A DNA stretch of 64,000 nucleotides, taken from positions 1-64,000 of the forward strand of contig VXRG01000027.1 in NCBI GenBank assembly GCA_009838625.1, given 5' to 3'. Every line of letters begins with the position of its first letter. The first letter of the stretch is position 1. The position numbers and the translations under genes were made by a program. The stretch is from Caldilineaceae bacterium SB0664_bin_27. GTDB taxonomy: Bacteria; Chloroflexota; Anaerolineae; Caldilineales; Caldilineaceae. This document shows, piece by piece, positions 1 to 64,000 of this stretch. The notes under the pieces were generated by a model that searched no databases, was not told the DNA's origin, and was given only the letters and a program-made list of their open reading frames with translations.

Positions 1-238
1 GAAAAGTGTCGAAAGATAACTCGCCCCTTTGCCTACCGAACTCGGGGGCAGGTCACTTTGGGACGCAACCTTGGGAAGAACGGTCATACCGGGTTGCTCG
101 GATGCCGAGGATAGGGGTGGATGCGATGCGGATGAGAGCGGTGAATCCTCGTGGACCATGTTCTAATCCGACTCTCCCATCGTGCCACCGCAGACTCGAT
201 ACTCTGGAGAGTCAACGATAATGGTCACCCATGTCCGG

Positions 239-682
239 CTACTCAGACCCATCGAACTCTCCTATCCAATGGACGTGGCCCAGGTCCTGCCCCACAGACC
301 GATGGAACTTCTCGTCCGCGGTCCACAACTCGCAGCCGAGGTTCTCGGCAAGCGCCAAGTAGTGGGCATCGTAGACGGCGCCCTGACCGAATCGACTTGC
401 CATCTCCAGCGCCTTACCGTGGAGATTCCATGGTTGATGTAACTCAATCTGAGACGTGAGCAGGTTTCCGATAAGGTCAACAGCCGCCTCAACGCTCAGT
501 TCGCCTCGGGTTACTCTCTTGTGGAGCGCATTGGATACCTCGAAAGGCAGCAGGTGGGGGGCTACCGGTGTGATCTCTTCTTCATGCCACATCCGGAGAA
601 TTCCCAGAGCCTTGTCGGTATATTCCTCTCTAACCAACCACTTAAAGACAAGGCTAGCGTCTACAACCGCGAAGCCGCTCAC
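239..682 (-). CDS. vapC: VapC-type PIN-domain toxin
   Basis: A 147-residue PIN-domain ribonuclease, the toxin half of a type II toxin-antitoxin pair. The family cleaves RNA with a cluster of acidic residues. These are visible as VDASLVFKW near the N-terminus, FEVSN near residue 48, YDAHYLALAE near residue 104 and the TADE segment near residue 120. The start is GTG, overlapping the stop of the upstream antitoxin by four bases (GTGA at 679-682), which indicates translational coupling. Length is normal for the family and no damage is seen. The RNA target cannot be read from the sequence. Confidence 0.85.
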   Translation of the reverse strand: MSGFAVVDASLVFKWLVREEYTDKALGILRMWHEEEITPVAPHLLPFEVSNALHKRVTRGELSVEAAVDLIGNLLTSQIELHQPWNLHGKALEMASRFGQGAVYDAHYLALAENLGCELWTADEKFHRSVGQDLGHVHWIGEFDGSE

Positions 683-981
683 CCTAATCCCTCTAGTTGA
701 GCGTCCCTGGCCTCCCGCGCTTCCCGAATGAACTCGGCGCCGCTGCCGGGGAGCACGCTGTCACCGAAGTACTTCTTCTGGAGCTCCTCAAACCGCTCGG
801 CGTCAGACCAACTGGATACAGGACTCGCCATGCCTTGCGCTTCGTCTTGGGCCAACTCTTTGTCTATGGCTGTAAAGCAGTAATGGCGCATGGTCACGCC
901 CTTGAGGGCGGCAACCACCTTCAGCCTGCGCTGAAATGTGGGTTCCAAGTCCAAGGTGAGCCTCTTCTTCTTGACTTTCAT
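679..981 (-). CDS. VapB-like antitoxin
   Basis: A 100-residue protein directly upstream of the PIN toxin, sharing its operon by a GTGA overlap. The N-terminal 40 residues (basic start, LTLDLEPTFQRRLKVVAALK, then an amphipathic helix) look like a ribbon-helix-helix DNA-binding domain. The acidic C-terminal half (SDAERFEELQKKYF onwards) is the likely toxin-wrapping part. By family analogy it neutralises the PIN toxin and represses its own promoter. A good ribosome site (AAGGAG) lies about 7 bases before the ATG. The call rests mostly on position and general composition. Confidence 0.75.
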   Translation of the reverse strand: MKVKKKRLTLDLEPTFQRRLKVVAALKGVTMRHYCFTAIDKELAQDEAQGMASPVSSWSDAERFEELQKKYFGDSVLPGSGAEFIREAREARDAQLEGLG

Positions 982-1015
982 GATCTGCTCCTTTCCGAGT
1001 GAGCCCTGCCTTGGA

Positions 1016-1045
1016 ATTATAGTGCATACACGGAAATAGGTACAA
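1016..1045 (-). promoter_or_regulatory. Predicted sigma-70 promoter of the vapBC pair
   Basis: Read on the minus strand, a TTGTAC box (1040-1045) and a perfect TATAAT box (1016-1021) are separated by 18 bases, upstream of the antitoxin start at 981. Confidence 0.55.
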
Positions 1046-1055
1046 TATCCCCCCT

Positions 1056-1217
1056 GGAGAGGTCTTCTACACGTTGCTGGAGGTGCGTGTGCTGACGGAG
1101 CGCTACAGGCGCATTTACAACCAGGTCAGGCCGCACAGCTCTCTGGGCTATCGGCCGCCGGCGCCTGAGGCCTTCTTACCTGCTGACCCTGTCCCCGTGC
1201 CTGTCGGACTAACATAA
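1056..1217 (+). pseudogene. IS3-family transposase, C-terminal relic
   Basis: The last ~50 codons of an IS3-type transposase (integrase core, DDE family). The reading frame gives EVFYTLLEVRVLTERYRRIY, then NQVRPHSSLGYRPPAPEAF, the typical C-terminal signature of these enzymes, ending at TAA 1215-1217. Nothing upstream continues the frame, so the element is strongly 5'-truncated. The string GGGGGCAGGTCA occurs at about 47-58 and again at about 1229-1240, just after the relic, and may mark remnants of the element ends. It is not functional. Confidence 0.8.
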
Positions 1218-1836
1218 CAAGTGGTACAAACACCGGGGGCAGGTCAGAAGAGCTCCCTGTCCAGCAGCTCGTCCCTCAACTTCCCGTTGAAACTTTCGAT
1301 GTAGAGCGTTCTGGTTCCCACTCGGCCAGCCTGCTGTGCGCAACCCGACGCGTGTACCCGGAACTGACGGCTGGCAAGCCTATAGCATCAATCCACCTGT
1401 GGAACGGCCGGCGGCCGGGTAAGCGTGGCACGATACAATGTAATCTCCCAAACAACCCACTATATTGTGTGACTGCAGGTGCGGCCGGGCAGTGTGCAGG
1501 TTGGGCATGTGGCGCTTCGCGCCGGTCGTGCCGGACCATGCCCGCCTATCCTGCTCCTGCTTTTCTCTGGGGATACTGTGTCTGTGTGTGGAAGCCGCCG
1601 CAACGCGAGATTATGGGTGTCGAAAACCCGACCATCGACGTCGACAATGTCTGCTTCGCGTAGTCAACCAAAGCCGCAATTCCATTCCTATACAAATCAA
1701 CCAACCTGAAATAAAACTCGATGGCTGAAAAAAATTGCCCGTCTACCGCAATCCACTCCTACAAAAAAACATATCGCCTGTATAAAACAGAAAATGTCTG
1801 AATCTATCCTCATCCACAGATAGCGGAAGACTTCCG
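1218..1836. other. Gene-poor stretch
   Basis: About 620 bases between the IS3 relic and the broken PIN gene. Several short open frames cross it, but none has a ribosome site, a recognisable motif or a plausible composition. No gene is supported here. Confidence 0.5.
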
Positions 1837-2151
1837 CTATCCGGCCACCAGTTCGATGCGGTCTCCGTAGCGTCGAAAGTCAGCCGCATTGAATATCAGC
1901 AGCCTGCGCTCCCCATACGCCAACATGGTGGCGATGATCCGCTCCACATCCTCAAGGGCCTCCTAGCGGGCAATGGCCGCAGCCCAGGTTTGTGTACGGG
2001 TGACGACTGCCAGGTACTCCCGCATGATCTGGCGGCTGATGCGAAGCGGTTCGGGCCTCTCAAAGGCGCTCTCCAAACTGGCCCTGGCAATCTCATGGTC
2101 CGGGGCCTCCAGTATCCGGCTCTTTGCTAGCACGTTGGTGTCCACAAACAT
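1837..2151 (-). pseudogene. PIN-domain toxin relic (nonsense and internal deletion)
   Basis: The first 62 codons encode the start of a PIN domain (MFVDTNVLAKSR, then ISRQIMREYLAVVTR). A TAG stop at 1963-1965 interrupts the frame. The same frame then continues with IATMLAYGERRLLIFNAADF, the C-terminal core of the family, to a stop at 1837-1839. The joined product would be ~104 residues against the usual 130-140, and the middle segment holding one catalytic Asp is missing. The gene therefore carries both a nonsense change and an internal deletion, and is almost certainly dead. Confidence 0.75.
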
Positions 2152-2558
2152 GAGAACGGCTTAGTCCCCTCCTCGTAGAGCGCCTCGCGCCTGAGACCGA
2201 GATCTTCCGGCCAGCCTCCAGCGGAATGTACGGGCCACACTTCGTCCAGCGTAACCCTGCGGGCGGAAACCGCCGGACTGCGCCGGAGCAACAGCGTCTC
2301 CGCTTCCATGTCCACCTCCGCGGTTTCCCATCCGGCGGCGCCCCAGGCCATCGCCTGGCTGTGGCCGTTGTCCCCGCTCTGATTGGACCACCAGGGTCGG
2401 TGAAGACGGGCTGACGCCGGCAATCCGAAGCCAATGATCGCTTCGATCTCGCTGAATGTAGCTCTCCACTCCCGTGTTGCAAGTCCGCACAGGTGCGTGT
2501 ACAGCCTCTGGTACTTTCCCCTTGCTGCCATTTGGCGGTACTGCTGCCCTCTGTCCAT
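2127..2558 (-). CDS. DUF7662-like protein upstream of a PIN relic
   Basis: A soluble protein of about 143 residues. Its N-terminal ~80 residues contain a recognisable core: GKYQRLYTHL, then ATFSEIEAIIGFGLPASAR, then RPWWSNQSGDNGHSQAMAW and AGWETAEVDME. From memory this matches the small domain called DUF7662, whose function is unknown. The C-terminal extension (LDEVWPVHSAGGWPED onward) overlaps the start of the PIN relic by 25 bases, so the gene sits where an antitoxin would normally be. The start at 2558 was chosen because GGAGG lies about 12 bases upstream; the ATG at 2534 is an alternative. Confidence 0.6.
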   Translation of the reverse strand: MDRGQQYRQMAARGKYQRLYTHLCGLATREWRATFSEIEAIIGFGLPASARLHRPWWSNQSGDNGHSQAMAWGAAGWETAEVDMEAETLLLRRSPAVSARRVTLDEVWPVHSAGGWPEDLGLRREALYEEGTKPFSCLWTPTC

Positions 2559-2906
2559 AATCAACTCTGGCCTCCATGTCAACGCCGCGGGTACAAGACG
2601 GCCGCTCCGTACCATAATAGTTAGTTAGTGCTTGCCGTACAATCCTTTCTGCTCAGCGGATGGTCCGGGTTGCGGAGCACAACCTCTGCACCGGCTTTGG
2701 GCCTTTCTGCCTGCCGACGCCCGTGGGATGAGAACTCTCGACTCTGCCGGCTTAATCCGAGATGCGCTCGCCCGTAAAGGAAACATCGGACGCGCGCCAT
2801 TTGTGCGGCTGCAGAAGGGCGAATAGACGACCAGATACAAGACCCTTGACGCAAGTGCCAGAGCTTTGGCATAAGCGTCTCGGAACTGCTGGTTGAATCG
2901 AAGGCA

Positions 2907-3827
2907 TCACGCCAGCCATTTCGCGGCGCGTCCTGCCTCTTCCGAGCGCGTGTAGACCTCCACCATCCTCGCCGTTTTCCAGCGCCCCTGCGCCATAATC
3001 TCATGCGTCGGCGCACCGGCCGCAGCCATCCGCCGCGCCATCCCCACCCGTCCCGAATGTCCGGAAAAACCCAACCCCAACCCAGCCACCGAGGCCGCCC
3101 CGTTCGCGTCCGCCGGCCGTATCGCACTCAGCGCCTCCACCGACGCCGGCGTCAAATAGACCGTGCGCGCCTCCGCATCCGTCTTCGAGCGCCCCACCGT
3201 CAGCCGGCCCGAACCGTCGTCCCAGCGCACAACGTCATCCCACGTAAGCGCAGCCGCCTCCGAGCGCCGCAGGCCCGCGTCCGACAGCACCCGGCACAGC
3301 GCGATGTCGACCAGCCCCCGCCGCCGCGCCTGCTCGGGCCGCTCCATCTTGCCGCCCCGGCCCACGCGCGGCTGGCACGCGGTCGCGGTGACAACCGCCA
3401 GCGCCTCCGCGGTCAGCGCGTACGCCTGCCGCGGCGATGAAGCCTGCCGCGCCAGACCGCTTATCGTATCGGTCACGACCTGGTCGTTCGCGGTCGGCTC
3501 GACACCGACAAGATTCTGCACCTTGCGCAGCGCGGCCACCGTCATCCGCAGCGATGAGATGCCGGCGCCGTTCTCCGCCCGTTCCCGCAGGTAGGCGCGC
3601 AGCGCAAACGGCGACGGCGTCAGCGCGTGCACGCCCAGCAACGCGGCCCACCGCCCCCATGCCGCCAGCGCGCTGCCGTAGGCGCGGCGCGTGTTGGGCG
3701 CCAGCGCCTCCAGCGCGGCCTCAAAGCGCGTCGCCTGCTCGGAATCGTACGCTCTGACGAGCCCGAGCGCCGCGTCCTGGATGGCGGCCAGGACGCCTTC
3801 CCCCACGCTGGCCGGTGTGGAGTTCAT
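2907..3827 (-). CDS. Tyrosine recombinase / integrase
   Basis: A 306-residue site-specific recombinase. An N-terminal SAM-like core-binding domain (residues ~30-130, NTRRAYGSALAAW) precedes the catalytic domain. Catalytic residues are visible: Arg187 in AGLRRSEAAAL, Lys215 in GRSKTD, His257 and Arg260 in SGHSGRVG, Trp283 in GRWKTA and the nucleophile Tyr292 in MVEVYTR. All are present, so the enzyme may be active. It could belong to an integrated element. No attachment site was found beside it, and the replication module at 52-59 kb is too far away to be linked on this evidence. GC content is very high and even, unlike the AT-rich toxin genes next door. Confidence 0.9.
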   Translation of the reverse strand: MNSTPASVGEGVLAAIQDAALGLVRAYDSEQATRFEAALEALAPNTRRAYGSALAAWGRWAALLGVHALTPSPFALRAYLRERAENGAGISSLRMTVAALRKVQNLVGVEPTANDQVVTDTISGLARQASSPRQAYALTAEALAVVTATACQPRVGRGGKMERPEQARRRGLVDIALCRVLSDAGLRRSEAAALTWDDVVRWDDGSGRLTVGRSKTDAEARTVYLTPASVEALSAIRPADANGAASVAGLGLGFSGHSGRVGMARRMAAAGAPTHEIMAQGRWKTARMVEVYTRSEEAGRAAKWLA

Positions 3828-3857
3828 CGTTCCTCCGATTCAGCCGGACCTTGCCGG

Positions 3858-4175
3858 CTAACGAACAGCCTTCACTTCGAACTGCACCCCCTCATGCTGC
3901 TGAATGCAGCTGATGACCTCGAACAGGTTGCGGGCGCGGGGATTGCCGGACGGTCCGAACATGCGCATCAGACTCTTGGGCGGCTTGTTCGTGAGGGAGC
4001 CCAGTTCCTCGAACCCGATAGTGGCGTTGATGTAATCTCGCAGCACGATCTTGCCCGTATCCACGTCTCCTGCAAGCAGGCACTCGACGCCTTCCTTCAG
4101 CAACCCTTCTCGAAATGCTGGGTCGCGTTCGGCACGAACCTGCACGGTCTCCTTGAAGTCACGGGTGAGCGGCAT
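3858..4175 (-). CDS. HigA-like addiction-module antitoxin
   Basis: A 105-residue DNA-binding antitoxin of the small helix-turn-helix kind that follows HigB/RelE toxins. The segment INATIGFEELGSLTNKPPKS (about residues 49-68) contains the helix-turn-helix, followed by LMRMFGPSGNPRARNLFEVI, which is characteristic of this antidote family. It lies 3 bases downstream of the toxin gene, the reversed order typical of HigBA. It is expected to bind the palindrome at 4515-4536 and repress the pair. Confidence 0.85.
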   Translation of the reverse strand: MPLTRDFKETVQVRAERDPAFREGLLKEGVECLLAGDVDTGKIVLRDYINATIGFEELGSLTNKPPKSLMRMFGPSGNPRARNLFEVISCIQQHEGVQFEVKAVR

Positions 4176-4178
4176 CTT

Positions 4179-4508
4179 TCATACCTCCTTCTGCTTGCGA
4201 CGCCTGTACTCCTGCCAGAGTTCACGAGCGCCTTCAATGTCCCTCTGCTGGCGGGCTTTTGTGCCACCACCGAGTAGGATGATCAATGTGTCCCCATCCT
4301 TGCCGAAATAGACTCTGTAGCCTGGACCGACGTTTATGCGGCACTCCAACACTCCACTGCCAACGCCTCTGACGTTGGACAGGTTGCCAGCCTCCATGCG
4401 GGCGAGGGATGTCCTCACTCTGGCCGCTGCCCCGGCGTCGAGACCGTCGAACCAACGACCGAATGGACTGCGGCCTCGGTCGTCTACGTATTCTCTGATC
4501 TTGATCAT
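4179..4508 (-). CDS. RelE/HigB-type toxin
   Basis: A 109-residue toxin of the RelE/ParE superfamily, in the subfamily of addiction-module killer proteins. Diagnostic stretches are SPFGRWFDGLDAGAAARVRT, then VLECRINVGPGYRVYFGKDG and LIILLGGGTKARQQRDIEGA. The family cleaves mRNA on the ribosome or poisons gyrase; which applies here cannot be read. The gene is first in a two-gene operon and begins just downstream of a perfect inverted repeat that probably acts as the operator. Confidence 0.88.
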   Translation of the reverse strand: MIKIREYVDDRGRSPFGRWFDGLDAGAAARVRTSLARMEAGNLSNVRGVGSGVLECRINVGPGYRVYFGKDGDTLIILLGGGTKARQQRDIEGARELWQEYRRRKQKEV

Positions 4509-4514
4509 GTCGAT

Positions 4515-4536
4515 ATGGTAACGTTATCGTTACCAT
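4515..4536. promoter_or_regulatory. Operator palindrome of the HigBA-like pair
   Basis: ATGGTAACG, four bases, then CGTTACCAT: a perfect 9-bp inverted repeat 6 bases upstream of the toxin start. Position and symmetry fit autoregulation by the helix-turn-helix antitoxin. Confidence 0.75.
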
Positions 4537-4889
4537 TATGCAAGGTTTCGTCTAGACAGTAGAAGCAGACCGCATCCTGTTGGACAGCGTGCAGAGCAGC
4601 AGTTGACTTAATTGGCACCTGTCGGCGCCTCGCTCATCGTTCGGTCCTTTGCCTTTGGAAACCCGCCGGAAAGTCCATCGAAAAACCTGTTGAAAAGCCT
4701 CTTTGCATAAACACGCGATAAAATGAGTTAACGTCGATTTATATGGGCCATAAAGTAACACATTCCTTAGGGGAAATCAACCGCCTGCAGAACGTGATTT
4801 GACTGCATTCCTATATATAGACAGTCTACCACGTAGACATTCCCGCGTTTCGCTTTGTGCTCGCAGAGCGACATCGCTAAAATGTCACC
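4537..4889. other. Intergenic region
   Basis: About 350 comparatively AT-rich bases between the divergent toxin operon and the small lipoprotein gene. It presumably holds both promoters. No gene or repeat was recognised. Confidence 0.4.
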
Positions 4890-5114
4890 ATGGCGCGATT
4901 CTCCCCTATGCTTCTTTTTGCGGTGTTAGTCTGCACCGCGGTCATTGTCGGTTGTTGGGATGCGGAAGGGTCACTGGAGCCGACGGTGACGCCTAAGAGC
5001 GCTCGTGACTTACCGACACTGACGCCAGTGCCGCCTGACGACCGAAGTCAGCCTGTATCGGCTCCCAGCGAGGATAAGCGGCCACCACAACCGCCGAAAG
5101 AGCCCGACGGATAA
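4890..5114 (+). CDS. Small putative lipoprotein
   Basis: A 74-residue protein with an N-terminal hydrophobic stretch ending in a lipobox (AVIVGC, Cys about residue 22), followed by a Pro/Thr/Ser-rich, uncharged-to-acidic tail (PTLTPVPPDD, PPQPPKEPDG). It would be exported, lipid-anchored and unstructured outside the membrane. No enzymatic domain is present. It may be a truncated remnant of a longer lipoprotein, since such linkers usually precede a folded domain. There is no strong ribosome site, so expression is uncertain. Confidence 0.5.
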   Translation: MARFSPMLLFAVLVCTAVIVGCWDAEGSLEPTVTPKSARDLPTLTPVPPDDRSQPVSAPSEDKRPPQPPKEPDG

Positions 5115-5267
5115 TTGGTTCCCATGCCGGTGCGCACGGCCATCAAGAACCTGCGACGCAAACCGGGCGATGCCGCAGAGAGTCCTGGACATGTCTTCAA
5201 CGCGGCCCGGTCGGATGCCGCGAGAACCTGAGTCGCTCTGGTGCCCACAGCGCAGGGCGAACGCTGC

Positions 5268-5350
5268 GGATGCAAGGTGCTGTAGGTACCCTCAGGCGAT
5301 TTCAGGCGCTCTACGGGCCTCCTGTGCGGGAAAATCTGTTCTAATCGGGC
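5268..5350 (-). repeat. R5 repeat copy
   Basis: Read on the minus strand, this block (CCCGATTAGAAC, then TTCCCGCACAGGAGGCCCGT, then GTACCTACAGCACCTTGC) matches the plus-strand blocks at 19906-19985 and 15478-15560. A partial fourth copy lies near 15818-15860. Beyond these blocks, 5115-5701 holds no supported gene. Confidence 0.6.
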
Positions 5351-5365
5351 CAAGAACAGGCAAAA

Positions 5366-5400
5366 GCGCCGGAATCGGACATTTCGACCCGGTCCGGCGC
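5366..5400. terminator. Strong stem-loop, possible terminator
   Basis: GCGCCGGA (5366-5373) pairs perfectly with TCCGGCGC (5393-5400) across a 19-base loop. There is no clear U-tract, so termination is only one reading. It lies between the small lipoprotein gene and the end of the convergent glycosyltransferase gene. Confidence 0.4.
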
Positions 5401-5701
5401 CTGCCATGTTAGGGCGTGTTAGGTTGTCTTAATAATATGTATGGAGCGCGGCAACATGGAATGGCCCCCGATGGAGACGGTATCCCGTGTGAGGCCCTGC
5501 GAGAGCAGAAACCCAACGGAAAATTGGGGCCCATGCTGACCGGTTGGAGTCCACCCTGACTCCGGATGACGTCGGCAGCAGGGTGGGCGTGGCCGCCGGC
5601 GGGTCTATCTCTTTGGCAGGTTGGCATGAAGTCGAGGGGCATAAACCATCAGGAGTCCCAGAAAGTGGCTGATGGTCAAGTTGGAAAGGCGCTGTTGGCA
5701 A

Positions 5702-7939
5702 TCACCGGTCTCTTCCCAGGCGCAGACGCGCTAAGGTTGTCTCCGGTTGCCAGACGCCGACTTCGACAGGGGGTACGAGAGTTTTGAAATTGTAGACGAC
5801 CAGCCGCAGCTCGTACTCGTCAGGTGGAAGATGGTCCGGGAGTTCAAGTTGAACCAGACTATCGACCATTTTATCCGACGACCATTTGCTCGAAGGCACA
5901 TGGGCCGCGGGTTCCCAAATAACATCGTCCGCTTGATGAACCAGTTTCCCTTGCGTATCATACAGGCGTAGGGACATCGCATAATCGACATCCAACCCAG
6001 AAGCTGTTTGCCACCGCAAGACGCCCCACAGCGGGCGCCCCTGCCCCAGGTTGAGCGGTTGCCGCAAAGACAGTTGCATCCCGTCTTGGCCTAAGGCAAG
6101 CCCGTGGAGCGCAATCCCGCCATCGTAGAGAACTGTCAGCGTCTCAATCTCTTCATAGAATGTCCAGGGACGTTCCAAAGAGATCTCCGCGAAGTTGTGA
6201 ATTTGAAAGTCAGTGTATTCGTCACTACCCAGGTATCGGCCGTACTTGCTTAGTAGAAATACCACAGGTTGGGTATCATCCCTGACCCATCTGCTCGTGC
6301 TGTTCCACTCCACCACCTTAACAGTTGATATCTTTTCCTTAGCTGTCAGTATAGATTCGATCTCCTGCGCTAGATTTGGTGCACTCATATAGATCGTATG
6401 GACTGAATCTGTGCCGAGATACAAGTACTCGAAAGTATAATGCGTAGAGATAGGATACGTATAGGGAAAACCGGGAATCAGATATACCGTTTCTGCATCG
6501 GACGGCAGCGCGTTTAGCGTCTGGGCCCATTCTCCCAACCATGTCTCGTATGAATCGCTTACTTCACGATGTTCCGCCCATTTCTGGAAATAAATACGAT
6601 AGGTGGTGAAACCCTTAACAAGAATCAAACCAGCGACCAAGATCGCCACAGCCGAGACAATCCTGGTCTCGTTTTCGTCATAAAATCGACCCATGCGCCA
6701 TTGCCTAACCCGAAGCCGCTCCTTCAAGAATTGGAATGCCTCCCACATACCGACACCTATGAGCAGATAAAAGGCCGGAACAGCGCCCATCATGCGCAGT
6801 GTGTTGGGAACGGTATAATCTCTAGCTAGAAAGGCTGGCAAAATTAATGTCCCTAGCCAGATCAGAAGCATACGGTAGCCGGGCCGCCAACGCCGGAAGG
6901 CTATGCCCACGCCAAGCCATAAGAAGAGAGCCTCCCATAGGTCCAACATGGGTCGGCCAGAGAAATTGCGGTCCGAGGCAAGATCACCGTGAAAACCGAA
7001 GAGCAATAGATGCTCCCACGCGTTGACAAGAAAGGCCTTGAGGAGGGTTCCTTGTCTTAAATCAGAATCGAAGATCGATAACTTGCTGCTCCGAGCAAAA
7101 AAATCTCCGGGATGTAAAGCAAAATGAAACAAGATGGGTGCAGCCACCAGTCCCGCTACGCCCAAAAAGATGCCTGTCCACAGCAGATTCCGCTTCAGCA
7201 GGCCAACCCGAAATCGTATCCCAGTGGCAGAGTGGTACGTAAGTAGAAAACTCAGACCATAGAAGAGAAAAAGCAAGAGCGTAAATCGCGCCGCGATATA
7301 TGTGTACGGCAGCAGACCAGCGCACGCGCCCGCAAGCGCGATCCACCGCCAACTCCGTCGCCTGTACCCTTCCCAAAGCAGGATCAGACACAGGGAAAGC
7401 AGGAATGGAAGAAAATTAGCTCTCATCGCCGTGCGACCGATTATCGTCTGACTCAGGGAGACTGCCAGCAGGCCAGCCCCTACGCCTCCGACAAACAGAC
7501 CGTGCCACGGGGTTTCTCGTCCGCTTTCCTCATCTCGCCCAAAAAGGGTCTGCCCCAACCAGAAGACGACAAAGACAGTACCCGCGCTGGTCAGGGCCAT
7601 AGGCAAACGAATCGCCAGTTCAGTACGCCCCAGAATGGAAATGGACAGAGCAATAGCATAGACAATGAGTCCTTCGCGTCCGTGATTCGCATCAAAAAAA
7701 ACTGCATGCTCTCCCTGCAGCACCTGAAGAGCATCCAAACCATGAATCGCCTCATCGTTATCCAACCTGGGCGGAAGATCGACCAAGCGATATAGCCGCA
7801 GCAGCACCACTGCTGCACCTAAAGCCAAGAGGATTACCCCTGTTGCAAGGTCTCGTTGACGTCTGTTGTGCCTTGTCAATTTAGAGTCTCCGGCAGGTCG
7901 ACATTGGATGAAATTTCCGACTATCATGAGCAAAGACAT
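5702..7939 (-). CDS. GT39-family membrane glycosyltransferase
   Basis: A 745-residue integral membrane protein with about ten hydrophobic segments in the first ~470 residues, then a soluble C-terminal part of ~270 residues. The first outer loop holds DNDEAIHG (residues 60-67), the acidic motif of the GT39/PMT/ArnT superfamily, which transfers sugar from a polyprenyl-phosphate donor. Further family stretches are ELAIRLPMAL and IIGRTAMRANFLPFL. The C-terminal region is beta-rich and probably extracytoplasmic. The acceptor is unknown. The gene is monocistronic and convergent with the lipoprotein gene at 4890. It has lower GC and more AT-rich codons than neighbouring genes, which could indicate transfer. 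Confidence 0.8.
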   Translation of the reverse strand: MSLLMIVGNFIQCRPAGDSKLTRHNRRQRDLATGVILLALGAAVVLLRLYRLVDLPPRLDNDEAIHGLDALQVLQGEHAVFFDANHGREGLIVYAIALSISILGRTELAIRLPMALTSAGTVFVVFWLGQTLFGRDEESGRETPWHGLFVGGVGAGLLAVSLSQTIIGRTAMRANFLPFLLSLCLILLWEGYRRRSWRWIALAGACAGLLPYTYIAARFTLLLFLFYGLSFLLTYHSATGIRFRVGLLKRNLLWTGIFLGVAGLVAAPILFHFALHPGDFFARSSKLSIFDSDLRQGTLLKAFLVNAWEHLLLFGFHGDLASDRNFSGRPMLDLWEALFLWLGVGIAFRRWRPGYRMLLIWLGTLILPAFLARDYTVPNTLRMMGAVPAFYLLIGVGMWEAFQFLKERLRVRQWRMGRFYDENETRIVSAVAILVAGLILVKGFTTYRIYFQKWAEHREVSDSYETWLGEWAQTLNALPSDAETVYLIPGFPYTYPISTHYTFEYLYLGTDSVHTIYMSAPNLAQEIESILTAKEKISTVKVVEWNSTSRWVRDDTQPVVFLLSKYGRYLGSDEYTDFQIHNFAEISLERPWTFYEEIETLTVLYDGGIALHGLALGQDGMQLSLRQPLNLGQGRPLWGVLRWQTASGLDVDYAMSLRLYDTQGKLVHQADDVIWEPAAHVPSSKWSSDKMVDSLVQLELPDHLPPDEYELRLVVYNFKTLVPPVEVGVWQPETTLARLRLGRDR

Positions 7940-8427
7940 TACGCATTATTCCATTGTAACGCCCAAGGGACGGTCGCAAACCTAGCCCTCTGTTTGTGGT
8001 ACGGCCAGCATGACGGAGATAGGTTCCCAGAACTGGTGGTGTGCCACGCTCATACATCACCAGAGTGTCATTTTTTCCCTTTCTTTTACCAGTATCGTGC
8101 CACGAATGGAAAGCCGAAAATATCGACGCGGAGGTGGAACTTGCTGCTGACCGCCACCCCTGCCCCCGCAGATTCCCTGCTGTCAGCAATTCAGCACGAA
8201 GCAATTATCATCGGAATCTTGGACAGTGCTTTGCGTTGTAGTTTTTGAATTTGTATAGGATGGGATAGGTTGTCCTGTTGATGACTACGCGAAGAAACCT
8301 CCCTTCAATCGTAACACCCAAAAATTAAACCGCCCTAACGATACAAGCTTTACCAACTTGCGTTCGATAAGCAACCGGCTACTTTCTCGATCATTGCCGC
8401 TTCCCCTCACACGCACCCCGCATCGCC
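7940..8427. other. Gene-poor stretch
   Basis: About 490 bases upstream of the glycosyltransferase gene, presumably with its promoter near 7950-8000. Overlapping open frames on both strands lack motifs and ribosome sites. No gene is supported. Confidence 0.4.
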
Positions 8428-8876
8428 TTGTCGGACATCAACCGAAACTCAGTGGATTTCGCCGCCCGGCGCATTGTGCGACATACCCCGAAAAATATCT
8501 CCGCCACGTCCTGGAACCCGGTCTCCATCGCCGCCGCGCGCTTTGACTCCGTAGGAATTAACTACCCTCTCCTCTGCCTCCCCAGAACCATCGCAGCCAA
8601 GACCGTCATATTGGATCACCTGAAAGCGCTGATGAATCCCAATGCCGTTCTCTTCGGTTTGACCTTGCTTCAGGGCGGCGTCTCGCGCAGTTGGCTGACC
8701 AGGCGCCTGATGGTTTTCTACAACAGGAAGGGCATCTTCTCGAACCGGCACGACGATCCGGACGGGCTGAATCAGGCGTCAATCAGCGCTTTCACGATGT
8801 CTCGGTCGAGATCGTCGGATGCGCGACGCTCTTTTCCGGACGCATAACCTCCCCTGATCCATCTTTAACACAGTAG
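8428..8876 (+). pseudogene. Class I SAM-dependent methyltransferase relic
   Basis: The C-terminal ~140 residues of a methyltransferase, broken by frameshifts. The frame from 8428 reads SDINRNSVDFAARRI. A short stretch in another frame gives PEKYLRHVLEP. The first frame resumes with IAAARFDSVGINYPL, HLKALMNPNAVLFGLTLLQG and GVSRSWLTRRLM. A second shift near 8780 gives FHDVSVEIVGCATLFSGRI and a stop at 8874-8876. The SAM-binding glycine motif would lie upstream and is absent, so the gene is also 5'-truncated. I recognise this as a methyltransferase type found next to polyketide or secondary-metabolism genes, from memory. Confidence 0.7.
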
Positions 8877-8978
8877 TTGAAGGATACAAGCACGCTGAAA
8901 CAGGGTATGATAGACGTCAGTTCATTGCTCAGAGAGCATGCAGAGACCCTCTAAGAGCTGCGCGACAGGTAACCGGAC

Positions 8979-9863
8979 GTGAATAATCTTCATAAATGGC
9001 AAATCTGGCTGCTGGCCGCCCGCCCCAGGACCTTACCGGCCTCCATGGCCCCCGTACTGGTGGGCACGTCTCTGGCCTTCTCGGACGGCCGCTTCTCTCC
9101 CGCGCCCGCGCTGGCGGCACTGGTCGGCGCTCTGCTCTTACAGCTCCTTTCCAACTTTGCCAACGACTACTTTGACTTCCAGAAAGGCGCGGATACGCGC
9201 GATCGCCTAGGACCTGTCCGGGTCATGGCCGCAGGCCTTCTCACCGCCAGGGAGCTTCGCCTCGGCATCGCAACAGCTGCCGGACTGGCGGTTCTGGACG
9301 GCCTGTATCTGGTACTCGTGGGCGGCTGGCCCGTCCTCGCTGTCGGCATCGCCTCTCTTCTGGCCGCTGTACTCTACACGGGAGGGCCGTTCCCCTATGG
9401 CTATCATGGATTGGGCGATCTGTTTGTCTTCATCTTTTTCGGACTCGCCGCCGTCTGTGGAACCTACTATGTTCAGGCCGGCACCCTTCCCGCAGCGATT
9501 CTGTTTGCCGCAGTTCCGGTCGGCCTGCTGATCACAGCCATCCTCGTCGTAAACAATCTGCGCGACATCGAGACCGATGCCCAGGCCGGTAAGCGCACGC
9601 TCGCAGTACGCATCGGCCCCCGGAATACACGGCGCCAGTACCTTGTTTTTCTCATCCTGGCCTATGCTGCGACACCTGTTCTCTGGCTGGCATTCGACTT
9701 CGGCCCAGCCGCACTGTTGCCTCTTATCAGCCTGCCCTTTGCCGCCAGGCGGGCCTACTCCATCTTCTCGGAGCAGGGGAAGGAACTCAATGCGGAACTG
9801 GCGGCCACCGCACAGCTGTCTCTGCAGTTCAGTCTTCTCCTGTCGCTCGGAATACTCCTTTGA
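8979..9863 (+). CDS. menA: 1,4-dihydroxy-2-naphthoate polyprenyltransferase
   Basis: A 294-residue UbiA-superfamily membrane enzyme that attaches a polyprenyl chain to dihydroxynaphthoate in menaquinone synthesis. Both Asp-rich motifs are present: [11 protein letters not shown] (62-72) and [14 protein letters not shown] (192-205). The N-terminal [20 protein letters not shown] is typical of MenA rather than UbiA. Eight or nine hydrophobic helices are visible. The start is GTG at 8979; upstream signals are weak. No other men genes are nearby. Presence of menA implies menaquinone-based respiration. Confidence 0.9.
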
Positions 9864-11053
9864 AAGTCGAGTAACAACCTACCTGTATACAATTCCCGGA
9901 TATAAGGGACTCCATCGGTTTGCACGTGGCGTGCATGGGGGATTCTCGCATTCTTCAGCCTAGGGGCCTCCCGGAAACCGGTCCGTCCCGAAAAGCAAGG
10001 TCTTATACGACCTGAACGCCCGAAAAACCGCTTAGATCGCCTCTCAGCGGCTTGAAATTCTCCCTCAAACCCAAAACCCGCCCTAAAGGACAACGAGCAC
10101 CGTTCGACGCGCTGCCGGGCAGCCCATCACGCACCCCCAATCAGAGCACCTACACACCGCCGGTTCCATTGTCCCTGCCCCAATTCTGTAGTTGCATGGG
10201 CTCACCACAGCGTTTGACCTGATAGTAAGGGGAAATAGACATGTAGGCGCAATGCGCCCACATGTTGGCTATCAGGTCAATGGACGCTGTGGTGGCAACC
10301 ATCTGTCTGTTTCCACAAAGGGGACACCGCACTGGACCACAAACACACAATTACCGCGCGGACACGACTGCTGTTCTCCTCTCCGTGTCCGGCGATTGAC
10401 AACCTCAAACCTAAACGACATCCGCACTTGAGAGTCTCTCTGAACAGATGACGGCCGTGACAGCGTCCATCAAGCAGTTCGAGCGATTCGCCGCGCCAGA
10501 CGCAGAACGGAAGCATGGCTGGGGCGGGCGATGCGCCCTACTGGCTATGCAATGTTCATCTTGCGGGCGAACGTGAACCGGCGTACGTCCAGATACGCTC
10601 ACATCCTGCGCGCCATCGAGCAAAAGGAAGACCTGTATGGCCTTTCGTCACCCCTTCAACTCTCGTCCAAAGATATACCGCCATCTTGAGCGCATTAGAC
10701 GACCCCATCGGCTCCCTCACGCGAGTGCGCAGGACCCTGCTTCTGCGTCTTGATTCGCTATTGGCAAACCAGGGCGCCAGGTATGAGTATTCCACGATTT
10801 GGGCGGAAACTTCATTCTGCGTTCACTCATGGCCTTCCCCACTGCATCAGAAGCAAGTCTCATCTGCCCCTTCGACACGACACAGCCCTTCCCCGTTCCG
10901 GGACGCCTTGCCCTGACAGCGCCATCGTTGTCGATAACGTTGCCGCAAACATGATCCGCAAGCGCGTCCGTCACCATTTACAGACCGCAAACTTTATAGT
11001 ATACAGCGCCGAAATGTCATTCATATGTGAACCTTTGCTTTTTTATATCAATA
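9864..11053. other. Long gene-poor stretch
   Basis: Roughly 1.2 kb with no supported gene. It contains the nested hairpin at 10204-10293 and the AT-rich block at 10996-11075. Open frames at 10515-10916 and its complement have no recognisable domain, no ribosome site and a composition expected of non-coding sequence. Confidence 0.5.
10204..10293. repeat. Nested perfect hairpin element
   Basis: Outer arms ACCACAGCGT (10204-10213) and TTGACCTGATAG (10214-10225) are matched by CTATCAGGTCAA (10269-10280) and ACGCTGTGGT (10284-10293), with three extra bases on the right arm. Inside lies a second stem: ACATGT/ACATGT (10239-10244 and 10260-10265) enclosing GGCGC and GCGCC around AAT. The whole 90-bp unit could fold as a two-stem structure in RNA or single-stranded DNA. 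Confidence 0.75.
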
Positions 11054-11075
11054 TTGTGTCAATTGCCCTCCAAAT
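10996..11075 (+). repeat. AT-rich block, copy 1
   Basis: An ~80-bp AT-rich sequence (AGTATACAG, then ATGTCATTCATATGT, then TTTTTATATCAATATTGT) that aligns over its length with 25722-25805, at perhaps two-thirds identity by eye. Here it lies directly upstream of the histidine kinase gene and includes the putative -35 region. Confidence 0.5.
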
Positions 11076-11083
11076 GGTAGAAT
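11054..11083 (+). promoter_or_regulatory. Possible sigma-70 promoter of the hybrid kinase gene
   Basis: TTGTGT (11054-11059) and TAGAAT (11078-11083) with an 18-base spacer, about 80 bases upstream of the chosen start codon. Confidence 0.4.
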
Positions 11084-11161
11084 AGGGCCCATCTAGATCA
11101 CGCGGCTCTAATCAGGGCCCGAGTCCAGCGGCGTACCTTAATGTCTGTAAGGGAGACAAGG

Positions 11162-13555
11162 ATGAAGCCCGCCGACGAGCTCATACAAGAGAATGAAGCG
11201 CTGCGGGAGCGCCTCTCCCGGTTGAGCAGCGCCAACCTGCGCATCAACGAAAGCCTCGACTTTGACGACGTCCTCCAAAGCGTCCTCGACTCCGCCTGCT
11301 CTCTAACCGGTGCCCGCTACGGCATACTCACCCTCCTCGACGAAACGGGCCACGCCGATGACTACCTCTCCTCCGGCCTGAATCCCCAGGAGGCCCAAGG
11401 CCTGTGGGACCTGCCCGATGCCTTGACACTCTTCGAACACCTCGGCAATATCCCGCAACCGCTTCGCCTTCCCGACCTGATCGGCCACATCAGAGACTTC
11501 AACCTTCCCGAACCACCCCTGCCCGGGGGAGCGACTGTTCCGGTCTCCTTCCTGGCCACGCCCCTCCTCCACAGAGGAGAACGCGTCGGCAACATCTTTC
11601 TCGCCGTGACAGAAACCGGTCAGGAATTCACCTCCGCAGACGAAGAAACCCTGGTCATGTTTGCTTGCCAGGCCGCGCTCGTCATCGCCAACGCCCGCCG
11701 CTACCGTGACGAACAGCGTGCCAGGAACGACCTGGAAACCCTGATCAACACCTCGCCGGTCGGTGTGGTGGTATTCGACGCAAAAGCCGGTGTCCCAGTG
11801 TCGTTGAATCAAGAGGCCAGAAGGATCGTCAGCAGCCTCCAGATGCCCGGCCGCCCTCTGGAGGAGCTCCTCGAACTGATAACCTTCCGGCGCGCCGACG
11901 GACGCGTGATCGCCCTCGACGAGTTCCCCCTGGCCCAGGCGCTCAGCACCGGCGAGACCGTCCGCCTTGAAGAGATCGTCATGGAGGTCCCCGACGGCCG
12001 CAGCGTCAAAGCGCTGACTAACGCCACGCCCATCCACTCACAGGACGGCGTGGTCGAATCAGTTGTCGTGACGATGCAGGATATGACGCCGTTCGAAGAG
12101 CTGGAACGGCTGCGCGCTGAATTCATGGGGATGGTGAACCACGAGCTGCAGACACCGCTTACCTCAATCAAAGGCTCCGCAAACACCCTCCTCGACGAAG
12201 CAGCCTCCCTCGACCCCGCCGAAATGCGCCAGTTCCACCGCATCATCTCCCAGCAGGCCGATCGCATGCGCAGCCTCATACGCGACCTGCTCGATGTAGC
12301 TCGCATCGAGACCGGCACGCTTTCCGTCGCCCCAGAGCCGTCCGACACCGCCACCCTGGTGGACGAGGCCCGCATCAGGTTCATGAGCTCAGGTCGCAGG
12401 AACAGAATCCACATCCACGTCGACCCGAATCTGCCGCAAATCATGACCGACAGACGCCGCTTCGTCCAGGTCCTCAGCAACCTGCTATCCAATGCGACCA
12501 AGTATTCCAACGGGATGGCCACAATCGCCGTGCGTGCTGTGCTGAAACAGTTTCAGGTTGTCGTCTCAATCACCGACGAGGGCATAGGCATACCGGCCGA
12601 ACGGCTGCCGTTCCTGTTCAGAAAGTTCTCCCGCGTCGACGGCGAGGACCGGCCGGGAGAACTTGCCGGGTCAGGGCTGGGTCTCGCGCTCTGCAAAGGC
12701 ATCGTGGAAGCACACGGAGGCCGCATCTGGGCCGAAAGTAACGGTCCCGGCCAGGGCGCGCGCTTTATCTTTACAATTCCAATAGTCGAGCCAAAAGAAA
12801 CCGCAGGCGCCGACGGACCCGCACCGTTCGCCGGCGAACCCGGAAAAGAGACACAAGAGCGGACGCGCATCCTCGTCGTGGACAACGATCCCCACACGCT
12901 CAGATATATCAGAGGCGTCCTCTCCAAGTCAGGCTATGACCCCATAGTGACCGGAGAACCCAATGAAGTCGACCGTCTGATTGCGAACGAAGGGCCCCAT
13001 CTCGTCCTGTTGGATATGATGATGCAGGGGTTCGATGGAATCGAGCTGATGAAGAATATCCTGAAAAGTACTGCTCTGCCCGTAATCTTCCTGTCCGCCT
13101 ACGGCCAGGAGAACCTCATCGCCAAGGCCTTCGACATGGGGGCTGCCGACTACATGGTGAAACCCTTCTCGCCGACGGAGCTGGCCGCTCGGATCAGATC
13201 GGTCTTGCGCCAGCGCTCCGGCATCGGCTATTTCGGTCAGCCCGAAAACTATGTCTTGGAAGATCTGGTTATCAACTATGCTGAACGCCGCGTGGCTCTG
13301 GCTGGACAACCCGTTGTGCTGACCGCGACCGAGTACGCTCTGCTCTTCGAGCTCTCGTCTAATGCCGGCCTGGCACTGACGCACGGCCAGTTGCTGCAAC
13401 GGGTCTGGGGACGGGGCCGCTCCGGCGACGCGGGACTGGTCCGCACCGTCGTCAAAAGACTGCGCGAAAAACTCGGTGAAGATGCACACAAACCCAAATA
13501 TATCTTCACCGAGCAGCGCGTCGGCTACCGCATGGGAAAGCCATCATCTCCCTGA
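11162..13555 (+). CDS. Hybrid sensor kinase fused to an OmpR-type response regulator
   Basis: A protein of about 797 residues carrying a whole two-component pathway. Domains in order: N-terminal coiled coil, GAF (about 15-190), PAS-like (about 190-315), HisKA with phosphoacceptor His near residue 326 (MVNHELQTPLTSIKG), HATPase with LLSNATKYS near 443, DEGIGIP near 472 and GSGLGLALCKG near 503, a receiver with Asp near 618 (LLDMMMQGFDG) and MVKPFSP, and a C-terminal winged helix (about 700-790, LTATEYALLFELSS, VRTVVKRLREKLG). There are no membrane segments, so it should sense a cytoplasmic signal. The start at 11162 has GGGAG six bases upstream; ATG 11141 lacks a ribosome site. Kinase plus DNA-binding output in one chain is uncommon but known. 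Confidence 0.92.
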   Translation: MKPADELIQENEALRERLSRLSSANLRINESLDFDDVLQSVLDSACSLTGARYGILTLLDETGHADDYLSSGLNPQEAQGLWDLPDALTLFEHLGNIPQPLRLPDLIGHIRDFNLPEPPLPGGATVPVSFLATPLLHRGERVGNIFLAVTETGQEFTSADEETLVMFACQAALVIANARRYRDEQRARNDLETLINTSPVGVVVFDAKAGVPVSLNQEARRIVSSLQMPGRPLEELLELITFRRADGRVIALDEFPLAQALSTGETVRLEEIVMEVPDGRSVKALTNATPIHSQDGVVESVVVTMQDMTPFEELERLRAEFMGMVNHELQTPLTSIKGSANTLLDEAASLDPAEMRQFHRIISQQADRMRSLIRDLLDVARIETGTLSVAPEPSDTATLVDEARIRFMSSGRRNRIHIHVDPNLPQIMTDRRRFVQVLSNLLSNATKYSNGMATIAVRAVLKQFQVVVSITDEGIGIPAERLPFLFRKFSRVDGEDRPGELAGSGLGLALCKGIVEAHGGRIWAESNGPGQGARFIFTIPIVEPKETAGADGPAPFAGEPGKETQERTRILVVDNDPHTLRYIRGVLSKSGYDPIVTGEPNEVDRLIANEGPHLVLLDMMMQGFDGIELMKNILKSTALPVIFLSAYGQENLIAKAFDMGAADYMVKPFSPTELAARIRSVLRQRSGIGYFGQPENYVLEDLVINYAERRVALAGQPVVLTATEYALLFELSSNAGLALTHGQLLQRVWGRGRSGDAGLVRTVVKRLREKLGEDAHKPKYIFTEQRVGYRMGKPSSP

Positions 13556-13854
13556 TTCCCCACCCACATCGCGCAAAACATGTCCGTAAGTGCCCTCACC
13601 CGCCGCCACCCGATCTGGACTAAACCTGAATGTCAATCCCCTATCCAGGCCGCCTCCCGTTCCCGGTGCGATGACTTGGGAGGATCACTTTCGAGTTAAT
13701 GTCCGAAGACACACAGGAGGCTGGCCTGGGCGCGGTTGGTCTAGTTGGTTCTCCGCATCTTGATATCTCTCCGATAGTCGCCGTACGCAGATGAAGAGGC
13801 TGTGCTGTCGTTGGGTTAGCGCTCTGCGTCGCACAAAGTGCTGGCCGGCAGAGT
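13556..13854. other. Intergenic region
   Basis: About 300 bases after the kinase gene. No gene, repeat or clear terminator was recognised. Confidence 0.35.
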
Positions 13855-14153
13855 TCATCCCAATTCGCCTATAAGAACCAGGGCGGTAACCTCCAGGAGC
13901 GTGCCATCCTCAAAACGCTGTTCCCACTCTGTCACGTCGACTCGCACCTGAAAGACTCCCGCCCGAGGCCTTGGTCCAGACTCTTCCCAGACAGCTTCCA
14001 GCCGTCCGGAACGGCAAAATGGCTCACCGGCAGCGAACCGGACGGAGAGGCTTTGCCCGCATCCGCTGCATGGAGAGTGATACTGAGGATGAGGGCAAGA
14101 ATGACGAGCAGAAGGGCAACGATGATTACGACATTTCGAGTCTTGGTAGTCAT
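13855..14153 (-). pseudogene. Small membrane-anchored protein, apparently frameshifted
   Basis: From ATG 14153 the frame encodes a basic N-terminus and one strong transmembrane helix (VVIIVALLLVILALILSI), then a short extracytoplasmic part (FAVPDGWKLSGKSLDQGLG) that ends early. A second frame over the same DNA continues with a more protein-like sequence (VFQVRVDVTEWEQRFEDGT, LLEVTALVLIGELG) to 13855. Joining the two by a single frameshift near 13970 gives a plausible ~98-residue exported protein. The function is unknown. It could instead be an intact 73-residue protein. Confidence 0.4.
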
Positions 14154-15477
14154 GGAGTGAGCTTTTTCCTGGTCTTAAAGAATGAGTACGTAAAACCAAA
14201 AAGATCCATAATTTTGGTTTTGGATGACTACGCGAGCCAGAAGTGCCCCACGACGCCTGCCAGTCCCACATGATGCTTCTTGATACATCCCATCATGTCC
14301 CCCTGGCGAACCTGCACGAATTCACCGGTGGCGCCGGCAAGAACTCCACCAAAACAGATATGGCTTGCGGGTTCAAATAGTTGACGCTGTCCGCGCGGCC
14401 TATGTTTCCCCTGGACAAAATGTTGGCACGGAAAGAGACGGAATCGATATAACGATGACATTCAAGTGTGGAAACACCTGGGCTACAATCAGTCCTGATT
14501 GGAAAACGACAGAGGCGACGGTCTTGCCAGTCATGACCTGTCTCTCCTGAAGAGAACAAGCTGGACGTACGGGCGAAAGGACTAAGGACTTCGCGGGCCT
14601 TCCCGATCACGCACGTAACGCATAACGTTTCAACACTTCGAGTTCCATCTGGCTCAACCTGAAAAAATGCCCCTTAAAAAATTTTGAATTCCCGCCGACA
14701 CTTGAACCAATATCAAGTAAACCCTCAAGATCGGACCAATTTCTTCAGCGAGACAAACGATCTTTCACAGGGGATTCACGGGACTCACACACACAGGCAG
14801 ACAACTCGGACACACACGAACGCATCGCAAACGCACAAGTGGCCACAGCCAACGGCTATCCACTCTGTCTGATCACAGTTCCACCCTCGAAGACGAATGA
14901 ATAGAGCGCATAGCGGCCTGAATCCGTCTATCCTGTGCCACCGAGTACTTACACAACAAAGACCTGCTCAACCAGGACAGTCTACCCGTACACGACCCGG
15001 AACGCAGACCGCCCCCGGCTCCCGCGAGTTCAGCCGGCGAGGCTGCGCTTTGCTTGCTACCGGCGGCGCCATGGGCGCTGGGGCATACACAACCCCGAAT
15101 GTCGCCACACAGACCGACACTTGACCAACCAGTCCCTCATCCAGGGAAAGCCGGGAAAGGCCCTCTCCCCAAACTGCCGGGGAGGGTCCTTTCCCGGGCG
15201 GCGGCAGACCGCCGCAACCCCCCACGCTCCACCATGAGGGAGAGCAGCCGGCATTCGCACAGAGCCCGCATGAACTCGACCACCGCACAGCTGCGAAGGG
15301 CTGACACGCCCGCGGCCGGCAGTGCGAATCCCGGATGGTGCCGGCCATGTGCCCAGGTTCAGTCCCGGTTTTGTGCATGTTTCCAGATCGGCGTCTGGGC
15401 TTGCGCTGACCGGCGTCCGCGGCAAACGGCCGCAGCTTCCAGAAACGAAGGGTACGCTAAACGGCCGATTTTGGGTC
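14154..15477. other. Long gene-poor stretch
   Basis: About 1.3 kb with no supported gene. The stretch 15140-15230 is rich in G/C runs forming short hairpins (for example around CTCTCCCC and GGGGAGGG). Open frames on both strands lack motifs. Confidence 0.45.
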
Positions 15478-15560
15478 TGCCGGCGAAAATCTTCCCGCAC
15501 TGGAAGCGTTCTAAGGCTCTAAAATAGGCAAAGGGTACCTATAGGACCTTGCGTTTATGG
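15478..15560 (+). repeat. R5 repeat copy
   Basis: Diverged copy (CTTCCCGCACTGGAAGCGTT, then GTACCTATAGGACCTTGC) of the blocks at 19906-19985 and 5268-5350. It ends just before the HNH-like fragment. Confidence 0.5.
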
Positions 15561-15655
15561 CCGTTTCGACTGACCGGCGAGGGATTGACAGGAAGAGATG
15601 GAGGGCCACGCGTCGGACCGTTTTGGAGCGCGACCAGTACAGATGCCGCATGAGT
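15557..15655 (+). pseudogene. Possible HNH endonuclease N-terminal fragment
   Basis: The first ~30 codons read KRWRATRRTVLERDQYRCRM, which resembles the segment just before the first Cys pair of many HNH endonucleases (RWRxLRRxVLERDxYRC). After this the frame degenerates into sequence with no HNH core. At most it is a fragment. Confidence 0.4.
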
Positions 15656-15907
15656 AGTGACAGAGCAAGGTTCACCGTTCACTCACACAGGTCCATCCAC
15701 ACGTACAGACACAGAAACAGAGCTACGCTTGCTCACGGCGCCGGAAAAGAGACGGCTCAGAACTTCGAAGTAGTCGGTTTTCTTCCGGCCCTATTTCAAA
15801 GACCGGCAAGTTTGAGAAGGTGCTGTAGGTACCCGAAATCGGGACATTTCGGGCCGTCTTATTCCGTACAGGATGATTCATACGAATCGACAAAAATGCC
15901 GCTGCAT

Positions 15908-16828
15908 TTAGTCAAAGGCGGCGAACTGTTCGGGGTCTGTCCGTTCGGTAGAAGCGCCGGCCTGAATGTGAATCTTCTGGTCGGTTCGGTTCCACCGGAC
16001 ATTGGCGTTTGGGACTTGGTCGGTGAACATGGAATACCCGGTCTCGAACTGGATCGGTGGTTCGTCATCGCCCAGGGGTCTGTCGAGACTGACGTGCCAT
16101 TCGGGTATCTCGAAGGCTCGGAGTGACGCCCCATATATCTCCATAGTGGTGTAAACCGGCGAACGAACTGCAGCCGTTCCATCCTGGTACGGAAATTTCA
16201 GCGATCCAATCCATGTCGTCTCACCGGCGGCCTTGTCGGTAATCCACAGGCCAAACCATTCGCCGTCCGAATCGGCCCCATCCGGGGTCAGGGTCGCCCG
16301 GTAGTCTCCCGCTCCCCAATCGTACGAGCGCCTGACCCCTATAAAGTCGCCTTCGTGACCCGATGATTGGGTCCACCCCTCCTCCGGATCCGCAACCTTC
16401 GCATTCGCCAAGTCGCGTGTTTCCCATCTCGAAAATATCAGGCCCTTTCCGCGATACCCCCGCTGCGGATCATGGACGTTCGTCTGCAGTCCAAAATAGA
16501 AGCCGACATCCGAGATAGTGCTGTAGCAAAGCATCAGATACAGCCCATGCTGTTCTGAGAAGTTGCCGGGGTCGTTATGGACGGTGAAATCGAACTGCAG
16601 CGTTCTGAATTGCTGCCCTGATGGCCAGTGCCACCACAGGAAGGCCATGTGTTCCGGTGGCTCAATGAACCTTTGAAGCTCCAGGTTGGGCGTTGCGGTG
16701 GGTGTGGGTTCAGGTGTGGCTCTCTCCAGAGCATCTCGCATGACCTCGTCCCTGGACTCTGGTATCATTGCACAGCCGGTCAGAATTACCACAAGGACGG
16801 CCAACGCCAGGCCGGTTCGGTTCGGCAT
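15908..16828 (-). CDS. Lipoprotein with DUF3472-like domain
   Basis: About 306 residues. The N-terminal signal peptide ends in a lipobox (VVILTGC, Cys near residue 18), followed by a Thr/Pro linker (ATPEPTPTATPN) and a beta-rich extracytoplasmic domain. The central region (VGFYFGLQTNVHDPQ, GKGLIFSRWETRD, then GEWFGLWITD) resembles DUF3472-type domains, judged by eye. The start at 16828 has GGAGG about 7 bases upstream; longer in-frame starts up to 16966 would bury the signal peptide. The gene stands alone, with the MITE-like element beginning 139 bases upstream of the start. The ligand is unknown. Confidence 0.7.
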   Translation of the reverse strand: MPNRTGLALAVLVVILTGCAMIPESRDEVMRDALERATPEPTPTATPNLELQRFIEPPEHMAFLWWHWPSGQQFRTLQFDFTVHNDPGNFSEQHGLYLMLCYSTISDVGFYFGLQTNVHDPQRGYRGKGLIFSRWETRDLANAKVADPEEGWTQSSGHEGDFIGVRRSYDWGAGDYRATLTPDGADSDGEWFGLWITDKAAGETTWIGSLKFPYQDGTAAVRSPVYTTMEIYGASLRAFEIPEWHVSLDRPLGDDEPPIQFETGYSMFTDQVPNANVRWNRTDQKIHIQAGASTERTDPEQFAAFD

Positions 16829-16966
16829 TGTGATCCTCCAGGTCGGTTTGGAGAAAGAAAAAGGGGAGTAGAGTACCACAATCGGCATGTGCTGCAAAAG
16901 GCCTCTATGTCTAACAAGAGTTAAACATGGAAACACTGATCGAGGCCGGCTGAACGTCAACGGCAT

Positions 16967-17153
16967 TGCCGGCCCGGGCGCTTTTTATTTCCCCAGGGCG
17001 CATTCCGTCGCCTGCGGCGCCGGCGCCCTGGCCGTATAACAGTCGTTATAGGGAATGCCCCGCCCTCGTTCCTCGGGCGGTTGCACCGGCGCGAGCGCCT
17101 TTCCCTATAACTCGCTATTATACGGAATAAAAAGCGCTCTTCCGGGCCGGCAA
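16967..17153. mobile_element. MITE-like element with ~28-bp terminal inverted repeats
   Basis: The left end TGCCGGCCCGG, GCGCTTTTTATT and the right end (complement) TTGCCGGCCCGG, a 4-base insertion, GCGCTTTTTATT match each other. The interior has further symmetry (TATAACAGTCGTTATA; GGAATGC/GCATTCC) and no coding capacity. CAT flanks both ends and may be a 3-bp target duplication. Length is about 187 bp. It would need a transposase supplied elsewhere. Confidence 0.65.
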
Positions 17154-17215
17154 CATGAGAGGGGTATCCCCCTCTCAAACTCTCCCCTTCGCAGGGGGCA
17201 AGCCCCCCGCACCCC

Positions 17216-17371
17216 CCCACCTCAACCTCCAAGACGCCGCAAGACTAGCAAGACGCCCGGACCTCCATGACAAAACCACCTCACGCCGTACCGCCATCCA
17301 GTCTCCGCCCTTACACCTAGCGGCGCCTCCACGGCTCGTCCCTCACACGCTCCGGCGCCGCCATACCATTC
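17216..17371 (+). repeat. Direct repeat, copy 1 (copy 2 at 18171-18290)
   Basis: The two copies share CGCCTCAACC, GACGC and above all a 49-base core nearly identical in both (CGGCGCCTCCACGGCTCGTC onward to GCCATACCAT). The core has GGCGCC near both ends, so it can form a long hairpin. Confidence 0.6.
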
Positions 17372-18170
17372 GGACAAGCCGATGCCGGCGCATGTGTTTG
17401 TTTCTGTGCCCACCCTTTACGACACCGGCGTTGGAGCGACCGAGCCCACAATCCCGCCCATGTTTGTTTATGTTCAGGGACAAAACCGACGCAGCGGTTG
17501 CGATCAGACGGAGAGCGCCGCCAACAACGACGAGCCGGCGCAGGGCACGCCAGCCCGTCAAGCCCCGACGGAGGACGCCGAGGCCAGCATCATTCTAATG
17601 TAGATCCCAAAGGAAACCCAGAATTTGCGTATCTCGCAAGCGAAGGACGTGCTTCTGTGCTTCTGTGCCCCTGATCTGTTCTCGGCACGAATAGTCGTCG
17701 TTTCAAATTGAACTTACATTAGTAATCGCCGGCAGATGCATTGCGCTTGCAGTTGCGTTTGTTTCTGTGACCGCGTCTGTCCCACCCATTACGACCGCGG
17801 CGCCAAGGCGAATACGGCGCAGCCCACCCCGTGTTCTGTTCCTGGAGTGTGCCGGTAGCTGCAGCTGCGCGTGTCCTCTTCGTGCACCTGCGCCCGGTCC
17901 CACGATTGACGCCAGCTAGCGGCCGGCACCCCAACCGGGCGTTTCCGTTGCCACCGGGTCAATCCGGATGTCTTCACGCCCGACCATTCAGCCAGCCCGC
18001 ACGCGCCGACGATATTACGAAGGTGCAAAGCTCGAGCATTGCGAAACACAACCCGCCACTCTCCCTGCCAGCGCTCTCATCCTCGCTTGGACTCTTCCGA
18101 GGTCCTGCACTCCGACGGAGCTACAGACGGCGCCTGTGTCCTGCGGACGATCAAGCCGGCCATACTAGCC

Positions 18171-18290
18171 GCCTCAACCACCAGGACGCTGCAGAACCAC
18201 CACACGCCATATCGCCAGACAGCCTCCACGTAACCCCTGCCGGCGCCTCCACGGCTCGTCCCTCGCACGCTCCGGCGCCGCCATACCATC
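18171..18290 (+). repeat. Direct repeat, copy 2 (copy 1 at 17216-17371)
   Basis: See 17216-17371. The conserved core is at 18240-18289. The copies are separated by about 800 bases of unrelated sequence. Confidence 0.6.
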
Positions 18291-19001
18291 CAACAGTACG
18301 AACGCGACGCCGTATTACCATCATGACCCCCGGACGACCAGCTGCAGTCACGCCAAGACACCGGCAGATCGCCCAAACCAACACCGGGCGGCGCGGCGCC
18401 CCGACCTTCGCCCTCGCTTCACTCGACCTCGCCCGTTGCTTGCGCCGCCCAACCGAAGTCGCCGGCCCGCCTATGCCGTAGGCGCTTTTGGACATTCCCA
18501 CATGCCGCAACTTGGGCTCGCGCCACCAGAGTAAATTCACCCTCAAAAAAACTTTTCGCGCCGCACACACACCGCTCCCTTGTTGAAGATCACCTCAAAA
18601 ACTGACTTCAGACCTCCCTCTATGCCACATAATCCACCGCGCGATACCACCGAATCACCGCTACTATGCCGCAAAATTGATATCCCAAAAAAACGACGCA
18701 AGAATAAACCCAACACCATCGACCGGACACAAAAAAGGCGAAAAACAGCCGAAAACAGCGGAATAGAAGCGGTTTTATCCAACAAAAACGACCGTCAGCG
18801 CAGGAAAAACCTCAAAAATCGACCTCCAGAGAGACCTCGCAAAGACAGCGACGGCTACGGCCCGCGTAGCCAAAGCGTCGCTAACCTTAAGCAACCCATG
18901 TTGCGCCTGGAGGCGTACTGTTGCAACATTAAAGGTCCCAACACCTACCAGGATGAGGACACGCACGAGGGGCGCAAAGCGGCATAAAAAGGAGGGTGAA
19001 T

Positions 19002-19682
19002 ATGACCCAGCAGATAACGGATCTGCCGGCGCTCTGGCAGGAAGCCGAACAGCACATACGCGCATTCGAACAGCTGGCGCGGCGCACGGTCGAAGAGGCC
19101 TGGCTGGCTGGCGATGCCCTGCTGCGCATCAAAGATCAGCTCCCGCATGGCGCATGGACTCCGGCCCTTAGAGAGCGCGGTATACCCGTCCGCACGGCCC
19201 AGCGCTTTCTCCGCTTGCGCCAAAACTACCCCGAAAAACGACAAATTGTCGCATTTGCCAGCGTTTCGGCCGCGCTCACAAAGAGCAGACCAGCCGAGAA
19301 GCCGCCTGAGAGCAGGCCCATTTACGTTGTGTCGGCCGACGACCTGTGGGACTGGCAGCTGATGGAAGTCACGGCCCTGGCCCGTCGTTTGCTAGACGAG
19401 GACGAGCTGACAGTTTTCAGCGGCGCGGTGACGAACGTTATCCGGCAGCACTTCAACTATTACGAAGACGACGAGAAATGCCGCGAGGCCCTGGGCTGGT
19501 TCCGGTTGGCCCTGAGTTGCATCGTAGACATCGGGCCGCTGGAAAAGAACGCTGACGCGATGAACGAAACGGAGCGCCGGTACAAAGCCTTCTTTGGCAG
19601 CCATCTTGACTGGGTTGCAAATCAGGGCGACTTCTTCCGCATAGGACCGCGCAAGGCCCTGCCAATCGAGCACGCCACATAA
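19002..19682 (+). CDS. DUF3102-like protein; intact parent of the R1 repeats
   Basis: About 226 residues. The N-terminal third (EQLARRTVEEAWLAGDALLR, then LPHGAWTPALRERGIPVRTA and QRFLRLRQNYPEKRQIVAF) matches the DUF3102 pattern, a helical region found in DNA-associated proteins of plasmids and phages whose role is unclear. The C-terminal half is acidic and unrecognised (WQLMEVTALARRLLDEDELT). The start at 19002 follows GGAGGG by five bases; GTG 18996 lies inside that site. The codons for KRQIVAFAS contain the 13-bp palindrome (19239-19251) that is the core of the R1 repeats. Flanking codons also match several repeats, so those are decayed relatives of this gene. No partner gene adjoins it. 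Confidence 0.7.
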   Translation: MTQQITDLPALWQEAEQHIRAFEQLARRTVEEAWLAGDALLRIKDQLPHGAWTPALRERGIPVRTAQRFLRLRQNYPEKRQIVAFASVSAALTKSRPAEKPPESRPIYVVSADDLWDWQLMEVTALARRLLDEDELTVFSGAVTNVIRQHFNYYEDDEKCREALGWFRLALSCIVDIGPLEKNADAMNETERRYKAFFGSHLDWVANQGDFFRIGPRKALPIEHAT

Positions 19683-19905
19683 GACTAACTTCGTCTTAGA
19701 TGGTGTGAATCGGCCTGAATTGGCTCAGAATCCGGCCCTGAGGGGGGTTGAATCCGGATCGGATGTAAAACGGACACATATCGGACACGTCGCCGGCGGC
19801 AGCGTGCGTACAGCGCCGTCACCACTCGCATCCGTCCGCCCCTTGATCAGCAAACGCCGGACCGGGCCGCAATGCCCGCATCCGGCGCCTCTACCTGCTC
19901 TCAGC

Positions 19906-19985
19906 CCGATTAAAACTAACTTTCCCGCACAGGAAGCCCGTAGAGCGTCTTAGATCGCCTTAGGGCACTCTAACTACCTTGCAAT
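19906..19985 (+). repeat. R5 repeat copy
   Basis: CCCGATTAAAACTAAC, TTCCCGCACAGGAAGCCCGT, TAGATCGCCTTAGGGCACTC, then CTACCTTGCAATG. It matches 5268-5350 in inverted orientation. It overlaps the 3' end of the PIN toxin gene and so may supply its C-terminal extension. Confidence 0.6.
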
Positions 19986-20491
19986 GCGTAGCGCCCGCAA
20001 TGCGCTGCCAGCAGTGGAATGATGCATTGTTGCTGTACGCAGCGGCGCAACAACCCGCCGGGACGCAGTGGATGTTGCCATCGAAGGCCTGGAAACCGGC
20101 TGAAATCGGAGTCCGTAGATACCATCGTACAGCCGTGCTCGACTGCAACCGCCGCGTGCTGCGCGTCAGCCGCCAGCTTCCCCGTAGCGCCGGACGCACC
20201 GCACAGCCTTTCGAATATCTCCAGGTGATCGGGGCCCGGACCGACGATGCGCGCGGTCGGGCGTTCCACGAGCGCGGAGATGAATGCAAATGACTGTTCA
20301 AAAGTGGATGGAGGGTCGAAAACTCGCGGATTGGTTACCACGCGCACGAAGCCGGCCAGAACCAGGACCGAGAGGGCGAACGGTTCCGGCCCCGTCGCCA
20401 GACGCGTGATCCACGTCGCATACTCGGGATGTTCGGGAACAGAGTTCTCGACATGGGCATAGATCAGAACATTTACGTCGGGAAGCAGCAT
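19970..20491 (-). CDS. vapC: VapC-type PIN toxin with extended C-terminus
   Basis: A 173-residue PIN-domain ribonuclease. Conserved acidic motifs: LLPDVNVLIYAH at the N-terminus, the Asp in KLAADAQHAAVAVEHG near residue 108 and STDSDFSRFPGLRW near residue 127. The family usually stops shortly after this last motif. Here about 30 extra residues follow (LLRRCVQQQCIIPLL), running into the R5 repeat, so the natural stop was probably lost. Function may be retained. The antitoxin gene lies six bases upstream. Confidence 0.85.
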   Translation of the reverse strand: MLLPDVNVLIYAHVENSVPEHPEYATWITRLATGPEPFALSVLVLAGFVRVVTNPRVFDPPSTFEQSFAFISALVERPTARIVGPGPDHLEIFERLCGASGATGKLAADAQHAAVAVEHGCTMVSTDSDFSRFPGLRWQHPLRPGGLLRRCVQQQCIIPLLAAHCGRYALQGS

Positions 20492-20497
20492 CCCGTG

Positions 20498-20755
20498 TCA
20501 CCGGCTCCCGTGCCCAAACCGGGCCTCGTCATCCTGCGCGTCGAGTGCCCTCGACCGGTCGAGATCGACGCCCGGACGCGCGTGAACCCCCCGCACCGTC
20601 ACCAGCCGGAACGGCCGCAGCTCCGACCGATCGCGACGTTTCAGAGCGTCATCCAACGTCTTGGCGATAAACGCGCTGACGCTGATGCCGCGGGCTTCGG
20701 CTGCACGCCGCACCTGCTTCGCGAGCTGGTCGTCAAGGGAAATAGTGGTTCTCAT
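20498..20755 (-). CDS. vapB: VapB ribbon-helix-helix antitoxin
   Basis: 85 residues. The N-terminal MRTTISLDDQLAKQVRRAAE, then ARGISVSAFIAKTLDDALKR is a clear CopG/ribbon-helix-helix DNA-binding fold. The C-terminal tail should bind the PIN toxin encoded six bases downstream. It is expected to repress the operon. Confidence 0.88.
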   Translation of the reverse strand: MRTTISLDDQLAKQVRRAAEARGISVSAFIAKTLDDALKRRDRSELRPFRLVTVRGVHARPGVDLDRSRALDAQDDEARFGHGSR

Positions 20756-20814
20756 GATGCACTAGCATAACATCTATTCATCATGGCATAAATACCGCTG
20801 CAACAGAGTGCGCT

Positions 20815-20881
20815 CCGTCCCACCGCCGGCCATCCGCCAACCCGTCGGGGCGCCCCTTGTGCGTGCCCATTCCCCTGAAAC
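20815..20881 (+). repeat. R3 repeat copy
   Basis: CCCACCGCCGGCCATCCGCC, then CGTCGGGGCGCCCCTTGTGC and GTGCCCATTCC. Related blocks are at 25420-25480, 22250-22285 and, shorter, 26240-26262. GGGGCGCCCC is self-complementary, so each block can form a hairpin. Confidence 0.6.
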
Positions 20882-20910
20882 TGGCACAACAACTGCCGCG
20901 CGGGTACACT
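20882..20910 (+). promoter_or_regulatory. Sigma-70 promoter shared in sequence with the type IIG gene
   Basis: TGGCAC (20882-20887), a 17-base spacer, TACACT (20905-20910). The same block with almost the same spacer and downstream bases (CACAAA, ATGCCCGG) occurs at 26928-26956. The ABC lipoprotein start is 80 bases downstream. Confidence 0.6.
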
Positions 20911-20989
20911 ACGCCACAAATGCCGGCCGCCCCCGCAAACCGCGATCCATGCCCGGGCAACAGCCAGCTCGACCAAGGAGAAAAGACCC

Positions 20990-22249
20990 ATGAAAACATC
21001 TGACACCCCGAGCCCGGCGCTGCTGAGCTGTCTGGCCCTGACCTTAACGCTGCTGCTCGGCAGCGCCTGTGTGCCGCAGAACATGGTCGTCAGTCCGCTG
21101 GGCACAGTGGTTGTGGGGCCCGGTGAGGATATCCAGATCCGTTCCCTCGAGGTGCTTACCGGCAGCATCGGCGAATTGGGGATTCCGAGACAGCGGACGC
21201 TGGCGATAGCGCTGGCCGATTACGGCCCCATCAAGGGCCACAACGTCTCCATGGGCGCCGGCCTGGATTCGCTCTGCACCGCCGAAGGCGGCAAGGCCGC
21301 GGCCGAGACGGCCGTCGGCGATCCCCGCGTCGTCGGCGTGCTCGGGACTTCGTGCTCTGTGGCCGCCGCCGCGGCCTCTCCCATCCTGAGCGAGGCCGGC
21401 CTGGTCATGATCTCCTCTTCGAATACCTCGCCCTCCCTGACCTCGGACCTGCGGGGCAAGGCCGGGGCCAACTACCATGCCGGCTACTACCGGGTATCAA
21501 GCAACGACCTCTACCAGGCACAGGCCGTCGCGGAATTTGTGCATACCGAACTGGGCTTGCGCAGGATGGCCACCATCCATGACGGCGATCCCTACACAAC
21601 CGGCCTTACCGCCGCCTTCGCAGTCGCCTTCGAGGCCTTAGGCGGCGCTGTGACCGCGGTCGAGAAGGTGAGCAGGGGGGACACCGACATGATTCCCGTG
21701 CTGACGCGCATCGCCGCCGGCAACCCGGAGGGAATCTTCTTTCCCCTGTTCCCCGACGAGGCCGGCTATGTCGTGCAGCAAATCGAAGAGGTGGAGGGGC
21801 TCGCGGGGCTGGCGCTCATCAACAGCGAGTCGCTTCTGTTCATCGAGCTGGAGTCGGTGGACGCCTATTTGTCGGGACCGGAGTTCAACTTCGGCGCCAA
21901 TGTCAACCAGGCGACCGGCAGGAGCGGCGATGAACTCTTCGCCGCCTACCGCCAGCAGTACAACGAGAGCGCCAACAACGCCTACATAGCCCTGGCGTAC
22001 GACGCCGCTACCATTCTGCTGCGCGCCATCGAAGAGGTCGCCGTGGCGGACGGCGATACCCTTTTCATCGACCGCGCCAGGCTGCGCGCGGCGCTGACCG
22101 CTACGACCGGCTTCAACGGTATCGTCGGCCCCATCTCCTGCGACAGCTTCGGAGACTGCGGCACCGGCCTGATCCTCATTTCGCACTACACCGACCCCAC
22201 CGTCAACGACATCACGCAGCTGCCTGTCGTGTTCAGATATGCCCCGTAA
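20990..22249 (+). CDS. ABC transporter substrate-binding lipoprotein, branched-chain amino acid type
   Basis: A 419-residue periplasmic-binding-protein type I lipoprotein. The signal peptide ends in a lipobox (LLLGSAC). The body follows the LivJ/amide-binding fold: LTGSIGELGIPRQRTLAIAL, VVGVLGTSCSVAAAAASPIL, a VMISSSNTSPSLT hinge, the RVSSNDLYQAQAVAEFV switch, IHDGDPYTTGLTAAF and GIFFPLFPDEAG. It delivers an amino acid, amide or similar small ligand to a permease, but no permease or ATPase gene is adjacent, so it is an orphan here. AAGGAG lies before the ATG. An R1 repeat begins within a few bases of the stop codon. Confidence 0.88.
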   Translation: MKTSDTPSPALLSCLALTLTLLLGSACVPQNMVVSPLGTVVVGPGEDIQIRSLEVLTGSIGELGIPRQRTLAIALADYGPIKGHNVSMGAGLDSLCTAEGGKAAAETAVGDPRVVGVLGTSCSVAAAAASPILSEAGLVMISSSNTSPSLTSDLRGKAGANYHAGYYRVSSNDLYQAQAVAEFVHTELGLRRMATIHDGDPYTTGLTAAFAVAFEALGGAVTAVEKVSRGDTDMIPVLTRIAAGNPEGIFFPLFPDEAGYVVQQIEEVEGLAGLALINSESLLFIELESVDAYLSGPEFNFGANVNQATGRSGDELFAAYRQQYNESANNAYIALAYDAATILLRAIEEVAVADGDTLFIDRARLRAALTATTGFNGIVGPISCDSFGDCGTGLILISHYTDPTVNDITQLPVVFRYAP

Positions 22250-22254
22250 CCAAC

Positions 22255-22480
22255 CCGTAGGGGCGCCCCTTGTGGGCGCCCATCCCCGAGGAGCGGAGCA
22301 TACCCGTTCGTTCTGCCCAGCACATTACCCATTTGCGACAAACACACGCGCAAAAACGACAACTTGTCGCATTTGCCAGCCTTTCGACGGCGCTTTCCCA
22401 GGCATGAAGGTCCCTTGGCTAATTCCTCTCCCATGGCATTTGGCCTACCCCCTGAATTTCTTGACCGGAGGGAAAGCAGA
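22255..22480 (+). repeat. R3 + R1 repeat (palindrome 22357-22369)
   Basis: R3 (GGGGCGCCCCTTGTGGGCGC) runs into an R1 copy. The R1 part still reads as decayed DUF3102 coding sequence: ERSIPVRSAQHITHLRQ, then KRQLVAFASLSTAL, aligned with 19150-19280. The palindrome here is CGACAACTTGTCG: one arm is unchanged and the central base differs. The tail (GGCATGAAGGTCCC, CCCCTGAATTTCTTGACC) is shared with other R1 copies. No gene is supported in 22250-22684. Confidence 0.8.
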
Positions 22481-22684
22481 CCAGGTCGGTGTCTCTGATC
22501 ACCTCTCCTTTCGTTGTCTTCGCCTGCGTCTCTCCCTTTTCCAGTCACCCACTACTTTTCGTTTAGAAATCACTCTTGAAGCACCCTTCTCCTGGCGCAT
22601 TGAAACAGCGTGCTTGATGACGTTATCCATCTCGACTGCGGATGCCTGGGGTCTCATAGCGATGACCAGCTGTATCTCCTGTGC

Positions 22685-23542
22685 CTAAACCTGCAACATT
22701 GCCTTCTGCGCGTATCGGTCCTCAATGGACTGTACTGCCGCGGGATAGCTGCCTAACATCTTGACAAACGCCGCTTGGTTGACCAGACCAAGAATGGCGG
22801 CGCCGCAGTCCGGCTCCCGCCAGTGGCCCTCAACGTCTATATAAAATACATACTGCCACGGATAATCGCGGCGCGGGCGGCTCACCAACCTGAGAAGCCT
22901 GATCTTGCGGTCCGCAAACTCCCGGATGCAGGCTGACAGTCCGTCCGGGTTGTGCGGCGTGGCAAAAACGATTGATGTCTTGGCATTATCTGTCTGCTCC
23001 GATTCGCCTTTTCCGATGACAACGAAACGTGTATAGTTGTAGCTCATGTCCTCAATGTTCCGCTGGACCGTCTCCAGGCCATAAATCTCTGCGGCCAGAG
23101 AGCTGGCAATTACGCCCACATTCGGCTCCGGGCACTCCGCCAGGTCTTTCGCGCTGCCGGCCGTATTGTACCAGGGAACTGCCTCGAAACAGTTGCGGTT
23201 GAGAAAACCTTCGCACTGCAACAAAGCCTGCGTATGGCTGCGTACCTTCTTGATCTTGTCGCCATTGCCAGGCATCGTCAGTAAGTTGAGTTCCACGCGC
23301 AAAATAATCTCACCCCGAATCCGGAAGTCATGATTCAACAACAGATCACTGGCCTTGTTGATGCTGCCGGCGGCAGAGTTCTCCACCGGTATGACCCCCA
23401 CTGTGGCGCGATCGTCGTCCAGCGACGAAAAGAGTTCTTCAAACGTCCTGCAGGACACGGTTTTGGCCCCGGCTCCGAACTCTTGATGGCTTGCTTGTTC
23501 GGCAAATGAGCCATGCTCCCCCTGAAATGCGATCACTGCCAT
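22685..23542 (-). CDS. pheA: Prephenate dehydratase
   Basis: About 285 residues; converts prephenate to phenylpyruvate in phenylalanine synthesis. The catalytic domain has IAFQGEHGSFAEQA at the N-terminus, VGVIPVENSAAGSINKASDL near residue 63 and the active-site NYTRFVVIG near residue 170. A C-terminal ACT domain (TSIVFATPHNPDGLSACIRE, YVFYIDVEGH) is the usual site of phenylalanine feedback; its ESRP motif is degenerate (VSRP). The start at 23542 follows GAGGAG by 7 bases; the longer in-frame start at 23572 is less likely. It lies 155 bases downstream of the TPP enzyme on the same strand. Confidence 0.93.
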   Translation of the reverse strand: MAVIAFQGEHGSFAEQASHQEFGAGAKTVSCRTFEELFSSLDDDRATVGVIPVENSAAGSINKASDLLLNHDFRIRGEIILRVELNLLTMPGNGDKIKKVRSHTQALLQCEGFLNRNCFEAVPWYNTAGSAKDLAECPEPNVGVIASSLAAEIYGLETVQRNIEDMSYNYTRFVVIGKGESEQTDNAKTSIVFATPHNPDGLSACIREFADRKIRLLRLVSRPRRDYPWQYVFYIDVEGHWREPDCGAAILGLVNQAAFVKMLGSYPAAVQSIEDRYAQKAMLQV

Positions 23543-23697
23543 CGGACCACTCCTCATTTCACGAAACCGCAAGCAGATAAGGCCTCAAAAACGAAGAACC
23601 GCCGTTCTCCGCTGGCCTGTGTCAGCGCGCCGAGTCAACGGTCTGCGTCGGAATCAACAATGCGGATTCGCTGCGCAACTGTCCGGCACAGGCATCT

Positions 23698-25326
23698 CTA
23701 AATCACGACCTCGGCCGGATACAAGCCCCGCCAGGGCCCGGGCATCTCCGGAACCGGCACTTCGATCACAACAGGCGCGTCCGCAGCATAGGCACCGGTC
23801 AGCGCGTCGCGCAGACTGTCGGCGGACTGTACCCGGACCCCAATGGCGCCAAAGGACTCTGCCAGGGCAACAAAGTCCGGATTCACCAGGTCTGAGGAGA
23901 TCGTGCGCCCCGCGTAGAGCTCCTTCTGCATGCGGCGCACGTTGCCAAATGCGCCATCGTTGAAGACGACCGAAACCGTGTTAATGCCATGCTGCACCGC
24001 CGTCGCCAGTTCCCCTGCGCAAAAAAGAAAGCCGCCGTCGCCGCTGATCGAGAGGACCGGCCGATCGGGAGCCGCTACCTTTGCGCCGAGTGCAGTGGGC
24101 AGTCCCCAGCCCAGCGTCGCCTGATAATTGGGGGTAATGAATGTACGCGGCTGGTAAACGGGCATTGCCAGAATGCTGGCATAGCCAACCTGCGTGATCT
24201 CATCCACAAAGATGCCGTCATCCGGCAGCGTCTCGCGGATAGCGCGCACGAAGTCCGTCTGGGGTTGGAACGAGTCAAAGAGCCCTTCCATCTCCTTGCG
24301 CAGCGCAACCATTTCAGCCGCGCGCGAAGGCCGCGGTCGGTTGTAACCTGCCAGGACCGGCAGCAGGGCGCCCAGGGCTTCCTTGCTGTCGGCCGCGACC
24401 GTCACATCCGCCGGGACTATCAGGTCGGACTCCTCGGCCGCGATGTCGACGCGTATCAGAGTCATATCGTCCTGGCTCTTCCACTGAATCAACGGTTTGG
24501 TAATTCGCGTGCCGATGGCGATGACCAGGTCAGCCTCTTCCCACAGCCGCTCTCCCACGCCGTACGTGTGACTGAAAGGATGACGGCTGGAGAGAATGCC
24601 GCGCCCGCGTCCGCTGGCGACGACAGGCGCCTGCAGCGCTTCGGCCAGTGCGCGGACCTCTTCGCCCGCGTCCATTGCGCCGCTGCCCACAGTAATCACG
24701 GGATTGCGTGCCTTTCCCATCAGCCGGGCAGCCTCTTCGACGGCGTCGGTATCCACCACAGGCCGCCGCACGTTCACGGAAATTGGACTGTCGTCAAATT
24801 CCGCCTTGCCGGCAAGGACGTCCAGAGGCGCCTCCAGCCCGACCGGCCGCGGGCGGCCTGAACGCATTTCGCTGAGCGCCTCAGCCAGGAGCCGCGGGAT
24901 TTCGCCGGGATCTTCGACGCGGCGTGTCCACTTCGTCAACGAACGCATCACGGCCAGCTGATCCGGAATCTCGTGCAACATGCCGAATCCGCGGCCGATC
25001 TGGTCCGAATGGATCTGGCCGGCCAGGCAGAGTACAGGCGCATTTGTGGCGTAGGCGGTGGCGAGTGCCGCGGTGGTGTTGAGGAAACCCGGCCCGGGCA
25101 CGACAACATAGACGCCGGTCTTCCCGGAGGCAAGCGCGTAGCCGAGGGCCATGTAGGCTGCGCCCTGCTCATGGCGCGAATGAATGGCGCGTATCTGGTC
25201 GCCGGCATCGTAAACCGCGTTGAAAAAGTAGTCGACCTGCACGCCGGGCAGTCCGAAGATTGTGTCGATGCCGTGGGAGAGAAGGCCCTGCACGAGTGCT
25301 TCGCCACCGGTACGTTCGATCTTCAT
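23698..25326 (-). CDS. TPP-dependent enzyme, acetolactate synthase-like
   Basis: About 542 residues in the three-domain layout of acetohydroxyacid synthase-type enzymes. The cofactor-activating Glu is E53 in SRHEQGAAYMALGYALA. The central domain includes VITVGSGAMDAG. The TPP motif begins GDGGFLFCAGELATA near residue 428 and runs to the Asn of VVFNDGAFGNVRR. It may make acetolactate or act on another 2-oxoacid (oxalyl-CoA, glyoxylate, benzoylformate). No small regulatory subunit lies nearby, so catabolic or novel specificity is possible. AAAAGG is well placed for the ATG at 25326; ATG 25332 is two codons longer. Confidence 0.85.
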   Translation of the reverse strand: MKIERTGGEALVQGLLSHGIDTIFGLPGVQVDYFFNAVYDAGDQIRAIHSRHEQGAAYMALGYALASGKTGVYVVVPGPGFLNTTAALATAYATNAPVLCLAGQIHSDQIGRGFGMLHEIPDQLAVMRSLTKWTRRVEDPGEIPRLLAEALSEMRSGRPRPVGLEAPLDVLAGKAEFDDSPISVNVRRPVVDTDAVEEAARLMGKARNPVITVGSGAMDAGEEVRALAEALQAPVVASGRGRGILSSRHPFSHTYGVGERLWEEADLVIAIGTRITKPLIQWKSQDDMTLIRVDIAAEESDLIVPADVTVAADSKEALGALLPVLAGYNRPRPSRAAEMVALRKEMEGLFDSFQPQTDFVRAIRETLPDDGIFVDEITQVGYASILAMPVYQPRTFITPNYQATLGWGLPTALGAKVAAPDRPVLSISGDGGFLFCAGELATAVQHGINTVSVVFNDGAFGNVRRMQKELYAGRTISSDLVNPDFVALAESFGAIGVRVQSADSLRDALTGAYAADAPVVIEVPVPEMPGPWRGLYPAEVVI

Positions 25327-26265
25327 AGGCATCCTTTTCGGACGTGTAGGCCAGAGGACCCTAAAGTAAATGAGACCTGAAAGAAATGCAAAGCAGCTCT
25401 CTCATTGAACAGCGCGCGCACGGGCCCCACCGCCGGCCATCCGCCAGTTCCTAGGGGCGTCCTTTGGGGGTGCCCACATCTCCTGGCAGAGCAGGGATAG
25501 AGGGCGCAACGTCAAGCAGGAGCGGGCGGCCGCGGTTCTCTTGACACCTCCTGCGCCCGGCCCATGCCATCAACGGCCAGATAAGTCCATAGACAAGAAT
25601 CGTCAAAGGGGTCTGTCATGCGAAATGTCCTGCTGGCGACGGGCTTTGGTTGGCCGCGAACGCCAACGTTATCTCACCAGGCGGCTTTTTCAATCCCTAT
25701 CCAGCATTAAGGCCCGATGACAGTATACTGTAGAGAAATATCATTTATATCTAAATTACGTCTCTTTTTATATCAATGTTGTCTCAGTTTTCCTCGCTTG
25801 AATGCTGTGACAAGCAGGACCGGCTGATCCGCGAAGTCACGCGAAGAACTTCTCTCTAGCCGCTCCGGGGGATGCCGGCCGGAGTTCGGTCCTCCCGGGG
25901 CGCAAGGGAGCGCGTCACGCAATCAAAAGCGACAGTTTGTCGTTTTTGCGGGTGGGTCTGGCGCTTCCGAATGGAGAGATAGGGGAAAGTGTCGAGGTGG
26001 CGCAGCGTCTTGAGGGGTTCACAGTTGCATGTTCTGCGTAACGAAGGCGGAGACGGTTTCTGCCGACTTTATGGTCTCGTTGGCCGCATCTACGTCGGGT
26101 TTCTCAAAGCCCTGCACCGGGTAACGCACGCCAGCTCCGTATCTCCCAAGGATCACGACAATCGGCGAACGGCAATTTATCCGCGGAGGGACACGGAGAA
26201 CGGCGAATCTAGTTCAAATCCTCGAAGCTCGCCGCGTACTGGGGTGGGCGCCCCTACGGGGGGAT
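25327..26265. other. Gene-poor stretch with several repeats
   Basis: About 940 bases. It contains an R3 copy (25420-25480), an AT-rich block matching 10996-11075 (25722-25805), an R2 fragment on the minus strand (25835-25860) and an isolated R1 palindrome on the minus strand (CGACAGTTTGTCG, 25930-25942). No gene is supported. Confidence 0.55.
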
Positions 26266-26305
26266 CAAGTTGAATTACGGCGCGTCTGCGGACAGGGACC
26301 GCCGA

Positions 26306-26506
26306 CTATTCGGCCTGTTGCGCGAGGAGCGCTCTGACGGAAGGGAGCAGTTCGTTGGGAATCTCCATGAACGCCTGAGTTTGATCTTCGAAAGCGGCTT
26401 CGTCTTCGGCGATGGCTTCTTCGTCAGCTTGCGTTTCGTAGTGCTGGATGAGGCGGCGCACGCGTTCGAGATTCCAGCCTGGGGGATAGTTGTTTTTGTC
26501 TTTCAT
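26306..26506 (-). CDS. Small acidic antitoxin-like protein
   Basis: 66 residues, strongly acidic: WNLERVRRLIQHYETQADEE, AIAEDEAAFEDQTQAFMEIP, NELLPSVRALLAQ. I recognise it as a widespread small protein usually found beside a small basic putative toxin, but I cannot give an experimentally supported name. It starts five bases after the stop of the short basic ORF at 26512-26634, which fits a toxin-antitoxin operon. A frameshifted copy lies at 54183-54381. Confidence 0.65.
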   Translation of the reverse strand: MKDKNNYPPGWNLERVRRLIQHYETQADEEAIAEDEAAFEDQTQAFMEIPNELLPSVRALLAQQAE

Positions 26507-26511
26507 CTTCC

Positions 26512-26634
26512 TCAGGCGGCGAGCTGTCTTCCGCCCAATGCGTATGCTGATATGATGTGGGTCTCTTCCGGATCGGCGTGAGGAACGTAGCTCACGCGTT
26601 GGTAGCGTCGTCTCCGCGGTGGTATTTCTGCCAT
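26512..26634 (-). CDS. Short basic toxin-like protein, probably truncated
   Basis: 40 residues, Arg-rich (IPPRRRRYQRVSYVPHADPE, ETHIISAYALGGRQL). The second half resembles the C-terminal strands of small BrnT/DUF4258-type toxins (VSYVP...THVISAY). The expected N-terminal half is missing, so this is either a truncated toxin or a minimal one. It is immediately upstream of the acidic protein. The assignment is by eye. Confidence 0.45.
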   Translation of the reverse strand: MAEIPPRRRRYQRVSYVPHADPEETHIISAYALGGRQLAA

Positions 26635-26674
26635 ACTATAGCGGCGGGAGGAGTCGAATGTCAACCTGAGAGCG

Positions 26675-26863
26675 CTATAGTCCAGGCGCCGTGACGACGG
26701 GGAGACGGTATTGTCTGAATGGCAGTTTGGGGCGGCGGTAAGCCGCGCTCATCGCAGCCTGCAATCGCTGCTGAACAGACTCACCTGGTACTCGAACTGC
26801 TCTTTGACAGTCGCCCCCAGCTGCAGGCTTTGCCGCTGTGAGGAAATTCAGGAGGTACGCCAA
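26675..26863 (-). repeat. R1 tail segment, minus strand
   Basis: Read on the minus strand, the sequence CGCTTGGCGTACCTCCTGAA, GACTGTCAAAGAGCAG, TTCGAGTACC, GATGAGCGCGGCTTACCG matches the tails of the R1 copies at 37838-38185 and 42517-42790. The palindrome core is absent here. The segment continues into the inverted duplication. Confidence 0.6.
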
Positions 26864-26927
26864 GCGCTATGAAAGAGGGTGGGGCAGGGTATTCTCATGC
26901 CTCTCAAGGCGCCCACTCCCCCCAAAC

Positions 26928-26956
26928 TGGCACAACAACCGCCCCGCGGGTACACT
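26928..26956 (+). promoter_or_regulatory. Sigma-70 promoter of the type IIG gene
   Basis: TGGCAC (26928-26933), 17 bases, TACACT (26951-26956). Nearly identical to 20882-20910. Transcription would start about 30 bases before the ATG at 26995, with no strong ribosome site, so the leader is very short. Confidence 0.6.
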
Positions 26957-26994
26957 ACCCCACAAACGCCGCCCACCCCCACATCCCACGACCA

Positions 26995-29900
26995 ATGCCC
27001 GGTCAACTCTTCACCAACTACTTTCTCGAAGAAGGCATCCGCCGCACCGCCGCTTGGCAGAACTCCCTCTCCCAGCCCGCAGACCTCGACGCCTTCCGCG
27101 CCCAGGCCCGCGCCCTCCTCGAGAACGCCGCCGCCTTCCACACCCTCAACGAGGCCTCCACCGAGATGGAGCTCATCCGTCCCCTCTTCGATCTCCTCGG
27201 CTGGGCCTACTACCTGCCTCAGCAGGGCAGCGACCACAACCAGGACATCCCCGACCATCTGCTCTTCGCCGGCGCAGAATCCAAGGCCCGCGCCGCCGCC
27301 AAACCCGCCCCCCAACGTTACCCAGACGCCCTCGCCGTCGCCGAAAGCAAGCGCTTCGGCCTGGCGCTGGATGCACGCGAAGGAAAACAGACTGGTTTAC
27401 CCCACGGCCAGATCCTCCGCTACCTCGCCACCGCCGACATCAACTCGGACGGCCGCATCCGCTGGGGCATCCTCACCAACGGCCGCATCTGGCGCCTCTA
27501 CGACCGCCGCGCCCTCCCCCGTGCCAGCGGCTACTACGAAGTCGACCTTGACGCCGCCCTCCAGGCCAGCGGCGACGCCCACGCCCTCCGCGCCTTCCGC
27601 CTGCTCTTCGGGCGGCCCGCTTTCAGCCCCCAACACGGCGCCCAGACCAGCTTCCTTGAGGACGCCATCGCCGAAGGCCGCCGCTACGAAGAACAGGTCG
27701 CCAGCGACCTCTCCGGCACCGTCTTCGATGACGTCTATCCCGCCCTGGTCCGCGCCCTTGCCGCAGAGAGCCGCGCAGAACTGGAGGATGTCCGCCAGGC
27801 CGCCCTCATCTTCCTCTACCGCCTCCTCTTCCTCCTCTACGCCGAGGACCGCGACCTGCTGCCCGTCAACGACTCCCGCTACGACGACTACGGCCTGCGT
27901 AAATCCGTCCGCGACGACGTCGACAAGCGCACTGCCGCCGGCGACACCTTTTCCGGCTTCGCCAGCCGCTACTACGACCACATCTCCACCCTCTGCCGCC
28001 AGATCGACAAGGGCGACCCCACCATCGGTCTGCCGCCCTACAACGGCGGCCTCTTCGCGCAGCAGGCCGCGCCCATGCTCGAACAGGTCCGCCTCTCCGA
28101 TCACGTGCTCGCCCCCATCATCCACAAACTCAGCCGTACCAAGGGCGAATCCGGACCCCGCTACGTCAACTACCGCGACATGACCGTCCAGCAGCTCGGC
28201 TCCATCTACGAGCGCCTGCTCGAACAGGAACCGGTGCGCACCCCCAAAGGTGAGATCGTCGTCCGCCCCAACAGCTACGCACGCAAGGACAGCGGCAGCT
28301 TCTACACGCCCCAGCCCCTCGTCGACCTGCTCGTCGAGCGCACGCTGCTGCCGCTGCTGGAGGAGCGCAAAGCCGCCTTCCACGCCAAGGCCGCCGCCCT
28401 GCAGAGCGACACACGCGCCCAAAGCGACCGCCTCGCCGAGCTCCGCCCTCTCGATCCCGCCGCGGCCGCGCTCGACCTCAAGGTGCTCGACCCTGCCATG
28501 GGCAGCGGCCACTTTCTCGTCACCGCGGTCGACTACCTCTCCGACGCCATCGCCGACCTGATCGAATACGCGCCCACCGCCGCGCCCTGGCTGGAGGAGG
28601 CCTACACGTCGCCGCTGCTCGACCGCATCGCCGCCATCCGCACCGACATCCTCGCCCGCGCCGACGCCGCCAACTGGGTCATCGACAGGCCGCAACTGAC
28701 CGACCAGGCCATCATCCGCCGCATGGTCCTCAAGCGCTGCATCTACGGCGTCGACAAGAACGCGCTCACCGTCGAGTTGGCCAAGGTCTCGCTCTGGCTG
28801 CACAGCTTCACCGTCGGCGCGCCGCTCTCCTTCCTCGACCACCATCTGCGCTGCGGCGACTCGCTCGTCGGCCTGCGCGTCCACGACGCGGTGCAGGCGC
28901 TCTCCCGTCTCGGCGGGTTCACGTCGGCCAGCGCCATCCAGGCCGCCGAGAACGCGGCCGGCGGCATGCAGCGGATCGAGGAGATGTCCGACGCCGGCAT
29001 CGCCGAGGTCGAGGAATCGGCCGCCCTCTTCCGCGAGGTCGAAAAGACGACGTCGCCTCTGCGCGGCCTGCTCAACACGGTTTGCGGCGTCAACTGGCTG
29101 GCCGCCGGCATGAAAAAGAAGCAGCGCTCCGAGTTCGAAACGCCGCTCCAGGGGGCTATCGTCTCACAGGAGGAAAAGGCCTTCGCCCTGCTCTCCGACG
29201 GCCCCGACAGCGTCGACGCGGCCGACCCGGTCCGCCAGAGTAGCTACTGGCCCGAGTTCACCGAAATCTGGCGCGCCGCCAACGGGATCGCCGCCCGCGA
29301 GAGTTTCCTGCACTGGGAGGCCGCCTTCCCCGGCGTCTGGCAGCGCTGGCAGGATGACGAGCCGGCGGGGGGCTTCGACGCCGTGATAGGCAATCCGCCC
29401 TGGGATCAGATAGAGCAGCCGGAGGTCGAATGGTTCGCCTTGCGTGACGATGAGATTGCACTTGCCCCGACAGGCGCAAGACGTAAGGCGCTCATCAAAC
29501 AACGGACACAGAGCGGCGACGAACTTGCTCTGGAATATCAGGAAGTGCGCCAAAGCGCCAAGCTAATGCGAGCATACGTCAAGGAGTCCGGCGCCTATCC
29601 GTTGTTAAGCGGAGGCCGGGTCAACCTTTACTCGCTCTTCGTCGAGCGCGCCATGAATTTGGTCAAGCCGAACGGCATCGTAGGTCTGCTCACGCCCTCC
29701 GGCATCTACGCCGACAAGACCGCGGCCCGTTTCTTCAAGTCCATCTCCACCAGCGGCCGCGTCGACAGCCTGTTCGATTTTGAGAACGGCCGGCAGACGA
29801 CGAAACAACCGTCTTACTTCCCGGACGTCGATTCGCGCTTCAAATTCTGCGCCCTCACCTTCGGCGGCGAGGAGAGGAACTTTGCCGAGACCGACTGCGC

Positions 29901-31044
29901 CTTCTTCCTCCACGACACCGCCGCCATCCACGACCCGGTCCGCTGCTTCCCCCTGGCTGCCGCCGACTTCGCCCGCGTCAACCCCAACACCGGGACCGCG
30001 CCCATCTTCCGCACACGCAGGGACGCAGATATCACGCGAGGGATTTACGAACGCCATCCGGTGCTGGTGAATCGCTCTGGTGATGGAGAGAAAAAGGTAT
30101 GGCAGGTGAGGTACATGCAGGGCTTGTTCAACATGACATCTGACTCCCATCTCTTCCGTACGGCGGAGCAGCTTGACGCCGGCGGTTTCTATCCGGTGGA
30201 TGGCAACCGATGGAAAAAAGGAGAGGAGTTGTACTTACCCTTGTACCAGGGCCGCATGATTCATCAATTCGAGCACCGTGCCAACTCCGTGCGCGTAAAC
30301 CCGGAGAGCACGCACAATCCATACCTGAACGAGGAAGTAAGCGACGCCCAACGCGCGGATCCAGGTTTTCTCCCGCGCACCCAGTATTGGGTGCCGTCAG
30401 CAAAGGTAGGAGATGTAGTCCCTCAGTCCCGCGGCTGGTATCTGGCTTTTCGAGATATAGCCAGGACTACCGACATGCGAACTATGATAATGGCTGTATT
30501 GCCATGGGCTGGTTGCGGACACAAAGTGCCCATGCTTCTTCCTGCGTCGGCGGAATACGAGGCCAGTAGCGCAGCTTGCATCATAGCCAACCTAAACTGC
30601 ATTGCTTTCGACTATGTTGTTCGACAAAAGATGCAGAGTACAAACATGGCTTGGTACATTGTCGAGCAACTTCCCGTTATTGCTCCCACCGACTACGACC
30701 GCGTCTTCGGCCACACCACCGCCCGCGACCTCGTCCGCCACCACGTCCTGCGTCTCACCTACACCGCCCACGACATGGCGCCCTTCGCCCGCGACCTCGG
30801 CTACGACGGCCCGCCCTTCATCTGGAACGAAGAGGAGCGCCGCCACCTGCGCGCCCGCCTCGACGCCCTCTACTTCCACCTCTACGGCCTCTCCCGCGCA
30901 GACGCCGCCTACATCCTCGACACCTTCCCCATCGTGCGCCGCCACGACAAAGCCGCCTTCGGCACCTACCGCACCAAAGACATGGTCCTCGCCTACTACA
31001 ACGCCCTCGCCGCCGGCGACACCGACACCGACGTGGCTGTCTGA
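26995..31044 (+). CDS. Type IIG-like restriction enzyme / adenine methylase (Eco57I-like)
   Basis: A 1349-residue fused restriction-modification enzyme. An N-terminal nuclease domain has the PD-(D/E)XK residues Asp111, Glu117 and Lys119 (YPDALAVAESKRF). A helical linker follows, then the methylase domain with FYTPQPLVDLLVERTLLPLL, SAM motif I near residue 499 (DPAMGSGHFLV), motif IV near residue 800 (GNPPWDQIEQPE, the NPPW of N6-adenine methylases) and a C-terminal specificity region. It should methylate one strand of an asymmetric site and cut nearby. The start at 26995 was chosen because the promoter lies between it and the longer start at 26869. The 3' end (last ~46 codons) recurs at 33643-33783. 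A BREX-type PglX is less likely, as no other BREX genes are present. Confidence 0.87.
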   Translation: MPGQLFTNYFLEEGIRRTAAWQNSLSQPADLDAFRAQARALLENAAAFHTLNEASTEMELIRPLFDLLGWAYYLPQQGSDHNQDIPDHLLFAGAESKARAAAKPAPQRYPDALAVAESKRFGLALDAREGKQTGLPHGQILRYLATADINSDGRIRWGILTNGRIWRLYDRRALPRASGYYEVDLDAALQASGDAHALRAFRLLFGRPAFSPQHGAQTSFLEDAIAEGRRYEEQVASDLSGTVFDDVYPALVRALAAESRAELEDVRQAALIFLYRLLFLLYAEDRDLLPVNDSRYDDYGLRKSVRDDVDKRTAAGDTFSGFASRYYDHISTLCRQIDKGDPTIGLPPYNGGLFAQQAAPMLEQVRLSDHVLAPIIHKLSRTKGESGPRYVNYRDMTVQQLGSIYERLLEQEPVRTPKGEIVVRPNSYARKDSGSFYTPQPLVDLLVERTLLPLLEERKAAFHAKAAALQSDTRAQSDRLAELRPLDPAAAALDLKVLDPAMGSGHFLVTAVDYLSDAIADLIEYAPTAAPWLEEAYTSPLLDRIAAIRTDILARADAANWVIDRPQLTDQAIIRRMVLKRCIYGVDKNALTVELAKVSLWLHSFTVGAPLSFLDHHLRCGDSLVGLRVHDAVQALSRLGGFTSASAIQAAENAAGGMQRIEEMSDAGIAEVEESAALFREVEKTTSPLRGLLNTVCGVNWLAAGMKKKQRSEFETPLQGAIVSQEEKAFALLSDGPDSVDAADPVRQSSYWPEFTEIWRAANGIAARESFLHWEAAFPGVWQRWQDDEPAGGFDAVIGNPPWDQIEQPEVEWFALRDDEIALAPTGARRKALIKQRTQSGDELALEYQEVRQSAKLMRAYVKESGAYPLLSGGRVNLYSLFVERAMNLVKPNGIVGLLTPSGIYADKTAARFFKSISTSGRVDSLFDFENGRQTTKQPSYFPDVDSRFKFCALTFGGEERNFAETDCAFFLHDTAAIHDPVRCFPLAAADFARVNPNTGTAPIFRTRRDADITRGIYERHPVLVNRSGDGEKKVWQVRYMQGLFNMTSDSHLFRTAEQLDAGGFYPVDGNRWKKGEELYLPLYQGRMIHQFEHRANSVRVNPESTHNPYLNEEVSDAQRADPGFLPRTQYWVPSAKVGDVVPQSRGWYLAFRDIARTTDMRTMIMAVLPWAGCGHKVPMLLPASAEYEASSAACIIANLNCIAFDYVVRQKMQSTNMAWYIVEQLPVIAPTDYDRVFGHTTARDLVRHHVLRLTYTAHDMAPFARDLGYDGPPFIWNEEERRHLRARLDALYFHLYGLSRADAAYILDTFPIVRRHDKAAFGTYRTKDMVLAYYNALAAGDTDTDVAV

Positions 31045-31291
31045 GACAATATAAATTGTCCATTTGCGCCATCGGCTCTTCGGGGCTAATTCGCGCTCTT
31101 GGATACTCTGCAAAGTCCTAAGAATTAGCAAGAAATACAATAACATGATACCCTTGTCCATTTGGCGATAATGTCCCAAACCAACTGGCCACTGACGTCG
31201 TCAGCCTCAGCCACATCGCCATAGCCAGTTAGGGGTACGCCGTCTAACCTTTCTGGGAGACTTGGTGCTGTAGGGCTGGGAGGATGGAAAG
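31045..31291. other. Intergenic region
   Basis: About 250 bases of lower GC between the methylase and the HNH gene. No repeat was recognised. It probably contains the promoter of the following cassette. Confidence 0.35.
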
Positions 31292-32044
31292 ATGGGAAAC
31301 AATAACAATAGGGGGAGTCAGAGGGACTTTTGTATATATTGTAATGCCTTAGTTGAAAACGGAACTAGAGAGCACACTCCCCCGAAATGTTGCTTTCCGA
31401 AAGGCACTGAAGGATTGATAACAGTACCCGCGTGCTACAAATGCAACAACGCATCTGCCAAAGACGATGAGTATTTCAGGGACATGATAGTAATGTCGAA
31501 GGAGTGCTCCGGACACCCTCAGGCCAAGGAACCACTTGGTAAGGTACTGAGAAATCTCGATCGGCAAGAATCCAAAGGGCTCAGGATAAGGCTTGCCGAC
31601 TCAATGAGGCATTGTCTTGTTGAGTACACCCCGGGGTTGCTCGAACCAGGCATGGAGTATTCTATTGACCTGCAGAGAATTGGAAATGTTGTATCAAAGA
31701 CTGTAAAAGGCCTGCTCTGGAATGACACTAGATTGCGCCTGCCTAAGAGGTACGGGATAGCTGTCGTTCCAAGCATCAATTTCGATTTCCTAGGGCCTCG
31801 TCTAATGGCTCTGGTCGCTGAAGTTGAGGCTCGGGAACGCAATTCAGCTAGCGAACGCGTGTCCATAGGGAACGGTGCATTTGAGTACTGGAGGACAAGA
31901 ATTTCTTCCAAATCAAACATGAATTCTGTATGGCTGCTGCGGTTCTATGGAGGCCAATACTTTGTGTGTTTTGTTGTGCCCAAGAAAGAGATTAGGAACG
32001 GTTACTTCCGTCGCGCAATCTATGAAGGCCTGATAGCAGTCTAA
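31292..32044 (+). CDS. HNH-like zinc-binding nuclease, putative defence protein
   Basis: 250 residues. The N-terminus carries a treble-clef/HNH-like motif: FCIYCNALVENGTREHTPPK (Cys pair and Glu-His), then VPACYKCNNASAKDDEYFRD (second Cys pair). The rest is beta-rich and unrecognised. Such proteins act as DNA nucleases in several defence systems. GGGAGG lies eight bases before the ATG. The gene ends 63 bases before the OLD-family ATPase gene and both have much lower GC than the flanking methylase, so the two probably entered together. An ATPase beside an HNH protein recalls Septu (PtuA/PtuB), but the order is reversed and the ATPase here has its own TOPRIM domain. Confidence 0.65.
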   Translation: MGNNNNRGSQRDFCIYCNALVENGTREHTPPKCCFPKGTEGLITVPACYKCNNASAKDDEYFRDMIVMSKECSGHPQAKEPLGKVLRNLDRQESKGLRIRLADSMRHCLVEYTPGLLEPGMEYSIDLQRIGNVVSKTVKGLLWNDTRLRLPKRYGIAVVPSINFDFLGPRLMALVAEVEARERNSASERVSIGNGAFEYWRTRISSKSNMNSVWLLRFYGGQYFVCFVVPKKEIRNGYFRRAIYEGLIAV

Positions 32045-32107
32045 AGGTGGTTGACGAAGATTAGCCTGAGCCTAGGTCTTCGACAGTGTGACGAGGGGGG
32101 TAAACGC

Positions 32108-33505
32108 ATGTTGATTGCAAGGTTGGACATAATTGGCTTTAGAGGTTTTGCACAAGAGCAGACTCTGCGCTTCGCGCAACCTAATGGCGAAGACGGGAGT
32201 GGACTTACTGTCCTTGTTGGGCCTAACAGCGGCGGCAAATCGACAATTGTCGAGTCTGTTCAAGCATTTTCGGGAAGAAACGTGAGCTTTTCCGAAGGAA
32301 AACGAAACAAGGCAGCTGGCGACCGTGTCATGATTCGCCTAGAAGAGGAGAGTGGTAAGACACAGGTGTTGCGGACGGTGGACACAGGAGGATCCATGAC
32401 TATCCGTGAACCTGAAGGGGGCAAAGAGTGCTATGTACTTCCTTCCCGCAGATTCTTTTCACCGTATTTCGGTTTGGGGGGAGATACGAGTCGCCAGGGC
32501 TATTTGTCGAACCGTAGAGTACCGGCAAACCGAAGCAATAGCATAGGTGATTTTGCCGAACGAAGGCTTTTCGCCGCTCTCAAGCGTCGTGAAGAGTTCG
32601 ATACAGTTTTGGGGCACGTGATGGATCCTGTGCCAGACTGGACAATTGATCAGTCGGACGAGGGCAATTACTATGTGAAACTGAATTCGGCTGGCCAATT
32701 CCACAATAGTGATGGTATGGGTGAAGGCATTGTCAGCCTCTTGTTTATTGTAGATGCTCTCTACGATTCGTCACCCGAAGATCTTATCGTAATTGACGAA
32801 CCTGAACTCTCTCTTCATCCAGTTTACCAGCGCCGACTTGCTCCCTTGTTCGCCAAATATGCCAAGGACCGCCAGATAGTGTTGGCGACTCATTCACCTT
32901 ACTTTGTCGATTTTGAACACATCCTCAACGGCGCAGAAGTCGCTCGCGTTCACAAAAATCTTGGCGGATGTGTCATCTCTCAGCTAACGCGCGAATCCAC
33001 GAACCAGCTGGAAGGTCTCCTCAAAAACCGCAATAATCCCCATCTCTTGGGTTTAGAAGCCCGCGAGGCGTTCTTTCAGGAAGACGGCGTTATCGTGGTC
33101 GAGGGGCAGGAAGATGTAGTCTACTACTCAGATGTATTTGATCAGCTTGTAGACAAGGGAAATCTGTCCTCCAAAAACGCTAAACTAACAAAGGAACATT
33201 TCTTCGGCTGGGGTGCTGGAGGTGCAGGAAACATTGAGAAAATCGTCCCGATTTTTTACGATCTTGGCTTTGAAAAAGTAGTCGCAGTATTTGATCAGAA
33301 TGAGCGCGGCCGAATCTGTGATCTCCAGAAGAAATATCCCGGCTACCTATTTCGCGCGATTCCTGCTGACGATATTAGGACTAAGGAAGAAAGGAATGTC
33401 AACGCAGCCCGAGGCCTACTTGACGAAGAATATAGAATCCGTCCTGAATTTAAAACCGATACAGCAAGACTCTTCAACGACATTTGCGTGTACCTTCAAC
33501 CCTAG
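32108..33505 (+). CDS. OLD-family ATPase with TOPRIM nuclease domain
   Basis: About 465 residues. The ATPase half has Walker A (VGPNSGGKST, residues ~37-46), the signature/Walker B segment (LIVIDEPELSLHPVYQ, near 225-242) and the H-loop (LATHSPYF, near 262). The C-terminal half is TOPRIM: VIVVEGQEDVVYY near residue 331, FFGWGAGGAGNIEKIV, then AVFDQNERG near 396. Proteins of this layout (OLD, GajA) cut DNA and act against phages. No GajB helicase follows, so it is not a standard Gabija pair. The start at 32108 has a GAGGGGGG site seven bases upstream. Low GC fits recent acquisition. Confidence 0.85.
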   Translation: MLIARLDIIGFRGFAQEQTLRFAQPNGEDGSGLTVLVGPNSGGKSTIVESVQAFSGRNVSFSEGKRNKAAGDRVMIRLEEESGKTQVLRTVDTGGSMTIREPEGGKECYVLPSRRFFSPYFGLGGDTSRQGYLSNRRVPANRSNSIGDFAERRLFAALKRREEFDTVLGHVMDPVPDWTIDQSDEGNYYVKLNSAGQFHNSDGMGEGIVSLLFIVDALYDSSPEDLIVIDEPELSLHPVYQRRLAPLFAKYAKDRQIVLATHSPYFVDFEHILNGAEVARVHKNLGGCVISQLTRESTNQLEGLLKNRNNPHLLGLEAREAFFQEDGVIVVEGQEDVVYYSDVFDQLVDKGNLSSKNAKLTKEHFFGWGAGGAGNIEKIVPIFYDLGFEKVVAVFDQNERGRICDLQKKYPGYLFRAIPADDIRTKEERNVNAARGLLDEEYRIRPEFKTDTARLFNDICVYLQP

Positions 33506-33642
33506 CCTGCCCACACCTTGTGTGCATCACTCTCTGTTCCGCAACTGCGCCTCAGTGAAACTCCGGCTATCCTCTATTCCCAAGAATCACGGTTAAGACA
33601 ACCCGCGCGCAAAAGCCTTGCTTCCAAAGCAAAGTTGCGTTA

Positions 33643-33783
33643 GCCGCCTACATCCTCGACACCTTCCCTATCGGTCGCCGCCACGACAACGCCGCCTTCG
33701 GCCACTAGCGCACCAAAGCCATGGTCCTCGCCTGCTACAACGCCCTCAAAGTCGGCGATACCAGCACCGACACTATGGTGTAG
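33643..33783 (+). pseudogene. Duplicated 3' fragment of the type IIG gene
   Basis: 46 codons that match the last 46 codons of the restriction-methylase gene (AAYILDTFPI, RRHDNAAFG, TKAMVLACYNAL). One in-frame TAG lies at 33706-33708, where the parent has TAC or similar. It ends at TAG 33781-33783. Because the HNH/OLD cassette lies between the intact gene and this fragment, it marks the right boundary of an insertion or a replaced second methylase gene. Between 33784 and 34106 nothing else was recognised. Confidence 0.85.
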
Positions 33784-34106
33784 GCCATCAAGGTTGTCTC
33801 GATAATATAGGACTATTCCAACAGATCCGACGAAGCAATAGAATTACGCGACCCCACCGCCAGTACTGTACATAACCCCACCCGGACAAATGATGAGGAG
33901 TTCATCTTCCGTCCTATTGGTGAGCCTTCACCGTCATTCTCGAGACTATCAAGATCACGGGGACCGCACCGGCGTTGGGCGTTAGGGCGACGAGGGGAGG
34001 CGTAGAAGAAAATTGTGATCTGGTATAATGGGGCCCGGTGAAAATATCCGCCTATCTCCTGAAGCGCTGAGGTGGTTAAGAAAACAGGAATGAGGTTAAC
34101 CCGCAG

Positions 34107-35096
34107 ATGAACGAAATTAGAAAGTATGACGTAGCGCTTTCCTTCGCCGGTGAACAGCGCGACTACGTTGAAGAGGTGGCGAACGAACTCACAAGTTTGA
34201 ACATTTTTCCCTTCTATGACGGATTTGAAGAAGAGACGATCATGCTTTGGGGAAGGCACCTTTCAGAGGTACTTAATGAAGTATACGAGAAAAATTCCTC
34301 CAATGTGGTCATGTTCATTTCCAAAGAATACATTGATAAAGCGTGGCCGACTCATGAGAGGCGCTCGGCTATCAGTGGCGCAATCCAGAAAGGGACACCG
34401 CCTTTGCTAGTGCGCTTTGATTGTACGACAGTCCCTGGTCTCCCAACCGATATCAATCATCTAAGTGCCAAAAAGTATACTCCGCCGCAACTTGCTCTGA
34501 TGATTGCAAAAAAAATGGGTCGCGACACGGTACCAGAATATAGAATTCATAGAGTGGATGAAGCGAATTTCGGTAAGGCTAAGCGTCTGGTCTATCGAAT
34601 TGAAGTTCCCACAGTATACTCCGAATCGCAGGGACGGATGATTGCCACTCATATCGTTGAAAGCAAGCACATAAAGAACGATCCTGTAAATGCTTTGAGC
34701 TTCCTCTTCTACTTCCCAGTGGCGGATCCGAATGGTCGAGCAGACGGCTCTATCGACTGGGCTCCCAATGGGAAATGGGCCGATGTGACGACCGTGCAAA
34801 CTGGAAAATACAGTAATTTTCAATTTGCAACTCAATTTTGGAAGGAACGAGCAATACCAGACCTTTATCACGAAACAAGAGTGAGAATGGCTATCTTCCG
34901 AGAAATCGTACAGAGCGAAAACAGAGGATGGGATGAAGCTGAGAAGGCCGGGGGATCCCTGGAAGAAACCATTGGGACTCGCAAGGACCTAATCACAGAC
35001 TACAAGAGAGAATTGGCTGAATCTCACGGGCTTTCTGAGGCGGGTCTAAGGAAGATAATGGTTGAGGGAGTCGTGAACAACTGGCCGGAGATATGA
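34107..35096 (+). CDS. TIR-domain protein with unknown C-terminal domain
   Basis: 329 residues. The first ~140 form a bacterial TIR domain: YDVALSFAGEQRDYVEEVAN, a FPFYDGFEE loop, NVVMFISKEYIDKAWP and Glu84 in THERRSAI, which is placed like the NAD-cleaving Glu of the family. The remaining ~190 residues contain SFLFYFPVADPNGRADG and a helical tail; I do not recognise them and they may sense infection. By analogy, activated TIR proteins destroy NAD and stop the host cell. It follows the OLD cassette by 600 bases and shares its low GC, but the gap contains the methylase fragment, so it is probably a separate unit. Confidence 0.8.
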   Translation: MNEIRKYDVALSFAGEQRDYVEEVANELTSLNIFPFYDGFEEETIMLWGRHLSEVLNEVYEKNSSNVVMFISKEYIDKAWPTHERRSAISGAIQKGTPPLLVRFDCTTVPGLPTDINHLSAKKYTPPQLALMIAKKMGRDTVPEYRIHRVDEANFGKAKRLVYRIEVPTVYSESQGRMIATHIVESKHIKNDPVNALSFLFYFPVADPNGRADGSIDWAPNGKWADVTTVQTGKYSNFQFATQFWKERAIPDLYHETRVRMAIFREIVQSENRGWDEAEKAGGSLEETIGTRKDLITDYKRELAESHGLSEAGLRKIMVEGVVNNWPEI

Positions 35097-35304
35097 TTTG
35101 ACGCTCTTTGCTCTAGTTTCTGCGAACAGTCTTCTCACCAGAGAATCTCAAGCGAGCGAGATCTCTTGGAAGACAATCAGACAGAGTTGCCCCATGAAAG
35201 AACCGTGCCAAGCGAAAGCACAGACGCCAAGCTAATCCAGTCATAATCTGCCTTACTGCGATAGTAGCATTCCCATTCCATCCAGAGTCTCCAAAGGAAT
35301 ACCA
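35097..35304. other. Intergenic region
   Basis: About 200 bases with no recognised feature apart from the likely promoter of the wrecked lipoprotein gene. Confidence 0.3.
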
Positions 35305-35600
35305 ATGAAACTACATCCCGCCTTCCCCATCACCCTATCCCTCACCCTCCTCCTGTCAGCCTGCATCCCAATCCTCCACCGCCCCGGCGACTAACGCCTC
35401 AGTCTCCGATTCCACACCCACCCCGTACCAGAAACCAAGCCCGGCTTCTCCGACCTGGCCAGCGGGCTCGCCACAGCCGACGAATCCGACGACTTCCACC
35501 AGTACTCTCAATTCCAAGACGAGTGCGCCGACTTCATGCAAGCCAATATCAACAACGAACATGATAGCCCACAATACACCGACAGCGAGACAGTCGCCAT
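35305..35600 (+). pseudogene. Frameshifted lipoprotein
   Basis: The first 18 codons give a signal peptide with lipobox (MKLHPAFPITLSLTLLLSAC). The frame ends 10 codons later. Dropping one base just after the Cys codon opens a second frame: SQSSTAPATNASVSDSTPTP and further Ser/Thr/Pro repeats, exactly the linker expected after a lipobox. The globular domain is missing, since sequence after ~35600 is an R1 repeat. The gene is dead by a frameshift and by loss of its 3' part. Confidence 0.6.
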
Positions 35601-35639
35601 GTCGATCTTCTTCGGCGACGCGTTGGCGACGGCGGAAAT

Positions 35640-35890
35640 CTTCGTGCATTGGCACACAATCCTTTCACACCAGACACACCCGCACAAACGACAAATTGTC
35701 GCACTTGCCAGCGTTTACGAAGAGAACACCAGCCGCGAAGCGGCCTAGGGGCAGACCAATACAACCGACCCCACCAGAGTTACTCTAAACGTTTTTCAGT
35801 ATTGGGGTATCCCCCTGCCATCGACCCTTTCGTAGCGCTTGCCGTACTCCCTGAATCTCTGGGCAATCGCCTACACCTTGTGTCAAGTAG
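35640..35890 (+). repeat. R1 repeat (palindrome 35689-35701)
   Basis: The core reads KRQIVALASV in the DUF3102 frame, followed by GAACACCAGCCGCGAAGCGG and a tail (GGTATCCCCCTGCCATCGAC, CCTTTCGTAGCGCTTGCCGT) shared with the copies at 47120-47440 and 51180-51530. It ends about 12 bases before the GmrSD-like start. Confidence 0.75.
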
Positions 35891-35901
35891 AGGAACCAAA
35901 C

Positions 35902-37836
35902 ATGAAAATCTCCCTAATCCTTGCTCAAATAGACAGCGGCCAAATGGCCCTCCCCGAGTTCCAGCGCGGCTATGTTTGGAACCGAGAGCAAGTACGCGGC
36001 CTGTTCAACTCTCTTTATCGCCGGCATCCTATCGGCGGTCTCCTGGTCTGGTCCACCGAGTCCAGGTCAGCTGCAGCCCGCGGGGACGGTCACTTGGCCC
36101 CGGGTATTGTGAAACTCCTATTGGATGGTCAGCAACGGATGACGTCGATCTACGGTGTGGTGCGAGGCAGACCGCCGGCCTTCTTCGACGGCAATGACCA
36201 GGCGTTTTCTAACCTCATGTTTCACATTGAACGCGAGGAATTCGCCTTCTACCAACCCATCAAGATGGGCGGCGATCCACTCTGGATCGATGTCAGCGAC
36301 TTAATGCGGAAGGGCGTGGATGGGCTTGGCGACTTCATTGCAGGACTCGAACTTCCTCCTGACAAGCTCGGCCTGTGCGTCGGTCGACTTGGTCACCTCC
36401 TAGGCATCGACGCCATCGATTTGCACATTGAAGATGTCATGGGCGAGGACAAATCCCTCGACGTCGTCGTTGATATCTTCAATCGGGTCAACAGCGGCGG
36501 CACCAAACTGTCCAAGGGCGACCTCGCACTGGCCAAGATATGCGCAGAGTGGCCGCAGGCACGCGAAACCATGAAGCAGATGTTGAGCGAATGGGCCGGC
36601 AAAGGCTACAACTTCGACCTCGACTGGCTTCTGCGCTCGGTCAACACGATCTTGACCGGTGAAGCCAGGTTCAGCTTCCTTCATGACAAAAGTGCCGAGG
36701 ATATTCAGGACGCGCTCAACCGTGCCCAAAAAAGCATCGATACCGTCCTTAACATGATCGACGGTCACCTTGGCCTCGACCATGACCGGGTCTTCTTCGG
36801 ACGGTTCGCCGTGCCGGTTATGGTTCGCTACCTTGATCAACGCAAAGGTCTGCTCTCGAACAAAGAACGCGACAAACTCCTCTTTTGGTTTCTCCAGGCC
36901 GGTATGTGGGGACGTTTCTCCGGCTCAACAGAAACCTACATCGATCAGGACCTGGCCGCACTGGAAGGTGGTGGTTCGCCCCTCGACAAGCTGGTGGAGC
37001 AAATGCGGCTCTGGCATGGTGGACTCCGCACCGAACCCGGTCACTTCACAGGCTGGAGCCTGGGCGCACGCTTCTACCCGGTCCTCTACATGCTGACCCG
37101 CATGGGAAGCGCGCAGGACTGGTGCTCAGGCCTCCCTTTGAAAGAGGGAATGCTGGGCAAAATGAGCCGGCTCGAAGTCCACCACATCTTCCCCAAGTCG
37201 AGACTCTACTGCAAAGGCTACACGCGCCCGGAGGTCAACGCGCTAGCCAACTTCTGCTTCCTCACCAAGGAATGCAACCTCAAAATCGGCAATAGCCTAC
37301 CTGAGAAGTACTTCCCTGAAGTCGAGGCCAGACATCCTGGCGCCCTGGCATCGCAATGGGTCCCAACCGACCCCGAACTGTGGAAAATCGAGAACTATCC
37401 TGACTTTCTCGCCGCGCGCCGTACACTCCTGGCAGCCGAAACCAATCGCCGCCTGGAGAATCTGCTCCACGGAGATACCCGTTGGATTGACGGCGCGACA
37501 GAACCGGGTCCGGTGCCTAAGCCGGTGCCGGGCGGCATCACAAGCGAAGACGAGGAGGCCGAGCTTGAAGCCTTGAACGAGTGGGTCGAAAAACAGGATC
37601 TGCCGCGCGGGCAGATCTCCTTCGACTACACCGACATCAATACTGGTGCGCAGCTCGCAGTCTTTGACCTCGCCTGGCCCGATGGCGTGCAGGCAAAGTT
37701 GAGTCAACCGGTAGCCGTTCTCCTCGACGAAGGGGACGAAACCCTTTCCATCGCCGTCAGGGCCGGCTACCGCTGCTTCACTCGCGTTCAAGACTTTCGT
37801 ACATATGTAGCCACCGAAATCAGCCCCGACGGCTGA
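35902..37836 (+). CDS. GmrSD-like DUF262/DUF1524 restriction protein
   Basis: About 644 residues. The N-terminal DUF262 domain has LPEFQRGYVW (17-26), LLDGQQRMTSIYGV (Asp75 to Arg79) and DIFNRVNSGGTKLSKGDLAL; this ParB-like fold hydrolyses nucleotides in GmrS-type proteins. The DUF1524 region near residue 424 (LEVHHIFPKSRLY, then NALANFCFLTKECNLKIGNS) is an HNH nuclease as in GmrD. Family members cut modified (glucosylated or hydroxymethylated) phage DNA. A C-terminal extension of ~150 acidic residues is unrecognised. The start at 35902 has GAGGAA upstream; the longer start at 35839 lies in the R1 repeat. The stop codon abuts an R1 copy. Confidence 0.85.
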   Translation: MKISLILAQIDSGQMALPEFQRGYVWNREQVRGLFNSLYRRHPIGGLLVWSTESRSAAARGDGHLAPGIVKLLLDGQQRMTSIYGVVRGRPPAFFDGNDQAFSNLMFHIEREEFAFYQPIKMGGDPLWIDVSDLMRKGVDGLGDFIAGLELPPDKLGLCVGRLGHLLGIDAIDLHIEDVMGEDKSLDVVVDIFNRVNSGGTKLSKGDLALAKICAEWPQARETMKQMLSEWAGKGYNFDLDWLLRSVNTILTGEARFSFLHDKSAEDIQDALNRAQKSIDTVLNMIDGHLGLDHDRVFFGRFAVPVMVRYLDQRKGLLSNKERDKLLFWFLQAGMWGRFSGSTETYIDQDLAALEGGGSPLDKLVEQMRLWHGGLRTEPGHFTGWSLGARFYPVLYMLTRMGSAQDWCSGLPLKEGMLGKMSRLEVHHIFPKSRLYCKGYTRPEVNALANFCFLTKECNLKIGNSLPEKYFPEVEARHPGALASQWVPTDPELWKIENYPDFLAARRTLLAAETNRRLENLLHGDTRWIDGATEPGPVPKPVPGGITSEDEEAELEALNEWVEKQDLPRGQISFDYTDINTGAQLAVFDLAWPDGVQAKLSQPVAVLLDEGDETLSIAVRAGYRCFTRVQDFRTYVATEISPDG

Positions 37837-37837
37837 T

Positions 37838-38185
37838 GCTCTTCTGCGGATCAAAAATCATCCCCTGCCTGAAGCCTTGACACCCGCCCTCGAAGAGCGT
37901 GGCATACCAGTTCATATCCCCCATCACCTCACCCATCTGCGACAGAAACACCCCCAAAAACGACAAATTGTCGCTTTTGCCAGCCTTTCGCCGGCCCTCA
38001 CGCAAAGAAAGCCCGCCGCGAACCGACCGCACCAGAACCGTCCTTAGCGCTTTCCCAGGCATGAGGGTCCCCCAACTACGCCTCCTTCTGTCGCATCTGG
38101 CCTACCCCCCTGAATTTCTCGACAGCGGCAAAGCAGGCAGCTGGGGCCGACTGTCAAAGAACCCTTCGAGTACCAAAGAGTTGTT
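37838..38185 (+). repeat. R1 repeat, longest left flank (palindrome 37961-37973)
   Basis: In the DUF3102 frame this copy reads ADALLRIKNHPLPEALTPAL, then EERGIPVHIPHHLTHLRQKH and KRQIVAFASLS, an almost collinear match to codons 37-88 of the gene at 19002. It begins immediately at the GmrSD-like stop codon. The tail (CTTTCCCAGGCATGAGGGTC, CTGAATTTCTCGACAG, TTCGAGTACCAAAGAG) is shared with other copies. The frame is closed by stops, so it is not expressed as protein. Confidence 0.85.
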
Positions 38186-38692
38186 CAGCCACTATTGTAG
38201 TCTGCCATGAGCGCGGCATACCGATCAGACCGGCCGGCCAGAAAGCGGGCCGGGACTTCCTCGTCAGTCCCAGTTCGATAGAGTTCCAAAGGTCGATACC
38301 TCTCCACCTGCGGCCCACGCCGCAATGCTCATCACGATGTTGGCAAACAGCAAAATCACGGGACCCACAGTCATGACCAGATAGACAAAGATATAGAAGA
38401 CCGGCTCAACGTAAGTCTCCATGAAGATCGCGTAGTCCATCATCTCCTGCGTCACTTCTGGCATCTTGCACCTCTACCCTCTCTTTACGACGTCAAGCCA
38501 GGCCCACGCCAGGCGCCGTTCCAGATCATCGATCTCGCTTGCAACCTGCAATAGGATCTCTTCCCACTGCCCCCATAAAAATCGTAGTGATTGCGGACAA
38601 GCAGCTCCGGCATATCCCCGCCCCGCCCCGGCAGCAAACGCATACTGACCAGCGTGTCCGTTCCATCCCCGTAACGCTTCAACGCGCCTTCC
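37930..38692. repeat. Direct duplication of ~750 bp, copy A (copy B at 42517-43260)
   Basis: Starting in the R1 repeat and running through the small membrane protein gene into the broken gene upstream of it, the two copies are near-identical. The 201-base membrane protein gene shows no difference by eye. They diverge after CGCCTTCC/CGCCTTCA. Confidence 0.9.
38264..38464 (-). CDS. Small membrane protein (copy A)
   Basis: 66 residues with a long hydrophobic core (YIFVYLVMTVGPVILLFANI, VMSIAAWAAGG) that would span the membrane once or twice, and an acidic N-terminus (MPEVTQEMMDYAIFMETYVE). GAGGTGCAAG lies directly before the ATG. The sequence is identical to the product of 42832-43032. The function is unknown. 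It follows the frameshifted gene at 38474-38952 by 9 bases, so it was probably the second gene of an operon. Confidence 0.6.
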   Translation of the reverse strand: MPEVTQEMMDYAIFMETYVEPVFYIFVYLVMTVGPVILLFANIVMSIAAWAAGGEVSTFGTLSNWD

Positions 38693-38952
38693 AGGTCCGC
38701 ACGGCCTATGCCCGCATAAAGGGCACCAGCCATCTGGTGCCCCTCGAACCAGTAGCCGCCCGGAATGTCCACCGCCGCGCCGCTGGCGATTGCACGCTCG
38801 ATAAGCGGCTGCAGCAGCTCAACAGCCGGATCGTCCACTTCGTCGCGGCCAATCTCTTCCCGGTCGTCCTCTTTGCCTATGACATTCCAGAAGATATTGA
38901 TATGCCGCAACCTGGCTTGCGCCGGTTCATTCCGGCTTCTGCGTTGGCTCAC
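38474..38952 (-). pseudogene. Hypothetical protein, frameshifted
   Basis: From a GTG at 38952 (AGAGGT about 9 bases upstream) the frame encodes DPAVELLQPLIERAIASGAA, GGYWFEGHQMAGALYAGIG, LKRYGDGTDTLVSMRLLPGR, ELLVRNHYDFY. After NHYDFY the natural continuation WGQWEEILLQVASEIDDLER, RLAWAWLDVVKRG is in another frame, ending at TAG 38474. One base lost near 38577 explains the break. The same break is present in copy B, so it predates the duplication. I do not recognise the family. Confidence 0.65.
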
Positions 38953-38959
38953 ATTTACG

Positions 38960-39115
38960 GTGACCTCTGAGCCTGACACCCGCCCTCGCTCCTCGAGGGC
39001 ATACCCGTCCGCACCATCCCGCACTTTATCCATCTGCGACAGAAACATCCGCAAAAACGACAAATTGTCGCATTTGCCAACCCTTCCTGCAGTCCGTCGT
39101 CCTACAAGCTGACAG
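38960..39115 (+). repeat. R1 repeat (palindrome 39058-39070)
   Basis: The left flank TGACACCCGCCCTCGCTCCT, CGAGGGCATACCCGTCCGCA corresponds to LTPAL..RGIPVRT of the DUF3102 gene. Core CGACAAATTGTCG. The tail is short and diverged. Confidence 0.75.
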
Positions 39116-39610
39116 CACTTGTCGATACTACGTTACCTCAAGCGCCTATCCCTGTCAGAATGTGGGGCGGCACTCCGCATCGTTCGCATCTTGGTGACAC
39201 GAATGATCGGCCGTGTCGCGATGTAGGTTGTGTGACTTTGCCGACACTGTGTCCGGCATTCACTTTCAACGTAGCCTATTTTAGGAATACAATGCACTCA
39301 TGTCTAGGGAGTGCATCGCAAATCTGGTGGGATGCCTTTACGCTAGTTGCGTCGGGTGCTGACTCTGCAAGGGCTGGCACCGAAACTGAAGGTCCTCAAT
39401 AGTCAAGTGCTAGATTTGACAAGCTGTAGGCAGTTCACACCGCACATATCCGGGTGAAAGAAATGGCTCTGTGTGACGGTGGCCCAACACGTCACTCCAG
39501 CTGGAATCATCTGTGCTTGTGGCGTTTTGATGGTTCGCCAGCTCTGAAGTCTGGGGCTGCCGGTGCGCTCTGCATGTTAGCCTGGGAACTCAGAAAAAAG
39601 GTATTGCCCA
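39116..39610. other. Intergenic region upstream of the PLD/NTPase gene
   Basis: About 495 bases of medium GC with no recognised gene or repeat. It probably holds the promoter of the following single gene. AAAAAAGG lies before its ATG. Confidence 0.4.
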
Positions 39611-41617
39611 ATGGTAGATGATCGTAGACAGAATCGCCTCGATTTCGGCGACGCCCACTCTGCTGCTGAACAGGGCCTTAAAGTCGTTACGGCACAGTTC
39701 AAAGAAGTCGAACCATTCAGTTGGAACCTTTTCGATGGATTTGAAAGGATGCGCGTTCTGACCTACTCGGCCAGCGCGCCGATGATAGTGAAGATGTTAG
39801 ACAGACACCCTTTCGAACTCTTCGAGTGCATTTTCGGATACGAAGGCGGACTGCGCAAGGTCGCCGAAATTGTTGCGTTTCAGCAGTTTCTGGTCAACCA
39901 GGTGAGGGACTGTGCTCTGCAGTTGAACGATGACCGGCAACGGGTCATATTCGAGAGAATTCAAGCCGACAAGGCTCGTTTCTACGTTGTAAAGGACAAT
40001 ATCGCCCATGCGAAGCTCTATCTCCTCGAGGCCAATGACGGCGGGCGTCGCAGGGTAATAGTGGGATCGGCCAATTTGTCGGAGCGGGCATTCGGCGGCA
40101 AGCAGCCTGAAACGTTGGTCGCCTTCGACAATGATTCCAGGGCGTGGGAACACTATTCGCGTGAGTACGACGCCGTCAAGGAGACTGCCTCAGACAGAAT
40201 CGACGTGCCGCTGGATCGACGAGAGGCTGAGATTTCGTTTACAGATACTCCTGTTATGCAAGATCCAGGCCCGACAGTGTTTCAGATTCCTACTGAAGAG
40301 GAGCTGACACTGCCTCAGGTCGTGCATAAAGTAGAGGAACTTGCTGTCCCGGTCGACAGAGTTGTAACCCCGCAGATCTCCCGCGAGAACGGCAGATATG
40401 TAATCAAGCCCTCCGTGAAAGCGGAAATCAAGAAGATGCGCTGGCAGAAGAACCAATTGCAAAATGAAGAGAGCAGAACTACCAGTCTAACGATCCACCA
40501 AGAGTCCAGACATGTCTCGCTGAGGGGCGTTCATGTCCCGCTGGAAATTGACAATGACGGATTGAGGAAAAGCTCCGAAGCCATAGTCGAATACTATAAC
40601 AACTATGAGCAAGGCTTCGTGGGAGATGTGCATAGACTGCAGCGAGACTACTTCACTTTCATGTCCTGGCTCTACATCTCGCCGTTTATCTGTGATCTTC
40701 GGACACGCGCCGTCGTAGACGGCGGTAACATCTTCCACTATCCCTTATTCGCCATCATCTATGGCAAAGCAAATTGCGGCAAGACAAGCCTGGTGGATAC
40801 GCTGATTGCTAGCATGTTCGGCCATCCCAGCACCGTACAAAAGGATAGCTTTACCCGCAGAACACTACGTGGCCTTCAACAAAATTACAAGCGCTTCCCC
40901 GTGGTCTTCGATGATATCACCCGCAGACGTTTCACCGACCACGGTCTGGATATTGTAAAAGATGAGAGCCTACCACCTGTCAAGGAGCACCCTTGCTTCG
41001 TTATCTCGATGAACGCCGAGCCCCAATCGTTTCCGGATGAAGTAGTAAAGCGCTGCCTTATGATCTACACCAACACATCTATCCCCACCCACAAGCACTC
41101 TTTAGCTGATCGTTTACATACCAGCGTAGAGGACATCCGCAACAGACTCACAACCGATCTGTACCGGCACTACTTGGCCGCCGTTATGGACAAGCTGGAC
41201 AGCACAATGGAGCCACGCGATATCTTGACGCTGTCCTCCGAAATCATCTGCGAAATCTTGGATGAGCATCTCAGAGGACGGCTGCCCGGCTGGTGTCAAC
41301 CTGTATCGTGGAATCAGTATGCCGACCGTCGCTACGAGCGCCCGGCCAGGCGACTAGCCGCGCTCCTGGCGCCTGAAAACTATCGAAAAAAAATAGCTGA
41401 AGGCGAACAGGGATGGACATTGCAAACCGATACCGTGGTCGTCTGGGAGAAGGCGGACGCCTTTGGTCGCACGTCCATAAAGGGAGAGATTCCCGATTTC
41501 CTATACGATGACACTTCCAGCGTCGGTGATACCTTTGTTCTCTGGCGCAAGCAGACAGAGGAGTTCCTGGGGACGCAAATAGTCCGACCGGGCATCAGAT
41601 GGCCGTGGGCCAGATAG
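39611..41617 (+). CDS. PLD nuclease fused to a P-loop NTPase
   Basis: 668 residues. The N-terminal ~210 residues hold one phospholipase D-type motif: His133 and Lys135 in HAKLYLLE, then GSANLSERAFGG (Ser153, Asn155), as in PLD-type nucleases that work as dimers. A variable linker follows (210-370). The C-terminal part is a P-loop ATPase: Walker A IYGKANCGKTSLVDTL near residue 383-398, Walker B FPVVFDDITRRR near 430, and VISMNAEPQSFPDEVVKRC, a sensor/arginine-finger-like region as in AAA+ or SF3-type NTPases. A likely role is ATP-driven control of DNA cleavage in phage defence. It is a single-gene unit between two duplicated blocks. I know of no named system with this exact layout. Confidence 0.75.
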   Translation: MVDDRRQNRLDFGDAHSAAEQGLKVVTAQFKEVEPFSWNLFDGFERMRVLTYSASAPMIVKMLDRHPFELFECIFGYEGGLRKVAEIVAFQQFLVNQVRDCALQLNDDRQRVIFERIQADKARFYVVKDNIAHAKLYLLEANDGGRRRVIVGSANLSERAFGGKQPETLVAFDNDSRAWEHYSREYDAVKETASDRIDVPLDRREAEISFTDTPVMQDPGPTVFQIPTEEELTLPQVVHKVEELAVPVDRVVTPQISRENGRYVIKPSVKAEIKKMRWQKNQLQNEESRTTSLTIHQESRHVSLRGVHVPLEIDNDGLRKSSEAIVEYYNNYEQGFVGDVHRLQRDYFTFMSWLYISPFICDLRTRAVVDGGNIFHYPLFAIIYGKANCGKTSLVDTLIASMFGHPSTVQKDSFTRRTLRGLQQNYKRFPVVFDDITRRRFTDHGLDIVKDESLPPVKEHPCFVISMNAEPQSFPDEVVKRCLMIYTNTSIPTHKHSLADRLHTSVEDIRNRLTTDLYRHYLAAVMDKLDSTMEPRDILTLSSEIICEILDEHLRGRLPGWCQPVSWNQYADRRYERPARRLAALLAPENYRKKIAEGEQGWTLQTDTVVVWEKADAFGRTSIKGEIPDFLYDDTSSVGDTFVLWRKQTEEFLGTQIVRPGIRWPWAR

Positions 41618-41693
41618 TTTTGGCGCTTACATACCTGCCTTCACATCCTCAGAACAGTCGTGAAGGCCTCCATTTGGTTATGACAAGTTAAAG

Positions 41694-41900
41694 ATGCTCA
41701 GCAGGAATGAGGGGGCGTTAAAGAATCTCAAAGGAGAAATAGATTCAACTTCCAAAAAGGAATTATTCCAAGGGTCGGTGGCGCTATACCTGATGGAGCC
41801 AGCTGTGACAGGTATTTTGGGCCAAACTGGTAGTTGTATACAGATTTTTGAGAAGCTGGCAGCAGGAGGATCAGTCGAGTGGTTGTACGAGCAGGAATAA
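41694..41900 (+). CDS. Hypothetical small protein
   Basis: 68 residues (LKNLKGEIDSTSKKELFQGS, LAAGGSVEWLYEQE). The composition is protein-like, but there is no recognised domain and only a weak ribosome site. It may be the remnant of a longer gene, as an R4 repeat interrupts it at its 3' end. Confidence 0.35.
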   Translation: MLSRNEGALKNLKGEIDSTSKKELFQGSVALYLMEPAVTGILGQTGSCIQIFEKLAAGGSVEWLYEQE

Positions 41901-41937
41901 TATGGTTGGCCCCAATCGCTAGACCACGAAACGAGAA
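41897..41937 (+). repeat. R4 repeat
   Basis: TATGGTTGGCCCCAATCGCT, AGACCACGAAACGAGAA. Matches 51128-51165 (TTATGGTTGGCCCCAATGAC, TGGACCACGAAACACGAA). A weaker version lies at 49778-49803. Confidence 0.6.
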
Positions 41938-41958
41938 ATTTAAGGTGCGTTCGAACCT

Positions 41959-42144
41959 TTGCAGCCAAACGCCGAATATCGCCTCCGCTCCCAGCCCCGA
42001 CAGAGCGGCAGCCACTTTTTCTATAGAACGCCTTGGCAGGGCGAACCGCTGGTCAATATCCAGCGCATAAAGGGTATGGCCAAGCCCCATCAGGTACGTG
42101 AGGCGCTCAAGGCAATCGACAAACTACTCGAGGAACTGCAATGA
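41959..42144 (+). pseudogene. HicA-like toxin, N-terminally damaged
   Basis: The C-terminal ~45 residues (SGSHFFYRTPWQGEPLVNIQ, KGMAKPHQVREALKAIDKLL) match the HicA double-stranded-RNA-binding-like fold, including the GSH motif with the catalytic His. The expected N-terminal helix is absent or in another frame. The stop overlaps the start of the HicB-like gene by ATGA. It is probably inactive. Confidence 0.5.
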
Positions 42145-42473
42145 ACTGCCATGACCGCTATACCTATCGCATTACCTGGTCCGATGAGGATGAGATGTTC
42201 GTGGGGCTGTGTGCGGAGTTCGGGCTGCTTAGCCACCTGGACGACACCCCGGGAAAGGCGTTCTCAGGCATTCGGGACGTGGTCGCTTACGCCGTGAAAG
42301 CGTTAGACGAGGATGGCGCCCCGATCCCTGAGCCGCTATCGACGCGCTGATACCGAGGCGCCATAACCGTTCGCATCCCGCCAGAGACCCACCGTGCCCT
42401 GGCAATGGACGCCTTTGAAGCTGGCGTCAGCATGAACCGCTTGGCTGTCGAACGACTGTCGCTGCGGCGTTGA
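42141..42473 (+). pseudogene. HicB-like antitoxin with nonsense codon
   Basis: Codons 1-69 encode the partial RNase-H-like domain of HicB (YTYRITWSDEDEMFVGLCAE, GKAFSGIRDVVAYAVKALDE, IPEPLSTR). A TGA at 42348-42350 follows. The same frame continues without interruption into the ribbon-helix-helix tail (YRGAITVRIPPETHRALAMD, AFEAGVSMNRLAVERLSLRR), ending at TGA 42471-42473. A single CGA-to-TGA change explains the break. Confidence 0.75.
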
Positions 42474-42831
42474 AGCACTATCTCTTGTCCTGCTGGTCCT
42501 CGCGCTGACTGCCGTTCCCCCCCATCCGCAACAGAAACACCCGCAAAAACGACAAATTGTCGCATTTGCCAGCCCTTCGGCGGCCCTCACGCAAAGAAAG
42601 CCCGCCGCGAACCGTCCAAAGCGCTTTCCCAGGCATGAGGGTCCCCCCAACTACGCCTCCTTCTGTCGCATCTGACCTACCCCCTGAATCTCTCGACAGG
42701 GGCAAAGCAGGCAGCTGGCCGATTGTCAAAGAACCCTTCGAGTACCAAAGAGTTGTTCAGCGACTATTGCGGGCTGCTATGAGCACGGCATACCGATCAG
42801 GCCGGCCAGAAAGCGGGCCGGGACTTCCTCG

Positions 42832-43032
42832 TCAGTCCCAGTTCGATAGAGTTCCAAAGGTCGATACCTCTCCACCTGCGGCCCACGCCGCAATGCTCAT
42901 CACGATGTTGGCAAACAGCAAAATCACGGGACCCACAGTCATGACCAGATAGACAAAGATATAGAAGACCGGCTCAACGTAAGTCTCCATGAAGATCGCG
43001 TAGTCCATCATCTCCTGCGTCACTTCTGGCAT
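42832..43032 (-). CDS. Small membrane protein (copy B)
   Basis: Same 66-residue product as 38264-38464, with no base difference seen by eye. The ribosome site before the ATG is also retained. Confidence 0.6.
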   Translation of the reverse strand: MPEVTQEMMDYAIFMETYVEPVFYIFVYLVMTVGPVILLFANIVMSIAAWAAGGEVSTFGTLSNWD

Positions 43033-43041
43033 CTTGCACCT

Positions 43042-43250
43042 CTACCCTCTCTTTACGACGTCAAGCCAGGCCCACGCCAGGCGCCGTTCCAGATCATCGA
43101 TCTCGCTTGCAACCTGCAATAGGATCTCTTCCCACTGCCCCCATAAAAATCGTAGTGATTGCGGACAAGCAGCTCCGGCATATCCCCGCCCCGCCCCGGC
43201 AGCAACCGCATACCGACCAGCGGGTCCGCTCCATCCCCGTAACGCTTCAA
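43042..43250 (-). pseudogene. 3' fragment of the frameshifted hypothetical gene (copy B)
   Basis: Only the last ~65 codons are present (LKRYGDGADPLVGMRLLPGR onward), with the same one-base loss after NHYDFY as in copy A, ending at TAG 43042-43044. The 5' part was lost at the duplication boundary. The next ~240 bases hold no recognised feature. Confidence 0.7.
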
Positions 43251-43493
43251 TGCGCCTTCAACGCCTTCTGGCTGCCCGCGCCTTTCATGTCATTGCAGGC
43301 CCCGCTAAGCAGCTGCAGATTTTCCGGTTGAGCCAGCCCGGCGCGCGTCGACTATTTACAGCGCTAAGCAAGGGTCTTTCTGTGGCTGTGGATTCTCTGA
43401 AAGCGAGTCTTGCCGCGTAAAATCGCGTCAGATCGCCTGGATTCGCGCTGTCTCTTTGTTCAATGGAGGAAAAGACTGGGGTATTTGCACGAG

Positions 43494-44582
43494 CTAATGC
43501 AGGACAAAGCAAAAGTCATGCTCAACAGTGGGAGAAGGTTTCGAACCGAGGAAGGCATTCGCTTGAGTGTTTCTAACCACTGAAGATACACCCTCGTCCT
43601 GAATTTGAACCCTTCTCTGCGTTACCCGCTTCAGGGCAGAATGGAGGAACTCAAATGCTTCCTCTTTGAGCAGCTTGCGACCACCAATTCTCACAACAAT
43701 TCGCACTTCATCTGCCAGGAGCGGAGTCACGCCTGCCCAGGATTCCTCTAGGAACTCTCTGTACTTCTTGACGCTATGATGACGCCCATCGTCCCGTACA
43801 GGATTCTCAACATCCTCGCCAAGAAACCATAATCGCAGCCACTGATCTTCGCGATAGCTGGTTGTATTAAGGTAAGGGGGCGAAGTAATCACGTCTGTGA
43901 TCTGTCCGAGCAAGTGTGGGAAGCTCTCTGCCGCCTTGCGAGCGTCAGACAAAGCGATCTCCCCTCGAAACGCGGGCGGCGCCGACGCAAAGCGGTAACG
44001 GCTCATGTTTCTGAGAATCGAAAACACATCCCTGACTGGCGCTGTGTGATCGTTGTCCCGCCACCATCGAACCGAGTATGCCGGATTGGTACTAATCGTT
44101 CTCGGCATACGGTTGCTGAAATAGTTAGGGCTGCGATGGGACTCGCCATGCAGTGCCCCTAAGGAAAGCGCTGCAACAAAACGATCAGTTCGGTCAGTGT
44201 GCCAATCGAGCGATTCTCTCAGAAAGAGTACCTGGTCATACGTCTCAGGCGCAAAACAGAGAGAAAAAAACTCCGTGAGGTCTCCTGCGCTGGCGTTGGA
44301 ATGAGAGTGAATGCTCTCTTTTTCCAAGAACGACAACCGCTCTAACAGATCAGGAAGCGCCGGCGGATCGCACTTGGCCCCCGCAATACAAGCCGCTACC
44401 GGGTTGATATCACATCCAGCCCCCCGCCGTCCCCTTATAAGGCTCTCGAATACCGCTGTGCCCCGCCCACAAAATGGGTCAAAGACCACACCACTAAAAC
44501 TCGACGCAGCGAGGTGTTTTTCAACGAATGTCTCAGGAAACGTAGCAAAGTACGGGCAAATTGAATGGAAGCGGTGTCTCAT
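43494..44582 (-). CDS. DNA methyltransferase (N4-cytosine/N6-adenine type)
   Basis: About 362 residues. SAM motif I is DPFCGRGT (residues ~35-42) with GAGCDINPVAA following, and the catalytic motif is TSPPYLNTTSYREDQW near residue 235; the Ser before PPY favours N4-cytosine or a relaxed-class enzyme. Last gene of a three-gene operon with ATGA overlaps. The start at 44582 was chosen because it overlaps the stop of the preceding gene by four bases; ATG 44618 is upstream. It should protect host DNA from the nuclease encoded just before it. Confidence 0.85.
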   Translation of the reverse strand: MRHRFHSICPYFATFPETFVEKHLAASSFSGVVFDPFCGRGTAVFESLIRGRRGAGCDINPVAACIAGAKCDPPALPDLLERLSFLEKESIHSHSNASAGDLTEFFSLCFAPETYDQVLFLRESLDWHTDRTDRFVAALSLGALHGESHRSPNYFSNRMPRTISTNPAYSVRWWRDNDHTAPVRDVFSILRNMSRYRFASAPPAFRGEIALSDARKAAESFPHLLGQITDVITSPPYLNTTSYREDQWLRLWFLGEDVENPVRDDGRHHSVKKYREFLEESWAGVTPLLADEVRIVVRIGGRKLLKEEAFEFLHSALKRVTQRRVQIQDEGVSSVVRNTQANAFLGSKPSPTVEHDFCFVLH

Positions 44583-45583
44583 GGTGGCCTCGTCCGTTCC
44601 CCGTAGGATTGGATCCACTCGGAGGCATGGTCGATCTGGTCGAACGCTTCCACCGCTACGCCGTTGGAAACAAGACTGGTCGCCTCACTAACCCTGAATG
44701 GAACCCGAAGGCGATGTAGCACATTGCCCAGCATCAGTACGTCATCGCGAAACTTTTCATCGGGTCGCGCAAATGGAATCACATGATAAGCAACCATTGC
44801 AGTAACAGGGACGCGGCGCCTGAACCAGCGCTGTTGAAACACACCGCCAACACGAAACTTGATGGACTTTTCCTTCCAGTCGCGGCCCGTAGCAACTTGG
44901 GCTGCCAGCAAAAGAAATCCTGGCAGGCCATCCTTCTGCTCGCGCCAGGCAAAGATGTCTACCCCATCATCTTTGGGATCGGTGGGCGCCGAAGGATCGG
45001 GGTCAACAATTCCGTCCTTAAATGATTCCCATATTTCACGGAGTTTCGGCAAGAATCCTGTTTGGTCAGGCCGGGGAAAGCCAAAAGACCATGCAGGTCC
45101 ACCGACCTCCGCCGCAACGGCGGCGGTCGCCAAGTATTGAAAGTACCTGCGCAGGCGACTTACTTCCTCTTCGGTGGGATGTACGTCGCTGCCCACCAAT
45201 AGAGGAGACACCGAGTTCAAATTGGACAAAATCAGCGACACAAGATAAGCGGTATGACCTAGGTCCGTCTTTTCCCCGGTGAAGAAGATGACGTCTCCGT
45301 TGGCGTCGATGTCAAACGGATAAGATGTTGCCAGGACCTGTTTCCGAAATGCCATGCGGGCGACAGCGCTCGCTGCAACTTCCTCCCGATTCTTGACTTC
45401 GTCATCAACGTCACCGTATTCCGCTTCAGCTGCGAGTTCCAATGCATTGACAATGTCTTCGCTAAATGACTGACCCTCCTTGGAATAAAAGGCACTCAAC
45501 TCCAAAAAGTCGGCCGCAAGGTCAATATCGAGCGACGTGCCGACAGCAAATTCATCGGAAGGAAAATTGAGAACTGGATTCAC
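44579..45583 (-). CDS. Putative restriction nuclease of the ParB/nuclease/methylase operon
   Basis: 334 residues. The stretch DDGVDIFAWRE (Asp209) followed by LLLAAQVATGRDW (Gln229) has the spacing of a divergent PD-(D/E)XK core, in which Gln replaces Glu and ATG replaces the usual xK; I recognise this QVATG pattern in proteins annotated as restriction-associated. The N-terminal 190 residues are helical and unrecognised. The gene overlaps both neighbours by ATGA, so the three products are made together. Nuclease activity is inferred. Confidence 0.6.
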   Translation of the reverse strand: MNPVLNFPSDEFAVGTSLDIDLAADFLELSAFYSKEGQSFSEDIVNALELAAEAEYGDVDDEVKNREEVAASAVARMAFRKQVLATSYPFDIDANGDVIFFTGEKTDLGHTAYLVSLILSNLNSVSPLLVGSDVHPTEEEVSRLRRYFQYLATAAVAAEVGGPAWSFGFPRPDQTGFLPKLREIWESFKDGIVDPDPSAPTDPKDDGVDIFAWREQKDGLPGFLLLAAQVATGRDWKEKSIKFRVGGVFQQRWFRRRVPVTAMVAYHVIPFARPDEKFRDDVLMLGNVLHRLRVPFRVSEATSLVSNGVAVEAFDQIDHASEWIQSYGERTRPP

Positions 45584-46722
45584 TCTTTTTCGACCTCTAC
45601 ATCTTTCAGTTTTCTGACCATTCGAGCGAGCATTGCTTGAGCCGTTTCGGAAATATCCTCCGCGATTCCAATCAGAGCCTGATCCTGGCCGTCAAATCCA
45701 CGAAGGTTATTTGATGCCTCACGTACTTCCCTTCTTGCTCGTACCAATGATTCAAGAAACATTTGGTTCGCGGGGACTGTGCTCAAATGCGCTTCTGTAA
45801 GGGAACCCGAACCCTTCAGAATCAAGAGCGCCCCGGGGCTCTCAAGGACTTCTCCCAAAAGCCGGATGTCAGGGTTCTGAGAGTGTATTACCGGATCAAC
45901 ACCCTCTTCTTTTGATCCATACAGCCACCGTAACACCTTGCCTAAGCTTTCCAGCTTTTCTTGAGGGACAGGATCCGGTTCGGGATGGAACCGGGCCCAT
46001 GCCTCCTTCAGACCGAGAAAACGCATGTATGTCGAGCGGGACAAGGCCGTGTAAAGATGTGAGAAGTTGAATCGCGGACTTACCCGATCCGAGAGGTGAA
46101 AGATTCCGGCCCGTTCCGCCTGCTCAAGCACATAAATTGCATTTACCATCCGCTTTATGGTGTCGTGCCTGTCGCCAATTTGGGCTGCTATGACTTCAAG
46201 AGAGGTACCTCCCTTCTTGTACCAATCAGCAGCATATTTCGCCTTTGCGTAAGACTCCCATCTGGCGGCGCCATTAATGTGTTTGAATCCAATAAAGGCC
46301 CTGGCATCCTCACGGCTTTCTACTCGGTAAACCGAAACCTCCTGAAGCGTGCTGCGGAACTCCTCAGGCAAAGAAGGAATGGTGACTCTGAGACCCGTTT
46401 GTCGACGAATCTGCACTGGGAGGTCAGGTTCCTCGAAAAGGCGAATGGCTGCTAAACGGCGATTGCCTTCAAGGACGGTTAGGTTCTCCTCCTCTTTGAG
46501 GACGACAAGAGGTTCAATATCAAGGTAACCGTTCGCCGCTATCGATTGGAGCAATTCGCTCAAATCTTCAGAGCGATAGAGTCGCGCGATTATTTCCACT
46601 TCTTTTGGTTCCCCACCGCTGAGAAACAAGCGAGGATTCAGGGGGTCCAGTGCCAGCCACTGCACCGGGACCTTGGTGACTATCTTCAGCGGGATTGCTG
46701 TGAGTGGCCTGTCGTTGTCCAT
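45580..46722 (-). CDS. ParB-like nuclease/NTPase domain protein
   Basis: About 380 residues. The N-terminal ParB/Sulfiredoxin-like domain contains WLALDPLNPR, LSELLQSIAANGYLDIEPLV and the LEGNRRLAAIRLFE motif (about residues 84-97). A helical region with a helix-turn-helix-like stretch follows (SLEVIAAQIGDRHDTIKRMV). Related domains bind CTP or act as nucleases. First gene of the operon: GGAGGAG before ATG 46722 decides the start over 46791. In this company it may be the DNA sensor or an extra nuclease of a restriction system rather than a partition protein. Confidence 0.75.
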   Translation of the reverse strand: MDNDRPLTAIPLKIVTKVPVQWLALDPLNPRLFLSGGEPKEVEIIARLYRSEDLSELLQSIAANGYLDIEPLVVLKEEENLTVLEGNRRLAAIRLFEEPDLPVQIRRQTGLRVTIPSLPEEFRSTLQEVSVYRVESREDARAFIGFKHINGAARWESYAKAKYAADWYKKGGTSLEVIAAQIGDRHDTIKRMVNAIYVLEQAERAGIFHLSDRVSPRFNFSHLYTALSRSTYMRFLGLKEAWARFHPEPDPVPQEKLESLGKVLRWLYGSKEEGVDPVIHSQNPDIRLLGEVLESPGALLILKGSGSLTEAHLSTVPANQMFLESLVRARREVREASNNLRGFDGQDQALIGIAEDISETAQAMLARMVRKLKDVEVEKE

Positions 46723-47119
46723 TGTTGCTGCTCCTCCGTCTGGAAGCTCTGACCCCTGGGGACAAAACCTCCTGCCTGATGACGAACCCATGTCTGATTT
46801 GGGTCCAGTCTGGCGTTGCCCTCAAAAAGAGTGACTGAGATGGCGAGCACTGCACTCTCCGGGTGAACTGACGACCCGAATCCGGCTCGTGCAGTCTCGG
46901 TCAACGTGGTATACCTTAGAATAGACCACCTCAGACGTCACCTGCTTACCTCAGAATTGTGAAAAACGATAACATACCAAGGCTTTTCAGTCTATCATGT
47001 GCTTGGTTTCAAGTGCGGTCCTGTGTAGCTTAGCCCAAAGCAACATTTGGAGGCGAAAATCCGTGTCCCATCTTGCTCTTTCGACGCGCCCTTGTAGATC
47101 AAAAAGCAACTCACGTGAG
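46723..47119. other. Promoter region of the ParB/nuclease/methylase operon
   Basis: About 400 bases upstream of the operon, without a recognised gene. It merges into the R1 repeat. Confidence 0.35.
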
Positions 47120-47440
47120 GGACCTGGCCACCTGCCCTCGTGGAGCGGGGCATACCCGTTCGTCCCGCCCCGCACACTCTCCATCTGCGCCAAACACACC
47201 CGCAAAAACGACAAACTGTCGCATTTGCCAGCCTTTCGCCGGCCCTCACGCACAGAACGCCAGCCGCGCTGCGGCCCAAGGGCGGGCCCATACAACCGCC
47301 GTTCTAAGCGCCTTTTCTGGCATGGGGAGACCCCTAATCCCCACCCTTTCGTAGCGTTTGGCGTACCACCTGAACTTTTTGACAGAGGCAAAGCTGGCAA
47401 CTGGGGACGATGGTCAGAGAACCGTTGGCGATGGGTAGTT
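47120..47440 (+). repeat. R1 repeat (palindrome 47209-47221)
   Basis: The left flank (CCTGCCCTCGTGGAGCGGGG, CATACCCGTTCGTCCCGCCC) matches the DUF3102 codons for LRERGIPVRTAQ. The core is CGACAAACTGTCG. The tail is long and typical (CGCCTTTTCTGGCATGGGGA, CCTTTCGTAGCGTTTGGCGT). The TnpB gene starts 12 bases after it, so its left end may lie inside the repeat. Confidence 0.8.
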
Positions 47441-47451
47441 AAGGGCTACAG

Positions 47452-48630
47452 ATGACCACGACGATTGTCCGGGCGCATAAAATCAGACTTGTCCCAACAG
47501 GTCAGCAAGAACGGCATTTCGTGCAGGCTTGCGGTACGGCACGGTTTGCCTACAACTGGGGCTTGGCCGAGTGGAAGCGGCAGTACCAGGCGGGGATGAA
47601 GCCAAGCGCCAGGCAGTTGGACAAACGCTTGAACGCCGTTAAGCGGGAGCGTTACCCCTGGATGTATGCAGTATCCAAATGGGCAGCACAGATGGCGATT
47701 CAGAATCTTGGCATCGCGTTCAGGAACTTCTTTTCCCGGCGCGGGAAATATCCTCGCTTCAAAAAGAAAGGCAAAGCGGCTCTCTCATATGTGTGCGCCG
47801 TAGGCATACAGGAAATCAAAGTGAGAGACAAGCGCCTGTGGGTTCCGAAACTTGGCTGGGTCAGAATGCGCCAACGGTTGCGTTTCGAGGGCAAACCGTT
47901 GCGCGTCACGATCAGTAAGACCGCCGGTCAGTGGTACGCAGCAATCGCTGTTGAAATGCCATGGGTCGTTCCGGTCCGCGAGAACCAAGCGGACGGGGGG
48001 CTGGACGTTGGCATATCGCCACTCGCGGTCGAAAGTGACGGCACTCGCTGGGAAAATCCGAAAGCGCTGGATAAAGAACTGCGGAAATTGAGGCGATGGA
48101 GTCGCAGGTTATCGCGGCGCACGCAGGGGAGTCGAGGCCATCAGGAAGCGCAACGTCGGATTGCCGCAATCCATAAGCGAATTGCCGACATGCGGGCGGA
48201 TTGCCACCACAACCTGAGCAGGTCGGTCGTGGACAAGTACAGCCGTTTGGGTGTTGAAGACCTGAACGTATCGGGGCTGTTGAAAAACAGGCGTCTATCC
48301 CGGCATCTGGCTGATGCTGCGCTGGGTGACCTCCTGAGACAGGTTCGATATAAGGCTGAACAGTACGGGACGGAGATTGTGGAAGCGAATCGTTTCTTTC
48401 CTTCGTCAAAGACCTGTTCGGCTTGCGGACGAAAGAATGAGAGCCTGACACTATCCGACAAACGGTGGGTTTGCGAATGTGGTGTACAGCATGATCGAGA
48501 CAGGAACGCGGCCATCAATCTGAGAAATTATTGTAGGGCGGGGCACGCCCGAACGACGCCGATGGACAGTGAAGCGCTGGCCGCCAGAACTTTCGGCGGT
48601 GAAACTGCGCTGGGTGAAGTCGGAATTTGA
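47452..48630 (+). CDS. tnpB: TnpB, RNA-guided nuclease of an IS200/IS605-type element
   Basis: 392 residues, full length. The N-terminal helix-turn-helix/WED region (RAHKIRLVPTGQQERHFVQA) precedes a split RuvC nuclease: Asp near 185 in GGLDVGISPLAV, Glu near 268 in LGVEDLNVSGLL, and Asp near 350 in HDRDRNAAINL. A zinc ribbon lies between (CSACGRKNE, CECGVQ). By family knowledge TnpB uses an omega RNA from its own 3' end to cut DNA next to a short motif and so retain the element. There is no TnpA, so it cannot move alone. The 3' flank after 48630 (GGGGGCGTAAGCCC) is the expected location of the guide scaffold. Confidence 0.9.
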   Translation: MTTTIVRAHKIRLVPTGQQERHFVQACGTARFAYNWGLAEWKRQYQAGMKPSARQLDKRLNAVKRERYPWMYAVSKWAAQMAIQNLGIAFRNFFSRRGKYPRFKKKGKAALSYVCAVGIQEIKVRDKRLWVPKLGWVRMRQRLRFEGKPLRVTISKTAGQWYAAIAVEMPWVVPVRENQADGGLDVGISPLAVESDGTRWENPKALDKELRKLRRWSRRLSRRTQGSRGHQEAQRRIAAIHKRIADMRADCHHNLSRSVVDKYSRLGVEDLNVSGLLKNRRLSRHLADAALGDLLRQVRYKAEQYGTEIVEANRFFPSSKTCSACGRKNESLTLSDKRWVCECGVQHDRDRNAAINLRNYCRAGHARTTPMDSEALAARTFGGETALGEVGI

Positions 48631-48809
48631 AGAGGGGGCGTAAGCCCTTATCTACTTAATGCCAACACCCAAACGAGGCCCTGTCCCTACCACAATAGGC
48701 AGGGTACGATCCGTTTCCGTGCGCAAATTGCGCCTGATCGCAAAGCGGGCGGTCTGCCGCCATCATCGAAGGGCGGCGCAGCTGCGCAAAGAAAATCCGC
48801 TACGCCTTT

Positions 48810-48960
48810 CATGTTCTCCGCGCCCCTCCGCGCCCTCCGTGGACAAAAAGGTGTTCTTCACGTGACTTCGCGGATCAATTGCTTTTGTTTATCACAACAT
48901 TCAAGCGAGAAGATTCGCCTGACGAGCAAATTGATACAACTGTTATTCCTGAGATATGCG
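48810..48960 (+). repeat. R2 repeat
   Basis: CCGCGCCCCTCCGCGCCCTC, GTGGACAAAAAGGTGTTCTT, CACGTGACTTCGCGGATCAA, then CATTCAAGCGAGAAGATTCG and ATTGATACAACTGTTATTCC. A near-identical block at 53740-53890 likewise runs directly into an R1 core. Shorter relatives are at 49710-49770, 59250-59330 and 62135-62225. The stretch 48631-48809 shows nothing else apart from a possible omega RNA. Confidence 0.75.
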
Positions 48961-49145
48961 CCAAACACACCCGCAAAAACGACAAATTGTCGCATTTGCC
49001 AGCATTTCGGCGGCGCTTACCAAGAGGAAACCCGCCGCGAAGCGACCCGGGGACAGGCCCATACAACCGGCCGCACCAGGGCCGCTCTGAGCGCCTTTTC
49101 AGGCCTGAGGGTACCTTAACTACTCCTCCCTTCCATCTGGCCGCG
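48955..49145 (+). repeat. R1 repeat (palindrome 48980-48992)
   Basis: Core CGACAAATTGTCG followed by GCATTTGCCAGCATTTCGGC and the tail CCGCCGCGAAGCGACCCGGG, ACAGGCCCATACAACCGGCC. The left flank is replaced by the R2 block. Confidence 0.8.
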
Positions 49146-49227
49146 AAATCCGTTACAATCGCCTTGGCCCTGGCAAGACAGTCTCTGAAAGCAGCTTGGC
49201 AGAACCGCTGCAAAAGGACCTGCGCAA

Positions 49228-49566
49228 ATGAGCATTGCCACAATCGACAAGGCCACCATCCGCGCCGTAGCCCAACTGATCGCCCAGAAATTCGATCCCG
49301 AACAGATCATTCTCTTCGGTAGCCATGCTCGCGGCAACGCCGGCTCGCACAGCGACGTAGACCTGCTCGTCGTCCTCAAATCCCTGGACGACTGGCCAAA
49401 GCGCGGCAACCCCATTCGCCTGGCGATTGGCGAGAAATTCGTCTTGCCTGTTGACGTGATCGTTACCACGCCCGAACACCTTTCCGAGCAGCGCAAGAAT
49501 CCATATTCCTTCGTTCACACGGCCCTTGAATCGCAAGAAATCCTCTATGAGCGCTCAGCCTCCTGA
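49228..49566 (+). CDS. MntA-like minimal nucleotidyltransferase
   Basis: 112 residues, nucleotidyltransferase fold with the classical motif LFGSHARGNAGSHSDVDLLV (Gly-Ser and the catalytic Asp pair) and a third Asp in PVDVIVTTPEH. In HEPN/MNT modules this protein adenylylates and silences a HEPN ribonuclease toxin. Here no HEPN gene follows; an R1/R2 repeat zone begins at once. It is therefore an orphan antitoxin or acts on an unlinked partner. AAGGA lies about eight bases before the ATG. Confidence 0.85.
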   Translation: MSIATIDKATIRAVAQLIAQKFDPEQIILFGSHARGNAGSHSDVDLLVVLKSLDDWPKRGNPIRLAIGEKFVLPVDVIVTTPEHLSEQRKNPYSFVHTALESQEILYERSAS

Positions 49567-49709
49567 ACGCGACTCTTGACTGATCGACTTAGGGCTCCTT
49601 GACTCGAGTCTGAACAGCGGTTTGTCTTTGGCAAAACGCGGCTGATCGCAAAGCGGGCGGTCTGCCGCCATCCGCGAAACGACTGCCCAGCTGCGCACAG
49701 AAAACCCGA

Positions 49710-49880
49710 TACGCCCTTGGTGTTCTCTGTGACCCTCCGTGCCCTCCGTGGACAAAAAGGGGTTCTCTATGATGAGTCCCAATGGCTGGGCCCCGAAACG
49801 GGGAAAGTAAGCTGCATCCGGACGCAAAAACGACAAATTGTCGCATTTGCCAGCCTTTCGACGGCGCTTGACCTGCCCCG
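49710..49880 (+). repeat. R2 fragment, R4-like fragment and R1 core (palindrome 49831-49843)
   Basis: CCCTCCGTGGACAAAAAGGG (R2), then GTCCCAATGGCTGGGCCCCG (R4-like), then CGACAAATTGTCGCATTTGC (R1), three repeat types joined within 170 bases. The rest of 49567-49980 holds no gene. Confidence 0.65.
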
Positions 49881-49980
49881 AAAACTGGTCCGGGAATATG
49901 TTTGAACTGATCCGCAAAAAGGGGAAACGACCGATTCTGCGAGAAAAACGTGTCGGTCGTCGCTTTGTTGAGAGCGCTTT

Positions 49981-51126
49981 ATGACCCAGAGAAGATACCA
50001 GTATATTGCGTATAGACTGTTCTCAAATACCGCCTTTTTCGTGCCGATACTGGTTCTGCATATTGAAAGCAAAACTGGTAGTCCTACATTAGCTTTTGCG
50101 CTGATTGGAATCTATGGCGTATCCGTCTTTGCAACGGAAATCCCCACCGGCCTCATCGCCGACAGTTTTGGGCTGCGAAGTGCACTGGTTGTGGGGTCAC
50201 TCCTATCAGCCATTGCCGCGTGTCTTCTTGGAACAGCCACTTCATTTGGCGCCCTCGCTATTGGCCAGATCGCTTTAGCAACGGCGCTAAGCCTGCAGTC
50301 TGGAGCGGATTCGGCCTACCTGTTTGCGCTGTTTCCTGACAACAAACTCTATGAAAGTCTGGAGGGTTCGTCGACAAGCGCCAAGTACGTAGGACTGTTC
50401 ATAAGTAGCGTTGCGGGAAGCGTTTTATATGTCTTGGATCCCCGCCTTCCATTTGTGCTGTCGGCTCTGGCCTCTCTATTGGCGGTTGCCTGTTTAGTCA
50501 AGCTGCCTGTTGCGAACTCGCTTGAGAGAATTGACAAAGGTCACTTTAAAGTCACTTTCAGGCAAGCAACTGCGCAACTCCAAAGCAGCCATTCCTTGCT
50601 TCTACTGCTTTTCTTTGCTGCACTCTCTCTCGCTGCTCTCTCTTCGATCTATTGGAGTTACCAGTTCTATCTCGAATCAATTGGGGTCAGGCCAGAGCTT
50701 TTCGGAACGATATTCGCCATGGCTTTTCTCGCTTCGTCCGTCGGCGCTGCCGTTGCAAAAAAGGTGAATCAGACATTCGGTTACAGAAAGACATTCGCTG
50801 CTTTGGGAATTCTTATAGGTACGGTCGCTGTTTTGATGGGTTTCGTCAGATCAGGTTTCGGGGCGTTCTTTCCAATCATCACCCAATCTATATCCGGCTA
50901 CATGAGCCCAACATTACGAATTCTGATTCAACAAGAGAGCCAGCCACGCACTCGTGCAACATTACTGTCCCTCGAGTCCATGTTGCACCGGATCTTCATG
51001 TCCGGAACTGTTTTCGGAATGGGGTACCTGATCCGTGAGTACAACCTGTTCGCGATGATGATGGGGCTGGGGTTGGGATTTCTCCTTATATTGCCTGCAT
51101 TCGCACTGGTCGTTCTGAAGGAGTAG
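49981..51126 (+). CDS. MFS transporter
   Basis: 381 residues with 11-12 hydrophobic helices in the major facilitator layout. The loop after helix 2 (TGLIADSFGLRSALVVGSLL) has the conserved Gly-x-x-x-Asp-x-x-Gly-x-Arg pattern. It resembles the small drug/efflux MFS proteins; the substrate cannot be read. GC is clearly lower than in the flanks, suggesting transfer. It stands alone between repeat clusters; an R4 block starts at its stop codon. Confidence 0.82.
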   Translation: MTQRRYQYIAYRLFSNTAFFVPILVLHIESKTGSPTLAFALIGIYGVSVFATEIPTGLIADSFGLRSALVVGSLLSAIAACLLGTATSFGALAIGQIALATALSLQSGADSAYLFALFPDNKLYESLEGSSTSAKYVGLFISSVAGSVLYVLDPRLPFVLSALASLLAVACLVKLPVANSLERIDKGHFKVTFRQATAQLQSSHSLLLLLFFAALSLAALSSIYWSYQFYLESIGVRPELFGTIFAMAFLASSVGAAVAKKVNQTFGYRKTFAALGILIGTVAVLMGFVRSGFGAFFPIITQSISGYMSPTLRILIQQESQPRTRATLLSLESMLHRIFMSGTVFGMGYLIREYNLFAMMMGLGLGFLLILPAFALVVLKE

Positions 51127-51127
51127 C

Positions 51128-51530
51128 TTATGGTTGGCCCCAATGACTGGACCACGAAACACGAAGTGCACCCTCGCAAAGGCTTGACTGGCGGCTGACG
51201 CGCTGCTTCAGATCAAAGCCCAGCTCCTGTTAAGCAACCTGGCCGCCTGCCCTCGTGGAGCGTGGCATACCCGTTCGTACCGCCCCGCACACTTTCCATT
51301 TGCGACAAATACACCCGCAAAAACGACAAACTGTCGCATTTGCCAGCCTTTCCTCAGCGCTCACAAACTGAAAGCCCGCCGCGGAGCGACCCGGAGGCAG
51401 GATGCAATCGACCGCACCAGAGCCGTTCTAAGCGCTTTTTCCGGTATGAGGATACCCCTGACCCCACCCCTTCATAGCGTTTAGCGTACCCCCTGAAATT
51501 CTTGCCAGCGGCAAAGCTGAGCTGGAGACG
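51128..51530 (+). repeat. R4 block followed by R1 repeat (palindrome 51324-51336)
   Basis: After the R4 block, codons from ~51180 align with the DUF3102 gene: LAADALLQIKAQLL, then ALVERGIPVRTAPHTFHLRQ, then KRQTVAFASLS. The tail is full length (CGCTTTTTCCGGTATGAGGA, GCGTTTAGCGTACCCCCTGA). The core is CGACAAACTGTCG. Confidence 0.8.
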
Positions 51531-51589
51531 CTAGTGACGGAACCGCCTGAGTGCCTGGAGGACCTGATCAAAGGAGTAGACACCTTCCG

Positions 51590-51760
51590 TTCAGCGAATT
51601 GACCAAGGGGTTCTCGCCGGAGCGCCGGCATCGCATTGACGACACCAAACACGAGTTGTGCCGGGCCCGGACGCTGACCTAGCAGGAGCTGGTTCAGATG
51701 CTGAAGGTGAACCAACCCGCCTTCTCCAACCTGGAGTGGCGGACAGACATGTACATCTGA
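51590..51760 (+). pseudogene. XRE-family antitoxin relic
   Basis: One frame reads FSELTKGFSPERRHRIDDTK, HELCRARTLT, stop, QELVQMLKVNQPAFSNLEWR, TDMYI, stop. This is the pattern of small HigA-type helix-turn-helix regulators (ALTQQELAQ.LKVNQPAVSKLE.RTDMYI). The in-frame stop falls where a Gln codon (CAG) is expected. A few residues are also missing before LRRARTLT. No toxin gene is adjacent. Confidence 0.7.
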
Positions 51761-52044
51761 GGCGACTCTGGGAGGACGCAGCCGGTCGTCTACCACCTCC
51801 ACCCTTTCGCCGCCGATCGCGCGCGCGCCGCAGTTTTACCACCTGCACCAGCACCGCGCCAACGCCGGCGCGCGCGGCATGGACCAGGCAGGTTTCGCTG
51901 CAAGGAGGTAGTGGGGGCAGCCAGGCCCTGGACCATGGCCGCCGTGCCCGTGTCGCGCATCCACGGCGGTCGCGGTTCTTGCTTGGTTCCGCGCGGTCGC
52001 GCCGCGTTCCCACAATCCCAGCCGTCCATCCCCAACCACATCTA

Positions 52045-53298
52045 TCAGGGAGGCGCTCGCGACGCCGATTCTGCCCCAGAGCGTTTCCGCAAAACCGGCA
52101 ACCCAGACCCAACCCCTGGTATAGCGGCGAAAATGTCATAGACCCCCCCGGCCATCTCGACGACCGCGACGCGTCTGGCCGGCGCCCGGTTCGCCCGTGC
52201 AAGTCGCAGCCACCTCTCCATCTCGGGGTCGGTCGGCCGGTAGACCGGCGCAACGAAACCGCCGTCAGCCTCCCGAATAATCCTCTGGCCGACAATCCGC
52301 ACATATCCGCAGGCCTTCAGATGTTTGAAATCCCGCACTATAGTCTCTCGGCAACAGCCGAAATGATCGGCCAGCGTCCGGTGAAGGACCGATACGGTCA
52401 GCCTTCCGCTCTTCCCCGGTCTGGCAATGGCCGTCAGAATTTTATGCATTTCCACCTGGCGCGCATTCAGAAGCGGGTGCCCCCGATCGCGCTTCTCGCC
52501 GGTCCGCCGCCCGCGCCGCCGGCATCCCTTCCATCCATACCGCTTTGCCAGCCAGAACAGACTGCCGAGAGTGAGACCGCCCTCAGCGTCGAAACCCCGC
52601 CACTTTGCCGCGCATTCCCCATCCTTGTAGCGGTCCTGATCCGTCGCCGACCAGGCGCGCCACAGTTCCAACCCGTCCTCGACGCAGCCGTAAGCCTCGC
52701 CCCAGTGGAGGGCCATACCGACCGCCAGCCACTCTTCGTAACTGACCACCCTGCATGGAATGACCCGCAACGCGGCTCGCACCCGCGCAGTCTGGCCCCG
52801 CACGCCCCTCGTCCGCCGCCGGCGTTCCTCCGTCTTGTAACGGATCGGCCACTGCGAAACGTCAACCGGCTCGACCTGGTCGATCTGCTCAAGCGCCGCC
52901 AGCGCCGCCTCTTCATCCCACAGGACCGCATATCCCTTCGCACAGCGAATCTCCCCGCCTTCCCAATAGCGGTTCCCTACCGGCTGATCGCAGCGGTAAT
53001 ACAGGTGCAGCCCGCCCGATCGCGTCCGCGCCTCAAACAAGGGCGCGCCCAAATGGTCCCGCACAGCCTCGCGCCAGTACCAGACCGGCCGGCCCTTGCC
53101 CGTGTCAATATCCACCACCAGCAGGCCCGCCGCATAGGGAACGTGCCCGATCAGCTGCTCGGGATCAGCGCGCGCCGCCTCCACCTCTTCGGCAGACGCG
53201 CCGCAACGCAGCCAGCCTTTCGCCAGCGGCCGCTTATCCGCCGCGGACGCAACGACATAGTGCGGCCCGCGCTCAGCCGCCGCCGTCTCGCGGTCCAT
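52045..53298 (-). CDS. Primase-polymerase (prim-pol) replication protein
   Basis: 417 residues. The N-terminal prim-pol domain has the metal-binding LLVVDIDTG (Asp63, Asp65) and the TRSGGLHLYY motif (92-101, His98). A PriCT-like helical domain follows (VVSYEEWLAVGMALHWGEAY, then SLFWLAKRYGW), then a winged helix (TVSVLHRTLADHFGCCRETI, VRDFKHLKACGYVRI). Such proteins prime or start replication of plasmids and phages. It is on the same strand as the helicase and initiator-like genes at 55-58 kb, with the iteron array between, so all probably belong to one integrated replicon. Confidence 0.82.
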   Translation of the reverse strand: MDRETAAAERGPHYVVASAADKRPLAKGWLRCGASAEEVEAARADPEQLIGHVPYAAGLLVVDIDTGKGRPVWYWREAVRDHLGAPLFEARTRSGGLHLYYRCDQPVGNRYWEGGEIRCAKGYAVLWDEEAALAALEQIDQVEPVDVSQWPIRYKTEERRRRTRGVRGQTARVRAALRVIPCRVVSYEEWLAVGMALHWGEAYGCVEDGLELWRAWSATDQDRYKDGECAAKWRGFDAEGGLTLGSLFWLAKRYGWKGCRRRGRRTGEKRDRGHPLLNARQVEMHKILTAIARPGKSGRLTVSVLHRTLADHFGCCRETIVRDFKHLKACGYVRIVGQRIIREADGGFVAPVYRPTDPEMERWLRLARANRAPARRVAVVEMAGGVYDIFAAIPGVGSGLPVLRKRSGAESASRAPP

Positions 53299-53739
53299 CC
53301 CTGCCCCCGTACCAATAGGCCGCGGGGCAAGGAAAGCGCAAACAGTATAGGGATTGTGCCTTATGGAGATACACGGGGTTCCCGCCTATCATTTGCGCCG
53401 CTGGCCAAGCGGCATGAATCTGATAAGTCTCACTATACCATACCCTTGGAAACCACAAAAGCCGCCGATTGGCGGCTCCTGGGCGTCGCTTGGCCGGCGA
53501 CGGGGTCAGATTCACCATAAAGACAGGCGGGTGTCTTCATGGATTTATCACATTTGTTCCCTGTGACTAGGCTTGCCGCAGTATGCAGCAGGTGAAGCCA
53601 TTATAGCAAACGAAGGGGACTTTGTCAACAAGCTTCGCGCCAGATCTGAAAGGAACAGAAACCAAATCTGATTCTGTATCGCCCGAACCAGGGCGCCGGC
53701 GGCATGCAGCTAGGCAGGGGCAAACCTTGTGATCGCCCT
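53299..53739. other. Intergenic region
   Basis: About 440 bases upstream of the prim-pol gene with no recognised gene. It is more AT-rich near 53520-53680. Confidence 0.4.
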
Positions 53740-53985
53740 TGCTGTTCTCCGCGCCCCTCCGCGGACAAAAAAGGTGTTCTTCGCGACCCTTCGCGTGACT
53801 TCGCGGATCAATTGCTTCTGTCTATCACAACATTCAAGCGAGAAGAATCGCCTGACGAGCAAATTGATACAACTGTTTTTCCTGCGAAATGCAACAAAAA
53901 CACCCGCAAAAACGACAAACTGTCGCATTTGCCAGACCTTCGCCAGCCCTCACGCAGAGAACGCCCGCCGCCCCATACTGCAGTT
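53740..53985 (+). repeat. R2 block joined to R1 core (palindrome 53913-53925)
   Basis: GACAAAAAAGGTGTTCTTCG, CGTGACTTCGCGGATCAATT, CAAATTGATACAACTGTTTT (R2), then CGACAAACTGTCGCATTTGC (R1). The R1 tail is short and passes directly into the end of the tail as seen at 26740-26680 (GACAATACCGTC), indicating an internal deletion. Confidence 0.75.
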
Positions 53986-54421
53986 CAGACAATACCGTCG
54001 CCATGACGCCTGGACCATAGCGATCTCAGGTTGACATTCGACTCCTCCCGTCGCTATAGTGTGGCAGAAATACCACCGGAACGCGACCGGTCGTGAGAGA
54101 ATGCCGTATAGGCAGCCGGTCGGCGGTTAAGAATGTACGCTGACACCATCGTAGATCCAGGTATGGCAATCCACCGAGGAAGATGAAAGACAAAAACAAC
54201 TATCCCCAGGCTGGAATCTCGAACGCGTGCGCCGCCTCATCCACCACTACGAAACGCAAACTGACGAAGAAGCCATCGCCGAAGACGAAGCCGCTTTCGA
54301 AGATCAAACTCAGGCGTTCATAGAGATTCCCAACGAACTGCTCCCTCCGTCAGAGCGCTCCTCGCGCAACAAGCCGAATAGTCGGCGGTCCCTGTCCACA
54401 GACGCGCCGTAATTCAACTTG
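53965..54421. repeat. Inverted duplication, copy B (copy A at 26266-26740)
   Basis: Reverse-orientation copy of 26266-26740. It shares GAGTCGAATGTCAACCTGAG and GGTGGTATTTCTGCCA (as complement), the acidic antitoxin-like gene and the flank ending AATTCAACTTG. The middle, where copy A has the toxin-like ORF, is rearranged. Confidence 0.8.
54183..54381 (+). pseudogene. Frameshifted copy of the acidic antitoxin-like gene
   Basis: ATG 54183 begins MKDKNNYP, then a run of five C in the parent has become four, shifting the frame. A second single-base loss near 54345 (CTCCCTCCG for CTCCCTTCCG) shifts it again. Sequence identity to 26306-26506 is otherwise high. Stop at TAG 54379-54381. It is not functional. 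Confidence 0.8.
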
Positions 54422-54464
54422 ACGGAGTGAGGCCCAATCTGCCGCTGAACGAAAATAGCGCACT

Positions 54465-54625
54465 CGCGGGAATGGGGTTCCGCCAGAGATACGACCGGCA
54501 GGAACGCCGTCACGCTGGCCAACCCGCCGCGCAGCGACCCGGGGCCCGGCCCATACAACCGGCCGCGCCAGACCCACCCGCAAAAACGACAAATTGTCGC
54601 TTTTGCCGGCGTCAAGACATGTTGG
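54465..54625 (+). repeat. R1 repeat, rearranged (palindrome 54587-54599)
   Basis: Here the segment GCGACCCGGGGCCCGGCCCA, TACAACCGGCCGCGCCAG, normally to the right of the core, lies to its left. The core is CGACAAATTGTCGCTTTTGC. This indicates tandem copies with a deletion between them. Confidence 0.7.
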
Positions 54626-54869
54626 ATTGCGATGCGAGGGAATAAATGGGGCGATCGGGCTTTGTCTTTGGAAAATCAGGCTGCATTAGGGCTCCGGATG
54701 CGCTGACCGCTCACACCACCAGTGCGGTATGGGCTATATGGGGTCCCCTTCCCTACTAGAGAGAAAAGCAGCCCAAAGTTCACCTGTTTGACGCGTCACA
54801 GCGAACCGCGATACTTCGCGCCCCAACCGGCTGGCGGCATAATGCGTAGTCCGTTGTTCACCTCTCTCG

Positions 54870-55195
54870 GCAACCACCCCACACCCTTTTGGGGTATACA
54901 GGGTACTTGGGACAGATCCTCCTGTCAGAGAGAAACGCGGACACTGTTACACGCTCCTCCGGCATCTTGAAATTCACCCCGGCCCCGCAGGGGACAAAGT
55001 TTCGGGTCGCCATGTTAGCCCATTTCCAGCAGCCTGTTCTCCCCATCTTCCTTGCTGTTGTCCCAACCGCGCTAGCCGCGTTTTTTACCGGGGTTGCCCG
55101 CCCCCCTAAGGGGCATGGGCAACCACCCCATACCCTTATGGGGTATATGGGGTAATTGGGGCGGAGCCTTCTACCAGAGAGAAACGCGGACACTG
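54870..55195 (+). repeat. Two direct repeats beside the iterons
   Basis: 54870-54946 and 55118-55195 share GCAACCACCCCA, ACCCTT, GGGGTATA, GGG(A)TA.TTGGG, CAGAGAGAAACGCGGACACT. A weaker third version lies at 54722-54776. Between the copies, 54960-55050 (minus strand) is a decayed duplicate of the 3' end of the neighbouring Rep gene (NFVPCGAGVNFKMP against KLCPPRGWGVNFQTP). The first copy ends in a single iteron-like unit at 54938. Confidence 0.65.
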
Positions 55196-55335
55196 ATACG
55201 CAGATTTCGGACACTGATACGCAGATTTCGGACACTGATACGCAGATTTCGGACACTGATACGCATTTTCCCGCACACTGATACACAGTTTTCGGACACT
55301 GATACGCAATTTCCCGCACACCGATACGCAATTCA
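55187..55335 (+). repeat. Iteron array, candidate replication origin
   Basis: Seven direct repeats of about 21 bp, consensus CGGACACTGATACGCA plus AATTT or GATTT, start at 55187, 55208, 55229, 55250, 55272, 55293 and 55315. The first three are identical; the later ones diverge and include two 22-bp spacings. A unit length of two helical turns beside replication genes is typical of plasmid iterons bound by a Rep protein. The array ends at the stop codon of the putative initiator gene. Confidence 0.75.
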
Positions 55336-57039
55336 CTGGCTCTGTCTCTTCCGCCTGCCTAACTGCTTCACTGCGGCCGGAGTTTGGAAGTTGACACCCC
55401 AGCCGCGGGGAGGGCACAGTTTTATCTGGCCGCCATGATGAGCCGTCTCCAGCAGACCTAGGCGCTCCATTTCCTGAACATACTTCAAACTCCGCGCCTG
55501 GTATTTGTGAACATTCTTTGTTCGTTCGGCGCCAGCCAGCTGCGTAGGGCTGTAGAACAGCCGTAACAGACGGTCGTCAGTGTATGAAGGGAGATACTGG
55601 ACTGCCGGGTTGGGTTCCCTCTCCTGGTCGGGATGCGCGACAGTGCGCGGATCGTTCCAGTTGCCGATCGGATGGCCCCTCCGGTTCACGATCACCTTGC
55701 CCTGGTCGTCCAGCAGTTTACCCTTCTCGTCCCGCCGCCGCGCCGGCCGCGTCGCGTAAGGCCAGGACGTGCCGCGGGTTACCTTGTCCTTGTCCTTCCC
55801 CTTCGTTCTTGCCCCTCTCCACCACTGATGAGAAAGCGTCAGATGTGCGCGGTACATCGGGCCGTGCGACGCGCCCAGCCAGTCGAGCGTCTCTCTGTGA
55901 ACCGCTGCCCCCTGCTTTGCATCCGGAGGCAGATAGACCTGAAAGACGATCTCCCCGTCCATCGGAAAATTGTCCGGCAAAGCAATCCATTGCCCTACGG
56001 TTCCGATAACCCTTCGCAGACCCCCGTACTCGACCGGGACCCCGGCCGTTTCCCAACCGAACATGGCCGCCCGCAGCCTGGGCATGTAGCGTCTGTCAAA
56101 GCGTCGAGGCCACAGATGTGAAGTGACATCCCGCAAAGTCGTTGGCACAAGCACACCGCCGTCAAAGCCGGCGACGCTCTCAAGCACGTCGATCTCAGTG
56201 AGAACGGTTATCAGCAGGCGCAGGCCTAGCGCCCCCTCCCTGTCCGACCCCCGCAAAGCGTCGAAAAGGGACAGGACCGGAAAAACCTCCATCTCGTCAT
56301 AGTCGGGCAGCAGCGCCTCCAAGCCGGGAAGCAATGCCTGGCCCACGCCCACACTGGGATTATCGCTTCCTGAAGGCGCAAACTCTCTAATGTGGAAGTA
56401 ATCCTTCGTGATGACCGCCATCGGCCTGTTGTTTCGAACTGCTCGCGGGGGCCTCTTCAAATAGGCCCGGATCATCGGCGCCAGCGGGTGCGGTGAGCCC
56501 GGCTTAGCCGCCCATTCCACGAGCCGGGAGCAGATGATTCCCTCGAAAACCTCCTGTCCTGACACCTCCGGCGTAATCGCCTTGAAGGCATCTTGAATCG
56601 CAATGTATCGGAAAGCGTTCTCAGAATTCCATTCACCTTCAAACCCCTCTTCAAACCCATCCGTAACGCCTGCGAGATCAGGATTGCGGCCGGCGAATAC
56701 CCGTTTGAACGCCTCCGTCCGTGCATCCTCCAAATCCTCGGCCAGCCAGTCCTCGGCCAGCGTCGAAACTTCCAGCGAAACTTTCTCTGGATCGCGCTGC
56801 TCGGCTATGGCGCAATCACGCACCAGGGTTGCCATCAACTGATCGGCAACCTGGCGGTAACAGCTCCGGCAAAGGGTGACGCGCGGCAGCATTGTGAATT
56901 GGTCCCCGGCTGAAGGATTCTTGGGGAGATCGAAATCAACAAAGCCTGCCGCTTCTTCCGGCGCCAGGCCGGGTTCCTGGCACCTTACGCACGGCAGCGA
57001 GCCGTCATCAAAGAGTGTTCTTTCCAGAAAGTCCGCCAT
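55333..57039 (-). CDS. Putative replication initiator with winged-helix C-terminus
   Basis: About 568 residues. Near the N-terminus are Cys pairs that could bind zinc (CVRCQEPG and LCRSCYRQ). The C-terminal part includes RLLRLFYSPTQLAGAERTKN, YQARSLKYVQEMERLGLLET, a winged-helix-like DNA-binding region. I do not recognise the family. Three things make an initiator the best guess: it overlaps the helicase gene, it lies next to the iterons, and a decayed copy of its 3' end lies in the origin region. The start at 57039 (MADFLERTLF) is chosen over 57060, though both overlap the previous gene. Confidence 0.5.
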   Translation of the reverse strand: MADFLERTLFDDGSLPCVRCQEPGLAPEEAAGFVDFDLPKNPSAGDQFTMLPRVTLCRSCYRQVADQLMATLVRDCAIAEQRDPEKVSLEVSTLAEDWLAEDLEDARTEAFKRVFAGRNPDLAGVTDGFEEGFEGEWNSENAFRYIAIQDAFKAITPEVSGQEVFEGIICSRLVEWAAKPGSPHPLAPMIRAYLKRPPRAVRNNRPMAVITKDYFHIREFAPSGSDNPSVGVGQALLPGLEALLPDYDEMEVFPVLSLFDALRGSDREGALGLRLLITVLTEIDVLESVAGFDGGVLVPTTLRDVTSHLWPRRFDRRYMPRLRAAMFGWETAGVPVEYGGLRRVIGTVGQWIALPDNFPMDGEIVFQVYLPPDAKQGAAVHRETLDWLGASHGPMYRAHLTLSHQWWRGARTKGKDKDKVTRGTSWPYATRPARRRDEKGKLLDDQGKVIVNRRGHPIGNWNDPRTVAHPDQEREPNPAVQYLPSYTDDRLLRLFYSPTQLAGAERTKNVHKYQARSLKYVQEMERLGLLETAHHGGQIKLCPPRGWGVNFQTPAAVKQLGRRKRQSQ

Positions 57040-58327
57040 ATTCCGCTCCTGTATTCCCATTGCTGCTTCCTGTGGCCTGCTTCTGGCGCTGCTTCCCCTG
57101 GCGCCGGCCGGCCTTGTCCGCCGCTTCGGGTGGCGTCTGTTCCTTGCTCGTCCGCCATGCCCAGCCGGTCCCCTTGCTGCGCTTCAGGTACACCGGCTCA
57201 GGTCGTTTCGCATAGCTGGCCTTCTCGCATGACAGCCTGGCCGTGTCGCTGTCCCCCGCGCCGTCGCCGAGTTCCCAGCGGAAACGGGCGTGCATTTCCC
57301 AGCTTCCGGCGCCTCGATATCCGGAACTCGTCGCGCCTTCGCTCTGTGGCTTGGGCGGATGATGGACGAGCAGAACCGCGCAACTGTGGTCCCGTCCCCA
57401 GCTGTCCCAGGCCGCCATAAAGTCCGCCACCCCCGCATTGTCGGAATCATCGCGCCCGTAGGCGTAGCCCAGGCTGTCGAGTATCAGCAGGCGGGCCCCG
57501 ATCTCTTCGCACTTCTCCCGCACGATCTTGCCGGCCTCCAGCAATTGAGGCCGCTGATTGTACAGATCGCCTTCGCCCACCCCCCACACCGGGCCCCGCC
57601 GTGCCATGTCCAGAAAGCGCAGCCCGCGCCCCGTTTTGGGCGTGTGCTGCAATCGCTGGATTAAGGGCAGGCCCTCCGCCTCCCTCTGGGCGTCTGCCTG
57701 CCTGTGCAACGCGGCGTCCCAAATGCATAGCCGCCGCTTGATCTCTTCCGCCTCGTCCTCCCAGCTGGCAAAGACAACGGCGCCCGGCTCGACAGGCAGA
57801 ACTGCCTTATCAGGACTGGAGGCCCGCCCCAGCCATTCCCTCTCCCCGCTTGCCATGGTCGCGGCCAGCTGCAGCAGCATCCACGTCTTGCCCTTGCCGC
57901 CCTTGCCGCTTACCATTCCGATTCGCCCGGCGGGCAGCCAGGCGGGGATCAGCCACTCTCGTGTCGGCGCCTCCAGATCAGCCCAACTGTCTACGATCTC
58001 CACGCTCTCCCGCAGCTCATCCGTCGGCAACAGCTGCGCGATCTGCCTCCACGCCGCCCACCGCGTCTCGAAATCGCCGCTGTGCAGGTCAGCGATCAAA
58101 TCCGCAGGATCGCGTCCCTTCAGCACGACGTCGATCGCGCGGCCCCCCTCGTCGCCAGGATGCAACGCCTTGACCGTGGCCACGTCCGCCGGGTCCGGTC
58201 TCTCCCCGGCGCGCACCGCGGCCACGACCCTTGCCAGTTCCAGCGCGCCCGCCCGCGGCCGTATAGATATAGTCTCGCCGGCGATCCCCTGACCGTTCTG
58301 CGTTCCGTATTCAGCCTGTTTGTCCAT
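57008..58327 (-). CDS. RepA-type AAA ATPase/helicase
   Basis: 439 residues of the RecA-like hexameric RepA/AAA_25 group found on plasmids and in phages. Walker A is GKGGKGKT (141-148), Walker B LLILDSLG (280-287), the sensor region CAVLLVHHPPKPQSEGATSS, then GAGSWEMHARFRWEL. The N-terminal ~110 residues are a separate helical domain. It would unwind the origin after the initiator binds the iterons. Second to third gene in a minus-strand operon with the zinc-finger protein 15 bases upstream. Confidence 0.83.
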   Translation of the reverse strand: MDKQAEYGTQNGQGIAGETISIRPRAGALELARVVAAVRAGERPDPADVATVKALHPGDEGGRAIDVVLKGRDPADLIADLHSGDFETRWAAWRQIAQLLPTDELRESVEIVDSWADLEAPTREWLIPAWLPAGRIGMVSGKGGKGKTWMLLQLAATMASGEREWLGRASSPDKAVLPVEPGAVVFASWEDEAEEIKRRLCIWDAALHRQADAQREAEGLPLIQRLQHTPKTGRGLRFLDMARRGPVWGVGEGDLYNQRPQLLEAGKIVREKCEEIGARLLILDSLGYAYGRDDSDNAGVADFMAAWDSWGRDHSCAVLLVHHPPKPQSEGATSSGYRGAGSWEMHARFRWELGDGAGDSDTARLSCEKASYAKRPEPVYLKRSKGTGWAWRTSKEQTPPEAADKAGRRQGKQRQKQATGSSNGNTGAEYGGLSGKNTL

Positions 58328-58342
58328 CCTCTGCTCTCTCCC

Positions 58343-58699
58343 TCAAAGGTTCCGGTGCCGGATCGTGGCCGGCTGCCAGCTGTTTGATTCGCACGTCGTA
58401 ACCCTGGTCCGCCCCGATTCGACCGTTGCCGCCTGCACGCTGTGGACAATCGCCCTGCTGTCGCAGTCGTCTGTCAAGCAATTGCCGGCCCAGTACCGTC
58501 TGTCGGCGTCAAAGCAAAGCCCGAGTTTGTCGGGGCTGTCCCCACCGTGGCATAGCGCAGTGGTAGTCTGGACAGGCCGGCGCTGCCCAGGTTGCTCCCG
58601 CACCGGATAGCCCTTCGCCCGCAGGGCTGCCGCCGGTTCACCGGGAGTTGCTATCGGTATCTGTGTATGGGGAACTCTATCTTTGTGTGGTATACTCAT
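58343..58699 (-). CDS. CHC2-like zinc-finger protein
   Basis: About 118 residues. The middle has CHGGDSPDKLGLCFD, then WAGNCLTDDCDSRAIV: a Cys-His then Cys..Cys arrangement like the zinc finger of DnaG-type primases, where the finger recognises the template. No catalytic TOPRIM domain follows, so it may be an accessory primase domain. The start at 58699 was chosen because the longer GTG start at 58795 would overlap the upstream RHH gene. Confidence 0.5.
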   Translation of the reverse strand: MSIPHKDRVPHTQIPIATPGEPAAALRAKGYPVREQPGQRRPVQTTTALCHGGDSPDKLGLCFDADRRYWAGNCLTDDCDSRAIVHSVQAATVESGRTRVTTCESNSWQPATIRHRNL

Positions 58700-58775
58700 C
58701 TGCAGGTCTCCAGCATCCCTGAGAGACGTTGCCCCGTTACCGCCGGCCCGCGGTTCGGGGCTTTTTCTTCCCGGC

Positions 58776-58976
58776 TCACCTTGTCCCGCCCTCACGGCGG
58801 ACCCGCTTCTCGAAGCGCTCCGCTTCGGCTAGGGCAAGTTCCCGCAAAAATTCGCTGGCACGGCGGCCTCGTGCTAACGCGGCATCCTCAATGCGTCGCT
58901 TATCTTCCGCTGTAACGTACACCTGAATTGACGAACGTTTACGCAGCGCGGCTCGCCTCTCGTCTCGACTCGGCAT
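58776..58976 (-). CDS. Ribbon-helix-helix DNA-binding protein
   Basis: 66 residues. SSIQVYVTAEDKRRIEDAAL, ARGRRASEFLRELALAEAER is a classical ribbon-helix-helix pattern, as in CopG repressors and MobC relaxosome proteins. First gene of the replication operon, so a copy-number or operon repressor is likely. A GAGAGAGGG ribosome site precedes the ATG. Confidence 0.75.
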   Translation of the reverse strand: MPSRDERRAALRKRSSIQVYVTAEDKRRIEDAALARGRRASEFLRELALAEAERFEKRVRREGGTR

Positions 58977-59249
58977 ATCGCCCTCTCTCTCCTTCTAACA
59001 GCACAGCCTGCCGTATCTCTTCAGAGTACCATGAACCGATAAACTGTACAATCCTGATTTGCAGGTGTAAATAATGTGTAATTGCTTCTGAATTGACTCT
59101 ACGCTGGCCTCTGAACCTGTGTTCAAAGAATAGATTGTGCTGCGGGGCAACGCACCATTCCCAGGTTAGGTTTCGTTGACATTGGGCGAAAGCCGTTCAA
59201 AATGTGAAAATACGGGCGCTAAGCGACCCTGACAGGACAGAGAAAATGC
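58977..59249. other. Intergenic region upstream of the replication operon
   Basis: About 270 bases, AT-rich, probably with the operon promoter. It forms the right boundary of the integrated replicon in this reading. Confidence 0.35.
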
Positions 59250-59330
59250 TCTTGCTGTTCCTTCGTGTCTTTTCGCGCCCCTTCGCGGATCAATCGGTCT
59301 TGTCTCTCGCAGGAATCAAGCCGGACGCGC
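59250..59330 (+). repeat. R2 repeat, overlapping the comEC stop
   Basis: TTCCTTCGTGTCTTTTCGCG, CCCCTTCGCGGATCAATCGG, then AGGAATCAAGCCGG. The block covers the last codons of comEC (IPARDKTD, stop 59290), so its insertion probably altered the C-terminus. Confidence 0.6.
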
Positions 59331-61992
59331 CGCCCCATTCCAACAACTCGGCTCCGTCGCCCTTCTCCGTCGCGACCCACATCAGCCGTCCGTCACTCCA
59401 TATGTGGACGCGCCCCGCCCTGTCATTCCGCAATACCAGGCGCCCGTCAAGTACCTCCAGCACCTCCGGGTCCGGATGACCGTACCGGTTCTCCGCGCCG
59501 ACCTGGATGACCGCCACACTGGGCCCGACCGCCTCGACAAACGCCGGGCTGCTGCTGTGCTCGCTGCCGTGATGCCCGACCTTGAGCACATGCGCGGCGA
59601 CCGGCTGCCCCTCGCGCAACAACTGCGCCTCGCTGGACAGGCCGGCATCGCCCGTCAACAGTACCGAAAAACTGCCGTAAACCAGCTTCAGCACCAGCGA
59701 CCGTTCGTTCTTGTCATTCTCCTCAAGCCCCGTTAAAAACTTCTCCCGCGGCGGCCACAGCGCCCACAGCGCCACCCCGTCGCCAAGATCCAGCCAAGCC
59801 CCCTGCTGCAGTCCCGCAACCGGCACATTCTCCGCCTCCAGGGCCGCCAGCCACAGCTGCGAGTCCTCGTGATCGCGCACATTCTCGCTGATGATCGCCT
59901 GGCCGAGCCCGAAGCGGCTGGGCAAATCCACCTGTCCGCCGATATGGTCCCAGTCAGGGTGCGTTACAATCGCCCGATCGATGTGACGGTCCCAGAACGG
60001 CATAACCGCGCCCAGTTCAGCGAACAGCTGCTGGCCGTCATCCCCGCCGTCTATCAACACCTGGCGGCCGCTGGGCGTCTGGATAAAGATCCCGTCCCCC
60101 TGCCCGACATCCAGGAAGTAAACGTGGAGTTGCCCGTCCGGCTGCGTCAGGGCCAGCCACCACAGCAGGCCGGCCGCCACCGCCAGGAGCCCAACCGTCC
60201 AGGTAGGCGTCGCGCCCGCAAGGACTGTCAACCGCCGGCCGGCCGCGGTCTCTCTCTGTTCCACGGCAGAAAAGCGGGCAGCCCTGTGCCCACTCCGCCC
60301 CAGGCGCTCAAATAACGAAGCGGTAGCGCATTTAACTTGCCCCGCTATCGACTTTCGCCAGTACAACCCCAGAATGGCGGCGTAAGTTAAAGCCATTGCG
60401 CCTCCCCCGTACGCGGCAACCTCCACGCTGCCCCCTTGAATGGTCGCGTGCCATTTCACGATCATCGTCGTCCACCATAGACTGGCGTAGGGTACAAACA
60501 GCAGGTAGTAAGCGACCTGCTCCAGGCCCGACAGCCCCGCGATCAATCCCATGCCGCCAAATATCATGATCCAGGGTTGCGCCGGCGCGATCAGAACGTT
60601 GGTGAACAGGCTGATCAGGCTCAGCCGTCCAAAGTAATGGACGATAAGGGGATAGGTCGTGACGCTGGCCGCGACCGTCATCAAGAGGCTGTCCCGCAGC
60701 AAGTCGCCAAATGACCTGGGCATGAGAAAATCCGCCTGCGAACCGTCCGCCGCGCGCCCCTTTCGCAGCAAGCCTCTCTCCAACCTGCGCCACAATGACG
60801 TGACGCTGTCCGTCAGCGCCGGTCCGATCAGGATCAGTCCGACGGTGGCCGCGCTGCTCAGTTGAAAGCCCACATCCCACAGCATGAGCGGATTCCACAG
60901 CGTCATCGCCCAGCACGCCGCGGCCAGGCTGACCAGTGCTGTGCTCTGCCGCCCCAGCACCGTTGCCACCACAAACAGGCCGCCCATCAACGCCGCCCGC
61001 ATCACCGCGGCGTCTCCCCCCACCAGGACCGTGTACAGGGCAAGGCCGCCCAGCGTCGGCCACAGCGCGCCGCGCTTGCCAAACAACCTGATGCCCAGCG
61101 CCATCAGCGCGCCGGTCACCAGCGCCACGTTGCTGCCGCTGATCACGATCACGTGGCTGGCGCCCGTGAGGTTGAACTTCTCGTACAGCTCGTCCGGAAT
61201 GCCGGCTTCGATGCCCAGCAGCATCCCGTTTGCCAGCGCGGCATACGGCTCCGGCAGCAGGCGGTTCAGAAGCCTCTCCCCGCGACTGCGCAAGCCATAG
61301 ACGAACTGCAGCGGAAACGTCCCCCGCAGCCTGCCCGGCTGCGGTTCGACGCGCACCCGCCGCATCAGGCTGTGAATATCTTTGCGCGCCAGGTAGGCCC
61401 GGTAATCGAAGCCCTCGAAGACCGGCGGCTCCGTCAGCTCGCCTCGCGCCCGCACACCTTCTCCGTAGCGAAAACGGTGTACGCTGTTCGTCTGCAGTCG
61501 CAGGCGCCCGTCGACCCCTATCCTCTCGCCCTCGAGCTCCAGGTACTCCGCCTCGATATCCAGCCGCCGCCAGCCCTCCTTCAGGACCGGGTAGCTCGCC
61601 ACGTACCCGTCTACAGCTGCCGGCCGGCTGCCGCCGTCCCTTCCGTTTCCGATGCCGTTGTAGTAGGCCAAATCGGATGGCCCGAGACAGGGCTGGGGCG
61701 GGTGTGAACCAAGGCGCAGGACGCCGCAAATGCCGGCCAGCAGAATTCCGCCCACAAGCCAGGCTGAGGGCGTCCTGCGCGGCGGCACAAAACCGGCCGC
61801 CGCCGGCCAGACCATGGGCGCCGTCGCCCGGGGAACGTCAACGGCATCCCTCCACAGACAGACCGGAATCAGAGCCAGCGCCGCCATCCAGAAATGGTCG
61901 CCAATACCGCAGCCAAACCAGCCCTGTTGCCAGAGCATCTGTCCGCTGGCTACGCCCGCAAGATAGGCTATCGCAAGGTAGAGCAGTTTCAT
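59290..61992 (-). CDS. comEC: ComEC/Rec2 DNA uptake channel
   Basis: 900 residues. N-terminal hydrophobic helices and an OB-like domain (DGRLRLQTNSVHRFRYGEGV) are followed by the competence channel domain with GASHVIVISGSNVALVTGAL near residue 280. The C-terminal metallo-beta-lactamase domain has THPDWDHIGGQVD near residue 676-688 and LKVGHHGSEHSSSPAFVE, the metal-binding and nuclease motifs. The protein moves single-stranded DNA across the membrane during natural transformation. It is full length and no damage is seen except the R2-encoded tail. Upstream on the same strand is comEA. Confidence 0.95.
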   Translation of the reverse strand: MKLLYLAIAYLAGVASGQMLWQQGWFGCGIGDHFWMAALALIPVCLWRDAVDVPRATAPMVWPAAAGFVPPRRTPSAWLVGGILLAGICGVLRLGSHPPQPCLGPSDLAYYNGIGNGRDGGSRPAAVDGYVASYPVLKEGWRRLDIEAEYLELEGERIGVDGRLRLQTNSVHRFRYGEGVRARGELTEPPVFEGFDYRAYLARKDIHSLMRRVRVEPQPGRLRGTFPLQFVYGLRSRGERLLNRLLPEPYAALANGMLLGIEAGIPDELYEKFNLTGASHVIVISGSNVALVTGALMALGIRLFGKRGALWPTLGGLALYTVLVGGDAAVMRAALMGGLFVVATVLGRQSTALVSLAAACWAMTLWNPLMLWDVGFQLSSAATVGLILIGPALTDSVTSLWRRLERGLLRKGRAADGSQADFLMPRSFGDLLRDSLLMTVAASVTTYPLIVHYFGRLSLISLFTNVLIAPAQPWIMIFGGMGLIAGLSGLEQVAYYLLFVPYASLWWTTMIVKWHATIQGGSVEVAAYGGGAMALTYAAILGLYWRKSIAGQVKCATASLFERLGRSGHRAARFSAVEQRETAAGRRLTVLAGATPTWTVGLLAVAAGLLWWLALTQPDGQLHVYFLDVGQGDGIFIQTPSGRQVLIDGGDDGQQLFAELGAVMPFWDRHIDRAIVTHPDWDHIGGQVDLPSRFGLGQAIISENVRDHEDSQLWLAALEAENVPVAGLQQGAWLDLGDGVALWALWPPREKFLTGLEENDKNERSLVLKLVYGSFSVLLTGDAGLSSEAQLLREGQPVAAHVLKVGHHGSEHSSSPAFVEAVGPSVAVIQVGAENRYGHPDPEVLEVLDGRLVLRNDRAGRVHIWSDGRLMWVATEKGDGAELLEWGGASGLIPARDKTD

Positions 61993-62134
61993 CCAGCTGC
62001 TCGCCGTTCCATTGCCGCGATTGCATTGAGGTGGTAGGAAAAAGGTGCAGGGTTCACGCTTACGCGCACAGCGGGCTGGCCGGAATCTCGATTATCCTGG
62101 TCCTGATCCAAAAAGCGCCAGCGAGGTGATGACG

Positions 62135-62225
62135 GACAAAAAGCTGTTCTTCGCGCCCCTTCGCGTGACTTCGCGGATCAATAGGTTTTGTCTTGGGCAA
62201 CATTCAAGCCGGAAAAATCCCTGTC
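62135..62225 (+). repeat. R2 repeat between comEC and comEA
   Basis: GACAAAAAGCTGTTCTTCGC, GCCCCTTCGCGTGACTTCGC, GGATCAATAGGTTTTGTC, CATTCAAGCCGG. It lies in the 295-base gap between the two competence genes, in the opposite orientation to them. Confidence 0.7.
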
Positions 62226-62287
62226 AGGCCTACTGGCTTTCCTCTTCTGCTGAATTTTGAGCGGCCTTCCCAAAATGTCAACGAACC

Positions 62288-63001
62288 CTAATCGCGAACC
62301 TTAACCAGCGGCGCGATGTTCGCCAGGGTCTTGGGACCAATACCGGGCACCCGCTCCAACTCCTCGACCGAATTAAAGGGCCGCTCCGCGATGATCGCCG
62401 CTGCTTTGGCCGGGCCGATCCCGGGAAGCGTATCGAGCAGTTCAAGGGAGGCCGTGTTGACATTGATCAACCCGCCGCTTGACGCGCTGGAGGACGCCCC
62501 CGCGGCCGTCGGGGCCGATTGCCCCGACAGACCGGTAGAGGGCGCTTGGGTAGAGGGCGCTTCTGTAGAGAGCGCCCCGCTTGTCGACGCGGCCTCTGCC
62601 CCCGGGGATTGCGGCAGAGGCACATGAACCTGCGCGCCGTCGAAAAGAAGCTCCGCCTGGTTGACGAGCGCCGGGTCCGCATCCGCCACCAGACCGCCCG
62701 CCTTGGCCAGCGCATCACCCACGCGCGCGCCCGCCGCCACCTCGTACATGCCCGGGCTGTGCACGCCTCCGCTCACGAATACGACGAGCGGACCGGGCGT
62801 GGCAGTCGGCGCCGGCGTTTCCGTCGGGTCCGGGGTCGGCAGCGAGTGCAGCACGATCGGGGGCGGCGTAGGCCGCTGCAGCTGCCACATCAAAGCCCCC
62901 GCCACGATCGCGCACAGCAGGAACCCCACCAGGAATCCCAGCCCTGCATACCGTATCGCCGCTGCCGCTGGGGCGTCTGAGGGCCTGTCCTTCGTGTCCA
63001 T
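62288..63001 (-). CDS. comEA: ComEA-type DNA receptor
   Basis: About 237 residues. One transmembrane helix near residues 17-40 (YAGLGFLVGFLLCAIVAGAL), a Thr/Pro-rich spacer (PTPDPTETPAPTATPGP), a SLBB-like domain (VFVSGGVHSPGMYEVAAGAR), a Ser/Ala/Thr-rich linker with TEAPSTQAPST repeats, and a C-terminal helix-hairpin-helix pair (INVNTASLELLDTLPGIGPA, VEELERVPGIGPKTL). The last domain binds incoming double-stranded DNA and hands it to ComEC. The start at 63001 is chosen over 63025 by its fit with the family. Confidence 0.93.
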   Translation of the reverse strand: MDTKDRPSDAPAAAAIRYAGLGFLVGFLLCAIVAGALMWQLQRPTPPPIVLHSLPTPDPTETPAPTATPGPLVVFVSGGVHSPGMYEVAAGARVGDALAKAGGLVADADPALVNQAELLFDGAQVHVPLPQSPGAEAASTSGALSTEAPSTQAPSTGLSGQSAPTAAGASSSASSGGLINVNTASLELLDTLPGIGPAKAAAIIAERPFNSVEELERVPGIGPKTLANIAPLVKVRD

Positions 63002-63166
63002 CTCTTGTCCTGGTCGAGGTCCCATATCCTCTGTTCCCTGCCTCCGCTAATCGGTTCGTGGCCAACCTCAGCGCCAAATACCAACCCCTTATCTGAACCT
63101 CCGGCTAGGAACGATTCATATGAGGCTTGGCCGTGTTGAGTTCCCTGTGAATAATGAGACTATTCC

Positions 63167-63742
63167 CTATGCAACGAGACTAGTCCCTATGCAAGGGGGT
63201 TCCTTCTCTGTCAAATTTTCTTCGTTGTCTACATACTGAATCCTCAGTATAGCTTGCTTGCTCCTGGAAATATCTACATATCTGCGCTTCTTGCACTTGC
63301 TGCAGCGCTCCATGTTGGTGAAGCCTTCGCCGTCGTTCCACTCGCGTGGAGACGTTTTGCACTGCCAGTCGTGTCCTAGCTGGGACGGAGCCGGTTTGAA
63401 AGGCTGCGCCTCCGTACGTGAGGTAAGAAACTGCACGTTCCGTGCCTGCACCTCCAGCGAAGCGCGCGTGTTGCCCTGCCCGTCGGTCCACGTGCTCGGC
63501 TCTTCCAGCTCGCCGACAACCAGCACACGCTGCCCGTTCGTCATATACTGATTGACCACCTCAGCTAGCCGTCCCCTTGCCGAAACATCGAATCGGACCG
63601 TCTTATTCTGAGTCGTCCCATCCTGGGCCCTCCAGCTGCGATTCGTCACGACCCTGAATGAGGTCACCGGCGTCCCATCCTGCGTGAGACGCATCTTCGG
63701 ATCTCCGCTCAAACTGCCGACCAACATGATCTGCTGGTACAT
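63167..63742 (-). CDS. ssb: Single-stranded DNA-binding protein with zinc-ribbon-like tail
   Basis: About 191 residues. The OB fold runs from MYQQIMLVGSLSGDPKMRLT through VTSFRVVTNRSW, NKTVRFDVSARGRLAEVVNQ and NGQRVLVVGELEE to about residue 115. The usual acidic C-terminal tip (DDDIPF-like), which recruits repair proteins, is missing. Instead there is a Cys-containing tail (GHDWQCKTSPREW, ERCSKCKKRRYVDIS) that could bind zinc. GAGGAGG lies seven bases before ATG 63742. It may be a second, specialised SSB used in transformation, given comEA and comEC next door. Confidence 0.88.
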   Translation of the reverse strand: MYQQIMLVGSLSGDPKMRLTQDGTPVTSFRVVTNRSWRAQDGTTQNKTVRFDVSARGRLAEVVNQYMTNGQRVLVVGELEEPSTWTDGQGNTRASLEVQARNVQFLTSRTEAQPFKPAPSQLGHDWQCKTSPREWNDGEGFTNMERCSKCKKRRYVDISRSKQAILRIQYVDNEENLTEKEPPCIGTSLVA

Positions 63743-64000
63743 CCTGGTCCTCCTCAACGTGTACAGGTGTAAAGAGTCGGAGAGGCAAACGTCGCCCAAT
63801 CGCCTGACCCGCTCGTTCCCCCTGCTGCCGCAGGAAAAGGCATACCGTATTGAGCTCGGCGGTGGGTTCCTTTGGAGCTGCCGAAGAGAGTGGTTATGGC
63901 GCGGCGCAGTATGGCAGACCAACCTCCTTCAAATCACTTTCCACCACATTCCGCCATGCCGCAGGCACGCATCCGCTTAGCTGATTCCCCGAGAGACGCA
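63743..64000. other. Right edge of the window
   Basis: About 260 bases upstream of ssb, presumably holding its promoter. No gene is supported. Confidence 0.3.

Follow-up and report, generated by a model that had tools for sequence, protein, structure and literature searches.

A single-gene fusion of a putative PLD nuclease with a Cch/Rep-like helicase half in a Caldilineaceae bacterium

We describe a gene of Caldilineaceae bacterium SB0664_bin_27 whose 668-residue product joins a putative PLD nuclease domain to an NTPase half that, in predicted models, has the replicative-type ring helicase fold of SCCmec Cch and SaPIBov1 Rep. The gene lies on the forward strand of the window, by which we mean the whole 64,000-nucleotide stretch of contig VXRG01000027.1 that was analysed. 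We propose, with moderate confidence, that the product is a self-contained ATP-dependent helicase-nuclease, most likely one that destroys invading phage or plasmid DNA as a single-gene accessory defence.

Gene and protein layout

The open reading frame begins with ATG, and its position and motifs (HAKLYL, GSANLSERAF and FPVVFDD in a 668-residue chain) are as a sequence-only reading of this DNA had given them. The parts of the gene are as follows.

39611..41617, + strand: whole gene, fusion of PLD nuclease and Cch/Rep-like AAA+ NTPase, 668 aa (open reading frame, same-order homologues, dN/dS)
39686..40228, + strand: PLD nuclease domain, aa 26-206 (Pfam PLDc_2 and RE_NgoFVII, fold matches)
40007..40015, + strand: HxK active-site motif, H133 and K135 (invariant in 29 of 29 homologues)
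40064..40111, + strand: GSxN motif (G152-N155) to E167, the remaining PLD half-site (conservation)
40229..40477, + strand: variable, poorly folded linker, about aa 207-289 (pLDDT mostly <50; dN)
40478..41593, + strand: helicase-like C-terminal half, aa 290-661 (separate model; Cch and SaPIBov1 Rep folds)
40763..40786, + strand: Walker A, GKANCGKT, aa 385-392 (G385, G390 and K391 invariant, 29/29)
40895..40915, + strand: Walker B, FPVVFDD, aa 429-435 (D434 29/29; D435 28/29, with E in one)
41012..41014, + strand: presumed sensor-1 asparagine N468, in SMNA (29/29; role by analogy to SF3/AAA+ helicases)
41048..41053, + strand: presumed arginine-finger pair K480-R481 (R481 29/29, K480 28/29; role inferred)

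Could the meeting of a PLD domain and a P-loop in one reading frame be fortuitous? The structure prediction and the search for the same domain order that had been suggested placed the NTPase fold and yielded full-length homologues of 33-87% identity. Against the closest relative (L008) dN/dS is about 0.08 (0.072/0.916), which points to strong purifying selection, and on these grounds the fusion is not a chance one. The low dN/dS, together with the invariant catalytic residues of the 29 homologues, indicates that both halves are selected as active-site-bearing domains. In comparisons with L008, L002, L004 and L006, the linker had the highest dN of the three protein parts.

No structured RNA or tRNA was found, promoter and terminator scans gave results near chance level, and an alignment of six upstream regions revealed nothing common beyond the closest pair. 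A sequence search for solved relatives of the protein returned none that was convincing.

Nuclease domain

Two Pfam families match the N-terminal domain with scores that pass their curated thresholds: 27.7 bits for PLDc_2 (cut-off 27) and 26.1 bits for RE_NgoFVII (cut-off 23.8). HAKLYL spans aa 133-138 and GSANLSERAF aa 152-161, and G152, S153, N155 and E167 are, like the HxK residues, invariant in 29/29 homologues. In the full-length model, aa 26-206 matches the folds of SauUSI (Z 12.8), NgoAVII R (10.9) and Nuc (10.5). With HxK, GSxN and E set in a predicted PLD fold, the domain is by these criteria a single-HKD PLD half-site of the NgoFVII/SauUSI type, and one HKD per chain is consistent with a PLD dimer that makes one active site. 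The pairing of a PLD nuclease with a P-loop NTPase in one chain, which had been read from the letters, is thus borne out by the two Pfam families, the fold matches and the invariant residues.

Helicase-like half

The nature of the NTPase is less easily read from its sequence. Its Walker A region, IYGKANCGKTSL, lies at aa 383-394, and the single changes at D435 and K480 among the 29 homologues are conservative. Every Pfam family is below threshold for this half; the best of the AAA type is PF00910 (SF3-type helicase, E 0.0037), which 12 of 15 relatives also match. Folded separately (pLDDT 78.3), the C-terminal half is made up of a helical region, an AAA+ core, and helical and C-terminal alpha/beta parts, and in fold comparison its model found Cch (5dgk, Z 13.5) and SaPIBov1 Rep (8tch, Z 13.3), the next match being at 8.6. 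Because the rmsd of these alignments is high (7.7-8.1 over 286-288 residues), the domain arrangement must be different or poorly predicted. Foldseek likewise gave 5dgk as the top match of the helicase half (E 6.4e-07), and the full-length model (pLDDT 66.5) also placed the region after the PLD domain with Cch and SaPIBov1 Rep.

DUF927 forms part of Cch, a relative of SaPIBov1 Rep (PMC7581432). The Pfam DUF927 family has no match to the 668-aa protein at E 1 by hmmscan. A profile-profile comparison of the gene family with 26 DUF927 proteins gave a probability of 82.7% and E 9.5e-06, over 56 columns only, in the Walker A-B stretch; this support is independent of the predicted model, but short. 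On the two predicted models and this short profile match, we assign the NTPase half to the Cch/SaPIBov1 Rep type of replicative ring helicase. Since the whole half appears to fold like these replicative helicases, it is more probably a ring motor that translocates along DNA or senses it than a merely regulatory NTPase. The sequence-only reading had the NTPase switching the nuclease: the coupling of the two domains stands, but in place of a generic switch we find a predicted Cch/Rep helicase fold.

How might such a protein work? Computed results support the domain identities. We infer the oligomeric state, the translocation, the target and the role in defence. From what is seen in PLD families, the PLD domains of two protomers would pair to form one active site, and the motor half, by analogy with the Cch/Rep families, would assemble as a hexameric ring. 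For these relatives of the helicase half, a hexamer, 3'-5' unwinding and origin binding have been reported (PMC7581432). The ring may recognise a structure in the invader's DNA that is replicating or resembles an origin, or may load there, and ATP hydrolysis would drive translocation, so that DNA is fed to the PLD dimers. No dedicated DNA-recognition domain was identified in the protein. A more particular idea, which we offer tentatively and consider possible rather than probable, is that a replicative Rep/Cch-type ring helicase of mobile elements was turned against invaders by fusion to a restriction-type PLD nuclease. What gives the invader away would then be replicating or origin-containing DNA, with no methylation or sequence mark involved.

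One might think instead of a regulated abortive-type effector, in which the AAA+ half senses infection and, acting as an ATP-driven assembly switch and not as a motor, joins the PLD domains, so that host and phage nucleic acid are both cut. A two-domain effector-sensor layout in a defence-rich window would suit such a role, and the disordered linker could keep the nuclease off, much as a linker with an autoinhibitory role has been proposed in BfiI and considered in SauUSI (PMC7913695). However, the AAA+ half matches replicative helicases over almost its entire length and keeps sensor-1 and arginine-finger-type residues, and Pfam finds neither sensor repeats nor a STAND-like domain. We regard the abortive effector as doubtful.

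Gene neighbourhood

Across 29 loci the commonest neighbour family is common to 4 at most. The gene therefore behaves as a single-gene unit, as had been supposed from the lack of partner genes in the window, and we rejected a partner gene or a toxin-antitoxin pair for want of a widely recurring neighbour. VapC/BrnT genes occur near the Acetobacteraceae plasmid copies, and not elsewhere. Homology between the window and the L008 locus runs from 39488 to 41616, which takes in the gene and some 120 bp before its start; the rest of the adjoining flanks shows no match. In the window the gene is bracketed by a direct repeat:

37932..38691, unstranded: left copy of the flanking direct repeat (94% identical to 42521-43259 over 761 nt)
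42521..43259, unstranded: right copy, which with the left copy brackets the gene

The 300-bp core of this repeat, which holds a 66-aa ORF, occurs in full only twice in the genome, on the two sides of the gene. The repeat could be a mark of the segment's arrival or a route for its loss. Between genes of the window there also recur members of a dispersed repeat family that share a conserved ACGACAAATTGTCGCATTTGCCA core, for example at 35652, 37932, 39029, 42521, 47180, 48954, 51296 and 53890.

Is the setting a defence island? The window had been taken for a dense one, and it does hold several defence-type genes (type IIG RM/DrmMI-like, AAA_21, TIR, DUF262/HEC-05-like, DNA methyltransferase and PD-Lambda-5_A-like), but MFS, TPP-enzyme and periplasmic-binding genes lie within it too. 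The homologues are similarly divided. Some have defence-type neighbours: GmrSD at L008, BrxC/D-like genes and a DEAD helicase at L049 and L017, a type IIG RM gene and HKD-Snf2 at L053, and an N6 methylase at L055. Others lie among metabolic or transport genes. In L012 (8274-13324) the copy is flanked on either side by a FAD-oxidase (glcD/glcE-like) gene of the same strand, where a defence gene would not usually be expected; the L016 copy is beside EamA and racemase genes, and that of L010 beside DUF885. PADLOC tallied 101 models near homologues versus 38 near controls (about 100 neighbours and 100 controls), in counts of models, with related ones counted repeatedly, and not of proteins. Defence neighbours are frequent but not universal, and an enrichment is plausible, though unproven; the tally is suggestive only.

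Several other genes of the window deserve mention. The 392-aa protein of 47452-48630 has strong matches to Cas12f/Cas12u models (E 1.6e-72), and is TnpB-like or Cas12f-like. A 900-aa protein (59290-61992) matches LmuA, RTasMBL, Avs1a and PDC-M48B models in its C-terminal part, at about residues 620-850, and these matches leave its N-terminal 600 residues uncovered. Two long ORFs, 51658-53520 (620 aa) and 55333-57060 (575 aa), are without any Pfam match; the latter adjoins an AAA_25 gene.

Relatives and distribution

A single scan of species genomes found homologues at 16 loci, with identities between 33% and 87%, in Caldilineaceae, Dehalococcoidia, SAR202, Anaerolineae, Chloroploca, Ignavibacteria, Kapaibacterium and a gammaproteobacterial MAG. 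The gene is present in 17 of 301 sampled Chloroflexota genomes, one of these copies being degenerate and carrying stops (G069). In the phyla of the gammaproteobacterial and Ignavibacteria MAGs it was found in 1/398 and 2/296 genomes, respectively, all of them already known. A search with the helicase half alone returned the identical set of 17 Chloroflexota genomes, so that no free-standing relatives of that half turned up.

More distant relatives are on plasmids of Acetobacter, Komagataeibacter, Athalassotoga and Thermus, with 22-29% identity across the greater part of the protein or across its helicase half; for one Thermus plasmid the identity is 40% over a short PLD stretch. Two Thermus plasmids (L021, 7998-11065; L023) have the PLD part followed by transposase genes, and on the one from Thermus oshimai the helicase part comes after these as a separate ORF, as though the gene had been broken by an insertion. 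In the tree, the Ignavibacteria and Kapaibacterium copies join those of Anaerolineae and Chloroploca, and the gammaproteobacterial copy joins a Dehalococcoidia copy. These groupings would fit horizontal transfer; some of the branches are long, and MAG binning can err. The spread is patchy, crosses phyla and is partly plasmid-borne, that of a recurring mobile single gene. A viral origin was rejected, as phage records, IMG/VR contigs and PHROGs gave no match.

Might the protein serve a mobile element rather than its host, as a replication initiator or helper that combines a Rep-like helicase with a PLD nickase? The closest folds are SCCmec and SaPI replication helicases, there are homologues on plasmids, and a VapE-like gene lies near the L008 copy. 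Against this, at least two carrier plasmids have their own annotated initiator (Komagataeibacter, L022; Athalassotoga, L020), no recombinase, primase or other partner recurs at the 29 loci, many copies are chromosomal and some are lone genes inside metabolic clusters, and the viral collections hold none. Such a role seems to us unlikely. Least probable of all is that these lineages use the protein for housekeeping, as a helicase-nuclease of DNA repair or recombination. Strong purifying selection and the few copies embedded among metabolic genes would suit this, but the sparse Chloroflexota occurrence with its degenerate copy, the unlike gene contexts and the cross-phylum spread argue against it.

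For a defence helicase-nuclease, a reading to which we give about even weight, we count the predicted PLD and Cch/Rep folds, the DUF927 profile match, the kept residues, the failure to find the helicase half by itself in Chloroflexota, the lack of a partner, the patchy spread, the homology to L008 that ends close to the gene, and the defence neighbours. The copies among metabolic genes (L012, L016 and L010), a PADLOC tally that counts models, the dependence of the helicase assignment on predicted models and a short profile match, and the lack of a recognised DNA-binding module count against it.

Comparison with known systems

No PADLOC 2.0 system matches the protein over its full length. The matches are P-loop-sized or motif-sized, the latter being 46 residues of ZacB, in agreement with the sequence-only reading, which assigned the layout to no named defence system. 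A literature search, mostly without subscription papers, found no description of a PLD-AAA+/Rep helicase defence protein. A PLD nuclease coupled to a DNA motor is already known; what this analysis adds is an identity for the NTPase and evidence of a widespread single-gene family.

The PADLOC systems PLD_Helicase / HKD+Snf2 (C3a139) and Zac resemble the present gene in placing a PLD nuclease with a helicase in defence loci. The motor of C3a139, described as HKD+Snf2, is of the SF2 class and so unlike the present one, and an HKD+Snf2 gene in fact lies near the L053 homologue; Zac consists of several proteins, of which ZacB is alike in a motif only. Cch and SaPIBov1 Rep share the predicted fold of the C-terminal half and a related Walker A-B stretch. 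Unlike them, the present protein carries a PLD nuclease at its N-terminus, has no tie to replication genes and lacks a Pfam DUF927 match at E 1. The NgoAVII, CglI and NgoFVII-type enzymes are related through the RE_NgoFVII family and the NgoAVII R fold, but NgoAVII and CglI have separate R (PLD plus B3) and H (SF2) subunits (PMC7913695), whereas here there is one gene with a different motor.

SauUSI resembles it in plan, being a single chain that runs from an N-terminal PLD nuclease through a linker to an ATPase motor. This ATP-dependent restriction endonuclease of type IV is driven by an SF2 motor of the RecA type and recognises its target by an SRA domain; it dimerises via its PLD domains, and target recognition leads to ATP hydrolysis and then to translocation (PMC7913695). 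In the present protein the predicted motor is an AAA+ of the Cch/Rep type, and Pfam gives neither an SF2 nor an SRA match, so that it appears to fall outside the SauUSI-type ATP-dependent type IV enzymes. The described PLD restriction enzymes compared here use SF2 motors plus a recognition domain or partner. If our assignment is right, the joining of a PLD nuclease and a Cch/Rep-type ring helicase would couple DNA translocation or replication sensing to cutting in another manner, and within a single portable gene; it would also mean that defence has recruited replication helicases from mobile elements.
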